Assembly: GCF_000003815.2 (NCBI RefSeq)
Contig: NC_049997.1
Location: 10,223,860 to 10,287,859 of the forward strand
Length of the DNA: 64,000 bases
DNA from: Branchiostoma floridae
Lineage: Eukaryota; Chordata; Leptocardii; Amphioxiformes; Branchiostomatidae
Direction: 5' to 3'
The notes beneath the pieces were generated by a model. It was not told the DNA's origin. It did no database searches and was given only the letters and a program-made list of their open reading frames with translations. Position 1 is the first letter of the stretch, and every line of letters starts with the position of its first letter. A program made the position numbers and the translations under genes. This document shows, in pieces, positions 1 to 64,000 of this stretch.

Positions 1-199
1 ATGTTGGCTAATGTAGAGGACAGAATATTAATGATATTCTTGGCTTGAGGCCTATTTTAGAATTTAGTTGTCATCCCAGAAATGTTTGTTTTAAAATGTA
101 TTCCCCCTAGGACTGGTCAAATGACTGTCCAGTGAGATGGTATTGATTATGATTGATTGACATATTGATCTGACCATGTTTTTTCATGTATTTCTGCAG

Positions 200-3100
200 G
201 CTCACGTGGTGGCAGCCTTCGAGCAGAGCCTGTCAAATATGACGGAGCGACTGAAGGGACTCACTGTAACAGCTGAACAAAAGGTACGGAAATGGAGATA
301 CCAGAAAGATATCATTCAGTCTGCTGATAAGCATTAAGTAGATAGAAGTATCATTTATCATACATTGTTCGATGTATCATCAACTTGGTTCAGCAACCAT
401 TGAAAACTTGGCCACTTTTCTAAAAAAAAAAAGGGTGGTATGAAGTTTACGTTTTATGTTTTTTACTTTGGACTAGAAATTGAATTTCTATAGCCTGAAG
501 GGTCAAAAGATTACTGTGTTAGAACTTCCTAATAGAGAACCTCTCTCCTAACATGGAGGACTCTAAATTCAGATCCTGTCATCAAAGTTTGGGTGCCCTA
601 CTTATGATGAATGCGCCTGCAAAATGTGGCGACATTTTTGGCAAACACTGGCTCTTTCCCATTTGTAATTTCCCAAATGTTCTCTCCAACTAAGATCTCA
701 ACTCGCATAAATCACGATACATGCTGGATACAATGAAATCATTATTATGCTTATACATTAAGGTTTTGAAACAAGATATTATTCTTACTCTGTAATGTAT
801 TTGTACAAATTTATCAGGTCTGAAATATTTAGGTCTTTCTTATCAGAAGTTTTCCTTAAAAGCTACAAAACTTCCACATGAACGCTTGCTCAAAGTTGAA
901 CTGAAAATTCAGTAAATGATCTCTGTTAGATGAAAAAAGAAGGTGATTGACCTTGATGATTGACAGCTCCCTCTGACAGCAATTGGGATATCCTGTATCA
1001 GGTCGTCATGGGGATAAGGCACCATGTTTGCCACAAAATAGGAATCGTGACCTATGCACTAGAATCTAACCCTTGGCTATTACGATAGCTGCCTGAAGTA
1101 TTCTTGATAATATGACAAATTCTTTGCCTGATGTTTGAGATTGTTCCAGGTCATAGGTCAGCCTCTGGGGGAAAAGTTATTACAGCTTTTGAATTCCTTT
1201 TCTAATGTTACAGTGGGAGGATGAGACTCTTAAATGAATGTATTAAAGGAAAGTGAAGGAGCATTTCCATATCATTCTGTCGAGGTCTGGAAATAGTATG
1301 TAAAATAAAGGGTACAGTTGTTGTCAAAAGTAAATAATTCAAAAGTGTTCTTACACCCCTCCGTCAATTTTTAAATGGAGCAGGCCTTGTCAATATGTTG
1401 GCTGTAAATAGCTGTTTTTGCATCTCATTCTGACACAAACACTTAAAGTTTGATGGATTGATAGATGATTCGGAGCTGTGGAAAAATATCTCGCTATTTC
1501 TAGCACTTGTTCTCAGTGGCCCCAGAATATTACAGCGCGACCTTCGAAGTACAGAAAGCTGGAACAAATTTAGAATTATCTTTGGGTGGGTTCTGTGTCC
1601 TTGACTTTGGACCTGAGTTATCAGTATCACTGGTTGGTATGTAACCCTTGCTTATGAGAGATCAAGAGAAAAATTTGCCAAGATGTAACTTCAGGTCTGC
1701 CTAATGGACGTTGTCAGATTGAGTCTTTAAGGGTTTGGGCTTCATTTCAGATAGGGTTAGGCATAAAGCTGCTATGGAGAGTATTGAAATAAAGATGAAA
1801 CAGTTGCTTTGACATCTCTTATAAATCATGCAGTGCTGCACAGGTTTTGTAGAGAGATTGGGTATCAACTCACTGGACTGAAGCACACTGGCATTGCTGG
1901 GGCCTATATTGGATTTGTGTTAAACTTGACATTACAATGGGAATATGGAGTGTGACTGAAAAGACAACAATGCATACAAAGCATTAATTTTTTTTTACCA
2001 ATGAAATACATTCAGTGCTGTAGATCTTAAGGTCTCTGTGAAATAGAACTTCTCATAAGTTTCAAGATTAAAGTCATATGAAAGTATGTAGTGACCAGCC
2101 TACCACTTCCACGGATGTGCATGTTTTTAAAGAAGTCAAACCTTGCAGTTGTAACATAGGTAACGGTATAGAACTGTATTCTGTATACTGTATTCAATCA
2201 CTGAATCTTAGTATGTTAGAATTTAGATTATTCACTTGTAGTTAGCCCACATTCATTCACTTCATGTGAGAACATTAGTCATGCCCATGGGGCAAATTTT
2301 AACTTGCAATTAGGCAATGAATTTGCAATAAAAACCATTCAAAAACCATTCATGTGATTCCTTCTTTCCTCCTCTTCAGGATGCAGAGTTGATGGAGCTA
2401 AGAAGAACCATTGAACAGCTGAAACAGCAGAGTCAGCAGCAGCAGCTGTCCAACACCTCGCCTGGTACGTACAGCAAGAAAAACAGCAAAATAATCTCTA
2501 AGTTAGGGGGGAAAGCCCTAAATTTAGAAGGCAATATTATCTCCATGTAGATCTTCTGTTGAAGAATCGTTATATAGGTATGACAGTGTCTGTAATGACA
2601 CTATAATCCATAATGGCATTATGGACACTGTCTTGCATAGATAACGATTCTGCCACTGGAAGATCTACTTAGAGATTGTATGTGGAGATAGCCAGTATAA
2701 CGGTGCTGAGCTAGCAGTATAGCGGTACAGCACTGTTTTCCACAGTCTGGAGAGAGCCCTGATAAAAATGTATGGTTCATGCAGCATCTGGAAGCTAAAA
2801 GTTGGAGTAACCATTCAAAAGAACAAGCTACATACTTGTAAAGTCATAAGAACACTTACAGCTCAGCAGTATTACAAGTTTTACTACTGATTGTCATCTT
2901 ATCAAAGCCGTCCCTCCTTCCCTCAAACCCTTAAACCATTTCACTCTTACCGATTTAATGTTTTCTACCTACGTTTTCACATTATTTTTCACTTAAAATT
3001 TTACTTATTTCAATTGACATGCCATAGCATTTTAATATACCTTGTTTTTACAGTTACCACAATGTGTTGCTCACATTTTTTTAACCTCTTAATTTTAAGA

Positions 3101-6100
3101 AGTGGTTCCCATTTATTTCATTTTCATTTTCCGTTCGAAGGTCACCCGTGGCGAACATTTGGGGATGGGTTGCACGGGCCAAGTAAGTCATTCGAGGACA
3201 AATGACTTGGGCCACAGAGTATATCATGTGATATCTGACTGCTAGTGCCAAGATTCGCAGCTACTACTAGAACTTAGCCATTATTGTAGTGTGTTAGTTT
3301 TATTCGCTAGTAGTATTGGTATGCTTGTGCATGGTTTTGTGGCATAGTATTGTCAGTGTTTAGTAGTGCTTACAATGCTTAAAAATGAATCATAGGTCCC
3401 CAACAGTATAGACCTTCCTTTTGCTGATTGTAGTGCCTTCAGATTGCTTATTATTAGATTATAAGTGGCTTTTGTTGGATACAAAATGTAGTCAGTACAG
3501 CATAGTACAGATATCACATAATCTGCCATGCGGCCCAAGTCAATAGATAAGCACAGTTTTTCATACAATTGGCTGCTCTGGACTAAGAAGAGAGCATACC
3601 GATGGTACTAATGTATCAATTTTTTTGGTGCTTTTAATTTTGTCTAATAATAGTTGCGATCCCTCCTGCTACTTATGAAGTAACAGAATATTTAATCCTA
3701 CAAGAAGTAAACAATCTTGAAAATTTTGTCAAAAATATCATGAATATATTTCAAATGAAATGGTACCTGGGAGTATGGTATGTACCAATACCATTTTCTT
3801 GTTAAAAAAACAGGATAATGTAGAGGTGTGTGTCTTTTGAGTGTCTTATACTTAGCACTCCATTTTCAGATCTTCGTATGACCCGACTACCCTCAACTGA
3901 TAGTGTTTCTAGTATGAACAGCGTCACGAGTGTGTCGAGCGCTGGAAGTGGCGCCGAGTCCGAACCAGGTGGAAGAAAGAAGAAGAAGAAGAGCTGGGTA
4001 ATTGTAAATACATGTTTGGTGTGGTGCTTTTTTTGTAGCATATAGGCTTTACACCCCTGCTGCAAAGTGTTCTGGTCCTGAAGTACAAAGAAAAAGTTAC
4101 ATGGTTGACCATTACATTTTACAACAAGGGGTGTGCTATTTTTTGCTTAAAAATGCTTATTGTGCAAGTGCTGTTGCTAAGAAAATAATGAAAAAGTTAT
4201 TGCTTACGACATATATTGCCTCAATGTGCAGATCTGTTTTGCATGTTCGTGACGTATATTTGGTCATCTGCATATTCGTGACATCTCTGTTGAACCTGTT
4301 TGTATTGTTCTGTGTGTATGTCTGCAGGAGGATCTAGGAAGACTCAGTGGGGTTGGTACACTGAAAAATAACCTTAGACAGAGTTTTCCCACAATACAGA
4401 TTTTTTAAAAGCTTTTAACAATCCCTGTAGATAGATAGAACTTGCTGTAATGTGAGTTACTAGATTTGCAATCCAAGAAACGTAGAAATACCAGTTTCTC
4501 CCCAAGCACCGGAAATTGATGAATATTATAATTTCCTCTACCTGCTTGCAGTAAATGGTTGGTTTGATGCATTTAGGGGTAATGCCTGGTGTTGTCTATC
4601 TATCAATACCTCTCCTTAGGTTTGTATAACAGACAAGAAAGTGGTCCCAGATGAACAGTTTGTGTTATAATGTAGCACTGTCGTGATCAAGCCCCAAAAA
4701 AGTGCCAGTCTGTCATGTCATGCCTCCCCCTGTAACTCTAATCTCTAATTCCCCAGTTACGAAGCTCCTTCAAAGCCTTCTCGCGGAAGAAGAATCGCAT
4801 GCAGTCCCAGTCTGACGTGGAGGATTCGCTGACGACTCCGGAATCGATTCCCGGATCTCCGCGCGCCTCGCTCTCATCCCTCAACTCGTCGATGGGAATG
4901 AATCCCATGAAGGGATCGTCCTCCACTTCAGCGTGAGTACTAGTATATCAATCTCTTCTTGCAATGAACATTTGTCTTGCAAATGACACAGATTTGTCAT
5001 CGGGAGGACTTCTAGGACCTGCGTTGAACGGCTTTCTGTATCAAGAAAAGCCTTGCTAATGGATGTAATGTATGGCAAAAACCATGTTTGGAACAGGAAC
5101 AAGCTTTGTATCATGTATGATGTATCCCTATTTGCAATATGGATTAGAACCAGTTAGAATTGACGTATTGAAGGCGACAGGTAGCCTGGATTCCAGACTC
5201 CCAGCCCAATCTCGATATCTATCGTGACTGTGTAGGCCGTGGAACCAAGCAGTTACCAAACATTGTACATGTATATTGGTTGTAAATTAACAACATTGTT
5301 ACATCCATGTATTCCTTAGTGTTCAGTATTTGGCCCTGGTGATAGTTTCATGAACGCTTGCCTTCCCATCATGTTTTTGTTCACATATTTTTGTCTCATT
5401 GTGTTTTTCTGTTATCCACCCATCCTTGTCCAACAAACGTAATTATAATGAAGCATTGTCTTGTGCGTTGAGATGTCACCCTCATTTTTTCTGTATGTTC
5501 TGTTGCAAGATATTGTGCATGACGTGACATTTTCTGGTTAAATGGCACACATTTTTGACATTTCAGTTTTGCATTAGTTGTCTCCCACAATTACTAGATA
5601 TTACATTTTTGCATCGGTCTTATGAATATCTTTTGTGCACAATGTGCAAGATATCGTGCATGACGTGACATTTTCTGGTTAAATGGCACACATTTTTGAC
5701 ATTTCAGTTTTGCATTAGTTGTCTCCCACAATTACTAGATATTACATTTTTGCATCGGTCTTATGAATATCTTTTATGCACAATGTGCAAGATATCGTGC
5801 ATGACGTAACATTTTCTTCTTAATGGCACAATTTTTGACATTTTAGTTTTGCGTTGGTTGTCTCCCACCTGTACTAGATATTGCATTTTTGCATCGGTCT
5901 TATGAATATCTTTTGTGCACAATGTGCAAGATATCGTGCATGACGTGAGATGGCACAATTTTTGACATTTTAGTTTTGCGTTGGTTGTCTCCCACCTTTA
6001 CTAGATATTGCATTTTTGCATCGGTCTGATGATTATCATTTTGTGCACAATGTCACCAGTTTGCCCGGCAGTCTAGGCAAGGCCGTCTCCTCCACCTCCA

Positions 6101-9100
6101 TTCACATCAACCCCATGGTCAAAGTGTTTTCCTCGCCGGCGTAAGTCCCATGTCCAAGAAAGACAACCCTCTGGCCTCTCTGTAAAACAGTCCTGTCCAG
6201 CATGAGACCAAACTCCTTCTTGTTGTAGTAGAAACCTAGCAGTCTTAGAGATCAGCTGTGTTCAACTGTATCCATGTCACAAAGTGGCAAAACCCATCAC
6301 TCCCTATCCCTATTCCTCTATCTCATCCCAGAGTGAATGAATGAATGAATGAATGGTTTATTTGTTGTACAACACAACTTCAGTAAAAACATTTGGCAGC
6401 CAATTGGCTGAATTGCACGTTTTTTTCCATCAAATCCTTAGTACATCGAGTTAAAGACTATCTGATGAATAACACTTATACACACTAAAACTAAGTATCC
6501 TTTAAAACTTTATATAAATACATGATGTATAGGCAAGAGACAGAAACATACATTTGTGATAAGAACATTCCAAGTCTACTATTGTTTAGCTATGTTTGTT
6601 TAACAGCCTTACTAAGAATGGAAGGGGGGAGTTTCTGTAACGGTTGGTTCTGCATCTTACAGAGTAATCAATCATCATCATATCTTCACCAAAAATCAAT
6701 CCTTTTTGTCCTTGATACCCAGCTCAAAGGCTGGGTGCCCTTCCCTTGCCATTTAGCACTCCCATACTGATTTCTGTTTATGAATGTTTTTAATCGAACA
6801 TGTATTTCCACCCTTTCCTGGCAAGTCAGCAGAAAGGGTGGAAATCATAAGAAAAGTACTTGATGATTTTGGAAGTACATGTACAACATGCGACTACCAA
6901 AGTACATATACAGGCAACTACAAAATTCTGATACTTTTCTGCACTCATACAAACAAATTTGTCACCCTTTCCAAGTCAAGCCCATTCCATCTAGCTTGCA
7001 TATCCCTGCCCCCCCCCTCCTTCCCGTTGGTTGAAACACAGCTGAGTTGTGAGACTGATATTGACATCTTTAACCCTACAAATTGACCACAAAGTTTCTC
7101 TGCATGCCCCTTAGCTCCTCCCCATACTAGCCTAGCATTAGCAGGTAGAAATGACTCAAGAAAAACCTGCAAGTCGAAAGATGACTTAGGACTTTAGTTA
7201 CCATAGGACAGTCCCAACAGCATGTTTAGACAATATCTAACCAGGACCATCATTAATAGCCGTTTTTGTACCTTCCATAGCAACAAGCATGTGGTAGCCA
7301 TGTCTAGTAACAGATAACTGGAGATGTTTTGTTCCCATGAATGTTGTCATGATGTTGTTCTTTTCATGTTACATTTGTCTGTGTATCTTGTCATGTTTCA
7401 ATGTGTATCTTGTTGGTTAACCAAGTCAGTTTTCACCATGAACACCAAGAAGGAAGTTAATGTTCCTTGTTATCCTTGTGTTATCATTGGGTTCTCATCC
7501 TGCAATTGTCTGACTTCTGTAAATGATTAAAGATCAGTTCCCCATATGTGACCCGACAATTTTATCTTTAAGGAGCTGCTTAAAAATCATTTTTATAAGT
7601 CTAAAGAAGCAGGATTATTGCAGCTCAGACAGTTGAAAATTTTTGTATGCCAAATCTACTTCTGACAAGGATTTTTTCATCCATTCTTGTTTCATATCAA
7701 AAACACATATTCACAATGTCATGATTTTTTCGTTGAGAAGGTACTAGTACTGTGAAAGATCATGACAATAAAACCTCCACTAACACTTCAAGATTTACAG
7801 TATAACGCTGTTTTTCAAAACAGTGCATTTAGGCATATCAAGTCGACGGGTGGTAGTCTTAAGCTGCAATGTACTGAAAATATTGCAATTTTAAACCAAC
7901 GTCCGTCGACGTGATATCCCCAAATACCACGTTTTTAGAAGCAACGGATATAGGTTACCCAGCGGATAAAGGTGAACTAGCGTTACTGAGTTTTGAGTTG
8001 TGTCTAAAACAAATTCCATATTCCAGGATCTATGATGGTGACGAGGAGTCGGTAGACGTCCTGAAGAGCCAGCTTCGTGAGAAGGACATGAAGCTGACGG
8101 ACATCCGCCTGGAGGCGCTCTCCTCCGCACACCAGCTGGACCAACTAAAGGAGACCATGAACAAAATGAAGGTTTGTTCTCCCCCGATCATAGACTCGTA
8201 ATGGACCGACCCGCCTTCTATCGCATCAAGCTCCAGTTTCCCAGGAAGTGACCAGAATTCTGGGAATTCTCTCAGCCAGGAAATTATTTAAGATCAAAAT
8301 CATCAAAGAACTAAATTAACATTTGGCCGACTTCATGTTCTGAATCAAACTAGTCAAACCTTCTAGAGTTAAAAAGTTGAGACAAATTATAGAATACAGA
8401 AAATTCTACATACTTATTTGCCATTAAAGAATTTACAGTAGGAAAAGATTTTAAATCATTAAAGAGCTTTGTTGTGAACCAGCAGCTAATTTTCAATGAT
8501 TTTTAGTGAGTTGACTGGTAAAGTACTGAAATTCGATAAATTCTCACGCTTGTTAGGAAGCCTTTAAAACTTGTGTGTGTTGTGTGGTTACCATCTGTGT
8601 ATACCCTCCATTCTGAAGCATGTTTAACGACGAATCGTTCCCCTGTATCTAAACTATGATACCCCAACTCTTGAAGTTAGTCCTTTCCCGTTTCCCCATT
8701 TCTGTCTGGTTCTGCTAGTGCTATGATTCAATTCCAAATTGCTGCTTGCTTTGACTTTTCTTGCAATTGCCCAGTCTCTTGTTTTAGAAAATAATCTCTG
8801 GGTGTCACAATATCTTCCAATTTATGCATTTCTGGGTCTAAATCTTTATCAAAATGTCAACATCAGCTAAGCTCTGTGAAAAAAGAATTGATAAATTCTT
8901 ATAAATGAAAATTATGATCTCAAGCTCTCTTGTCAATGAAACAGCTTCAAAATCATTGTCTTTGCTTGGTAGATATAATGCATGCATACCATGTACAAAA
9001 GCTGAAAGCAAGAATGGTATGTTGATGATTGCAAAAAGATTCCTGGAAGTATTCTGGTTCTTCCTGGAACACTGTGACTGTTGCCAAGCAACCGGGAGTG

Positions 9101-12100
9101 TGGGACCGTCCATTATTTGTCCTTGATGGAGGAGGGCAAGGTTTCACTCTTGTGCTTGTTCTTTCCTTTGACAACACTTTGCTCCTCTCGTCGCAACCTC
9201 CCTCCACCACCAATGTTTATTTAAACTGTTGTCTATGTATAATTCATTGATTGATTCATTGATCCATTGCTTCATTTATCAAATGATGTTAATGACATAT
9301 GTTGCATTAGCCAATAAGTATCTGTTGAATGCTTTCTGTGTATTAGCCTATAAGTGTCTGTTGAATGCTTTCTGTGTATTGTCCTTGCAAATTTCTTTTT
9401 CCTTCTAAGACAAGTCAACCCACAACTAGAGATAAGAATCAGATTTTACCTCTGGACATTTCAAGTGACATCCATCACTCCTCTAAAGTGTCACAGTGCC
9501 ACTAGAACACTGGCAAGAATAGTGTTCCAGTTGTAGGGATTGATTTGTCTTAGAATATTGTTCACCTGGATTTCTAACCTTTTTGAACATCCTTGTTTCC
9601 TTCCACTTGTCTTGAATGTACATTTGTGCCTCCTATCTGCTGTGTTGTGAATTGCATGTACCTTTATGGTACATTGTATAATGCATTTGTGGTCAGTCAC
9701 AAGTAGATGAAATGTCTTCATGTGATAGAAAGTCATTTAATCTAATCCATGTTTTAAATGCATTTAGCTTTAGGACAAGCTTTTGTTAGCGTTGTTGTTC
9801 TCATGAGGATTTAATTGACACTTTAGGGTGAAATGAATGCGCTACGTGCGGAGAACGACAGACTGCAGCAGCAGGTTTTGACCAGAAGTTCGTGTTCTGA
9901 CATGTCAACTTCCTCGCAACACTTCAGTGGTGAGTTCTTGGGACTAGGATTGTTGTACCACCTCCTAGTCTTGTAATTAAGACATCATTCAAACTTAAAT
10001 TGTAGCCAGAGCATAAACTCAACAAGGAATTGTCACAATGAAGCAGAATTATTAAATTGTGTTCACCCAAGCCATGGTACTATAATGCCATCTAGCAGTT
10101 AGTTTTAAAAGTGCAGCTGCATAATTTATTTGAACCTTTATTTATTCGTGTGTCATCACATTTACACATGGTGTGATAATCAGTACGATTATCTTATTCT
10201 TTCCAGATCCAACGCTGAATCTAGATCCTATCTCCAGTAGCTTGGGTGAGTGTTACCCACCATTTACCCTGGCTGTTTCTAATTTTGAATGTGCTGTCTT
10301 AGATAGATGTATTCATTGTGGATAGTTTGGATATGGTGCCCTCAATTCTCCTAAGTTCATTTCTAACAAGATAGTGTAAAGATTCCAATCTAAAATGGAT
10401 ATTGCAAAATGAAGCTGTAGCATTCAGTCCATGGTGGTACTACGTATACATACACATGTACATGTATTGTTTGGTAAGTTGAAAACTGAGGTTATATTTC
10501 TTGTAATATGCCAGATTAAAAAGATACTTCTTCTTTGTAAGTTGATTAATAATATTCTTTATCATCTGCAGATCTTTTGCTAGATGTTGGATCAGGAGAA
10601 TCTGGTCGGAAAGTCATCGTCACAGTTGCTCTCCCCACCATCGGAGCACCTGAAAAATCAGAGGTGAGCTTAAGAAGACATACAAGTTACCTTGCAAAAA
10701 ATAATTACCTTGCAAGAAATAATTACCTTGCAAGGGATAATTAAAAGATTGAGATAAGCATAATGTAAGAGATCACATACAAATTATTTTATAATCGTAA
10801 GACTAGCAGCCAAAAGGGCCAGCAAGAAACCTACATAAGAAACAAGACTACAGATGATTAGTTTGTTGCTGTGTATTTGCTTTATCTGTTTATGTTGTTG
10901 GTTTATGATTTTGTTTGGTGAAGTTGTTTACAGGGTGTGTTACAGCTTTAGTTTTCTAACACCTCGTCACTTTGTGTTTCATTCATTTCACGTTCTGCCA
11001 TGTGTTGTTTGTGTTTTTGCTGTGTTATTGATGGTTTGATTCCTACAATGTTGCCCGTAGTATTACGGTATCCAGAGACACAGGCAAACACTCAGACATA
11101 ATAAGGTATTCTTATGATTTCCATTTTAATTTCATGGCAAAGAATGGATCATATTATTTCATGTACTGCCCTAAAATCATATGTATTGATTCCCTAACAA
11201 TTTGCTTTTGACTGATTTTCCTGCGACTAGTTTGATAGAAAAAATAATTTTTACATTTTTCAAAATAAAACAAAATTGACAACTCCCAAAAGCTTGCTGG
11301 ACGTAGACATGAAATAATGTATTCCAACTCTCAGCCATATTTTCACACCACAAGACTAGCATGTAGGACATATAGAACTCATATAGTTTAATTTCACTTA
11401 TGTTTTATAATTTTTCACGTTATTTCTAACATATTAATATCACACTTGTAGTGCACAAAGCACATGTTACTGTATGATTATATTCACAGCCTAACTGCAG
11501 TATTGTAATCACCATAGCAAATGATAGTATTGAGAATTAGCAATTTTGAACACAAAATTTTCCTGTTGGAGGCTTCTTTATAATCTATGCATTGGTACAT
11601 AGCTATGTAAAGGAAATCTTCATGGGATGTCTATGTGCAAATGTTGCAGAGGACATAGACAAACCAATTTTCCAACATTAAAAAGGGATGGAAAATATTG
11701 CCTATAGTGATCAAAAGTGAAGTATTAAAAGGATGGCGTTGAGGGTTTGTCAACTCCAACGTGTCCTGTGCAAGTATTAGAACAGTAGCCAAGAAAAAAA
11801 GGTCTACACATGCACAAAAAGCGCAACACTGTCTACGATTATTGATTTTGTTAAAATCCGGAAGTGAGTAGTTTTGTTGGGGTTTATTATTGCTAATCTT
11901 ATTGTTCTGATTCTGTAGGGAGGTAAGGCACAGCAGATTATCATCGGTGCCCTGAGTGTGAGCGGGAAAACCAAGTGGGACATGCTGGACAATGTAGTGC
12001 ACAGACTCTTCAAGGTAAGGCAAAGATAGTGTCTATGTCTGTCAAATATTCCACTTGTTGTGTTGAGTAAAAGTATCTCTGACCATTTGGTCATTAGATT

Positions 12101-15100
12101 CAAGTAAGTGGGCTAAGGGGTCTTATACCTTTGTGTGATTTACAATATGTGGAGACAAATATCACAGTCTTTAGAATTTTTAGAAATAAAATAATATTAT
12201 AACATTCTAATATGACCAGTGAGTACCAGCAAGTACAATTTAGGAACCAGAAGTAGATTAAATGTTTTCAAACTTATCTTATCCACCATTTTTTTGCAGG
12301 AATACCTGTTGAGAATAGACCCAGTGTCCAACCTTGGCCTGACCTCGGACAGCATCCGTAACTACACAATAGGGGAGATCATCAGATCAAAGGGTAAGAC
12401 AAACCTGGCAGAGCAGTTACCACTAATACAAATCTGCATAGGCGATAATGTAAAAGTTAGCAAGTTCAGGGTGTCATAATCTCATCCGTGAGCATTCCAG
12501 GTCATAAGAACTCACCTCACACAGCAGCCCGCTATCTCAAGTGTCCAAAAGTCTAATCTTTAAACTTTCTGGCCAGCGCAACTATTCCAGCGGTCAAATC
12601 TTGCCGCCATCTTGCTTTTCATGACGTCATTTTTGGGACTCAGCACTTGAAATTAGGGGTCAGCACAGGCCGAAAAAATTAACCAAAACCTTGTTTTTTT
12701 GCCGAATCTGAACATCTGCAACCTACACTGTCTCACCAATATGAAATGTTACTTTCATTTTCCTGCTAAACGTCGAAAATAGGCTAAAATACTGTATGGA
12801 CTCGTTTTGGGCCTTTTGCGCCTGCGTCAATTAGGGTCATTGCCCTACAGCACCATTGATAGAGGCTCCTCCTATCTGATTCATTACAAAGTGCAGTTAC
12901 AAACTTAAAGCAGTGTGTCCCTTACCTTTATCAACTTCACCCCAGTTTTAGATTCTGAATATAATGATTTAAACCTTAAAATGTTCCTCATCTGGCCTTA
13001 GAATGTAGAAGACATTTTTATGGAATGCAGGAGATACTACTTATGTATTTTGTACCATGTATGTAAAAATTATGTATTTAGACTTATCAGACCCATTTGT
13101 TGTTTACAGAGAGTGAACTGCCGGAGCTCCTGCCATGTGGTTACCTGGTGGGAGACAACAACTCCATCGCCATCAATCTCAAAGGTAGGGCAGGATTCAA
13201 ACATTTTGATTTTTTTCAGTGCTCATTGGTAAGTCTCTACTGTACACTACTCAACAGGTTGTATGAAATGGTGATGTAATGTTGCTACAAATATCCTTAA
13301 ATATCACTTTCTAAGAGCTATTTTACAAACTGAAGATGCATATGTAGCTCTATAGTATTCAACAGATATACAGCCACTGTAGCCACTCTTCAGCATAGCA
13401 CAACAGGCACACTCGGTCACTGTTTTTGAACCACAGTAATTCAAAGTACACAACAAAAAAAATGTACTTCAAAGCTACAGCATCATGAATGCATTTAGAA
13501 ACATCTTAGATCATCAGAGCTCGAGGAATCTGCTGAGCAGGACAACAGTACATTTCCCAGTAAAAATGCTCACCCAGTATTACTCAGACTTTCTGTAATG
13601 TTTGAACTAATCCTATTCTGATTTCCATACTTTACAGACATCAAAGAAAACAGTAGTGACACGTTTGCATTCGAGTCGCTGATTCCAAAGGCTGTGCTAC
13701 AGAGATACATCAACCTCCTGGCCGAGCAGAAGCGAGTCATCATGTGCGGCCCCAGCGGAACGGGCAAAACCTTCCTGGCACAGAAACTCGCAGAGTTCAT
13801 GGTTCAAAGGTCAGGGGAGGAGGTCACGGACAGCACAGTGGTGGTGTTCAATGTGGACCACAAGTCTTGCAAGGTTGGTGGGAAACATTTTTTCTTGAGA
13901 ACTTAAAAGTATGAATGGTTGTTTCTTAAGTAAGCTTGGAAAATATTTGTTATAAAGCCAACACCAATGTAAATGTCAGACAAGGAACTGAAGTGTTCTT
14001 GTTTGTTTGTTTTTTGATGACGACTGCAGGACTCTGACGAGAGAGGACGGGTAAATTTTGTGTACTTTTATGGTGACTAGCAAGTACAAAACTAAAGCTC
14101 TCCATAATTGTAGATCATAGTAACACCAGGATCTGAATTCTAAAAGTTATCGCTTTATTCTAAAAGTTACACGCGTTGCTGTCGTGCCAGTAGAGGTTCT
14201 TTAGACCTCACTGCAAGGTGTTTTCAAATCCTGACACTTCAAAAAGGGTGTAACTACCACTGCTTGAAAACCCTTACCCTACATTCTATCTGCATCTGTT
14301 TTACATGTGGTTAATGCATCTTTAAAACATTATTGGCTATTTCACATAACAAGCCTGGTGTGGTAATGAATGAACGAATTATAAAACAAAGATAAGCCCG
14401 TTGTCTTTGGAATGCTTCCTCCATGACAATAATTCCAATACCTCAAATCAAACCTTAATCAAGGCATGCACTAAATGTCCCCAGAAATCTCCTTTTGAGA
14501 TGAAGAAATGGTAGCACTTGGTGTTAACTTTCTTCTTTTTGTCTCTCTTCTCTTCCCTCGTTCCCCCCTCAGCAGGAGTGTGCACATAGCCATAGAGTAG
14601 CCACCTCTCAGGTGGGTGTAGTGGAAGGAAGCTCACATGACACCCCTAATTTCACAATGGCTTGGCCCATAATCAGAATAATCAACAGGGCTCTCCCCTA
14701 AAATGTAAAATTTGAGCAAAATGATGATGATGAAAGCCTGGAGAAGGTGAAACTTGTTCAAATCGATCAGAGGGTGAAACTTGGTCAAAATGATCAGATT
14801 TTGATGGATTATTTAAGCAAAATTGCCAGTTACCTTAACTGAAAACTGACAAAGTGTTGCAGAGATTATAACAAGGTATTATAGCATTATTATTCTATTG
14901 CTTAGTTAGGGAGAGCCCTGATCGATATACTACTTAAGAGGAAATTCATAAGAGACATTCTGCTTTTGCATTTGATATTGGCTTATACTTTTAAGTTATA
15001 GGCAAGTAGGTAGAACATTGCTGTTAAGAATCAGCAGAGTTTGGGTTGGACCCTTTTTTCAAGACTTAAAATGCTAATTGCATTTTAATATCTTAGTAGC

Positions 15101-18100
15101 ATTTTGTTATGTTACCACCCCAAACCAAACCCTGAATCTTTAAATCTAATCTGATCCATCCCTTAAACTCTGCCATGACTAAGAGACATGCCTAATATTA
15201 ATCAAATAATGTCACACTTCAAAAACGAGTTAACATTAATTGCAGTACATCAGCATATTAAACTACTACTTCTAGTCAACCATGTGAGCTTTCTAACCAC
15301 AAGCCCATAGTTAGCCTCATAACAATAGTCTTATTTGATATCCTCTTGTGTAACCTCAGAATGAAATTTGCACAGAATTTGACTAAAGAATGATTTTTTC
15401 CTGTTCATGATATTTTCTGGATGTTTTTCCACAATGTTGTACTTTGCTGACCCCTGTAGGAGTTGAGACAGTACCTGTGTAATATGGCAGACCAGTGTGA
15501 GAGCGGGAAAATGCAGGCACCTTTGGCCATTGTGTTGGACAACCTTCACAACGTGGGCTCCTTGGGAGAGGTCTTCAATGGCTTCTTGGGATGCAGAAGT
15601 GTTAAGAGGTGAGTTTGAAGCATCTTCTTTTGTCAGGAATGCGAAATAAAAGCACACGTACTTCTGTGGTTTCTTAAGAAAAAGTCTTGAAACGTGAACA
15701 ATGAAGGAATATGGCTTGAGTTATTACCTAAATCAACTTAACTTAAAATCTTCTTTGCAGCATTTTAGTTGCAGTTTTTTAGATTCAACTTGAAGTTGAA
15801 CTACCATTTAGTTGATATGAATTATATCAACCAAATGGAAAAGAAGCTAGGTGAAAATCAAACTCCAACTATCTTGGGATTGCATATAACATTTCCTTCC
15901 TAAGGTACAACCTAGAATACTGTTTGATTTTATTAGCATTGAAGTGGTTTTACCAAAAAGCCATATGTTGAAAGTACATGTACTCATAACTGAATCTTCC
16001 CTCCCACAGTCCCTACATCATCGGCACCATGAACCAGGCCAACTGTTCCTCCACAAACCTACAGCTGCACCACAACTTCAGGTACTGGCACCCTGCTTTT
16101 ACTTGTTAGTGCACAATGTCTGTAATGTTTTACATAGTGAAATAAAATATTACTGTTTGTAAGAAAAGATTATATATTTTGTTGCACAATGAGAAGTATT
16201 TGCCAATGTTTTCGACATCCTTCTGCTTCCTGATTAGCCTGATTAAATTGCGCTTACTGCCCTACATTGGGCCCCGTACTTTAGAGTTTTCATCACACAG
16301 ACTGTGCTGCTTTCATCAAAAATAATACTTGGAGTCAATAAATCTTACCTAAAATAAATCTTACCTTACTTGTTGCATCTTTTCATCAATTTTTTGTATA
16401 ATTAGTATAACTGTATATAGAAATGATAATGACAGAAGTAAAGATATTGTCTGTTCTTCGAAATGATTTCTCAAACATACGTTTAACATGATTTTACCCA
16501 TCAATACCAACAAACAAGTGTTAAACTGCTTTTTTCTGCGACATGTTTCAGATGGATCCTGTGTGCGAACCACATGGAGCCCGTGAAGGGTTTCCTGGGC
16601 CGCTACTTGCGCCGAAAGCTTGTTGAGAGCGAGATAAAGGGCAGCGCGAGAAACCCGGAACTCACCAAAGTGGTGGAGTGGATGCCGAAGGCCTGGCAGC
16701 ATCTCAACAAGTTCCTGGAGACACACAGTTCATCGGATGTCACTATTGGTAAGTGATGTCTTACAGTACCTAATGTATTCCTTGCAGTGTCCAACTGTAT
16801 AGAAAAAATACCGATACAATAGCCAAAATGCAGATGCCAAATTTTCTCATCTTTCTCCCTGTTAAGTTTGGCATCAACTTTGTATTTTTGGCTGTGTTCT
16901 CCTGGCAAAATTGATTTGTATTCCTCCTGATTAAGATGTGATTTAGTGCCAAAATTACAAAGTCTAGAAGTTATGTAAAAATCAATTTAACGATTTATGA
17001 TGATTTTTTAAATCTTATGTGTGTGTGGCCTTGCCAATGTGAACCCACTGGAAAGAGATGGTATGGTATGAAGACAAGCCAACTGGTATGAAGCAGCCCC
17101 AGCAGCAGTATAATCAAATACCGGACACTACTACATTCAATGATATGACATTGTTTTTCAAAGGGTTAAACTTGTACTGTTTTCTCCTCATCAGGTCCTC
17201 GCCTGTTCCTGTCCTGCCCCACGGACGTGTCGGGTTCCCAGGTGTGGTTCACTGACCTCTGGAACTACTCCATCGTGCCCTACCTGCTGGAGGCAGTCAG
17301 GGAGGGGCTACAGGTAAATAAGTTGGCTACAGCATTACCTTTGTAGCCAACTAGAGGAGCAAGAAAGCTTACAATTCAGCCATGTTTTGTTTGTTTTTGC
17401 ATCAAGTTAACTTCAACTGTAGCCAACTAAGAAGGAGTAAGAAAGCTCACAGTTTAGCCTTGCTTTGTTTGTTTTTGCTTCAAGTTAACTTCAGCTGTAG
17501 CTCCATTGTAATTCCATACAGCTTGCTAGGTCTCTTTAGTTACCTGTAATAGTTAGCAGTATCAGTAGTTGGTACAACACACAAGCTTCACAGGCATGTG
17601 TTAGCAGTTTTGTAGATTCTTTTTACTGCTAGTAATGTAGAATAGAATCCAAAGGCTTTTGTTACCGTTATGGCTGATCGGGAATCCTTGATGTGTCTTA
17701 TGCTTTAGTCTCAAGTCTCTCTCGATTGTGCCACAGTCACCCAATAATAATGATGATGAATATGCATGGAGTTGAAAGCAGGAGTATATTTACCACATGC
17801 AAGCAGTCGTACCACACATTAACAACACGTACCACATGCTAACAACAAGTGCCGCACACACACTAGCACATGTCCCAGACACTAACACACATCTTTCTGT
17901 TCAGACCTATGGCAGGAAAGCCAGCACTTGGGATGACCCCGCCCTGTGGGTGATCGAGAACTACCCCTGGACCACGCCCACCAGCGACCTCTCTTCCCTC
18001 ATCAGACTGCGCGCCGAGGACGTCGGATTTGACGGCTACGCGCTCGGACCACAGGCGGGGACCAAGAAGGAGGTCACTGGGAGTCAGAGTGACGTGGAGG

Positions 18101-18739
18101 GAGATCCTCTGGTATGTGTTGGCTGTAGGAAAACTCATTTCTCCATACAATTTTAGTTAGAGACAGTGTCGCAAGGCTTACTAGGCTGTTTTGATGTTAA
18201 GAAATGTTTGCTTACTTCCTAAATAGTATTTGTTTCAAAAGGAGTAAAAATTGGGCACACATGGCTTTAAAAAAGCCGTGCTAGTAATTCTTAGTGATTT
18301 TGAGAATACATTCAGACTTGGAGGGGAGACCCTTTGGTAGGTGTTGACTGAGGAAAAATTCATTTTTGTGAAAAAACAATGTAAGTCAAGACAAGTGTCA
18401 TGCAAGCCTCTGAAAAACAAGTATAGAAAGGGCCTTATTAGGCAGTTGATGTTAAGTAAATTTTGTCTACTTTTAGATTATACTTTTCAAGAGGAATAGA
18501 GATATTTCAGGCTTTCAGTTCTTTGCCCAAAATTCTCTGTATTTTAATCTTTCTCTTCCACAAGAAAGTACTTAATTGATGCACTGTTTCTCCCCCATTT
18601 ACAGATGAACATGTTGATGAGGCTACAGGAGGCAGCGAACTACAGTCCGCAGAGCTGCGACAGCGACTCCAACTCTGTCAGTTCTGGAGTCAATGGTCAC
18701 GACGACCTCCTGGACTCCTCCATCGAGTCTACCTTATAA
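200..18739 (+). CDS. NAV: Neuron navigator (NAV2/NAV3-like), C-terminal 777 residues; 5' part outside window
   Basis: Navigators are microtubule plus-end and cytoskeleton regulators for neurite outgrowth and cell migration (C. elegans unc-53 family). Exons with AG/GT borders and matching phases: 200-283, 2380-2464, 3870-3997, 4757-4932, 6060-6140, 8027-8171, 9827-9929, 10207-10245, 10572-10663, 11919-12014, 12300-12393, 13110-13184, 13638-13873, 14030-14050, 15460-15608, 16010-16081, 16552-16748, 17195-17313, 17905-18111, 18605-18739 (stop TAA). The sum is 2,334 nt, an exact codon multiple. Coiled-coil segments: AHVVAAFEQSLSNMTERL in the first exon and LTDIRLEALSSAHQLDQL in the 8027 exon. A Lys-rich, Ser-rich linker lies between. 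AAA+ region: Walker A GPSGTGKT (exon 13638), Walker B-like LAIVLDNL (15460), sensor IGTMNQ (16010). The C-terminus LQEAANY...DSSIESTL is typical of NAV2/3. Expression and isoforms cannot be judged here. Confidence 0.95.
284..2379 (+). other. NAV intron without recognised gene
   Basis: A 2.1-kb intron of plain AT-rich sequence. Short reading frames on the minus strand (1364-1630, 1701-1886) show no known motif. I see no repeat or RNA gene here. Confidence 0.6.
2538..2691. repeat. Hairpin (foldback) repeat in NAV intron
   Basis: Two arms of roughly 60-70 nt face each other across a short loop near 2600-2625. Left arm: ATCTCCATGTAGATCTTC, then AGAATCGTTAT and GACAGTGTC. The right arm carries the reverse complements GACACTGTC, ATAACGATTCT and GAAGATCTAC. 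By eye the arms match at about 80%. This is a small non-autonomous foldback element or relic. Confidence 0.65.
5505..6057 (+). repeat. About 140-bp tandem repeat, four units, ending at an exon acceptor
   Basis: The marker GCAAGATAT(C/T)GTGCATGACG recurs at 5505, 5646, 5787 and 5926, giving periods of 141, 141 and 139. Each unit contains GTTGTCTCCCAC, TTTTTGCATCGGTCT and ATGAATATCTTTTGTGCAC. The last, shortened unit runs into the acceptor of the exon at 6060: GTGCACAATGTCACCAG in place of GTGCACAATGTGCAAG. Confidence 0.9.
6060..6140 (+). CDS. NAV: NAV cassette-like exon (81 nt)
   Basis: Reads LPGSLGKAVSSTSIHINPMV... in the gene's frame between AG (6058-6059) and GT (6141). Its length is a multiple of 3 and its phase equals that of the neighbours, so skipping would keep the frame. 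The exon lies directly after a 140-bp tandem array whose units end in a degenerate copy of its acceptor. The translation is Ser-rich linker, so the exon call is less certain than that of the conserved exons. Confidence 0.7.
6335..6420 (-). mobile_element. Possible LINE 3' tail with GAAT repeats
   Basis: Five copies of GAAT are followed by GGTTTATTTGTTGTAC, which resembles the antisense 3' ends of the LINE fragments near 44,988 and 53,648. No reverse-transcriptase coding remains. The rest of this intron (6141-8026) shows no gene. Confidence 0.35.
7803..7977. mobile_element. Terminal-inverted-repeat element, dispersed family copy 1
   Basis: It shares CGACGGGTGGTAGT, TGCAATTT(T)AAACCAA, GTCCGTCGACGTGATATCCC and GGATATAGGTTACCCA with the copy at 59,626-59,842. 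The right arm ends in TAGCGTTAC; the left arm is shortened. It lies in the NAV intron just before the exon at 8027. Confidence 0.7.
9410..9540. repeat. Dispersed repeat related to the hairpin at 57,313
   Basis: The order TCTGGACATTTCAAGTGACATCCATCACTC, then a CACTGGCAAGAA-type segment, follows the left arm of the foldback element at 57,313-57,506, though only one arm is clear. It is a degenerate non-autonomous element in a NAV intron. The listed motif is split: CATTTCAAGTGACATCC and ACACTGGCAAGAA. Confidence 0.45.
10207..10245 (+). CDS. NAV: NAV small in-frame exon (39 nt)
   Basis: Thirteen codons (DPTLNLDPISSSLG with the split codon) between AG 10205-10206 and GT 10246-10247. Both borders are phase 1, so inclusion or skipping keeps the frame. 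It sits in the linker before the AAA+ region, where vertebrate navigators are alternatively spliced. Confidence 0.65.
12400..13109 (+). other. NAV intron without recognised gene
   Basis: A 0.7-kb intron with a GC-richer middle (12,560-12,850) that may be an unidentified repeat. No reading frame with a known motif. Confidence 0.4.
14030..14050 (+). CDS. NAV: NAV candidate 21-nt microexon inside the AAA+ domain
   Basis: A T-rich tract and CTGCAG precede GACTCTGACGAGAGAGGACGG, followed by GTAAAT. It encodes DSDERGR. The upstream exon ends and the downstream exon begins in phase 0, so the 7 residues would insert cleanly between HKSCK and ELRQYL. Vertebrate NAV2/NAV3, as remembered, have no residues at this point. 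It may be an alternative microexon or a chance match. Confidence 0.5.
17343..17505 (+). repeat. Two-copy tandem duplication, about 78 bp
   Basis: GTAGCCAACTA, AAGAAAGCT(T/C)ACA, TTTTGTTTGTTTTTGC and TCAAGTTAACTTCA occur in the same order twice, offset by about 78 nt, in the intron after the 17195 exon. The copies differ at a few positions, so the event is not very recent. Confidence 0.75.
18095..18420 (+). repeat. Diverged duplication of a NAV exon end with its splice donor
   Basis: The real exon end GTGGAGGGAGATCCTCTG with donor GTATGT (18,112) has a diverged copy, CTTGGAGGGGAGACCCTTTG with GTAGGT, at 18,337, offset 225. The following intron sequence (TGTTG(G)CTG, GGAAAA(A)(C)TCATTT) is duplicated too. 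The second copy is a decoy donor inside the intron. Confidence 0.65.
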
Positions 18740-20340
18740 TTTGCCCCAGCCACATGTACATGTTTCCCTGTTACTATAAAGTGTTGCATAACGTCTCCTT
18801 TGAAAGAGAAAAATCAAGCCAACCCAATGCAAGCAATCTTTTCGGCAAATCATGGTGGTATGTAGTGTTGTATTTGTATTTCTACAATTAGAAAGATTTT
18901 GCCAAATGTTAGTTGCCAGAAAAGAAGAGGTGCTATGTTATAAGGGCAATGTTACAAAAATTATGCCCATAAGACTGTATTTTATGTTAATATGCAGTAC
19001 AAGTGTTGATATTGACACTTTTGAGTGATGTTGTTGAATAGCCAAAATTTCCTTCTATTCCTTCTATTTCCTTCTAATTGCAACATTTAGTATAAGATTA
19101 ACACCAGAAAGTAATAGCTACCTTTCAAATTATGCAAGTTTCTTTAATGGTTTGCAATGTTTAGTTCTTATAACAACTTTTGATCTTATAGAACAAAACA
19201 TGCTCATGCTCTACCATGTAATGTGTAATTTCCTTTAAGTTTGTATATTCATAGATTTGACAATGAGAAAGTATTCAGAGTGCTTTGACAAAACCTCCAT
19301 CTACAATCTTCTTTGCCCAAAATAATTGCACTTGTATTATTTATTATTGAAGTGATGTTTTTAAGATTTTGCTTTTAAATTCTTTGTGCCATTTGTGTTC
19401 GGATACTACATGTACATGTATATCACACTATCACAATATCAGTTTTCAATCCAATACCTATGTCCTGTTAAGAGAAGTACAGTATAGCCTCAGACATGTA
19501 AAAAGCAATTTTTGGTGCTACATGTATTATATTCTAAATGTAACCATGATAAGTTTGAATTCTGTATGCATGAGCTTTTTTTTTTGTGATTTTGATTTGA
19601 TTTTAAGTCCATAGTTGTAGATGACAATATTAGGTGTGTCTTTCACACTTAGGAATAGATTTCAAGAAAATTTTAGAAGTTATGTTTTCGTACAATGATA
19701 TAGCAATGCTCTTCTAAATATGAATATAACTTAAGTATGTACGTATATGCACATTTGTAATGTAATATCATAATGTACCATTAAGTCGTACATGTAATGT
19801 AAAGTTGCAGTGTTCAGTGTGCTTTTATACATGTAAAATTATGTATATAGGCTTTTGTAAATCACAGTGTATAGTTCTTATGCTTTGGTAAGTGTAATGC
19901 TAGTGTTTTAGTAACTTTTGATGCCATATATACCATTTTAAAATCATGTACCCAACCCTGTATAATGCCCACTCACTGCCTTGATAGTACCACTATCATA
20001 AGTGTACAGGCAGTCAAATTACAAAGTTAGAGGAAGTTTGATGGTTGAACTATAGATCGAATCGAAGACTGAACTTTTTTAAAACTTCGTATTGTAGATA
20101 AAGTGCCTTTAATTGGACAACTTTTTGTAAAGGATGAGACCTGTTGCAACGATTTTCACAAGGATAGCGTAAGATTACGACTTCTTGTACCCTGTTGATA
20201 GTTGACATATGTACATGTTACTCAGCTACAGTTCCTGTATTTCGACTGTGGAAGTTCCCAGGTATAAACAATCAGTATTTCCAGTACATGGCCTTGCATC
20301 TCATTATTCACTTGTGTTGCAATTTACCAGTACAATAATG
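18740..20340 (+). other. NAV: NAV 3' UTR and AT-rich downstream region
   Basis: No coding potential follows the stop codon. The stretch is AT-rich with many TGTA and ATGTA motifs, as in long animal 3' UTRs. I see no AATAAA between 18,740 and 20,400, so the cleavage site is not placed. Confidence 0.5.
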
Positions 20341-20477
20341 TATTGTACTTCATTTCAGTATTAGACATACCGTAGTCCATGGTCCAAGACCACTTCTTGT
20401 ACCAACCAAGAGGGACCAATGCTACCATGGGTTTTTCTAATCAGCAGTAACCAGAGTTTTATTGCAATAGATCATCA

Positions 20478-20690
20478 TCATATCGTTCCGTGCCAGTACT
20501 GCAGCCAGGCCACGGCCTTCTCGTTAGCTTCTAGTAGGTCCTGGTTGGAGATGTTGGGGCCTAATACACAGTCCTTTGTAATGTGTCCCATGGTTTGGGT
20601 TGGGTGGCCGCAACGACACTCAGCTGAGTTCACCCGTCCCCATTTCAGTAGATGTAGCAAGTCTACACAAGTAGCTTTCTTCTTGCAATG
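20478..20690 (-). mobile_element. Non-LTR retrotransposon (LINE) C-terminal fragment
   Basis: The minus strand reads LLKWGRVNSAECRCGHPTQ then TMGHITKDC. The spacing Cys-x-Cys, His, Cys (CRCG...TMGHI..DC) is the knuckle found at the C-terminal end of many LINE reverse transcriptases, followed by the usual A..WL stretch. About 60 codons are left, without the polymerase core, so this is a dead fragment downstream of NAV. The flanks 20,700-21,560 show nothing recognisable. Confidence 0.7.
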
Positions 20691-21559
20691 ATGTGATCAA
20701 ATGACATGGAAATGGACCTTGCTCTCCTAGCATCAACCAAAGACAAAAGGTGGTAAACTTTTACCCATAATCACTAAACACATATTTGGAAGAAATATAG
20801 TCAACTTTTTTGACAGGGCAGTCAGAAAATGCTTAGGCCCTGTTGTCTTGAATGTAACATTACCAGAATGTCATTGCAAGGGACTTCAGCTTTTAGCTTC
20901 TGGAATATTATTGACAATTAATCTGACAAGTCCCTTCTTTAATTGCCTACCTATCACACTTCATCTTCTACATAATGTTCTTAGAAGAATCAATCAATAC
21001 GCTATATCATGGGGATGCCTTAGAAAATCAATCATGTAACTTTTACAATGAGGATAAACAGACAGGAGAAGAAGAAGAAGAATTTGAACTACTAGTATGT
21101 CAGAAACAAAATTTAGGGAGAAGACGAAGAATTTGAACTACGTCAGAAATTTAAAACTTAGGCGAAAGATCTGCCAGGTAGTATCAAAACACAGATTTGG
21201 AACAAGAACAAACTTGGATAGGAATTTTAGGGCAATGTTGATATCCTTGGTAAAAATGACAGAAATAAATGTATGATAATACGTTACCAAATCTTCTTTG
21301 GGGACCAGATTAGACTAGGTAGAATATCTTCCCCAGAGGATGTATAGCAATTTTTCGAGGCATCATTGTAATATCACATCTATATCACTTCCGAATAGAA
21401 TAGCATCTTACCCACCTAATGATTACTTTTGTTATTGTTATTTTATTCAATGAAATTGCAATGATTAACCAAAGGGTCTGACCCTCTCTAGATCTCTTGT
21501 AAAGCTTGTGTAGACTATTATGCTCCCTCTTTTGTAATGGTACAATCCACTGACCCTTG

Positions 21560-23230
21560 TCCAATATGACCTATATATTCTGCACGTTGATTGGCTCAGC
21601 TGATGATGATAATGATAATCCGAGGTTCTGATTGGTCAGTACTGACTGTAGGCGTGGCTTATCGAACGGTCCTGTAGATTCCGCGCCAAAATAGTCCGCG
21701 AAAAACTCATTCATTTCCCGGCAGCTAAAGTAGTTGGGCGTGTGCCCCGAATTCATACGGAAAATATCGCCTATTTCGCGGTAAATACCACAGAGAAAAT
21801 ATCGTAGGTTTGTTGTAAAACCTAGCTGGTGCTCTTATGATGAAATTCTGACCAAAGGTTTGGAGTGATTTGTGTGGAAAATTATTTTTGGGGGCAAGAT
21901 TTTATGCAACGTCTTGGCTGACCCTAGGAAGATCAGACTCTCCTCTTCAAGACTACAACCCGTCAATATCAGGTGCATATACGACTTTGGTGATGCAGCA
22001 AGAAATAATTTGGTAAGTTTGGACTGCATGTTCACCTTTACTGAAATATTTCAGTTTTGATTCGTTTGATTTTTGTTTTCCTTATAATTTCTTGGCATTC
22101 TTTGCATAATTCTGTGCATAATTTCCTACCTATCTCAAGCTGATAATTTTATGCAAACGAAACACAGTCGTATAAGTATGCATTTGTCACAATAAACAAC
22201 TTAGAATCAAGGAATTATTTGTGTTGATCTGGGATCTCTCGATTATGTAATTTTCTGTGCAGTAACTAAAATATAGATAAACGTAAAAGGGGCCCCAGCT
22301 GAGTGTTTGGCACCAAGCCATAATCTTTACAGTTCGTTTTTAGCCGTTATAAGCCTCATGTTGTATATTTTCAATTTTTAAGAATTCTGAGGTAGTACAG
22401 AAACTAGTTTAGATTATCTAACCCCGACCAAACACCAGTAGCGAAGGCTAAATTTTAGCTACACTTCATTTTTTTGGCGGCGTGGTTGTCGGCCATGATG
22501 AGGGGGATCCCCCCAGAGTGGAAACCGATCGCACGATTGTGCGCCAAAATTTACTCTCCGATTTTCTGCCAACGATCCCGCTATTTTTCTTATCCTGGCA
22601 TATTTCCGACACATAGATACTTATTTCTTTCGATCTCCGTGTTGTATTAGACCACGAGAATCCTGCGAGATGTTAAAAACAAGCGATTTTGTCCTGGTAC
22701 AACCGTTTGTAGTTTGGCTCCATCTATGCAAATCACGCGGGGTCAACCGCTGATATTTCCGCGCCAAAATCGTCTCGTCATAATATGCCGAAAATCGTCT
22801 GATTTGATCGTCTAAAAATCGTCTTAGCTACATATGCATGCTAAGTGTATATGTATACATACGAAGATGTCTATACATTCAGTATTTTGGGGTAAATTGT
22901 ACGAAAAACGTGAAATTAGTGCGTTTCTGTTCGTAGCGTCGGTTCGTTTGCATCGTTTACTTTTGGACGAGTGCAAATAAACAACCCGGGGCTCCCGACT
23001 CAAACAACAAATATTTGCATCCCTTGCTGAGCGATATTTTATGAAGAAAGAGGATACCAAGAACACTTTATAACTCTCTAGCCTTAATCCTAGTCGGGAA
23101 ATGCAATGTTTATGAAGTTTATTTGCGGGCACTCCCAAACTAAAGTGTTGCGTTCCCCTGACCTTATCAAAGTATGGCGCCAAAGATGAACGGTCGATTT
23201 TTGCCGCCAGTTTAGAATGGTTGGCTTGTC
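21560..23230 (+). promoter_or_regulatory. E2F7/8: Putative E2F7/8 promoter / first-intron control region with four E2F sites
   Basis: GCGCCAAA, the reverse complement of the E2F consensus TTTGGCGC, occurs exactly at 21683-21690, 22541-22548, 22761-22768 and 23177-23184. The region is locally CpG-richer than its surroundings. A good donor (TTTG/GTAAGT) at 22,012 could end a non-coding first exon that joins the coding exon at 24,882; this exon is inferred. Atypical E2F genes are E2F-regulated in vertebrates, so control by E2F factors, including self-repression, fits. Minus-strand reading frames here show no known domain. Confidence 0.55.
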
Positions 23231-24342
23231 GTGAAGAAATTAGCATATTTTCCTCAAAATATGCAGCTTTCTTCAAAATCTGCAATAATCAACCCAGCCA
23301 CCAGCGTTTGAGAGGAATTCGATTAGGTTTAATCAGAATTTGGAAAACAAAAATTACCATGTCTTATGAAGTTATGGTGGACTTTGGATTGAGCTCAGGG
23401 GTAAAAGTTGTAAAAGACTGCTTTGATAGAGTGTAGCTAATCAGACAATTTTCTCCTGGATTGTTGTCTAGTCAGCTGTCATTATTGCAAGTATGGTTTT
23501 AATAGCCTTTCATTAGTTTCAAGACTTGGGCTATCAATTGTACAAGGGAACAATAGGTATTGTCCCATCTCAATACACCAACCGTAGGGGAGGGAAAAAG
23601 TGTGAATTTGTATTGTTAGAGGGGTGAAAATTGTTTTTTATTCTCCTATCATGCCTAATACAATATGATTTCCAGAATTTTCCAGGGTCTAAAATCTTTT
23701 CATTGCATGGGGTAAGAAGAGAATTGGTTATCGAAGCCAGAAAAAAGAGCAGGAAGCAACCAGATATTAAAGAGATTTGGCTACCTAAACAAAAATCTGT
23801 CAAATGCTCCCGCCACAGAATATGTAAAACAGTTTGAGAATCTTTTTTTTTTTCCTTTGAGTCTGACAAAAGTTTTCAAATTAGACAATTCACAAGAAGG
23901 AAAGTTTAAACTTTGTACCCAGGTGTGAACTGGTCTCCTGTTCACAGGCCATGATCAAAAGACAAGATTAAACCAACATTTTTTTAATCATCTTACTGGG
24001 GTAGCCTTTTGACACTATCTTTGTATTGATTATTGGATTAGAAAACAGGATGCAGGTAAATTTTCATTCAACCATTCAAGAGAATAGATTTTTTTAGACA
24101 ACATCCTAAAACAAAGCAAAACATGGAACGTGGGGAGCTCATACCCCCGATTTGGCGACCTCACTTTCCTATAGATTTCATTGAATGTTTTAGACCAAAC
24201 AGGCTGGAATTATTCATTGCAAGATTTGTTTATCCTATCACTGTTACGCTGTTAAATTAATGCATATTCCATCCCCTAGCGCACATACCACAACATGAAA
24301 TGTACCCCTGTAACCTTACACGTCCAAGATAAAACAAAATCT

Positions 24343-24483
24343 NNNNNNNNNNNNNNNNNNNNNNNNNNNNNNNNNNNNNNNNNNNNNNNNNNNNNNNNNN
24401 NNNNNNNNNNNNNNNNNNNNNNNNNNNNNNNNNNNNNNNNNNNNNNNNNNNNNNNNNNNNNNNNNNNNNNNNNNNNNNNNNNN
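24343..24483. other. Assembly gap (141 N)
   Basis: A run of unknown bases in the intron or upstream region before the first E2F7/8 coding exon. No coding exon is missing from the predicted frame. Confidence 0.99.
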
Positions 24484-24893
24484 ATATTGTCAACAACATG
24501 ATGTAGATACTAGAAACGATAACACAGATTGCAGTAGGAGTGTCCCAAGGATAGAAATTTGTTATGGCAGACAGAACTTTAGCCCTCCAATGCTCTGTCC
24601 CGAAAAACTGAACGTCTTGACTTGAAATTGTATTTTTGTAAGCTAAACTGACAGAAATAAGAACAACATGGGCTCTCAAACTTTAAGTGGGAGGGGGAAA
24701 TTTAGACTAAAGTAGCTAGCAACAGCCCTGGCTGGCTTTTTTTCTGCCAAATGTAGTATTGTTAATTTGTAAGAATTTTGTCAAGACAAGTATTACCCAT
24801 GATTTACCTACCTAATTAAGACATGCTGCAGTTTTTAATATTGAAGATAATAAGTAACACAAGTGTTGTCTTTGTTCACAGATTTAAGCAGTC

Positions 24894-25948
24894 ATGGCAG
24901 AAGAATACCAGTGCTCCCTCGTACCCGAGGGTTTTAGGAACGTCCAGAATTCCGACACGGAGTCTGAATCAGAACACCAGAGCTCCGTCCTCCCCTTCAC
25001 TAGCCTCAGCCAGGACAAATCAGACTCCAAAGACGACTCAGGCTTCTACGAATCAGGGACCCTCTCAGGTTCTAGTGTTAGTCATGATCAGACGTCCACT
25101 GCCACTATATGTGGGCCCACCGAGGATCAAACCAGCTCAGGAACTGAATTCAAAAAGCCAAAACCAACCCCCAAGAAGGCAGCTAACCTCACATTGCTGA
25201 CCAACCTGCCCATCGATGCAGCCAGCGCGTCAGAAAACGGTGTGCCGGTAACTCCAACAAAACCGGCTGACGGCCAGGAACCTGTGACACCGCTCACGCC
25301 GACGGCAAACCTTAAGCTGCTCATGAGTGCGATCAGTCCGGATATCCGTACGCGGGAACTACAGATGAAGAGCACGACAAACCTCCAGTCGCTGTTTAGC
25401 GCGCTGAGCCCCGACATGAAGAGCCAGGAGCTGGAGTTGAAGAAGAAGGAACTGTTTCCACGGAAACCAAGGAAAGGAGCAGAGAAGGAAGCATCGTCTC
25501 AGACATCCTCTCAAGACGATGATGACCTGGAGATTGAAGAGGGCGAGAAACCAGTCAGCAGGAAGGAGAAGTCACTGGGACTATTATGTCAAAGGTCAGA
25601 CTCAGAGAACATTAACTCGCTGTAGGACTATATCTTTGTGTCAATGAAGGTTGTAACATACTCAGATAACAGTTGCTCAAGCAAGAGGATAGGTTTGTAA
25701 ACGGTCAGACGTTTCAGGTAGCATCCTGAAAAGTATCTTCATTTGTTATTGTTTTTCTCAAACTCAAAGTTTGACATTGTACTGTTTTTCTTTCCCCAAA
25801 CCTCCAGATTCCTCTCCAAGTTTCCTGATGACCCAGAGCCAGGTGCGGCAAAGGAAATTTGTTTAGACGAAGTTGCCAAGGATTTAGGTAAGCCAAGAAC
25901 CAATAATCATTAAATTTCGAATACCAAGTTGGTATTATTATAGTATAT

Positions 25949-26026
<78 letters not shown>

Positions 26027-29000
26027 TATTTTTTGTCCTCAACTCCACAGACTGTGCCCTCGTTGTGTTTGTATGCTCACACTAACTGATAGTACTTTTT
26101 TATGGTACATTGTATGTTGTTCCCCTTTTTGCAAGGGGTAGATATGCTTTCCCTTCAGATGTGAAACTATTAGAATGATTTGGTCCATAATTAACTAACA
26201 GTTTGACAGATAATAAGAAAGTCTGTAACAAAAGATGATGAGGCATTTTGTCCCAATTTGACAAGTATGACCCTTCAAAGCTGAAGCAATTTGGTGGATA
26301 CTATATGAAAGCTAATCACACCAGCAGCAAACTAGTTATAACAGTTTTGTTTCTTAGATTTCTAAGTCTGGAATTTTGCATCTACAGGTGTTGAGCGGAG
26401 AAGGATCTATGACATCGTGAATGTCCTGGAGAGTGTTCAGGTGGTCAGTCGTCTGGCCAAGAACCGCTACAACTGGCATGGCAGGACCCTGCTCAACAAC
26501 ACTCTGTCACGACTTAAGGTAGGTCTCGGGGGTCCTCTTGTACTTAAAACTACTTTGTGGTCAATTTTGAATCCATTGTTTCAAAGACCTGTTGTTTCGT
26601 GATACCACTAGCTCTCCTTTTGTCTGGCTCGTGCTTGTTTGTAGTGCTAGTAACTAGTATTGCCCTTTACTCTAGATGCCTTGCACTTACGCTTTTGTCT
26701 GAAATGAACAAACTATTGTTGTATGTAGTCCCAAAGTTAGGAGAAGGTCATCATAACATTTACATGTACTATCACAAAAACAGATGATTCTGAATACCTG
26801 TAATTTCCAACCCGAAAAATGGACTTACCCAAATTTTCTACTGTCCAACATCAGACAGTCATATTATGCAGATAACTCACATGCAAATTATGATTCACTG
26901 CTGGAACATGACTCAGGCTAAGTCATGTGTTCTATCCGCATTTTTTTTGGTTGAAAATTAAAGTTTAACTGGCTGTAAAACATTCCTTCTTTATGACAGG
27001 TCCAGGGCCTTGAGATGAAGTATGATGAGATGATGGAGCAGGTGAAACAGCAGGAGGAGGAGGATGAGTTTGAGCCGAGATCTCGCAAGGCGCCGCTCCA
27101 CGTCAACAAGGACATGAACATGCCTAACCGCACAGGCTACCGCTTCGATGCCTCTTCTATCCTGAAAGGTAGGAAGGTTTGACTATTGATATATAGACAT
27201 GTCACGATGTCAGTGTTTTTGGTTGTCTTTCATGGTACAGTATATTATTCGGTGCCCCAAAGAAGTAAAGGTTAAGATAGACCAACAGCTTTTTTTGGCC
27301 AATGGGGCAGTCGGTGAATTGTTATCTGAAGAACACAATGTCTAGCCAGTAATGCCAGGGATCAAACCCGTTCTTGTGTCCAGTAGCCTAGTGTCTAAGC
27401 CAATCAAGGCCATCGAGTTTAGATAAAAGATTTTTTTTGTCACAGTTTGACTGACTTTCATCTTTCTTTCTTCCAAACAGCTGGTGCCACTGCCATTGCC
27501 ATGAGTCGTAGAGACAAGTCCCTCGGGGCCATGAGCCAGAAGTTCATCATGCTGTTCTTGGCTTCAAATGTAAGTCTTCATGTTGAACCTAGCTTTACCA
27601 TGTCAGGAATTCTTATGTGTAGAAAAGCATGCTCTTCTTGGCTTCAAATGTAAGTCTTCATGTTAACCCAAACCTCACCATGTCAGTAATTCTTATGTGT
27701 AGAAAAGTATGCTCTTCTTGGCTTCAAATGTAAGTCTTCATGTTAACCCAAACCTCACCATGTCAGTAATTCTTATGTGTAGAAAAGTGTGCTCTTCTTG
27801 GCTTCAAATGTAAGTCTTCATGTTGAACCAAACCTTCTTGTCAGTAATTGTTATGTGCAGAATAGAATGGCCAACAAGGTTGTCCCTCAATCCAACTGAA
27901 ATATTTGAACAATTTTGGTTACACAGCTGTAATTGCAAGTATTTCTTCACCTACCAGCTGAAAAAGAATGATCCTATTTATAAATCCTTTGTCCTTTGAT
28001 TGATGATTTATCTCCTTATTTATTTGAAATGACCTATCCCGATTAGATCTATGAAATTTTATTGCAAATTCTTGCCCGTGAGGTAATTGCAGGTACAAAC
28101 AGTGTCTATTCTAGCCTAAAGCTAACTACAGAATTCTCTGTTTTAATGATTAATGCCAATTTTATTTAATAATGCACATTCACATGTCTTGTAAAGTTGC
28201 TGAATTACAGATGCTGATGATACAATGCTGTCCAAAACATTTGAAAACAAGAGTTTTTCTTTCCCAGGTGAAGGACATCTCCCTGGAGACGGCTGCTAAG
28301 GTCCTGATTGGAGAGGGAGGACCCTGCGCTGACGAGAACTCCAAGTTCAAAAGTAAGTCAGTAGAACATAGAAACATAGAAAACTACAAGCACTTGAAAT
28401 ACAAACCTGGTGTAATGTCAAGACCTTTGGTCCATCATCTAGATAGGATTCTTTTAGCCTGATTAAATGTTGCTTATAGCAGCCCGCCAAACATCCGCCG
28501 GCCCCCTAGAAGGGGAGGGGCCAGTTACAGCCCTGGACAGCAGAGTTTGTGTTACACAGACTAGTATTCTTTCTGCTTGTGTCAATGGGGAAAACTTTTG
28601 TAGGAGACCATCAAAAAGTGGTCACATTGGCCAGGCAGTCCTTATGTAGACGTGGTCACTTTTAGTAAGTTTTGCAGGTTTGACTGTATATCAATGACTA
28701 GGTGGTCCTTGTAGTACGTTTATGCTCTCTAACAAGCTGAGTACAGGTCAAGGTGAATAGAATGCAGTTGCTAGTGGTTCTAAGTACAAATTGTGTAAGG
28801 TTGTGATCAGGCTTTTAGCTAGGATTTTATAATAGGGAGTCCAAACTTATTGGTGAGTCGCGGTAAGTGACTATTGTAGGGGGTGTCTGGTGGCATCCAC
28901 CTTCCATGGTGCAGAGTTTTTGATGATTTTAAGTTAAAACAGTGCATTCTAAGGTATCCCAAGAGGCAAAAATACTGTTACAGATGTCACAGTAGAAGAC

Positions 29001-32000
29001 TGTGACCACAGATGACCTGGTAGCATCCCTGGTCAATCAGAATTTCATGCTTGTCAGACAATTTTCTCCCCAGTATAGGGCGTCCAGGGGCATCAAATTT
29101 CTTGTTATTCTAAGAAAAGTGCGTCCAGATGACGCGTTGATGCATGCCTGGCTAAAAGCCTGGTTGTGATATAAAACTACAAAGTCTAAAGTTAAATAAT
29201 TCTTGTGTTGTACTTCCCAGCTAAGATCCGGCGCCTGTATGACATTGCTAACGTGCTGACGAGTCTGAAGCTGATTAAGAAGGTTCTGGTTCAGGAGGAC
29301 CGCGGGAAGAAACCGGCCTTCACCTGGATTGGGCCTGACCCTGACATTGACACATTCCAAAGTATGTAGCAAAACTTGAGTATTTCTATTTACAAGTCAA
29401 TATTTCTTTTCTTCCCACTGTCTCAAAGTTGAAAATTTGCCTGCTTATAGCACTTCTGTTATGATGTAGTCTCAATGTTGAAAATTTGCCTGCTTATAGC
29501 ACTTTACAACCTTCATCATGTTTGTAGCAAAACTTGAGTTTTTCTATTTACACTGGAGGTCTAGTGTACAAATAGGAACATTTCTTTAAAGTTTACATCT
29601 CATATTCCTTTTACAATATGAGTCTTTTACACTATGTATTCTTGATGCTCCTTTTAAGATTTTAATAATCTTTCCTGACTACTCTGCCTATCACGTTATG
29701 TAATGCCTGGCATTTGTTTGTATGTGACATGTCTGAACAAGGAAATGCCATAAGGAATAGGTAGGAGAGGCATTCTTTGCATCTTGGTTTTTGTTCCTAC
29801 AGTCTGTGTTGTCAGTGATATTATAGTATTGGTGCTGTGTTTTGTGGAAAAAGAAATGTGGTCTATAGTAAATACGGAAAAGATAACAGGATAAAATGTA
29901 ATGTTTTTGGCAATTTGGCCACGAATAATCAATTAAAATATTGTTAATGTGCCATTTACAGTGGAGGAGAATGCTGAATCTGCTGAGCCAGCAGTTATGA
30001 GCCAAGGAACCATGTACGGGACAGCTGCAGTACACAACACACAAGGTAGGTTGTGATAATAGCAATAACATAAAACCATTTTAAAGCTATAGAGTTGTTT
30101 GCAAAGAGGTCTTTGTCAAGAGTTTACAAGAACATGTTTAGGGTACAGTCAGGTGTCTAGCAACCACTCAAGGGACTTTGGAAAAGTAGTTTCTATAGAG
30201 TGTACACTTTATAAGAAAGCTAGTCATACCACAGTCAGTAAAAAGGAACTGGAAAAACTTTGCACTGGTCATACTGCCCAATTGGTACTTAATCATAGGT
30301 GGTATATGTTTGACATTAACTGCCATTAGATTCTGCATTGTGTTACAATCTGATAGAAATATTCATTTCTCAGGTACATGAAATATGACAGCTTATTTTT
30401 CCATTTTGCAGATCTTGGTGTGCGTGTGTTTGCCCCTGCGGGTACAGACAACCCCCGCGGTCTGACCCGCCACGCCTCCTTCCAGGTCCCAGCAGGAACT
30501 GCAGCCAACATGGAACAGAAACCCTTCTCCTCTGCACCCAACAGTCCTGTTAAAGGTGGGTCTAGGGAACTTTTCTACCTTAAGAATTTTGACATGTCTT
30601 TGTTCATGTAAATCTGTCTTTGTATAACCCTCTTTCCAGAATTTGTTAGTTCTTTTTTTTGTTCCAAGGATTCGTCTGTCCTTTTGTATTGGTATCAGAT
30701 TTTTTGTAAAATTCATCTTCCCTGGACAACCCTCAAGTTGTATTAGATTATTCTATCTTAAGAATTTGATTTTGTCTTTGCGTAATTCTGATTTTTCGAA
30801 TCATTGAAATCTATGTCAAGTCTGATGTAAAATGTTTGTTTTTAATCCTTTTTCCATTTCTATGTCTAGATTTTGAGATTGTCATTTGCTAGATATGATT
30901 TTAAGATTTTCAATTTGTTAGACATCTTTCCTGGACAATCCCCAAGTTGTAGTTTGGTTGGTTGCTACATCAAAGTACAAGTAAACATAAACAGCTGGAG
31001 AAATGTTATTCATTTTGTCCGGGGTGTACAATATGATAACGACTTCTAGTATGGCCTGTTTTCCTTTTCCTTTTAGTCCCCCTTCCTTACCTTTGGTCGC
31101 AACAGAAGACAGTGTTGTTGTTGTTGTTGTTTTTTCTTAAAGTTCACAGCAAAACAAGGCTCTTGGAGCCACTCATGCATTTTGGGTTACAGTACTGGAT
31201 TCTGAAGAAAGTTTGTTTTCCCTTGACTTGAAAAGTTTTAGTTTGTACCCAAACAGGGAAGCAATTCTGTGGAAGCTTGTTTATAATGATGGAGTTCTAG
31301 GAAAGAAGCTGTCAGTGTGGATAAACACATGTCTCTCTTCCTGTACAGAACCACCGCAGCAGTTCCGCATGACAGAGCGTATGCAGCAGCTGATGGCTAT
31401 CTGTCGTCTGGAGCAGGAGGTGAACCAACGAGAGGAGGACCGACAGCGCTCGCTCAAACGACAGCTGCTCGAGTGTCAACAGCAGAACGCAGAGCCGCCT
31501 GCTAAAGTAGCGAGAGGAGAGGTAGAACAACCAACAGAAATTACAGTCATCAAGAAGGTACTTTTAGCTGTTGGTTTTCTTAGTTTTGTTCTGCATAGCC
31601 AGTAAAAATTGTCTTTGGGCATAACACTAGTTTTGTACAATAACTTTTAGTCCACTCAAACCCACTAAAGTACAGGGGGTTAGAGAGACAATAGGCAAGG
31701 GAAATTACAGTCATCAAGAAGGTACTTTTAGCTGTTGGTTTTCTTAAGTTTGCTCTTCATGCCCACAGGGTTGGACAAGTTTTCTAAAATTCATTTGCTC
31801 GAAATTTAAATTACATTTTTCTATGTACTTTCACTTCCATCCATGGGATTCTTGTTATTGGCTCTATTTATCTATATTGCCCAATGCTTGATGCCATGAC
31901 TGAAAAGTAGCAAGTATATCAAAATCTCACTCAATGGAAAAAATCTGATAGGGCAAGTGGGGTTGGAAATGCACTCCAATTTCACTTGCCCGAGACAATA

Positions 32001-35000
32001 GGGCTAGTGGACTTATAACACCCTGGTTCAGCAAACTGCCATTGGGCATAACATACCAGTTTTGTACAGTAGGTACAAGCTGTGTAAGACTGGATTAGTC
32101 AATTCAAATCACTAAAGTCCAGAGGGGAGAGAGACAATAGGCAATGGAAATTACACTTATCTAGAAGGTACTTTTAGCTGTTGGTTTTCTTAAGTTTGTT
32201 CTGCATAGTCAGTAAATAAAGTCTTTGGGCATAAACATCAGTTTTGCAGTAGGTACAAGCTGTATAAGATTGGACTATAAGTTTTAGTCCACTCAAACCC
32301 ACTAAAGTACAGAGGGGAGAGAGACAACAGCCAAGGGAAATTACAGTTATCAAGAAGGTACTTTTAGCTGTTGGTTTTCTTAAGTTTGTTCTGCATAGTC
32401 AGTAAATAAAGTCTTTGGGCATAAACATCAGTTTTGCAGTAGGTACAAGCTGTATAAGATTGGACTATAAGTTTTAGTCCACTCAAACCCACTTAAGTAC
32501 AGAGGGGAGAGAGACAACAGCCAAGGGAAATTACAGTTATCAAGAAGGTACTTTTAGCTGTGTGTTTCAAATTGATTGTGACTGCATGTATCTCCCTTAG
32601 GGTGGAAGCAATTATGGTGTAGGTGCTGTGAAGCTTTTGAAGTTTAAAGAAAATTGTAACATTTTGAAGTTTTCTTATATGCTACATAGTTTTATGAATG
32701 GCCTAAGGACATGTTGGTAAATTTACATGTTGTTCCCTATTTCTAAGTTTCCTTTCTTATATTTGAAACACAGGAAGTCCCAAGGCTGATACCGATGTCA
32801 TCGCTACACCCCATCTCGCAGTCAGCACAGGACGCCAAACCCATTGCCATGGTAACGCAGTGCACCAAGGTGTACAGACCCATCCTACCAGCCAACAAGA
32901 TCCGCCTGGCAGCCACAGTCAGTACTGCAGCACAGACCGGGAACACTGTCACATCCACAGCAGGTAGGAGATGAGCACCCATAAACTTCTGTTTTTCCTT
33001 CATTCCTCTCAACTTTCAAACAGTGAATGCTTTGTTAAGCCTGTTATGATAAGCAAATGAAACACTGCAAGCAATCGCGATAAGGTCACAGTGATGGCTA
33101 AAATATCAATTATCGGTAACATGTTAACTATTAATTTGATGTGTTAATTTGAAAATTAATTAGTAATCTAATCTGCCAACATTCTTTAGCCATCAAGTAC
33201 TCCGGTTGTAAACAAAAACAGTGCTCACTCATATTGAAAGTGTAACTTGCATTGGAGGTATGGTAATTTTAAAGGACCAGGGCTCCAGACTAACTTTTTG
33301 ACCTAGGAGCATGGCGCTCCTAACTCCTAAAACTTAGGAGCGCCAGCAAAAATTTAGGAGCACCACTATGAAAGGTTGGGAGCACAAGCAAACGTCTTAA
33401 GTTAAGCCATACAAAGTAGTACTCCTATTAATCAATGTTTAATTATTTTCAGTGATTATAACAGAAAAAGCATTGATCCTGTAAAATGTTTGTCTTTATC
33501 TGAGTGTCACAGTATCAACAAGAATAAAAATAAAAGTAGATAAAAATTTAAAAAAAAAAATTAAAATTAAAATTAAAGAAATAAAAAATCTTCAGAAGTT
33601 TATTTTATAATTACTGTTACCAAGTAACATTTGGAAGAAACATTCAAACTTAGTAGTGTACCTTATTCACCACTTGTGCTATTTTCAATTGTACCCTGGC
33701 TAAAGAAGACAGAATTAAAAAAAAAAATTAAAAAAATATTTAAAAAATAACTGCCCCCTATCTATTATTGATGGTACTGCAGGAAAACTTCAGGAAATGA
33801 GTCATTCTCTCGCGCATTACCGCGAGATTCGGCGAGAGTTGACATGTAGATCCAACATGGCGGATATTTCCGAGCCGATCGAGCATTGTGCATTATTTTG
33901 GAAGGAATTTTTCGTTGCAGGAACATTAAAACAAGTTGACTACCGGTGAAAAATAGTGAAAATGTATCGGTAACATTTTAATTTGTTTGGTTGGTTGTTA
34001 ATTTCTGTGTTTTGATGGAGAATTTACGGATCTGAGTGACTGTGTGTGTGTGCACGTGTGTGAGCTCGTCCCATGTACAGCGATGTTTAGCCATGTTTTC
34101 GTCTTTGTTCAGCGCAAATTTCAAGATTTTTGGAAGGTTTAAGATGGTCTAAAAGGAAAAGGATATATTTGAGTGCTATATTTTTAAGAGTCTAGTACCA
34201 AATCACTTGGCTTTCGGGTTTTTTTGGACCTGAACCGAAACGTTTCTGCTAGTCCAGAACCATGTTACCGGTATTTCATTTTTTTTGCTCATTTTCCGTG
34301 CGACCATCATTTCAAAAATAGGCGCATTATTAAAATTACTGTCGCGATGCGACCAAATTTAGTCGCAGTCACGAGCCCTGAAGACTAAAAACACCTACAG
34401 AAAACTCCTCAGCCATGGTTATATACTACCTAAAGTAGTTGAAAGAGAATACTCCCCATTTCTTAGTCAGTCAGTTTTTCTGTGACAACCTTTATAAAAG
34501 TGTGTATAGCCATCCAGACATGTATCTTAACTTACCTCCTCACAATTTTTCCCCTCCAGATGCGAGCCACACCCTCATCCTTCAGCCTGTGCAGAACTGC
34601 CCTCGGGGGACCGCCGCCAGGATCGTCCTCTCGCCCAGCAAGGCTGCCAATCAAGCCGTCACCATGACAACCACGGGACAGCCCCTGACCACGACCATGT
34701 CCCTGTCCAACCTCCTCAGCACCATGGCTCAGAGCAACGCGGCCAAGCTGTCCGTACAGCTGAAACCGAACTGTTTACCACCACAAAGCACCACAACAAC
34801 GTTTCAGGAACAAGTCAGCATGATGTCACAGCCTCAGGAAAGTAAGGAGGGAGTGCCGAAGCAGGCGAACATGACCAACAGCCCCTTCACCCTGCTGCAG
34901 AGTGCCAACAGCGCGTTCACGGCGACCGCGCGGTACCTTAACGTCGGATCACAGGGTGTGAGCGCTGCAGCCATACCTTCTAGCATCGTGGTGACGCTAC

Positions 35001-36526
35001 CGGATGGAGTTGTGCAAAGTCAGCTGGTAACATCGACGGCTGAACCTGCTCCAGCTAGGAGAAGTGGGCGACCTGTCCAGCCAAAGCGCCTTGGCGACGA
35101 ATTCGAGTACATTCCCGTCGTGAAACGTCGGAGGGTGGGGGAAAGCGCTGGAGGCACCCAACAAGAGGATAGTAAAGAAGGAACATCAGAGGAGGGGGTT
35201 ATATGTCAAAGTGAAAACAAAAGCCAAGGAGCAAGCCCAAGTCGTTCTGAATCTGACAAGGAAAATGCCTCTCCAAGTGAACGCCTAAATAAGGAGCTAG
35301 AGAAAGCACATGATCAGAAGCAGCTGTTGGTTAGCCACAAGCCTTCTCCCCACAGAGCCTTGCATCTTAGTCCAGAGTTCCAAAACTCCTCACCACCCGC
35401 CAAAAGCCACACCTCACCCACCAATGTCGCATCTGACATGGACTTAGCTGTCCCCATTGATGCAGAGGAGGAACAACAAGTTACTGATCAAGAAGGCAAA
35501 GTAGACTCGCAGCATCAAAGCAGGCAAGATCAAAGAGAAACTCAAACCTCCGCCCTCCCTCAGCCCTTTACTCAAAGCTGGCCAGTGGATCAGCAGGTGG
35601 TTGACAGAAAAGAAGCCTCCACATCGGATGTTCCACAAGCAGCCATGTTTCCACCAGATCTGCTCACCACAAAGGTGATCCCAGTCATCGCGTCTCCCTA
35701 CCAGCCGGTCTTCCTGAACCGCAGCGCCAGCAGTTCTCCCGTGGGCTTCTTCAGCCGACCAGTGTCGTTCTCGGACCTGGAGCACGTGTACTCCCCGACG
35801 GGACAGGTCCTCCCCATCCCCACATCCTTCTCCTCGTCTCCCTCCCTGCTACAGAGCATCAGCGGCTCTCCCCCTCAGCTGGCCATGTTTGGGCCAACCC
35901 TACAGCAAGCCGCCAGCCTAGTCACCCCCCAGACCAGCCCCCTACACCACACCAGCCCGCCTCACACCAGTCCCAACCAGTCGCCACTAGTCTTCCCCTC
36001 AGCCATTGTGCCAAGCATCGCACCCGGAGGAAGCCCTACTACCGCCCTTCCTGTTGCCATAACAACGGGGTCATCGACCTTCGGTTTCACCTTCCAACAG
36101 CTGAGAGGAATGGGGGTCACGACCCAGCCTGTTCACATCGCCCTCAACCCGTCCTCCCACTTGCCAATCAACCAGGTTGCCGGTGGCAACACCACCACTT
36201 GCACCTCCAGCCAATCGCAGACCAGCACTGTACCGATGGTGTCAATCGGCCAGGTCGTTAGCGGCAACACGTCTCCCGGAAGCAGCCAAGTGCCTCTTGT
36301 ACTGGGTCAAGGGTCATCCTTGCGACCTGAGTTTGACCCCCTCATCAAAACCCCAAATGCCAACTCGGTCAACAAGGACAGTACTTTCTTTCACAACACG
36401 CCATTGGTTGTCCCAGCTCAGACAGGCATTCTTTCCTCACCAACAGCCAATCAGAGCACAGGACACTTTGGAACAGCTCAGCGGAAGCTGTCCCTGCCAC
36501 ATGATCCTTGCGCAGAAAGCTCATAA
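24894..36526 (+). CDS. E2F7/8: Atypical E2F transcription factor E2F7/8 with two DNA-binding domains (1,329 aa)
   Basis: E2F7 and E2F8 are DP-independent repressors of S-phase genes and act in the nucleus. Coding exons: 24894-25594, 25808-25887, 26388-26518, 27000-27168, 27481-27569, 28268-28352, 29221-29361, 29962-30045, 30412-30555, 31349-31557, 32774-32963, 34560-36526; phases agree and the sum is 3,990 nt. The exon with the start begins at 24,882, and TAA at 24,885 is in frame upstream, fixing ATG 24,894. First winged helix: residues about 222-292, [14 protein letters not shown] to RYNWHG, with [10 protein letters not shown] at 265-274. Second: about 369-456, [14 protein letters not shown] to AFTWIG, with [10 protein letters not shown] at 422-431. 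There is no DP-dimerisation region, as expected. Residues 97-190 hold repeated NLxxL/SPD motifs; 542-611 are Gln/Glu/Arg-rich and likely helical. The 655-residue last-exon tail is Ser/Pro/Thr-rich and makes the protein longer than human E2F7/E2F8 (about 870-910 aa). Confidence 0.95.
25938..26022. repeat. (TA)n microsatellite in E2F7/8 intron
   Basis: About 85 bp of nearly pure TA dinucleotides with two G interruptions (ATGTATATGTATA), lying between the two exons of the first DNA-binding domain. It is likely length-polymorphic. Confidence 0.95.
27551..27860 (+). repeat. 80-bp tandem array that copies an E2F7/8 exon end and splice donor
   Basis: CTTGGCTTCAAATGTAAGTC starts about 5 nt into units at 27,551, 27,631, 27,711 and 27,791, an exact 80-bp period. 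The first unit contains the true exon end (TTCTTGGCTTCAAAT) and donor GTAAGT at 27,570. The others give identical donor contexts at 27,650, 27,730 and 27,810. Use of a later donor would add 80, 160 or 240 nt, and a stop codon lies at 27,651-27,653 in the exon's frame. Confidence 0.95.
28056..28112 (-). mobile_element. Retroelement 3' tail fragment
   Basis: TTTTATTGCAAATTCTTGCC then CGTGAGGTAATTGCAGGTAC is shared in diverged form with 48,239-48,300 and 54,309-54,400. It looks like the antisense 3' end of one retroelement family; no coding remains. Confidence 0.45.
28590..28686. mobile_element. pogo/Tigger-like element end (relic)
   Basis: The sequence AGTGGTCAC, TTGGCCAGG and GCAGGTTTGACTG followed by TA matches the right end of the element at 43,738-44,204. 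The left end is not clear. Confidence 0.4.
28808..29162. mobile_element. hAT-like MITE with 8-bp target duplication
   Basis: The 355-bp element starts CAGGCTTTTAGCTAGG and ends CCTGGCTAAAAGCCTG. It is flanked by the exact 8-bp repeat GTTGTGAT at 28,800-28,807 and 29,163-29,170. CAGG...CCTG ends and 8-bp duplications are hAT features. It has no transposase and sits in the intron between the two exons of the second DNA-binding domain. Confidence 0.85.
31537..32560 (+). repeat. 164-190-bp tandem repeats that copy an E2F7/8 exon end and donor
   Basis: GAAATTACAGT(C/T)ATCAAGAAGGTAC begins at 31,537 (the true exon end, donor at 31,558), 31,701, 32,147 (diverged), 32,337 and 32,527. In pieces: GAAATTACAG, ATCAAGAAG, GTACTTTTAGCTGT. 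The last periods are exactly 190. Spacers share GTCTTTGGGCATAA and CTCAAACCCACT(T/A)AAGTACAG. Five donor-like copies therefore lie within 1 kb. Confidence 0.9.
33278..34380. mobile_element. hAT-like non-autonomous element or composite before the last E2F7/8 exon
   Basis: The left end CAGGGCTCCAGACTAAC and right end AGTCACGAGCCCTG share the short terminal repeat CAGGGCTC/GAGCCCTG seen in widespread hAT families. The inner ends hold small palindromes (GGAGCATGGCGCTCC, GTCGCGATGCGAC). The flanking 8-mers do not match, so the boundaries are uncertain and two elements may be joined. No transposase reading frame is visible. Confidence 0.55.
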
Positions 36527-37470
36527 TACCAGAACAGTACAGCTGCTTTTAATTTCATTACTTTTTTGGCCATCTTTACTTTATTTCATATTTAGCATCT
36601 TTACATTGTTAGAAATCATATTCATTTGGTTTTCTCCACGTAAATAATTGCTTGTTTTTCTTCAGAAGAACATAGCATGGTCTTCAATAGCTGCAAACTC
36701 TTGCACATTCCACTTGATAAACATGCATATCACTGTCTGAATGTAAATGTATTGACAATTAATCGGCTCTGAAAGGAGATTGTTTCGTAGTGGAATAAAC
36801 AGTGAAACTTGGTGCTGTTAAGAACATAGCTTATAGGAAAATGAAGGACTTGTGAAATAGTGTTGATTTTCCTTGGAAAACTCAGAATATGACCAGCTTG
36901 TATGAATTTTGTATGTTCTCTGGTCATATGCAGGCATTTCTATGTAAAATTTGGCAGTTTTTACATTTTCTTTCACTACCATTATTTTCTATTTAGAATT
37001 ATAGTTTATGTAGTCTTTAGCTCAAAGCAAATGTAGACTGCACTTGTTTGATTCAGATATAAATAATTGTACCTAATTTGATATTTATTGCTTCTATGTA
37101 AGCTTTTGTAATCACCTTATTGTAGAGTGATCTAGAGACACACTTTGCTTAAAGTTATGATTTTTTTTACACACAATGGAGTGAACAATTACATTGTGCT
37201 GCTATCAATGCTATACATTTTCCACACAGCAAGAGTGATGATTGTTGTTGGAAAAAAAACTTGACTTTTATTACTTGATTGTCCTAGAAACTGCCAGGTA
37301 CTTTGTACCATAACAGCCTACTTGAAAATATTTCTGTGATTTAGTGTGTTTTATATATTATATGTATATTATTGTTGCCTTTCAATTGGCTGCGAAATAA
37401 TTTTCAATACAAGAAATGTGACATTGCAGTACTTTGTGTTTGTCTTTTTTATGTATTAGATCATTCTCGT
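36527..37470 (+). other. E2F7/8: E2F7/8 3' UTR, with AATAAA at 36,794
   Basis: AT-rich non-coding sequence after the stop. AATAAA at 36,794-36,799 is the first clear polyadenylation signal. Further AT-rich sequence to about 37,470 may be a longer UTR or intergenic DNA. Confidence 0.55.
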
Positions 37471-37739
37471 TGTGATTGAATGACTGAAGGCCTTTGTTGT
37501 ACATGCATATGCCCACTGGGTGAGGTAGTGACCATGACTATGGCACAAAAACAAAACACTATCAACCTAACGCTAGCTATATATATAGCTGGAGTGGTGC
37601 TACACATGGAGTCAACCAAAAGGAAAGGGTGGTCACTGGTCAGACGACATTTTTTTTTCTAAAATTACCTTGTAGTTCCATAGCAACCAGCTTGGGGGCC
37701 CAAACCAACACCACTTCTTGTTAACACATTCCTGCCACC

Positions 37740-38230
37740 AAGATATCAACACCAGAGACCGTCCAAAACCAAAGACTCAAAACCAGAAAGCCCTACTGCA
37801 GTACCAATGCCAGCCACCAGAGGGCCCAAAATCAATTTAAAATCATCAGGTTCACACGAACATGTACCTGTGCATCATGGCAATCCATCCAGATATTCTT
37901 AAGATATTTGACAGAATACGTGAATATTTGCACTAAAATGACCATGCAGATCCCTACCACTTCAACCACATGCCAACACCCATCTTCCACCTTAAATTAA
38001 CAACACGTTTACGTCCAGGACCAAAGCTATTTTTAAAAATACTGCTGCAGTACCAAGTTCAACCAACAGGAGGCCCACTGAAACCATCCTACACCGTCAC
38101 TATTATTGCCCAACCTACCAAACACCATTGCATGCAATCCACCCTGTGGTTCATGAGATATATCCCTATACATCATCCGTACCAAAACAGTACCCCGACC
38201 CTTGTCCTAGGACGTTATATCTTTAATACA
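37740..38230. repeat. Two diverged copies of an unidentified repeat
   Basis: TACTGCAGTACCAATGCCAG / CTGCAGTACCAAGTTCAACC, each followed by ACCA(A/C)(C)AG(A)GGGCCC-like sequence and later by GGCAATCCATCC / TGCAATCCACCC, recur about 260 bp apart. The sequence is CA-rich and non-coding by appearance. Confidence 0.4.
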
Positions 38231-38289
38231 TAACCCCCTTTGTCCTCCGTAGTGGCTGTCCGCATGCGCAAACAAACACTAGTAATTTG

Positions 38290-38383
38290 TTTAAGTTGAT
38301 AACAGAACATCTACCTGTTGTCTGCCGAGCAAAAAGCCAGTCATCCGTTTTGCCTTCCTTAGGCAACTTGCCTGTTCAGACAG
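38290..38383 (+). other. Candidate non-coding first exon of MFSD2-like copy A
   Basis: A donor GACAG/GTATGT at 38,384 could join the acceptor at 39,113 upstream of the copy A start codon. It rests only on splice-site appearance. The rest of 38,400-39,110 shows no feature. Confidence 0.25.
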
Positions 38384-39132
38384 GTATGTGTCTAATGCTG
38401 TTCCCCCTCTTTATCTCTTTAATATCTAGTGTTCGAAGTGCCTTGGTTTTTAGAGCGTCATTTTAAGTCAGTTTGTGACAGCAAGGAGGTTGAAAAGAGG
38501 GACAGGCAGCATCGAGAGATGGTCGCATTAAGCTTAACCCCATGGGCATGGAAATATAACAAGAACTAAATTTAGTATGACAAATATGGCCAAATAGATC
38601 ATAGTAATACTGGAAAAGTTCGAAGATTGGCATTATAGCTTCAGTTGTTTTTGGACAGGTTCCCTGAAAACAGTAACTTTTGATTCAACAACTTACCACT
38701 GCCGTGACCTACTTTTAGATTGGTGACCAACCGATGACCTATCAATCCACATTTATGTTATGCAACACGCCCCTTTCATGTGACCTCACCCAGGGAATTA
38801 TTGGATTTATGCAACCCTAAAGCATACAGTAATTGTAATAACATGCAAAATGTGAAAGTATGACTCTAAAGACAACAACAGACACAAAGAGTAACCCATA
38901 GTAAGCCGAAACCGAAAAGATTGAGTAAGCGGTTACTACGAAGGTTGGTATCCAGGCCACAGCTATTTACCTGTTTACGAGGGGCTGTCCAAGGACACTT
39001 ACATTTCTGCTCGTGTCTGCAAAGGCAAATCTAATCTACCTGTCATGTGCCCATTGCGTTATTGTCGTGTTGTGTATAACTAAACTCGTGTTTATTTTCT
39101 TCCGTGTTCTCAGTCACCACTGCAGCCCGACC

Positions 39133-42100
39133 ATGACCGATCTAACGATGACAACGAAACCCCTGTCTGTCGTGGCGAAGTTGTGTTACGCTTTCGGGGG
39201 CGTTGGCGGTGAGATCCTATGGGTCGTGTTTGGGGCGTACACCAGCATCTTTCTGGTGGATGTGGCGCAGGTAAACTGGTTCAGTATCATCTTCTTGCTA
39301 TCAGTGTTTTCTCTCAAATACGCCATGCTGCATGCGTGCACTTCAAGATTTCTTCGACCAAGGTGTTTTACTTCAGAAGGCTTACATGTATAATGTATAT
39401 TCTTTTCCAGATGCCACCCTTATTTGCCACGTCCATTATTTTCGGCAGTAGGGTAGTGGACATCTTATGCAATGTCGTCATAGGCCCGTTGATTGACAGG
39501 ACGAATACACGATGGGGGAAGATAAAACCATGGTAACGTACATATGAGAATTTACATAGTTTTGCTGCGGTAGAGCGTTATAGCCGTTAAAGATGGGGTC
39601 ACACCTGCGTATATATTTAAGTCCGTATGAGGCGCGCATGGGAGTATTTGCCTCCACCAGGCTCCACAGGTCGTTGTAAGATAATAGAAATTGGACAAAC
39701 GTTAACAGGTAACATGTCAGACGATTTAGCTGGGTGGCTAACTATACTACTCGGTCAGCTAACTCATCTGGCATGTTATGTATCTAAATTTGTCCAATTT
39801 GTACTATGCAGCTTTCTGTATAGTTTTCTGCACACAGTTCTGGAAGTGTCTTTCTTATTTTCCAGGATTGCAATATCAACTCTGTTTATGACTGTAACGA
39901 ACGCGTTGATGTGGTATGTCCCGGATGTTGGGACGGGAGGAAAGCTGGCCTGGTACATCATACTGTACACTGTGATGGTGCTAGGTCGGTCGGTAAGTCA
40001 CTAGCCTCAGACTCCGGCGAGCTTTCTTTTAAAACTATGCACGGATATATCTGATTAAATACATGTGAAACAACAAGAAGGGGCGAGTAGAACAGAAAGA
40101 AACAATATATACAAATATCCTGACCGACCCGGCGGGAATCGAACCCGGGTCCTCAAAACTTAAACCCCCCACTGTTACACTACTCCCCCTTTTGTTTTCA
40201 TGATTCGTCCTCGAATCTCCGAGTTCGATCCCTGTGGGCAGGCACATCTCCGGCCTGTTATCCACCCGAGGGCCACGTCGGGCACCAATGAAACAACAAG
40301 AAGGGGCGAGTAGAACAGAAAGAAACAATATATACAAATATCTTGACCAACCCGGGAATCGAACCCGGGTCCTCAAGATCACAACACCAGCATATATATA
40401 CACACAAAAAAACTGAATAGAAATATTACAAGCACTATGATAACTTATTTACCTCGCTGTAGGTACGTAATGGAAATAATCCATACATTTGGGATCGTCT
40501 TATGAACTACCTGTCTATTTATATGTGTAAATGAATATAGAATACAACACGGTGTATTCCGTATCACCCGAGGTATCAGCCCGACCGCGGGTCGGATCGC
40601 CCGAAGGGTGATCCGACCCGCGGGAGGGCTGGGACCGAGGATGATGCGGAATACACCGTGTTGTATTTTATTTATGTCATACCCACCTAAGAAAACCCCC
40701 ATTTTGATGCGAAATGCGCTAGAAGTTTGGTGCCCTCGAACAAAAAGTGTTGCAACAGTAATCTTCCAACGTCTTAATCAGGTATTCGAACATTCGATGG
40801 CGCCGCACTCGGCCCGCTCGAGACAGTTCGATTTATTCGAATGGAGCCTGTGTGATACGCCTTTCGAACCGGTCTGATATAGAAGTTATGGCCCGGTCCG
40901 GAACACCCGTATCGAATGTTTTCGCGTCACAGGTATGACATAAATATACATATGTGCCACTGATATTGGACGTTTTCTTTCAGGGGTTTTCGATTGCCTA
41001 CACCGCATTTTTGATGTTTCTAAGCGATAACAGCTCCGAGAGAGACTCAGCTATCCTATACAGTAAGTAGTACAGGTATCATGCTAATACAGTAGAAGCC
41101 AGTTAATTGCGCACCGGATTAACGCACACTTCTGTTAACTGCACGGAATCCCCAAATCGCAAAACAGTGCGGTCCAGCTAAATAACTTCGCATTATTGCA
41201 CCAGCCGGATAATTGCACGAAATTTACTGGCAAATAGGCCGTGCGATTAAGCGGCTTCTACTGTATTACAGATAGTAGGGTAGCAAAATGAAATGTAGGG
41301 GGGCACAGTTGGTGATTACTAAGGTAACGTTTGAGCAGGGTAGTTCTTCACAATATAGGGAAAAAATTATTACTCTGTGACGGAGGGTAACCTCTGACGA
41401 CAGAGTATTGTTGTTGTCCGATGTGATGAGTGTTCGCATCTGTATCTCTATGTTCCCTTTGCCGCATTCACATGTAGTCTGGCATGTCGCTTGCACGCGG
41501 TTGCGTGAAGATGCACTTGTTTCGCGGTAGCTGTTTTTATAATCGATGTAACAATTTCAGAAATCACCCCTATACTCCTGGTGTTGTGGAACAGGCCATG
41601 TGATGGGGGGTTGGGGTGGTAATTAGCTTATCTCCATGCAGATATGGGGATATGTGTTCTCTAATTATCTTTCTCGTTCAAAATATCGATTTATAACAAT
41701 AACGCACACCCTCTTCCCTTCTCAGGGTCCATTATCATTATGGGAGGAATGCTAGGGGGAGTGGCAATGCACGGACAGATCCTCGCTTCATTCAGACGCT
41801 CCGATCACGACTCCTGTGACAACATGACTTACAGCGGTAACAGCAGCACCAACAGTTCTGTGGACGGAGTTTCTTTGGAGATGACGGTAAGTCAACGCAC
41901 ACCTGTTCCCTCCTTATTGCACAACATTTGTACATGGTACAATTGTAAGGCAACAGTAACAAGTCAATTGATACAATGATACTCGTCTAAGTTCTATAAC
42001 TACATACATACATACATTCTTTGGAGATAACGGTAAGTCAACGCACACCTGTTCCCTCCTTCAGAAAACTTATTGAACATACTAAAAGAAAAATTACTCA

Positions 42101-45100
42101 TCTGAACTTCCATATGAATCTCTATGAGTCTTTTTCAGCTAGCTGACCAAATTGCTGAGGACACGTGACTTTAAACAACGTGTGACGTCAGTAATGGGTC
42201 AAAGGTTGCTGGAAGTCTATAGCGCTCCACGTCCTGGTTTTTCTATAACTGTAATAGTGTAATTTCTTTGCCAAATCATGATTTTTTTAAACATTTCCTC
42301 AGCGAACCGGTTACATGATCTCTTCAGCAGCTGTGTGTGGTATTCTGCTGTTGTGTTTGTCAGCAATCGTCTTTGGCACGACAGAGAGAAAAGGTACGTA
42401 TACAAAGTAGCCTCCGTTGGAGACTCGAGCGGAGCTGGCATTTTTTTTAGATGGGGGGGGGGGCTGGTTCTCGATTTTAAACGTTGGCTAGGTGCCCTTA
42501 TGCCGGGAAAGGCTCGAAGACGGGGCAAACACCTTTCCACGGCAAACTCCCTTTCCCGGTTTAAAGACACCTAGCCAACGTTGAAAATCGCGAACCAGCG
42601 CCCCCTCCCTTAAGTTAAATGCCCGCCCCGCTCTTCAGTCTTCAACGGAGGCTATACAAAGATGCTTTTACGGGTGAACTCACCAATGCCGCATATTAAT
42701 CAACAAACTACTTTGCTGTGGAAGAGTTAACTAGCTAGATTATCGGGTATCAATTATGATGTCTGCAATAGTTATTGTATCGCTTCTTTTTGGAAAATAA
42801 CCGTGACATTCGTTCATAAGAAACAACGACAAACTCTTTCAATGTACATCCATACTTTGACATGTAGTTGCTACATATATTTTGATCAAGAACATTAAAC
42901 ATTGAGTGAATTGGGTTGTTATGGGTTGCCTAATATCCTAATTAATCAAAAGTAGTCAAATTTCAATTGTTGAATAAATTTCATTGCTTGTTGCCCCCCC
43001 CCCTCCCCCCAAAAAAGGATAATTCCCCTTTTCCAACCAACTTAAGAATTAATATGCCTAGACGTTTTCTCCAACATGTTGTTCTAGATATTTCAGCGAC
43101 ATCCGGAGGAAAACGTGACCAGAACATTATAGAAATAGCTAAACTTTCTTTCCAACACTGAATTAATATAGGGACTTACCCTAAATTTTCGGCCAACTCC
43201 GTCGACCAACTCCGTCCACCGGCCCACACTCAACAGAGACGGGGGGCGGCATAGACTTTCTGATACTTATGACCCCCTCCTGCAAAAGTGGCGTGTTCCT
43301 GACGTCACTGCTGGAGATAGGGTCATTCTGTGAACAAGGTCGACGGAGTTGGCCGAAAATTTAGGGTAAGTCCCTATATTAATTCAGTGTTGGAAAGAAA
43401 GTTTAGCTATTTCTATAATGTATTCTACCAACACAGATGAACTTTCATGTGACCAGAGCATGTTCAAGACGACGAAGATTGTGCTGACATTTCGCCCCAA
43501 CGTCTATTTTCTTCTGGCATATTTCTTTATCCAAATACCTATTGCTGTGAGTATCATATTAGGAATTCAATCAGGTATTTATCAAGTGTTATTGCGCTAG
43601 ATTAAAAAAGTGTGGGGACTAAACTAATGCCATGTTCATTCGGTCATATGGATGACATCCGCATGCATCAATTTTCAATTGTTAAAAAAACGTTTCGACC
43701 ATTCTATAAATCGTACAAAGCAGCTGCAAAATGAGTACAGTCAAATCTGCCCAAGACGACCACATGGGGACCGGCCAAAAGCGGTCGAATTGGCCAGGTG
43801 GTCGGTTAGAGGAGTATCGACTCATAACATACCCAATGCATAGTTTAAATGGTTTCTGTTGTGTTTAATGGCAAATAGCAAGCACATGCACGTGCATCTG
43901 CCGTCATCTTTATTTTGAACATAACATCATAATGGCAGTCAAAATCCGGCGCAAACTGGCCGAATTCGGCACAAACTCGTGCTAGTTATCATTGAAAATC
44001 TATGACACCTCAAGATTTGAAAATGACGCGGTCGTTATGGGCAGGGATTTGGTCCCAATTTTTGGCGGTCTTGTTGGCCAGGTGGACGTTGTAAAGAGGT
44101 GGCTTAGTGCTTACGTCAGTGGGGAAAATTTTCGGGACCGAGAAAAAGCGGTCGTAATGGCCAGGGGTCGCTAAGAAGAGGTGGTCGCTTGGGCAGGTTT
44201 GACTATAGATATATGACGTAAATTGCCAAAAATGTAGAAAAACGGACGCTGATATCGTAGAATACCAAAGTTAATTCCGAAGTCAAAAAGAGAAAACGAG
44301 AAAGAACAAAATGAAGAATCCACTGTTCAGTATACCATACTCTGTGTGTTATTAAGTCATTTGTTCAACTGACCACCTAGTTTCATAGTGAAGGCAACTT
44401 TTCCCACTTTTTGTCTTCTCACGCTCGCATCAATTTTGGAGTTTCCAGAGGACGTCAGCCATATAGCCGAATCAATAAATCTCCAACCCCCTAAAGTTGT
44501 CTGATATGAATCGAACTATACCAAGAAGTGGGTAATATACTCGGTGGGACCGCGTGGTACAGTGGTATTGTGTCCGCCTTGTGACCGAGAGGTTGCGGGA
44601 TCGAATCCGCCTGCCGTGCTGCCGATCTTGTGCCCTTGGGAAAGGCACTTTACACGACTTTCCTTACTCTACCCGAGCCGTCCCTCGGATAGGACGTTAA
44701 ATGGAGGTCCCGTGTCTGGGGAGAGCCATACCCCGGGCACGTTAAAGAACCCGCCACATGTGCGATGGTGCGGTGTGAGTGGTTCAAAACCAACAGTACC
44801 TTGGCCGCACCTGGGGCAATTACTGTCGTATTGAGGTCACCTGAGTGGCGCCGAATGGCAGCCAGAATCACCAGCGAATGGCAGCTCACTCCAGACCCTT
44901 GCGATTTAGCCCCGCCTATTGTAAGCTCCTCGCAATTCATCCCCTGGCTGCAAAAAGTGAGTAGTCGGCCCACCCAATAATGAATGAATGAAGACCTTTA
45001 TTGTACAGTTTTGCCCAACCGAGCTAAGTACAGGTCACAACAAGTCAAGATATATACATATAAAAGTATCACAAATCTAGTCTAACACAAAAGTTCGGCT

Positions 45101-48100
45101 TCTTCTCGCTTCTTGGTAATGGTGAAAATGTAGGACTGTATGGGTTTCGCTATGGTCGGTTTGTCAAAACGCATGAGAAATATAAACTTGTCAGTGCTAC
45201 TCATGTGTCTAAAATGAGGGAATCTACTTTCTATATAACTAAATAGAGTATTTCTATCATTGTATATAACTAAATAGAGTATTTCTATCATTGACATACA
45301 TATCGCAATCAACAGTGAAGTGCACTTCATCTTCTACCATGTTTGAGGTACAAAATTGGCAGACTCTTTGTTCTAGAGGAGTGCGGTTGTGCCTTCCTGA
45401 TTCAATTCGCAGTCGGTGGCAACTGATTCTTAGGCCCCCTTTCCACTTGACGGCGCTCTCACGGCGCTCTCGCTGCGATGGAAAATTGGCCAGAGCGCGG
45501 TGAGAGCGCCGCGACGCCGGAAAAAGCTGCTCTAGTGGAATCTCTCCGGCGACCCCAGCGCGCTCTCACCGCGACGAAAAACTCAAATGTCAGCATCTTT
45601 TTATGAGCTAGCAAAGTTTCGAAAGATTACTCAACGAATTTCAGAGATAAAGAACGAATCTTTTGACGTTTAGTGTATTTTGGTATCTTTGAAGTCATCC
45701 ATTTACGTGCTACATAACATTCAAAGTATAAAATCAAGGCTGTAATCAAATCCAATTTTGGTCACTGTACAGTCACTCAGACTGAAATATACACGTTTGT
45801 CTTGCTGTTTTTTTCTTAAATCTGTCATGTAGCTTGTTCAGCATAAATTTATCATGCCACGTTATTAGTGTAAATCATACAACACTGAAACACTTCAATT
45901 TATTGAAAATGGGACTTAAACGTACTAAATGTGCAGATGAAGAACAAGAAAACATAATGTCATCATGTTGAAATTCAAAAATATGTTGAGAAATGATAAA
46001 CCATTGTTTTTTAAACCTTGCTTATTACAACTCAGTTTGTTGAATTGTTCATCACCGGTACATTTTGGACATTTCTCCGCTTTCTGTCTATGTCAAATAT
46101 ACTTCTTCACAAACTGCGCAGTTGAGAGCGCAGAGAGAGCGCGGTGAGAGCGCCGTCCTAGCTAAATTGGTATCATAAATCACTGTTGAGACCAATTGCG
46201 CTCACCGCGCTCGCTGTGCGCTCTCTTGGCGCTCACGGCGCTCGCTGCGCGCGCTCTTGGCGCTCTCTCTGCGCTCATAGTTGGATCGCCGTCCACGGCG
46301 CTCTCACGGCGACTGTTTTGAGCAGGTTCAAAACAGTCGCGGTGGTGATGGCGACCATGGCGACCATGGCGCTCCCACCGCGCTCTCTTCGCGCTCTCAT
46401 GGCGACCTTGGCGATCCCACCGCGCTCTCACCGCGCTCTTCCAAATTTGAGGTCGCAGAGAGAGCGCCGCGAGAGCGCCGTCCTAGTGGAAAGGGGGTAT
46501 TAGTTTAGCAATGGTAGTTCTGTGCCGAATGTTTGTAATTTGCAAATACTGCTCTTCATTGTATGTGGATTTCAGTAGTCTGTACGTTCGGAGTTTGTTT
46601 TTTGCACCTAAACCTTTGTTATCATTATGAATGTTGGTTAGAAAATTCTGGAAATAAATATCCTTCAGTCGTTGGTGGATAGCAGAAATTAGGTGGGATA
46701 CGTTTGGATCTGTTGACTCATGGGCTTGCCAAACAAAAGGGTAACCACACTCCTCCAGAGTTTTGCGAACACCAGATGCCCAACATTTAGTACCTGATGA
46801 ATCTAGATTAAGCTGACATAAGAGAGCGTCTGCCTGCAGGCTCTCGGCTGGCACATTCTGTTGAATTCTAATGAAATATTTGATGGCGTTCAGAGAGGCT
46901 TCCAGTTGGATAGGGTACCTCCCTAAGTCAGCGCGTACAGCAAGGAATAAACAATACTCTGTGACGTAATTATGGTTTTCACAATGGGTTGTTTTGCGTC
47001 TTTATCGAATGTGACATGGTGATGATTATGGTTTGACTATAGGATTTATTACAGATTGAGTTTGTTATTCACCCATTCATTAAACGTAGCGTGTTATTGT
47101 GTGTGTATTGCTGTGCGGTGTCCGTGTTGAACAGTAGTGCTAGGCTGTCTGTGATGATTTGATTTATTATTTCACATACAAAGTTTTACAGTTTCGCAAA
47201 CACATGCACTGAATTGCACTGGAAAATACAATCAGGTTGACAGCCTTACTACATTACAACATTACATCGTTTATCTACTTACTGATATTTAAAATCAACT
47301 ATGCTTCAAGATATTGTCTATATCAAACTTTGTTTAGCATAATTCTTCTTTTACAGTAGCATATTTACACCAGTTGTTGTGAGCATAACGTTAGAATATT
47401 ACTTGATTTAAAAATTGACTATACAAGTTTCATTTGGTTTTATATTAAAGGAGCATTTAAAAACGGACACGACAACATATTCAGTAAAGACTAGAGGTAA
47501 CCAATGAGGTTATAGGGTCTCTCACACTAGTTATAAAGTTTGAACAACTTCGGTGATGATAAGATGACTGGTAAGATGATTTTGTCTCACATTTTGGCTT
47601 GACATTTTTATTTTCAGATAGGACATGGAGGCATTGCCCTCTACGTACAGTACAGTCTGGATCTGGAAGACCAGATAGAGAACGTCCTCTTATCTTTCAT
47701 GGTAAGAGACCAAACGTCCTGATGTTTTTTCCAAACTAAACATGTTGATATCATGAAAGTTCATCTGTGTTGGTAGAATACATTATGGAAATTGCTAAAC
47801 TTTCTTTCCAACACGAATTAATATAGGGACTTACCCTAAATTTTCGGTCAACTCGACCTTGTTGACAGAATGAAGTTGACCGAAAATTAAGGGTTAGTCC
47901 CTATATTAATTCGTGTTGGAAAGAAAGTTTAGCAATTTCCATAATACAAACATGTTGATGTTTACACATCCTTGCTGTGAAAGACTTCACATCTCCGTTT
48001 GTTTCAGCAGCCTTGTTTCTAAGCGAAACGGTTCTAAAAGTAGTTGAAAGTTCATCACCGTTGGTAGCATCCATTCTGTACTAGGATCGAACACAAAGTT

Positions 48101-51100
48101 GTAATTGGACTTGCCAAAATGAACAAAAAATTGCAGAAGCCTATGACGTCCCCCGTCACTATACAGTTGCTAGAGATACGAATGGTACAGATTTTCTAGA
48201 AATAAATTGGAGTTTGCATTGCAATATTGATAATAATGAAAGTTTATTTGAAACTTTTTGCCCGAGGGCTAATTGCAACATGGAACATACAGAATATATA
48301 GTATACATACATACATACATAAAATAAAAGACTTTGGTAACGTTATAGATAACAATGGTGACAAGTGGAAACAGGTGACTATTCTAGCAATAATATATTG
48401 ATAATACTGATTCTTTCCAATAGGTGGCATCAGTGTTAGCCATGCCTGTTATTGGTTGGGTCGTGTCCAAACTTGGCAGGAAGACTTCCTACATATGCCT
48501 TATGCTGGTAAGGCCCTGAAACTCAACAATATGTTTTTGTTAACATGTGTACTCAGCCGCCATAGAGTCCATTCCAAGACACCATGCGGATGTTTGTGGC
48601 CATTGTTTAGAATTGATTTTAAAGTTTTGTAATTATATGTCTAGGACATTTGATACTTCAGAAATATTTGTAACACTGTTTCAACTTTATAAACATTTCC
48701 CTGGTCCTGTAAAACTTTGGAAATATTCATCGTGTGGAATTGGATACTTCTAATGGTTTCTAAATAATGATAACAGTATTCTACCATTATTTACCATTTT
48801 CTACCATTTTTTGTAAATGGTTCAGTGGGCTGGGAAGATAGCAATTCACACATTCTTGCAAAGTATGGTTGGGTGCCATGCAACAATGGCCCACTACAAA
48901 GGATCCACCAGTGCCCAGCAGTGAAATCTAAAAATATACAGATACAACAATAGGGCTTACTTTTATGGGGGCAATAAACTAATTTAACCATTTGGCCAGG
49001 TTTACCATTTTTTGTAAATATTTGTAAATGTGAAATAATCACACAGAGGTTTCACAATAATTCTAAATAAAGATATTTTTGTACAGTTACTTTCAAAATG
49101 TTTCTAAAATATTCAAAGGAATTCAAATATATGAGTACTTTCTCAGTCAATTTTTTAAACATAATTTAATTATTATGGCTCAGATATTCTTTTATTCAAA
49201 ATAATTCAGACTAATTATAAATATCGCCTAAAAACCCTCATGGTGTCTTGGAATGGACTCTATGCTGTTTGGTTAAATCTGAAAAGTAAAACCTGTAAAT
49301 TGATGAGCTTTCACCAGTTTACACGTGATTGTAGTCATATATGCGAAGTGAAAATCTACCACGTAGCTTACAGGTTCAACCGCACAACATGGCGGATAAT
49401 GTTACGTCTTTGTCACGTGGGTGCAAACAGCCGATGCCAGCGTAACGTGGAAGGGTCCACTCTTGCACAGGGGATTCAAATTAAGATTTTTGAGTGAGGT
49501 AATAATGTTGCGATAGTCCAAGTATGGCTACATGAAGTAGAAGTAGCATTTGGATGGCCCATTTCTTCAAAAGGGTGATGTATTATAGTCCATTTTTTTG
49601 CATGGGGAGGGACTGAAATATGCTAGATTTGCTCGCAAATGTTGCCTTTCTAGTTGTTCTTATTTTCCTTGTAGGCTGCAGTCCCGATGTACATAGGATT
49701 TCAGTTTATACCAAAGGGAAGCCTGACTGTTTTTGCTGTTAGCATTGGTATAGGCGTCACTGCGCTTGCACAAATGTTTATACCATGGTGAGTTGACGCT
49801 GCGAGATTTACTAGCATGCAAAAGACGAAAAGTTCAAGAACTTCCTGTGTTCGCCGCATGGGCTACTCGTATGCATGGGATGATTTTTTACTTGATCGAT
49901 AAAGAATATTAGGCGTACAACATTTGAGTGAGTCAATAATCTTAAACAAAATGCATAGCTTTAAAACGTCTAACGTACCCTCATTTGTTGACACTATTCA
50001 AATTTTTAAACACAACATCTGCACACACAGGTTGATGGTCAGTGACATTACAGAAGACTGCTACCTACAGACCGGTGAAAGACTGGACACTCCCTTCGTC
50101 GCCATCCTCTTGTCCTGTGGCAGTCTCGCCATCACCGTGGGACTGATCATGGCCACCATCGCGCTGGAGTGAGTACCGCTGACATGGTTTTCAGTTTTGC
50201 ACATTCAATTCCCTACGCAGAGACATCCAACGGCGCCAGCAAACCGCCTCTTGTCTGTACTCTGCTATCTCAACCGTCATCATTAGTTCCTATGGGCGTC
50301 GCCACAGACCAGCTATCAGCCAATCAGAGAAAGGCCTTTCAGTTTTCAAAAGGGATCTGGCAAATAAAAGAGTAAGCTCATTAATATTTATAAGCAGGGC
50401 GGTCAGGAACTGATGGTGACGGTTGAGATAGCAATGTACAGACAAGAGGTGGTTTGCTGGCGCCGTTGGATGTCTCTGCGTAGGAGAATGTGTACATTTA
50501 GCATTATCATGGGTATAGCAACAGCGTGGTCACGTGTCCAGGGCTTCGAGGCCAGTCGTTCTGAGGAAGACAGGACTACAGGGTCACGTGTCATCGGCTA
50601 TGAGGTCACGTGCACGGGGATCAGTCATTCTGAAGAAGGAGTTCGGTCTTAAATTCGATGACGTCAATGTCTTCATGCTATTGTCCATAGAATCAGAACC
50701 ATTTGTACAGAACGTTGCCTTCCGACCCATTCTGCTCTTATCATGACGTGACAGTAATTAGCAACCCTCAAAATGGCCAAAAGAAGTGCGGGGTTTTTCT
50801 AGTGCCTAGGGAAGCAAGCTGTGGTTTCAGTAGAAAGGTATATTTTACAGGAAGGGGTTGCTTGGCACTAGCCCTTGCCATTTAACGTGCTCAAGGCACC
50901 TCCTAGAACACGGACCTATGTCCCTTCCGAAAGACTTGTGCAGCCCCAATCCAGGGGCCTCCGGTTGCCAGTTGCATCTAATCGGAACCAGGAACTCAAT
51001 TTGCATTTGTGAGACTCCTGAGGTTGACACAGAGTTTTATTGCATTGTCGTTGTGTTACCGCTTCGCAGAATCGGAGGCTACAAACTAGGATCTTGTACT

Positions 51101-51858
51101 CAGCCTGACACGGTGGGAAGCGCCTTGCGGATTCTGCTATCAGCGTTTACGTCAGTCCTGACCTTCATCGGTGTGGTGTTTGCATGGAGATATCCCATCA
51201 CTGAGGACAGGCGGAAAGAAATCGCCGAGGCCATCAATAAACGGTTAGAATTTCTCTATTAAAAAATGCGCTGCTAAAGCTTCAACTGACTCAATTTCTA
51301 CTTGATGATCACTTGATTTTGCATTCGGAGGGCCCTAGTTCCGAACGCGCATGCGCATGGAGATGCATTCTATGAAATACAACAAAGTTGAAGAACCTTT
51401 GAACAACGTCTGCGTTTGAACTACATGTATATGCATACCTTGGGCAGGCGAAAATGTGGAAGGATATCAATATACGATTAGGATGAGCTACGCCTACAAG
51501 ATCCTTCAAATACATTTTTTTGTTTTGTACAATGCTAATAGACCCATCGTGGATATAACAATCCACTGTCACTCAGATTCAAAAAGGCCATGGGACCTGA
51601 ACCTGTCGTATGGCGCTAGCCTGTATTCTGCTCAGAAGACCATACCTTAACTTTTGCCTTTCAATTTCCGACAGAAAACTTTCAAGGGACGCCCAACTTG
51701 ACGAGATCCAGCGAAACGGAAGCCTGTCCAACATGAACGGAAAAGCTCTTCTGCCTGAGGAGTCTTCGAAGCCAGAAGGATTACAGGAAGAAAACAAACT
51801 TCTGTCGTCAGAACTGGACTTGTCTGTACTTTTAGATTGTAGAGAATCAGTGGTATGA
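39133..51858 (+). CDS. MFSD2-like transporter, copy A (534 aa, lysophosphatidylcholine symporter family)
   Basis: MFSD2A is a plasma-membrane sodium-dependent lysophospholipid importer of the MelB-like major facilitator clan. Coding exons: 39133-39270, 39411-39532, 39866-39992, 40984-41062, 41726-41886, 42303-42393, 43437-43546, 47618-47701, 48424-48507, 49675-49787, 50031-50168, 51070-51243, 51675-51858; phases agree, 1,605 nt. The start is MTDLTMTTKPLSVVAKLCYA, just after an acceptor at 39,113. Family marks: KLCYAFGG...LVDVAQ (TM1), RWGKIKPW (loop 2-3), SSERDSA, a loop with Cys and sequons (DSCDNMTYSGNSSTNSS), GWVVSKLGRK, DITEDCYLQTGERLD, GGYKLGSCTQP, RYPITEDRRKEI. The cytosolic tail is acidic. 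Against human MFSD2A (from memory) the TM2 site reads D-x3-N, not D-x3-D, and the TM11 lysine is Ser. Exon 7 is altered by an insertion. The real ligand is unknown. Confidence 0.85.
40066..40400 (-). mobile_element. tRNA-derived SINE-like repeat, duplicated ends
   Basis: GAAACAACAAGAAGGGGCGA, then GGGAATCGAACCCGGGTCCT, occurs at 40,066-40,160 and again at 40,286-40,380. On the minus strand the second piece is a perfect pol III B box (GGTTCGATTCCC). A third B-box-like GAGTTCGATCCC lies between them on the + strand. No complete cloverleaf is visible, so I call a SINE-type composite and not a tRNA gene. Confidence 0.55.
40541..40667. repeat. 127-bp nested palindrome
   Basis: The outer arms AATACAACACGGTGTATTCC and GGAATACACCGTGTTGTATT are perfect complements at 40,541 and 40,648. 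The centre (40,586-40,624) is a second GC-rich palindrome, CGCGGGTCGGATC...GATCCGACCCGCG. It can fold into one long hairpin in the third intron of copy A. Confidence 0.85.
41090..41263. mobile_element. pogo/Tigger-like MITE (174 bp)
   Basis: Ends CAGTAGAAGCC and GGCTTCTACTG are flanked by TA on both sides (41,088-41,089 and 41,264-41,265). A CAGT terminus with TA duplication is typical of pogo-like Tc1/mariner elements. It lies 27 bp after the exon ending at 41,062. Confidence 0.8.
42408..42654. mobile_element. MITE with TAGCCTCC ends
   Basis: Ends TAGCCTCCGTTG and CAACGGAGGCTA are flanked by TACAAAG at 42,401-42,407 and 42,655-42,661, or by 9-bp TATACAAAG if TA belongs to the duplication. 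Inner arms match as well: GTTGGCTAGGTGCC(C) against CACCTAGCCAAC. It begins 14 bp after a splice donor of copy A. Confidence 0.75.
43088..43127 (+). pseudogene. Stranded 5' part of MFSD2-like copy A exon 7
   Basis: The ancestral acceptor TTGTTCTAG (to 43,087) and the codons for ISATSGGKRDQN are still present and match the 5' part of exon 7 in copy B (59,256 onward). The reading frame now runs into the inserted element and stops (…LSFQH, then TGA at 43,159-43,161). Use of this acceptor would truncate the protein in mid-transporter. Confidence 0.8.
43128..43448. mobile_element. Foldback element inserted in a coding exon, 12-13 bp direct repeats
   Basis: Two 81-bp arms (43,126-43,206 and 43,339-43,419) are exact reverse complements, reading ATTATAGAAATAGCTAAAC... 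inward. The right arm is followed by a one-sided 29-bp tail (GTATTCTACCAACACAG, then ATGAACTTTCAT). The insert is flanked by GTGACCAGAACAT (43,115) and GTGACCAGAGCAT (43,449). Copy B has the sequence once (GTGGCCAGAACAT), that is, an empty site. No coding capacity. Confidence 0.85.
43437..43546 (+). CDS. MFSD2-like copy A exon 7 with acceptor supplied by the insertion
   Basis: CCAACACAG at 43,428-43,436, inside the element tail, gives an acceptor. From there the frame joins the previous exon exactly (phase 1): D-ELSCDQSMFKTTKIVLTF, against D-ISATSGGKRGQNMFKTAK in copy B. The exon becomes 110 nt, not 125, so five residues are lost from the cytosolic loop between TM6 and TM7, which probably tolerates change. 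The splice is predicted, not observed. Confidence 0.65.
43738..44204. mobile_element. pogo/Tigger-like element (467 bp, non-autonomous)
   Basis: Ends CAGTCAAATCTGCCCAAG and CTTGGGCAGGTTTGACT, with TA at both outer borders. Inner sequence repeats GGTCG(A/T)ATTGGCCAGG-type motifs. Typical of internally deleted pogo-like elements. Confidence 0.7.
44541..44980 (+). mobile_element. tRNA-derived SINE
   Basis: The head has an A box (TGGTACAGTGG, 44,555-44,565) and a B box (GGATCGAATCC, 44,598-44,608) at tRNA spacing. The body contains GTGCCCTTGGGAAAGGCACT then TTACACGACTTTCCTT, shared with the SINE at 53,719. The 3' part (TACCCCGGGCACGTTAAAG onward) abuts the LINE fragment at 44,988. Its 3' border is not precise. 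Confidence 0.7.
44988..46945 (-). mobile_element. LINE reverse-transcriptase C-terminal fragment, split by another transposon
   Basis: The minus strand reads LGRYPIQLEASLNAIKYF, LRTYRLLKSTYNEEQYL and IRHRTTIAKL down to 46,500, and continues at 45,433 with RISCHRLRIESGRHNRTPLE, RVCQFC and DKFIFLMRFDKP. This is the conserved tail of animal LINE ORF2 proteins. The 3' end is ...AATAAAGGTCTTCATTCATT. The 1,066-bp element at 45,434-46,499 separates L and RIS. Only the tail is left, so it is not autonomous. Confidence 0.85.
45434..46499. mobile_element. 1,066-bp inverted-repeat element rich in GGCGCTCTC, TTAG target duplication
   Basis: Ends GCCCCCTTTCCACTTGACGG and, on the other strand, TACCCCCTTTCCACTAGGACGG are followed inward by dense GGCGCTCTC / GAGAGCGCC copies (45,450-45,560 and 46,125-46,485). 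TTAG flanks both sides (45,430-45,433; 46,500-46,503), and removal restores the LINE frame. No transposase is seen. The superfamily is not recognised. Confidence 0.85.
46960..47617 (+). other. Intron 7 remainder of MFSD2-like copy A
   Basis: AT-rich sequence with a TTTATTATTTCACATACAAA stretch that may be another retroelement tail. No gene or clear repeat. Confidence 0.4.
47750..47947. mobile_element. Second foldback element with the same one-sided tail
   Basis: Arms at 47,782-47,852 and 47,875-47,945 (ATTATGGAAATTGCTAAAC...) match with about 2 differences in 71. The left arm is preceded by GAAAGTTCATCTGTGTTGG and TAGAATAC, the same tail as in the element at 43,128 (opposite orientation). 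Direct repeats AAACATGTTGAT flank at 47,738-47,749 and 47,948-47,959. The matching intron of copy B has a single ACAATGTTGATGTTA. Confidence 0.8.
48239..48330 (-). mobile_element. Retroelement 3' tail fragment
   Basis: AAAGTTTATTTGAAACTTTT then GCCCGAGGGCTAATTGCAAC, followed by a CATA repeat. Same family as 54,309 and 28,056. Confidence 0.5.
48561..49264. mobile_element. 704-bp inverted-repeat element
   Basis: The first 26 bases, CATAGAGTCCATTCCAAGAC plus ACCATG, are exactly the reverse complement of the last 26 (CATGGT, then GTCTTGGAATGGACTCTATG). The interior is AT-rich with a TTTACCATTTTTTGTAAAT motif repeated, and no transposase. It lies in intron 9 of copy A, and copy B lacks it. Confidence 0.8.
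50200..50505. repeat. Foldback repeat with about 80-bp arms in copy A intron 11
   Basis: CTACGCAGAGACATCCAACG onward (50,213-50,292) is matched by its reverse complement at 50,408-50,486 (…CGTTGGATGTCTCTGCGTAG), with a few substitutions. The arms hold GGCGCCAGCAAACC and CCTCTTGTCTGTAC. The loop is about 110 nt. No coding. Confidence 0.85.
50518..50650 (+). repeat. Two degenerate units of the CACGTG repeat
   Basis: GGTCACGTGTCCAGG...CCAGTCGTTCTGAGGAAGAC and GGTCACGTGCACGGGGATCA...CATTCTGAAGAAGG are low-copy relatives of the 68-bp unit amplified at 62,269-63,055 in the same intron of copy B. Confidence 0.75.
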
Positions 51859-52224
51859 TGCGTGGGGAGATGCCACAGGAAACCTAGATGTCCGGCTTTT
51901 TAGAACATCGTACTGTTTTAATAAGAGATAGGTTTTTGATAAATGTATGACAAAAAAGGGAAGGCTGCTTCTATCAAAATTGTTGTTTGTGTGTGTGTGA
52001 AAGCGCCGCCAAGTGACAGAGAGCAGTATTTCAGTCATGGAACTTCAGCGAATACTCAGAGCTTTTCCCAACCAGCAACATCAGCTTCTCCTCAGCAAAA
52101 GCAATCTATCCTGACACATGTAAATTCTTCGCAAACACAACATTATTTTACTGCAAATCTACATCTAGTGAAGATGATGACCGAATTCTGCAGTACTGAT
52201 AGACGTTGCTAGATGTCGCTGTGA

Positions 52225-52262
52225 GACACACACACACAAACATTGTACACACACACAAACTG
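52225..52262. repeat. (CA)n microsatellite
   Basis: Two ACACACACAC tracts separated by AAACATTGT, in the region after copy A. Confidence 0.9.
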
Positions 52263-52527
52263 GTCAAGGTTTTGCTTAAACTTTTGTTTATTGCACGAGT
52301 ATCACATTCAGCTCAACTGAACGAGAGGACAAAAATCATTTGTGGCAACTCCTATGAAAGCGTCAGGTCCAGATAACAGAACAGAATTTAGACATCTGTG
52401 ACAAAATCTCTAAATCTCCACTGGTCTTAAATATTAACAAAAGTGAGCCAATCTCTGCTCAGTTTAGAAACTGTCTAAACCTCATGCATTAAGTGTCTTC
52501 TGATTGGTAGATGGAGATGTGCCGATA

Positions 52528-52765
52528 GCAACTTTGGAATGGTCAATACGAGCGATCGCTGTTGTTGTTTATATCCGGAGTATTGGACGGTTGTTGCCTA
52601 CGTATACCAGGACGTCAGTAGATAGGATCAAAAATTGATATTTAAATTAGCGGTTCAAATTACTGGTTAATATGTAAATCAATCTTTTGCCAAACACCTG
52701 CTTTTTGCCTACCACTACGTCACCGTGACATTATCGCGATCGCTCGTTATACTTTCCAAATATGC
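52528..52765. mobile_element. Inverted-repeat element with AGCGATCGC arms
   Basis: GCAACTTTGGAATGG...ACGAGCGATCGC on the left faces GCGATCGCTCGT...TTTCCAAATATGC on the right, about 30-bp arms at about 80% match. Small MITE between the two transporter genes. Confidence 0.55.
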
Positions 52766-53150
52766 AAAGCTGCGTAGTCACTTTTAGCTATTTCATGTCC
52801 TGCAATCCTGTTAAAAATAACGTAATTGCCAATAGCATTGTACATACTGTACAAACACAATGAATATTACCATGTACTTTAAAAGTACAAAACGGTCTCC
52901 TATGCACGCGGGTAAGCAGCGCGCATGCGTGCATATTTGAGTTAGCAGCGTCATTTGGCGTAGAGACGCTACGTTGACAACATACTAGTATACAGACGAG
53001 CAGTTGACTTACAACTAATGTATCACAATCTGTGGGAAAGCTGTGGTGTTGTCACACATTCTAACAGTACAAGGTATGAATTCTGTTTTAAACTGTTTAT
53101 CAATTATATTTAGCTACATACGCCGTTACTAGATGGGGTAACATACATTC

Positions 53151-53350
53151 TCATAATTCCACCAGGTGTCATTATACCGCCACCTCAAAAAACGTTGTTA
53201 TAGAGGCCTTCTCAAGATTATTTTCAACACCTATATATCTGAATTGTATTACATTGAAGATATTGAACATTCGGTGTTCAAGACAATCTTGGGAAGACTA
53301 TACTAACGTTTTTTTAGGTGGCGGTATAATGACACGTGGTGGAATTATGA
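53151..53350. mobile_element. 200-bp MITE with about 45-bp arms
   Basis: TCATAATTCCACCAGGTGTC then ATTATACCGCCACCT is the reverse complement, with few changes, of AGGTGGCGGTATAAT then GACACGTGGTGGAATTATGA. Both arms continue with AAAAAACGTT / AACGTTTTTTT. No coding. Confidence 0.85.
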
Positions 53351-53647
53351 TAGTCGATGTTAGATACTAGTAGTAGAAAATGCTACGGCGTCGGTAGAAG
53401 ATTTCCTCATGTGCAATTTTACTACTCCAAAGTACAAAAGTAGATCACTCTTCGTCGTAAGTTATTTGTAAATTAGCAATCATCTTGTACTAGTTTGGTA
53501 TAGCTGAGTCAAAAATGTTTGTTTACACAAAATATGTTGTTTACGCTGTGCGAATTCTGGTTGCATGCCTGCATACCGTCTTCAGTCAAGGAAGGAGTTA
53601 TCTCCTGGTCTTGTCACTTCAGGTATGTCAAGGCGACCTGCGGGTAT

Positions 53648-54115
53648 AATGAATGAATGAAGACCTTTATTGCACATTTTTGCCACATCGGGCTAAGTAC
53701 AGGTCACAACAAGACATGTGGCGTCGGGCGTGGCGTAACTGTTAGAGAGTTCGGCTCGGAATCTATGGGTCCTGAGTTCGATTCCCACCTTGCCCCCGAC
53801 GTTGTGCCCTTGGGAAAGGCACTTTACACGACTTTCCTTCTGTCTGTACCGTGTATGTGACATTGTTAATATAAGTTACAAAAAACTTGAGTGCAGTGCC
53901 ACATCGTCCTCGTCTGTCCAAAAGCAAATAGAAAAAAAACAAAAACAAGACATGTTGAAAAGACACAGTTCACAGATACAAAATGAGACTATAGATTCAA
54001 CTTCTCCTCGCTTTTCTGTTAAAGTGGAGATATGTTTTATGATCGATGGTTTGTCTAGTTGCATTAGGAATATGAATTTTTCTACAAACTTAGGTGTATG
54101 AAATAAGGAGATTGG
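53648..54115 (-). mobile_element. LINE 3' fragment, minus strand, with nested SINE
   Basis: GAATGAATGAAGACCTTTAT, GCTAAGTACAGGTCACAACA matches the LINE end at 44,995. After the SINE the minus strand codes for MQLDKPSIIKHI...TEKRGEVES, the counterpart of the RFDKPTIAKPI...TKKREEAE tail of the LINE at 44,988-46,945. Confidence 0.75.
53719..53944 (+). mobile_element. Complete tRNA-derived SINE with A-rich tail and 10-bp target duplication
   Basis: Starts TGGCGTCGGGCGTGGCGTAA; the B box is GAGTTCGATTCCC (53,775-53,787). It shares GTGCCCTTGGGAAAGGCACT with the SINE at 44,541 and ends in an A-rich tail (AGAAAAAAAACAAAA). ACAAGACATG flanks both sides (53,709-53,718 and 53,945-53,954). It sits inside the LINE fragment. 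Confidence 0.85.
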
Positions 54116-54308
54116 TTTTGTATAACCTTATACAGTTCATTTCTCTCTACGGTATACAATCTACACTCTACTACAAAATGACGCTCGTCCTCTATTCTAT
54201 CTTAATTACAATATAATGAGGAATTGCACGCACGCGTCTCCTTGAAAAGCATTGTGCATTGCAAACTAGCCAATCAACTACTGTATTAAAACGCCAGGTT
54301 TTTAAGAA

Positions 54309-54420
54309 AGTTTATTTGAAAGTTTAATTAAGAAAGTTTATTAGCAAGTTCATGCCCGTAGGCTAATTGCAAGTACAGTACATGGTTCAAACAAGATAGG
54401 GAATATGAGTGTAACAATGA
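54309..54420 (-). mobile_element. Retroelement 3' tail fragment
   Basis: AAGAAAGTTTATT occurs three times, then GCAAGTTCATGCCCGTAGGC and TAATTGCAAGTACAG, as at 48,239 and 28,056. Confidence 0.5.
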
Positions 54421-54439
54421 ACCGTGATAAATATTTATA

Positions 54440-54836
54440 CATTTTGTAGAAAGAGACTACTGGAATACTAGAAGATGAACAGCATTTTATCTTACATTGT
54501 AAATTGTATCATAAGGAACGAATTGCGCTTTATGAACATATCAGAAAAGAGTTCCCATATTTTAAACATTTTAATGCAACGGATAAATTTCTATTTTTTA
54601 TGCGCCTAGATAAACCCTGTATATCAAACATTATCTGTTCCTATATCTACACCTGTACAAAGAAGCGAGAAGATGTCGACCATCCTATTAGCCTAGTACC
54701 TTCAATTAGTTAAATTGTATCTTGTTGTCTCTGCATATGTCTGTTATGTCTGTTATCAGTGACCTGTACCTAGCCCGTCGAGGCATGAATGTACAATAAA
54801 GATCTTTCATTCATTCATTCATTCATTCAGTAAAGG
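54440..54836 (+). mobile_element. LINE 3' fragment, plus strand
   Basis: Codes for MYHKERIALYEHIRKEFPYF then NATDKFLFFMRLDKP and TKKREDVD with a stop at 54,713, the same LINE tail as at 44,988-45,330. It is followed by a short UTR with GACCTGTACCTAGCCCG, AATAAAGATC and five ATTC/CATT repeats at the 3' end. Confidence 0.85.
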
Positions 54837-55471
54837 AAATGTATGCATATCCAGTCAGACGACATGGCCTGTTCGCGACACGTCACCCGTCGTATCAAAA
54901 CTGTCCGTTTTACGCCACCGCACCCAGCTTCTTGTGCACGTGGAATAGTCATAAGGACAGACGCAAGCCGTCTGAGGGCGTCGGGTTCCTAAGTATTTTA
55001 TAGCCCCATCAGTGGCCGTCTCAGACGGCCGTCTCAGACGTCTTTCAGCCGTCTGGGCGTCCAACAAAAAAACTGACAGAACGGCCCGGACGCTCACGAT
55101 GTGTTCGCGGCCGTTTCTGACGGCAATGGACGCGTCCAGAGAGTTTGAAACGCGCTCAGACGCCTTTGGACGCCTGTAGACGCCGTCTTAGCAGTTTCGG
55201 ACGCTTGAATTTTCACAGAGGACGTGCCAGCTCGGGTTGCTTTGAGGCCATGAGCGTGCCACAACAGGAGATGACTCCTTCCTTGACTGAAGACGGTATG
55301 CAGGCATGCAACCAGGATTTGCACAGCGTAAACAACATATTTTGTGTAAACAAACATTTTTTGACATGACTAATTTAGCCGTCGGGTCCCTCGGCATGCG
55401 CTTGTCACAATTAATTAATGTCCGAGGTTATGCCGCCGTGCCCGTCGCTTTTATGCTCACGAAAATCAATC

Positions 55472-55642
55472 TCCAAGCAGATCCTACGGTGCCACAAGAT
55501 GGTATCAAAGCTGGCCAAGGAGTATAGCCGGCCAAATGGAGTCAAACGGGCACTGGCGGGGTAGCACGTCACACTCCTAGGCCGGCTTCATTCCTCTGCC
55601 AGCTTTTGATACTATCTTATGCTACCGTAGAGTCTGCTTGGA
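55472..55642. mobile_element. MITE with TCCAAGCAGA ends
   Basis: TCCAAGCAGATCCTACGGTG and AAGATGGTATCAAAGCTGGC on the left face GCCAGCTTTTGATACTATCT and CTACCGTAGAGTCTGCTTGG on the right. The same left end recurs at 63,624 next to the assembly gap. Confidence 0.85.
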
Positions 55643-55964
55643 CGAAATTGTGTGTCCGATCTGCTCCAGGAAATGCACAAGCTGCGTGCCAAGTTAGTAA
55701 TGCAAATGCGAAGTAATGCGAAGTAATGCACGGGTTCGGACTTTGCGCGAAGTTGCTGAAAACACGTCAATCGGCACGAAACGTGTGATTCTTCGAGCGC
55801 TGCTGTCCTAACCCGCGTGCGGTTACTCTCGTGGCACTAACTCCGCACGTGCAAAGATAGCGACGTTCAAGGAATCGCACATTCGTGCTCATTCAGCAAC
55901 TTCACGTTGTGCTAATCCTCTTTTCATGCACCCCAAATACATATGTCACTAGCAACGTCCAGAG

Positions 55965-56130
55965 TAATCTCCGAATCTCCTGTATCTGTATCTATGTAGC
56001 TGGTATAACCGCCCTTCGGTGTAGAACACCAGCTTTGCGGGTACGCGACGCGGCAGCAGCTGGTCATATTACACTGAACGACCCGTCACTCCTAATTTTT
56101 GCGCATCTATCTGCAATCTTATCTAGTTTG
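55965..56130 (-). mobile_element. LINE 3' tail, second LINE family
   Basis: CCTGTATCTGTATCTATGTA, then GGTATAACCGCC, ACACCAGCTTTGC and CATCTATCTGCAA, is shared with the LINE fragment at 60,500. It ends just before the acceptor of the first copy B exon. Confidence 0.65.
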
Positions 56131-56218
56131 TAATTAAAATCTTGAAGTCGTATTGCTGTGTCGTGTATTACTTAACTTGTATTTCTTCCGTGCTATCAGT
56201 TACCACTGCAGCTTGACC

Positions 56219-59200
56219 ATGGCCGAGGTAGCCAAGACAATGACAACGAAGCCCCTGTCTGTCGTGGCGAAGTTGTGTTACGCTTTCGGTGGTGTTGGCA
56301 ATGAGATCATATTTATCGTATTCGGGGCGTACACCAGCATCTTTCTGGTGGATGTGGCACAGGTACTAAAGCTAATTCATTATTATATGTGATGTGTTTT
56401 CTGTCCAGTATACCGCGCTACATGCGTGTACTTCAAGATTTCGTCGTTTATTTTCATGTCTTACTTAGGTCCCATTTCTTAAAATTCTTAAAAGCATTTT
56501 ACTGAAAGCTTGTGTGTGTATTGGTTACTCTTTTCCAGTTGCCACCCTTATTTGCAACGTCCATTATTTTCGGCAGTAGGGTAGTGGACGTCTTGTGTAA
56601 TGTCTTCATGGGCCCGTTGATTGACAGGACGAACACAAGATGGGGGAAGATAAAACCATGGTAACGTACAAATAAGATTTTACATTTATCTTCCGACATA
56701 GACGTCACATCTATGTAGTTTACAGTCTACACGCAAGTGCAGTGTTCGACACAGCAGTATCTTTTTTAAACAGTACATTCATCGCAAATTAGCAGAACAG
56801 AATAAATTATACGACCATTTACAATTATGTCAGTAGACTTCATATGTAGTCAAACACTGGTACATGGTTGTTTCTAAAAAGAACGGTGAACATAGCAAAT
56901 GTGCCCCTTTTTGTAAGTAATTTCCGGTAGGACGAATATAGTTTTCTCCATAGTTCTGAAACTTCAAAGCACCTACCTTATTTTCCAGGATCGTAACATC
57001 AGCTCTGGTTATGACTGTAACGAACGCGTTGATCTGGTATGTCCCGGATGTTGGGACGGGCGGAAAGTTGGCCTGGTACATCATACTGTACATTGTGATG
57101 AAGCTAGCCTGGTCGGTAAGTCACTAGCCTTATGATCCTCATCCTCAAATACAATTGAAAAAACAGCTTTCGTCACACCCACCACCACACCAAGTATGAA
57201 ACCAATTCACCCAGCCGTTCTTGCGTTCTTGTTGACACACAGACACACACACGGCAGCCGTGACAAACGCTAGCGAAAATATGACCTCCATGACACTTCA
57301 GGGAGGTAAAAATTCAATCTCTACAACTGTATAATAAAAAACGGAGATTTACTTCCGGTCGTTTCGAGTGACATCCTTCACTCTTCTTAAGCGTCATCAG
57401 AATACACTGGCAAGACAATTCAATCTACTGAAGAAGAGTGATGGATGTCACTCGAAACGTCCGGAGGTAGATCTCCGTTTTTTTAATCTAGTTGTACAGA
57501 TTGAATTGAATATTGTTTACCTTGATGTCTAGCCTCCATAAATGGAAGCCTCTTGATCATTTGCTGACTCTGGTGAGCTTTTATTTAAACAGAAAACGGA
57601 TTTCTTATCACATAGACATGTACTAGACTCTAGCAGCTACGTATACCTTGTTCTGATGGTCCCCAAACGAGAGATCAGTTCATCATTAGAACCAACGTAT
57701 ATAGTCTGTATATGTAAAAGTATATAAACCGTGACTTTAAAAAGAATGTCAGGGATCGTAATACCCCTTTCACATTTGGTGAAAATCAATCGGACGACGA
57801 TTCTGCGGCAATCGCCCGAGTCTCGCTTATACACAAATGTAATAATAACTTTATTGTAAAAAAATTGTACAAGGTGCGAAGTATGGCTTATATGTGACAG
57901 GACGGTATTTAGGTCAAAAATACGCGCAACCCTCTGTCGATCTTAGATATGGCTGATCTTCCTTCGATATGCCCGAAGATCGTGGATAATGTGACAGGGG
58001 TATAAACGCTTGTCAATGACATGAGCTGTTTTCTTTCAGGGTTTTGTAATTTCCTACCGCACGTTCGTGATGTTTCTGAGCGATGACAGCTCCGAGAGAG
58101 ACTCGGCCATCCAGTATAGTAAGTACTATCACTTAAGCTAGAGGCACAACCCGCCGTACGTGCAATTTGTCCGCACGTTTTTTTGGGAGGCCACGTCCGC
58201 CACGTATTTCTGAAAACGGTCAGGCTGTACAGGACAGGCGCGTCGCCCGTACTGGCACGTCGCCCGTAATCCGCAGCCCAATGGCACACAAAGTTTTGCC
58301 TGCACGCAAAGTTCAACGTCGTGTCTGCGTGCTCCAAATCCGTCGGATTCCCTACGAGTCCGTACGGAGGCGGTACTTGCCACTTACGTATTTGCACGTA
58401 CGGTGGGTTTAGCTTTACCCTTAGCTTTACGTATTCATAGATGCACGAATGAAGTCATGACGTTTTATAAAAACAGGGTATGTGGAGACAAACGGTGGTT
58501 TCAAACTGGTATATTTTTACTATATTACAATTTGAAACCATCGATCGTCGATTTGATGTCCCTATGTAACATGTTTTCAGATAAAGGTGAATTAATGTTA
58601 CCCGTTCTTTCTCAGGGGCCATCTTCACAATTGGAGGGACTGTTGTAGGAATGGTAATGCACGGACAGATCCTTGCATCTTTCAGACGCTCCGAGCACGA
58701 CTCCTGTGACAACATGACTTACAGCGGTAACAACAGCACCAACAGTTCTGTGGATGGGGTTTCTTTAGAGATGACGGTAAGTCAATGTACACCTGTAGCC
58801 TCCTTCAGAAAACTTATCGAACATTTAAGCTGTTCTTAGCTAGACCATGCGACGGTTAACATGATGTATTTGCCGGCAAATGTTGCATTTCTAGTTTTAT
58901 TGTTGCGTTTCCTCAGCGAATCGGTTACATGGTCTCCTCAGCAGCTGTGTGTGGTCTTCTGCTGTTGAGTTTGTCAGCGATCGTCTTTGGAACGACAGAG
59001 AGAAAAGGTACGAAGGTTTAGGGATGAACCGTTACTTTGAAAGATAGTTGGTACACATATTTTGACCAACAACATTAAACGTTTAGTGTAATCATGTATG
59101 AGATTGTTTCTTTGATGCCACTGTCAAAAGTAATAAAATCTAACATTTTTGATACATTTTACTGCTTGTTGTTATCCCCTAAAATTGTCCCAATTTCCTG

Positions 59201-62200
59201 GATCCCTACTAGCTTCAGGATAAACCTTGACGTTTCCTTCAACTTGTTGTTCTAGATATTTCAGCGACATCCGGAGGAAAACGTGGCCAGAACATGTTCA
59301 AGACGGCGAAGAGTGTGCTGACATTTCGCCCCAATGTCTACTTTCTTCTGGCATATTTCTTTATCCAAGTACCTATTTCTGTGAGTATCATATTAGAAAT
59401 TCAAACAGACTCGTATCAATCATTATTGCACATTTTCTGACTGATTTTCATATCATCTACTTGATGTGGATCTGTAAGATCGTTTTACAGACCCCAATCC
59501 TGAGTCGTCGCCCAAATGTTTTCTGTCACTGATAGACATGATTGTGGTTCACTCTCATTACATTTGGCCGAGACCATCGACATGATGTCTTTGTCAATGA
59601 GAAATTTTGGTACTACTAGTATGTAACGCTACTTCGCCTTTATCCGCGGGGTAACCTATATCCGTTGTTTTTCAAAACAGGGTATTGGGGCACACCAAGC
59701 CGACGGGTGGTAGTTTTTGACTGCAAAGTACTAAAAATATTGCAATTTGAAACCAATGTCCGTCGACGTGATATCCCCAAATACCCTGTTTTGATAGAAA
59801 CGGATATAGGTTACCCAATGGATAAAGGTGAGCTAGCGTTACAGGATGTTCCCATCTAAAGACGCGTGGAATAGAACCAGTCAGTTTTGCCATGAGGAAG
59901 GTTACAGACCGTTACGGAACCGCCGATCATGATTTCATGTCTAGGTCGTGAATAAAGAATCTTATCATCCCTATACCTGTCACTGAAAGGTTGGTTCACA
60001 CGGCTTAACATTTTTATTTGCAGATAGGACATGGTGCGATCGCCCTCTACGCACAGTATAGTCTGGACCTGGAAGACCAGATAGAGAACATCCTCTTAGC
60101 TTTCATGGTAAGAAACAAAACTTCCATAGTGTTCTTCCTCTGTGTACAATGTTGATGTTACACCTTACTTGTTTCTATTACAATTTGAATTGTCAAAAGT
60201 TCATCAGTTTAGATAACATCCATTCTGTCCAAGATCAAACTGTTATGTCCAACACAAAGAGGAAACTCATCATCATCATCATCATCATCATCCCATAGCT
60301 GATTAATCAGCCGTAGGGGCAGCACAACATGTTATGTTGTATCAATACGGCAATAGGCATTTTGAAACTGTTGAAAAGTTGAAACTGGGCGCGCCAAAAT
60401 GGACAAAACTTTCAGAAAGCCTACGGCGTCGCCCGTCTCTACGCCATTTCTCGAGAAGGAAATTGTGATAGGAGCTTGCTACAAAGCCTTTTCATAATAT
60501 TTTTCTGTTTGAAGACAATCTGTATCTGTATCTATATAGCCGGTATAACCGCCGTTCGGCGTAACACACCAGCTTTGCAGGCACGCGGCGCGGCAGTAGC
60601 TGGTTATATTGCACCAAACAACCTGTCACACCTAACTTTAGCACATCTATCTGCAAGCGTTCTTTAAAGCTATCCAGAGAAGATGCCCCTACTGTGCTTG
60701 GTGACAACGAATTCCACTCTACGATAGTTCTGGGAAAATACGAATTTTTGAACACATCAATCCTAGGTTGGTAACTCTGGTACTTGAAGTCATGGCTGTT
60801 TCTTGTTCTTTTTTGAGCTGGTATGATATAATTATCAGTCGGCACGTCTACCAGCTTATTGAACTCTGCGCTTTGATAACATTGATGTTACGTTCTTTCC
60901 AATAGGTGGCATCAGTGTTAGCCATGCCTGTTATTGGTTGGGTCGTGTCCAAACTTGGCAGGAAGACTTCCTACATTTGCTTTATGCTGGTAAGGCCCTG
61001 AAACTCTATCTATACTACACATGTATGTTTAACTGTATGTTTATGCATGTGACGTTATATAACGTCAAAACAGAAATCTACCTGGTAGGTTAGAGGTTTA
61101 ATCATACAACATGGCGGACAGTGTTTACGTCATTGTCACAAGCAGCCAATACCAGTGTAACGGAGAAGGGTCCACTTTTGCACATGGAGGGAAATTAAGA
61201 AAATTCTATTTTGGAGTGAGAGAATGTTGCGATAGTCGAAGCATGGGTATATGTAGTAGAAGTAGGTTTGAGATGGTTGATTTCGTGGAAAGAGTGATGG
61301 ATAATAGTCCGTTTTTTGCATGGGAAGGGAGTGGCGTATGCTGACTTTGCTCGCAAATGTTGTCTCTCTACTTCTTATTTTCTTTGTAGGCTGCAATCCC
61401 GATGTACATAGGATTTCAGTTTGTACCAAAGGGGAGCTTGGCTGTTTTTGCTGTTGCCATCGGTATAGGCATCACTGTGCTTGCACAAGCATTCGTACCA
61501 TGGTGAGTTGATGTAGTTTTATACGAAGTAAGAAAGAGCAAAAGTACAAAAGCTGCATGTATGCTCGCTGCATGCGCTGTTTGTGTTGGCCTCCTTCGCG
61601 AATATAAATTTATGTCCCATATGTATTCCTCAATTAAACAACTTGCGCTAATGCCCACTAAAAGTAGCCTGGGTACCATCCGGAAAGCAGTTCGCTCCGG
61701 CGTTCATTATATACTATATACAGTCGCTTCTAGCTCTGACATTCATTATACACTATATACAGTCGCTTCTCTGTGTTTCCAGAAGCGAACATAGGAGCGA
61801 ACTACTATCCGGATGGTACCCAGGCTACACTAAAAGGCCTCGAAGGAGGCAATCAGGTAATGCATAGCTTTAGAGTGTCTAACATACCCTCCGTTGTTCA
61901 ACAATGATCACGTTGACACCACAAAACTTTTTTAAGCAAGCGCAAAATATGTTTGCATACACACAGGTTGATGATTACTGACATTACAGAGGACTGCTGC
62001 CTACAGACCGGTGAAAGACTGGACACTCCCTTCGTCGCCATCTTCCTGTCCTGTAACAGTCTCGCCATCACCGTGGGACTGATCATGGCAACCATTGTCC
62101 TGGAGTGAGTACCGCTGAAACAGTTTTCAGTTTTAGACCTTTGTTTCATTTTCTATTTTATTCACAAGATTCTTATTCAGAGGATAAGACAGGAAGCAAG

Positions 62201-63382
62201 CAAGCATTGCTTATCTAGGTCTGTCCTCTTACACAAAAACGAATTTTTAGACCTTAACGTGATCACTGGTCACGTGTCCATAGCTACGGGGGCCAGTCTT
62301 TTGAGGAAGACGGGACTACAGGGTCAGCTGTCCCAGTCACGTGTCCCGTAGCTACGGGACCAGTTTTTCTGAGGAAGACGGGACTACAGGGTCAGCTGTC
62401 CCGGTCACGTGTCCCGTAGCTACGGGACCAGTTTTTCTGAGGAAGACGGGACTACAGGGTCAGCTGTCCCGGTCACGTGTCCCGTAGCTACGGGACCAGT
62501 TTTTCTGAGGAAGACGGGCCTACAGGGTCAGCTGTCCCAGTCACGTGTCCCGTAGCTACGGGACCAGTTTTTCTGAGGAAGACGGGACTACAGGGTCAGC
62601 TGTCCCGGTCACGTGTCCCGTAGCTACGGGACCAGTTTTTCTGAGGAAGACGGGACTACAGGGTCAGCTGTCCCCGTCACGTGTCCCGTAGCTACGGGAC
62701 CAGTTTTTCTGAGGAAGACGGGACTACAGGGTCAGCTGTCCCCGTCACGTGTCCCGTAGCTACGGGACCAGTTTTTCTGAGGAAGACGGGACTACAGGGT
62801 CACCTGTCCCAGTCACGTGTCCCGTAGCTACGGGACCAGTTTTTCTGAGGAAGACGGGACTACAGGGTCAGCTGTCCCGGTCACGTGTCCCGTAGCTACG
62901 GGACCAGTTTTTCTGAGGAAGACGGGACTACAGGGTCAGCTGTCCCCGTCACGTGTCCCGTAGCTACGGGGCCAGTCTTTTGAGGAAGACGGGACTACAG
63001 GGTCATGTGTCACGTGTCCGGTGCTAAGGGGCCAGTCTTCTTGAGGAAGACAGGAGTCCAAAATTCAATGGCGACATTGTCTACATTCCATTATCAACAC
63101 AATCACAACTAATCGTACAGAAAGTTGCCTTCCGACCCATTCAGGTACAGACACAGACACAGACTTTTGTTTATCATCTGTTGCATTTCCTGGGTGTTCC
63201 CGCTGCAGAATCGGAGGCTACAAACTAGGATCTTGTGTTCAGCCTGACACGGTGGGAAGCGCCTTGAGGATTCTGGCGTCAACGTTTACGTCAGTCCTGA
63301 CCTTCATCGGTGTGGTGTTTGCATGGAGATATCCAATCACAGATGCTAGGCAGAAAGAAATTGCCAAGGCCACCAATAAACG
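56219..63382 (+). CDS. MFSD2-like transporter, copy B (last exon outside window)
   Basis: Tandem paralogue of copy A in the same orientation. Coding exons: 56219-56362, 56539-56660, 56989-57115, 58040-58118, 58616-58776, 58917-59007, 59256-59380, 60024-60107, 60906-60989, 61390-61502, 61967-62104, 63209-63382; 480 codons plus 2 nt. The start MAEVAKTMTTKPLSVVAKLC follows an acceptor at 56,199. Exon lengths equal those of copy A except exon 1 (+6) and exon 7 (125 against 110 nt, the uninterrupted form). It keeps SSERDSA, DSCDNMTYSGNNSTNSS, GWVVSKLGRK, LQTGERLD and GGYKLGSCVQP, and has the same Asn in TM2 (RVVDVLCN) and Ser in TM11. The last exon, like copy A 51,675-51,858, should lie after 64,000; use of the donor at 63,383 is inferred from copy A. 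Confidence 0.85.
57313..57506. mobile_element. Foldback element with CGTTTCGAGTGACATCC arms
   Basis: TTCAATCT...ACGGAGATTTACTTCCGG then CGTTTCGAGTGACATCC on the left and GGATGTCACTCGAAACG then TCCGGAGGTAGATCTCCGT...AGATTGAA on the right. Centre about 57,400. A diverged half copy is at 9,410. Confidence 0.8.
58475..58605. mobile_element. Dispersed TIR element, copy 2 (partial)
   Basis: AACAGGGTATGTGGAGACAA, TTACAATTTGAAACCA, TCGTCGATTTGATGTCCC and GATAAAGGTGAATTA follow the order of the element at 59,626. It ends just before the acceptor of copy B exon 5. Confidence 0.6.
59626..59842. mobile_element. Dispersed TIR element, copy 3 (complete)
   Basis: GTAACGCTACTTCGCCTTTA, GGTAACCTATATCCGTT on the left face AACGGATATAGGTTACCC and GGTGAGCTAGCGTTAC on the right, about 45-bp arms. 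The interior carries CCGACGGGTGGTAGT and TCCGTCGACGTGATATCC. Same family as 7,803 and 58,475. Confidence 0.85.
60266..60293. repeat. (ATC)n microsatellite
   Basis: About eight CAT/ATC repeats (CATCATCATCATCATCATCA) in copy B intron 8. Confidence 0.95.
60500..60880 (-). mobile_element. LINE reverse-transcriptase C-terminal fragment, second family
   Basis: The minus strand reads RTRNSHDFKYQSYQPRIDVF, KNSYFPRTIVEWNSLSPSTV and ASSLDSFKERL, the highly typical end of animal CR1/L2-type LINE polymerases (SFFPRTI.EWN.LP...SLE.FK). The 3' end has the hexamer-like CTGTATCTGTATCTATATAG. Only the last 100 or so residues are present. Confidence 0.85.
61665..61827. mobile_element. MITE with 9-bp target duplication
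   Basis: TAGCCTGGGTACCATCCGG and CCGGATGGTACCCAGGCTA form perfect ends. CACTAAAAG flanks exactly at 61,656-61,664 and 61,828-61,836. The inside has two copies of ACTATATACAGTCGCTTCT. The 9-bp duplication suggests a Mutator-like origin. Confidence 0.9.
62269..63055 (+). repeat. 68-bp minisatellite, about 12 units, in copy B intron 11
   Basis: GTCACGTGTCCCGTAGCTAC starts units at 62,336, 62,404, 62,472, 62,540, 62,608, 62,676, 62,744, 62,812, 62,880 and 62,948 (exact 68-bp steps), with diverged outer units at 62,269 and 63,009. Each holds CACGTG, the palindrome CCCGTAGCTACGGG and TTTTCTGAGGAAGACGGG. Inner units are nearly identical, so amplification is recent. Confidence 0.95.
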
Positions 63383-63437
63383 GTTAGAATTTCTGCTTCT
63401 ATGGTTTATCTATGTGCTACCTCACCTGATGATCACT

Positions 63438-63718
63438 TGATTCTGCAGTTGGAGTACTTCTGAACGCGCATGCGCAATGAGATGCAAACTAGGAAATACA
63501 ACAAAAGTGAAGACATTTTGAACAAAGCGCGTCTGAACTCCCACTTTGGTGTAAATATGATTGGGCAGGCTAAAGGGAAGGATTGGAATGAGCTCCACCC
63601 TCCAATACCGTGCTAAACGCTAGTTTCCAAGCAGACCCTACGGTGCCTTTAGAAATAGTATCAAAGCTGGCCCGTTTGACTCCCTTAGCCGGCTATCTCC
63701 CTTTGGCCGGCTATACTC
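63438..63718. repeat. Sequence before the gap, with MITE left end
   Basis: 63,438-63,618 is repeated after the gap. From 63,624, TCCAAGCAGACCCTACGGTG, AGTATCAAAGCTGGC and GGCCGGCTATACTC match the left half of the MITE at 55,472. The right half is missing in the gap. Confidence 0.8.
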
Positions 63719-63818
63719 NNNNNNNNNNNNNNNNNNNNNNNNNNNNNNNNNNNNNNNNNNNNNNNNNNNNNNNNNNNNNNNNNNNNNNNNNNNNNNNNNN
63801 NNNNNNNNNNNNNNNNNN
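63719..63818. other. Assembly gap (100 N)
   Basis: Exactly 100 N, a conventional size for a gap of unknown length. It starts in the middle of a palindromic MITE and is followed by a near-copy of 63,438-63,618. Confidence 0.99.
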
Positions 63819-64000
63819 TTGATTCTGCAGTTGGAGTACTTCTGAACGCGCATGCGCAATGAGATGCAAATCTAGGAAATACAACAAAAGTGAAGACATT
63901 TTGAACAAAGCGCGTCTGAACTCCCACTTTGGTGTAAATATGATTGGGCAGGCTAAAGGGAAGGATTGGAATGAGCTCCACCCTCCAATACCGTGCTAAA
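63819..64000. repeat. Direct copy of 63,438-63,618 after the gap
   Basis: TTGATTCTGCAGTTGGAGTA onward is identical to the earlier stretch by eye except for one inserted T (GCAAATCTAGG against GCAAACTAGG). No copy B last exon is seen here. Confidence 0.9.

Follow-up and report, generated by a model that had tools for sequence, protein, structure and literature searches.

Exonic transposons have long been known to be removable by splicing. Rushforth and Anderson in 1996, Fridell et al. in 1990 and Giroux et al. in 1994 are said to have described such removal, by cryptic splicing, for Tc1 (C. elegans), 412 (Drosophila vermilion) and Ds (maize). The locus described here, in a 64,000-nt stretch of the Branchiostoma floridae genome that we refer to throughout as the window, resembles these cases in that an element lies in an exon from which splicing could remove it. 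It differs in that the event is predicted from sequence, and in that the predicted splice also drops the front of the exon via the donor of the old intron. Among the small elements that might be responsible, MITEs are expected to carry inverted repeats at both true ends and a target duplication of fixed, family-typical length; SINE-like retroposons have variable duplications of 7-20 bp, an RNA-gene-derived head or polymerase III promoter, and a LINE-like tail.

Two further kinds of element have been linked to introns. Introners, in the excerpted text of PMC9860276, are described as 5 to more than 2,000 similar copies per genome acting as introns; in some of them the element itself brings the 3' splice site while the target duplication provides the donor. 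In some Introner families this duplication spans 3-9 bp, as against 12-13 bp in the family described below, and the present element also departs from Introners in its weak donor, in having its other copy antisense within an intron, and in being represented by two copies within the window. For amphioxus, the excerpted text of PMC5802833 mentions that a gained intron of PRHOXNB contains a MITE, LanceletTn-2. Like the element described here, LanceletTn-2 is a miniature element tied to intron change; the present element differs in having no inverted repeat at the 3' end proper.

A tandem pair of MFSD2-like transporter genes

The window contains two tandem paralogues, copies A and B, both on the forward strand and each with 12 modelled exons (Table 1). 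The predicted product of copy A has 479 aa when exon 7 is started at 43437, and that of copy B has 499 aa. In each, the Pfam domain MFS_2 (PF13347) spans the full length, with scores of 227 bits for copy A and 250 bits for copy B, and among eight PDB matches the best four are MFSD2A and the remaining four are melibiose carriers. A full-length MFS_2 domain combined with MFSD2A as the closest of the solved structures places both proteins in MFSD2; judged by these matches, the best solved relatives of A and B are the MFSD2A lysolipid transporters. Pfam searches with five ORFs elsewhere in the window gave no match.

The two genes also differ in several other respects. At the C-termini (51262 and 63440), copy A ends ...RLEFLY and copy B runs 13 residues longer. 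A 45-base stretch comprising the end of exon 5 and its GTAAGT donor (41871-41915) recurs at 97.8% identity 146 bp downstream, within intron 5 of copy A (42017-42061), and copy B has a single version at the matching place; splicing from the second donor would lengthen the exon by 146 nt and put the reading out of frame. A tandem array of ~68-bp units occupies 62267-63055 in intron 11 of copy B; copy A has a related stretch in its own intron 11, starting at 50527.

Table 1. Features of the copy A and copy B loci and of the inserted elements, in window coordinates
Feature	Position	Strand	Basis
Copy A, 12-exon MFSD2-like transporter gene (MFS_2, PF13347)	39133..51262	+	gene model, Pfam, structure matches
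Copy B, 12-exon paralogue; exon 7 uninterrupted at 59256-59380	56219..63440	+	
Copy A exon 7 as read from the ancestral acceptor: 459 nt with the insert, TGA at 43159-43161	43088..43546	+	
Exon 7 of copy A if the element acceptor is used, 110 nt, in phase	43437..43546	+	
Inserted element, 321 bp, exon 7 of copy A (5' arm, loop, 3' arm, tail)	43128..43448	+	empty site in B, flanking repeats
Target-site duplication, left copy GTGACCAGAACAT	43115..43127	+	single copy in B
Target-site duplication, right copy GTGACCAGAGCAT	43449..43461	+	single copy in B
5' hairpin arm, 84 nt, 100% complementary; outer 4 nt within the target-site duplication	43124..43207	+	
3' hairpin arm; carries consensus donor AGG/GTAAGT after 43365	43338..43421	+	
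Tail outside the hairpin (27 nt) with the CCAACACAG acceptor	43422..43448	+	
Second element copy, 198 bp, intron 8 of copy A, antisense to the gene	47750..47947	-	

A hairpin element with a conserved tail splits exon 7 of copy A

The first-pass annotation had described a 321-bp insertion splitting exon 7 of copy A, with copy B as the uninterrupted control, and both points were borne out by comparison of the two genes. The insert is flanked by a 13-bp target-site duplication, identical at 12/13 positions, and copy B presents the empty site, with the duplicated target present once, as GTGGCCAGAACAT. Copies A and B agree at 97.5% of 40 bases across 43088-43127 and at 91.8% of 98 bases from 43449, and the two local matches overlap by 13 bases of B. 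The bounds of the insertion were taken from these local matches; a MAFFT alignment of A and B smeared the front of B's exon across the element tail and was therefore set aside. With the empty site in copy B serving as control, the insertion is beyond chance.

The same annotation had treated the insert as a hairpin element, a description that holds for the greater part of it. The inverted arms are 84 nt long, fully complementary and separated by 130 nt; folding of 43040-43546 as RNA gave -240.9 kcal/mol (z -21.7), with 0/100 shuffles as stable, and the hairpin is beyond chance. The hairpin is not the whole element, however, as a 27-nt tail extends beyond the stem and is conserved in a second copy, in which 32/32 bases of 43417-43448 are identical. 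The second copy has a loop of 20 nt, most of the loop of the exon 7 copy being missing, and is flanked by a perfect 12-bp duplication, AAACATGTTGAT, at 47738-47749 and 47948-47959; together with its duplications (47738-47959) it lies 48 bp after exon 8 of copy A. At E 1e-3, the exon 7 and intron 8 copies are the only matches to the element in the window. These two elements are members of a mobile family and, since the second copy carries the same tail and its own duplication, the 3' end of the family is the tail rather than the hairpin. Two other palindromic stretches were noted in copy A, a foldback element in intron 6 (42408-42654, about 75% self-complementary) and a further palindromic element in intron 3 (40537-40671, 83% self-complementary).

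Comparison of the arms between the two copies (regions 43124-43421 and 47782-47945), counted without gaps at the alignment ends, revealed four differences in the 3' arms and six in the 5' arms. All four 3'-arm changes are mirrored in the 5' arm (4/6 of the differences there), with P about 1.5e-5 if the places are independent, and the remaining two are confined to the 5' arm of the second copy. On this comparison, the mirrored differences are a sign of concerted arm evolution; the hairpin has probably been kept alike or remade in each lineage, which makes arm identity a poor clock.

As regards the class of the element, neither copy has inverted repeats at both true ends: with the ends set by the duplications, the arms extend to, or almost to, the 5' end and stop 27 nt (exon 7 copy) or 32 nt (second copy) before the 3' end. 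The duplications of the two copies found, 13 and 12 bp, vary in length within the 7-20 bp typical of SINE-like retroposons, and the single conserved 3' tail adds to this likeness, whereas the lack of an A-rich or simple-repeat tail, the lack of an Rfam match (0 in the window at the gathering score) and the long perfect hairpin set the element apart from them. On the basis of these two copies, the duplications and the one-sided tail do no more than hint at retroposition. Searches with the element in a phage collection, and with a 24-base tail word in viral contigs, gave no match in sets presumed to hold few or no animal genomes, and no earlier report of the exon 7 element was among the matches listed in a partial, non-exhaustive literature search with terms that left out the gene name.

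Translation of the alternative splice products

Eight splice combinations were translated, with 43088, 43097, 43388 and 43437 each tried alone as the acceptor of exon 7. Entry at 43437 is the only one of these four to give a full ORF, of 479 aa, and only two of the eight combinations keep the frame, namely 43437 alone and 43088-43114 joined to 43437. Entry at 43088 meets the TGA within the element at codon 264, and 43097, a second ancestral in-frame acceptor, leads to the same stop. The TGA is also retained when entry at 43088 is combined with removal of a 71-nt mini-intron after 43365, and 43109, an exonic AG before the element (0.43 and -0.11 with the gene-pair and general matrices described below), lies upstream of it. 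Two other candidates were rejected: an acceptor at 43388 in the arm (1.34 and 0.75 with the same matrices) is out of frame, with a stop at codon 257, and skipping of exon 7 causes a frameshift with a stop at codon 318. Translation thus upheld the earlier observations that the old acceptor now leads to a stop and that the frame resumes in phase from CCAACACAG in the element tail.

The resumed protein would read KD-ELSCDQ-SMF in copy A against KD-ISATSGGKRGQ-NMF in copy B, and would be five residues shorter. The replacement of ISATSGGKRGQ by ELSCDQ, as first reported, is accurate relative to copy B, but the sequence ancestral to copy A itself would have read ISATSGGKRDQ. The replaced segment lies between the hydrophobic stretches 215-233 and 262-286 of copy A, at a place where MFSD2A falls short of copy B by 2 residues in zebrafish and by 1 in chicken. 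This position is compatible with the proposed loss from a cytosolic loop, which on MFSD2A topology would be the one between spans 6 and 7.

The tail acceptor is weak and within chance expectation

The tail acceptor was scored with two crude matrices, one built from the gene pair (20 sites from 10 homologous pairs when applied to the new site) and one from approximate general animal frequencies. With the gene-pair matrix it scores -0.32, against 1.57 for 43088 and 0.32 for 43097; 2/22 acceptors scored leave-one-out fall below it, and of the 7654 AGs on the two strands of the window, 17.2% reach its score. The general matrix gives 2.98, against 4.54 and 5.02 for the same two ancestral sites, with 0/21 other modelled acceptors lower and 17.1% of AGs matching its score. 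A similarly weak acceptor, CACACACAG, precedes exon 11 of copy A and falls below the tail acceptor with the gene-pair matrix and slightly above it with the general one.

An equally good in-frame open acceptor was present in 723/4000 random 321-bp pieces of the window (sampled from all of it, coding and repeat stretches included) placed at the insertion site, and in 277/2000 shuffled elements, while any in-frame open AG was found in 1175/2000 random pieces. The in-frame acceptor is not beyond chance, about 18% being expected. Of the 30 nt preceding the exon that it would open (43407-43436), 15 lie inside the perfect 84-bp stem, which should hinder recognition of the branch point and pyrimidine tract. 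With a matrix that pools all 22 modelled donors, the donor after 43365 in the 3' arm scores 11.0, whereas exon 7's own donor reaches 3.8 (leave-one-out). Because this strong donor lies within the element, the tail acceptor may be used in transcripts that retain the stop. Exon definition, on the other hand, might favour the new acceptor, which is 110 nt from the exon 7 donor as against 459.

Copy A was probably functional until recently

Several features suggest that copy A is not a long-decayed gene. Its other exons are intact in the model, with no further lesion, and it scores slightly above copy B against the four solved MFSD2A sequences (e.g. 249 vs 231 bits for 8d2s). Over 479 codons, the replaced ones included, dN/dS between A and B is 0.094/0.232 (NG86) or 0.103/0.184 (YN00). 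At 53 columns where A differs from B and zebrafish and chicken MFSD2A agree, the shared residue is found in A at 10, in B at 5 and in neither at 38. The Pfam score, which ranks A below B, is a point in favour of a pseudogene; an old pseudogene is nevertheless argued against by the absence of other lesions, dN/dS and the 10 vs 5 polarisation. From the intact frame elsewhere, the MFSD2A match scores and the shared residues, we infer that copy A probably still functioned until a recent time, if not longer; this evidence speaks to function until lately and not to survival of the insertion.

The intact frame was also considered as proof of rescue, and rejected. Assuming an indel share of 12% and a splice weight, the probability of no lesion since the insertion is 0.000 with the age taken from the 13-bp duplication, 0.016 with the arm upper bound and 0.306 with duplication and arms together. 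The age from the duplication alone would make an untouched frame very unlikely by chance (P 0.000 to three decimals), but the swing across ages shows that the insertion is too uncertainly dated for the intact frame of copy A to prove rescue.

Disruption, rescue and competing readings

The reading we favour, with moderate confidence, is that the insertion is young and chiefly disruptive to copy A, and that its cryptic in-frame acceptor may rescue some transcripts. A non-autonomous hairpin element (so termed for its small size and lack of an ORF of note) would have entered exon 7, duplicating 13 bp of target, at a date considered young in view of the identical arms. With the ancestral acceptors intact, the transcript would run into the stop inside the element, as translation shows, and such transcripts would presumably be degraded, or the protein cut at about its middle. 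The weak tail acceptor, being in the right phase, would where used restore a 479-aa protein with a loop five residues shorter. Overall we expect function to be mostly lost, any rescued isoform being minor at best. That the acceptor is in frame is most likely a lucky accident rather than an evolved repair device.

The probabilities we assign to the competing readings overlap, as two of them, segregation and the mini-intron, are compatible with this best explanation. It is possible, though we advance it only tentatively, that the reference carries a segregating null or near-null allele, or that the A locus is mis-assembled, so that nothing is fixed about the gene. The identical arms suggest youth, and the amphioxus heterozygosity of 3.2-4.2% given in the excerpted text of PMC12500494 makes a segregating insertion plausible; an artefact is made less likely by the clean duplication and by the second element copy, which has a duplication of its own, and segregation is compatible with the best explanation. 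The first-pass annotation had instead proposed exon repair by the insert, that is, use of the tail acceptor in most transcripts and a full transporter with a shorter loop made by copy A. The in-phase acceptor behind this proposal stands, together with an open frame, a 479-aa product, a gene model free of other lesions, the variable loop length of MFSD2A and a 110-nt exon near the 125 nt of copy B. Repair as the main outcome is nonetheless rather unlikely, given a weak site with half its upstream signal in the stem, ancestral acceptors that are intact and come first, the 18% chance expectation and an insertion possibly too young for a constraint test.

Two readings invoke new introns. In one, 43088 is used together with the donor after 43365, removing the 71-nt GTAAGT...CCAACACAG as a mini-intron inside the element while the stop stays; the strength of that donor relative to exon 7's own and the presence of the donor/acceptor pair in both element copies speak for it, but the donor sits inside the 84-bp stem, and we consider this unlikely. 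In the other, an Introner-like intron runs from a donor AAC/GTGACC after 43114, supplied by the duplicated target, to the acceptor at 43437, so that the element would be spliced out as an additional intron and the protein would be longer by some residues, with KHELSCDQ in place of KRDQ. It would keep the frame (488 aa) and match the pairing of an element 3' site with a duplication 5' site described for Introners in the excerpt of PMC9860276. Its donor is weak, however (-0.4; 36% of + strand GTs in the window score as well), the duplication of the second copy does not start with GT in element orientation, which leaves no family rule, and only two copies are known, within the window; we give this reading very little credence. 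A broader conjecture, which we regard as very doubtful, is a hairpin-retroposon family in which a 3' splice site is a constant feature of the conserved tail and GTAAGT a feature of the arm. In such a family, exonic insertions in the sense direction would often be survived, and conversion or refolding would keep the two arms of each copy alike.

Implications for exonic insertions

Our random-insert analysis offers a useful caution, in that an in-frame acceptor readily arises by chance, in 18% of random inserts by the score applied here. Should 42393 be joined to 43437 in transcripts, the locus would constitute a clean natural experiment, with an apparently young insertion and an empty sister copy 16 kb away. 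The change, 6 residues replacing 11 within a loop of the transporter, would be a countable one, and the locus would put to the test whether an insertion into an exon can be tolerated from the moment it arrives.
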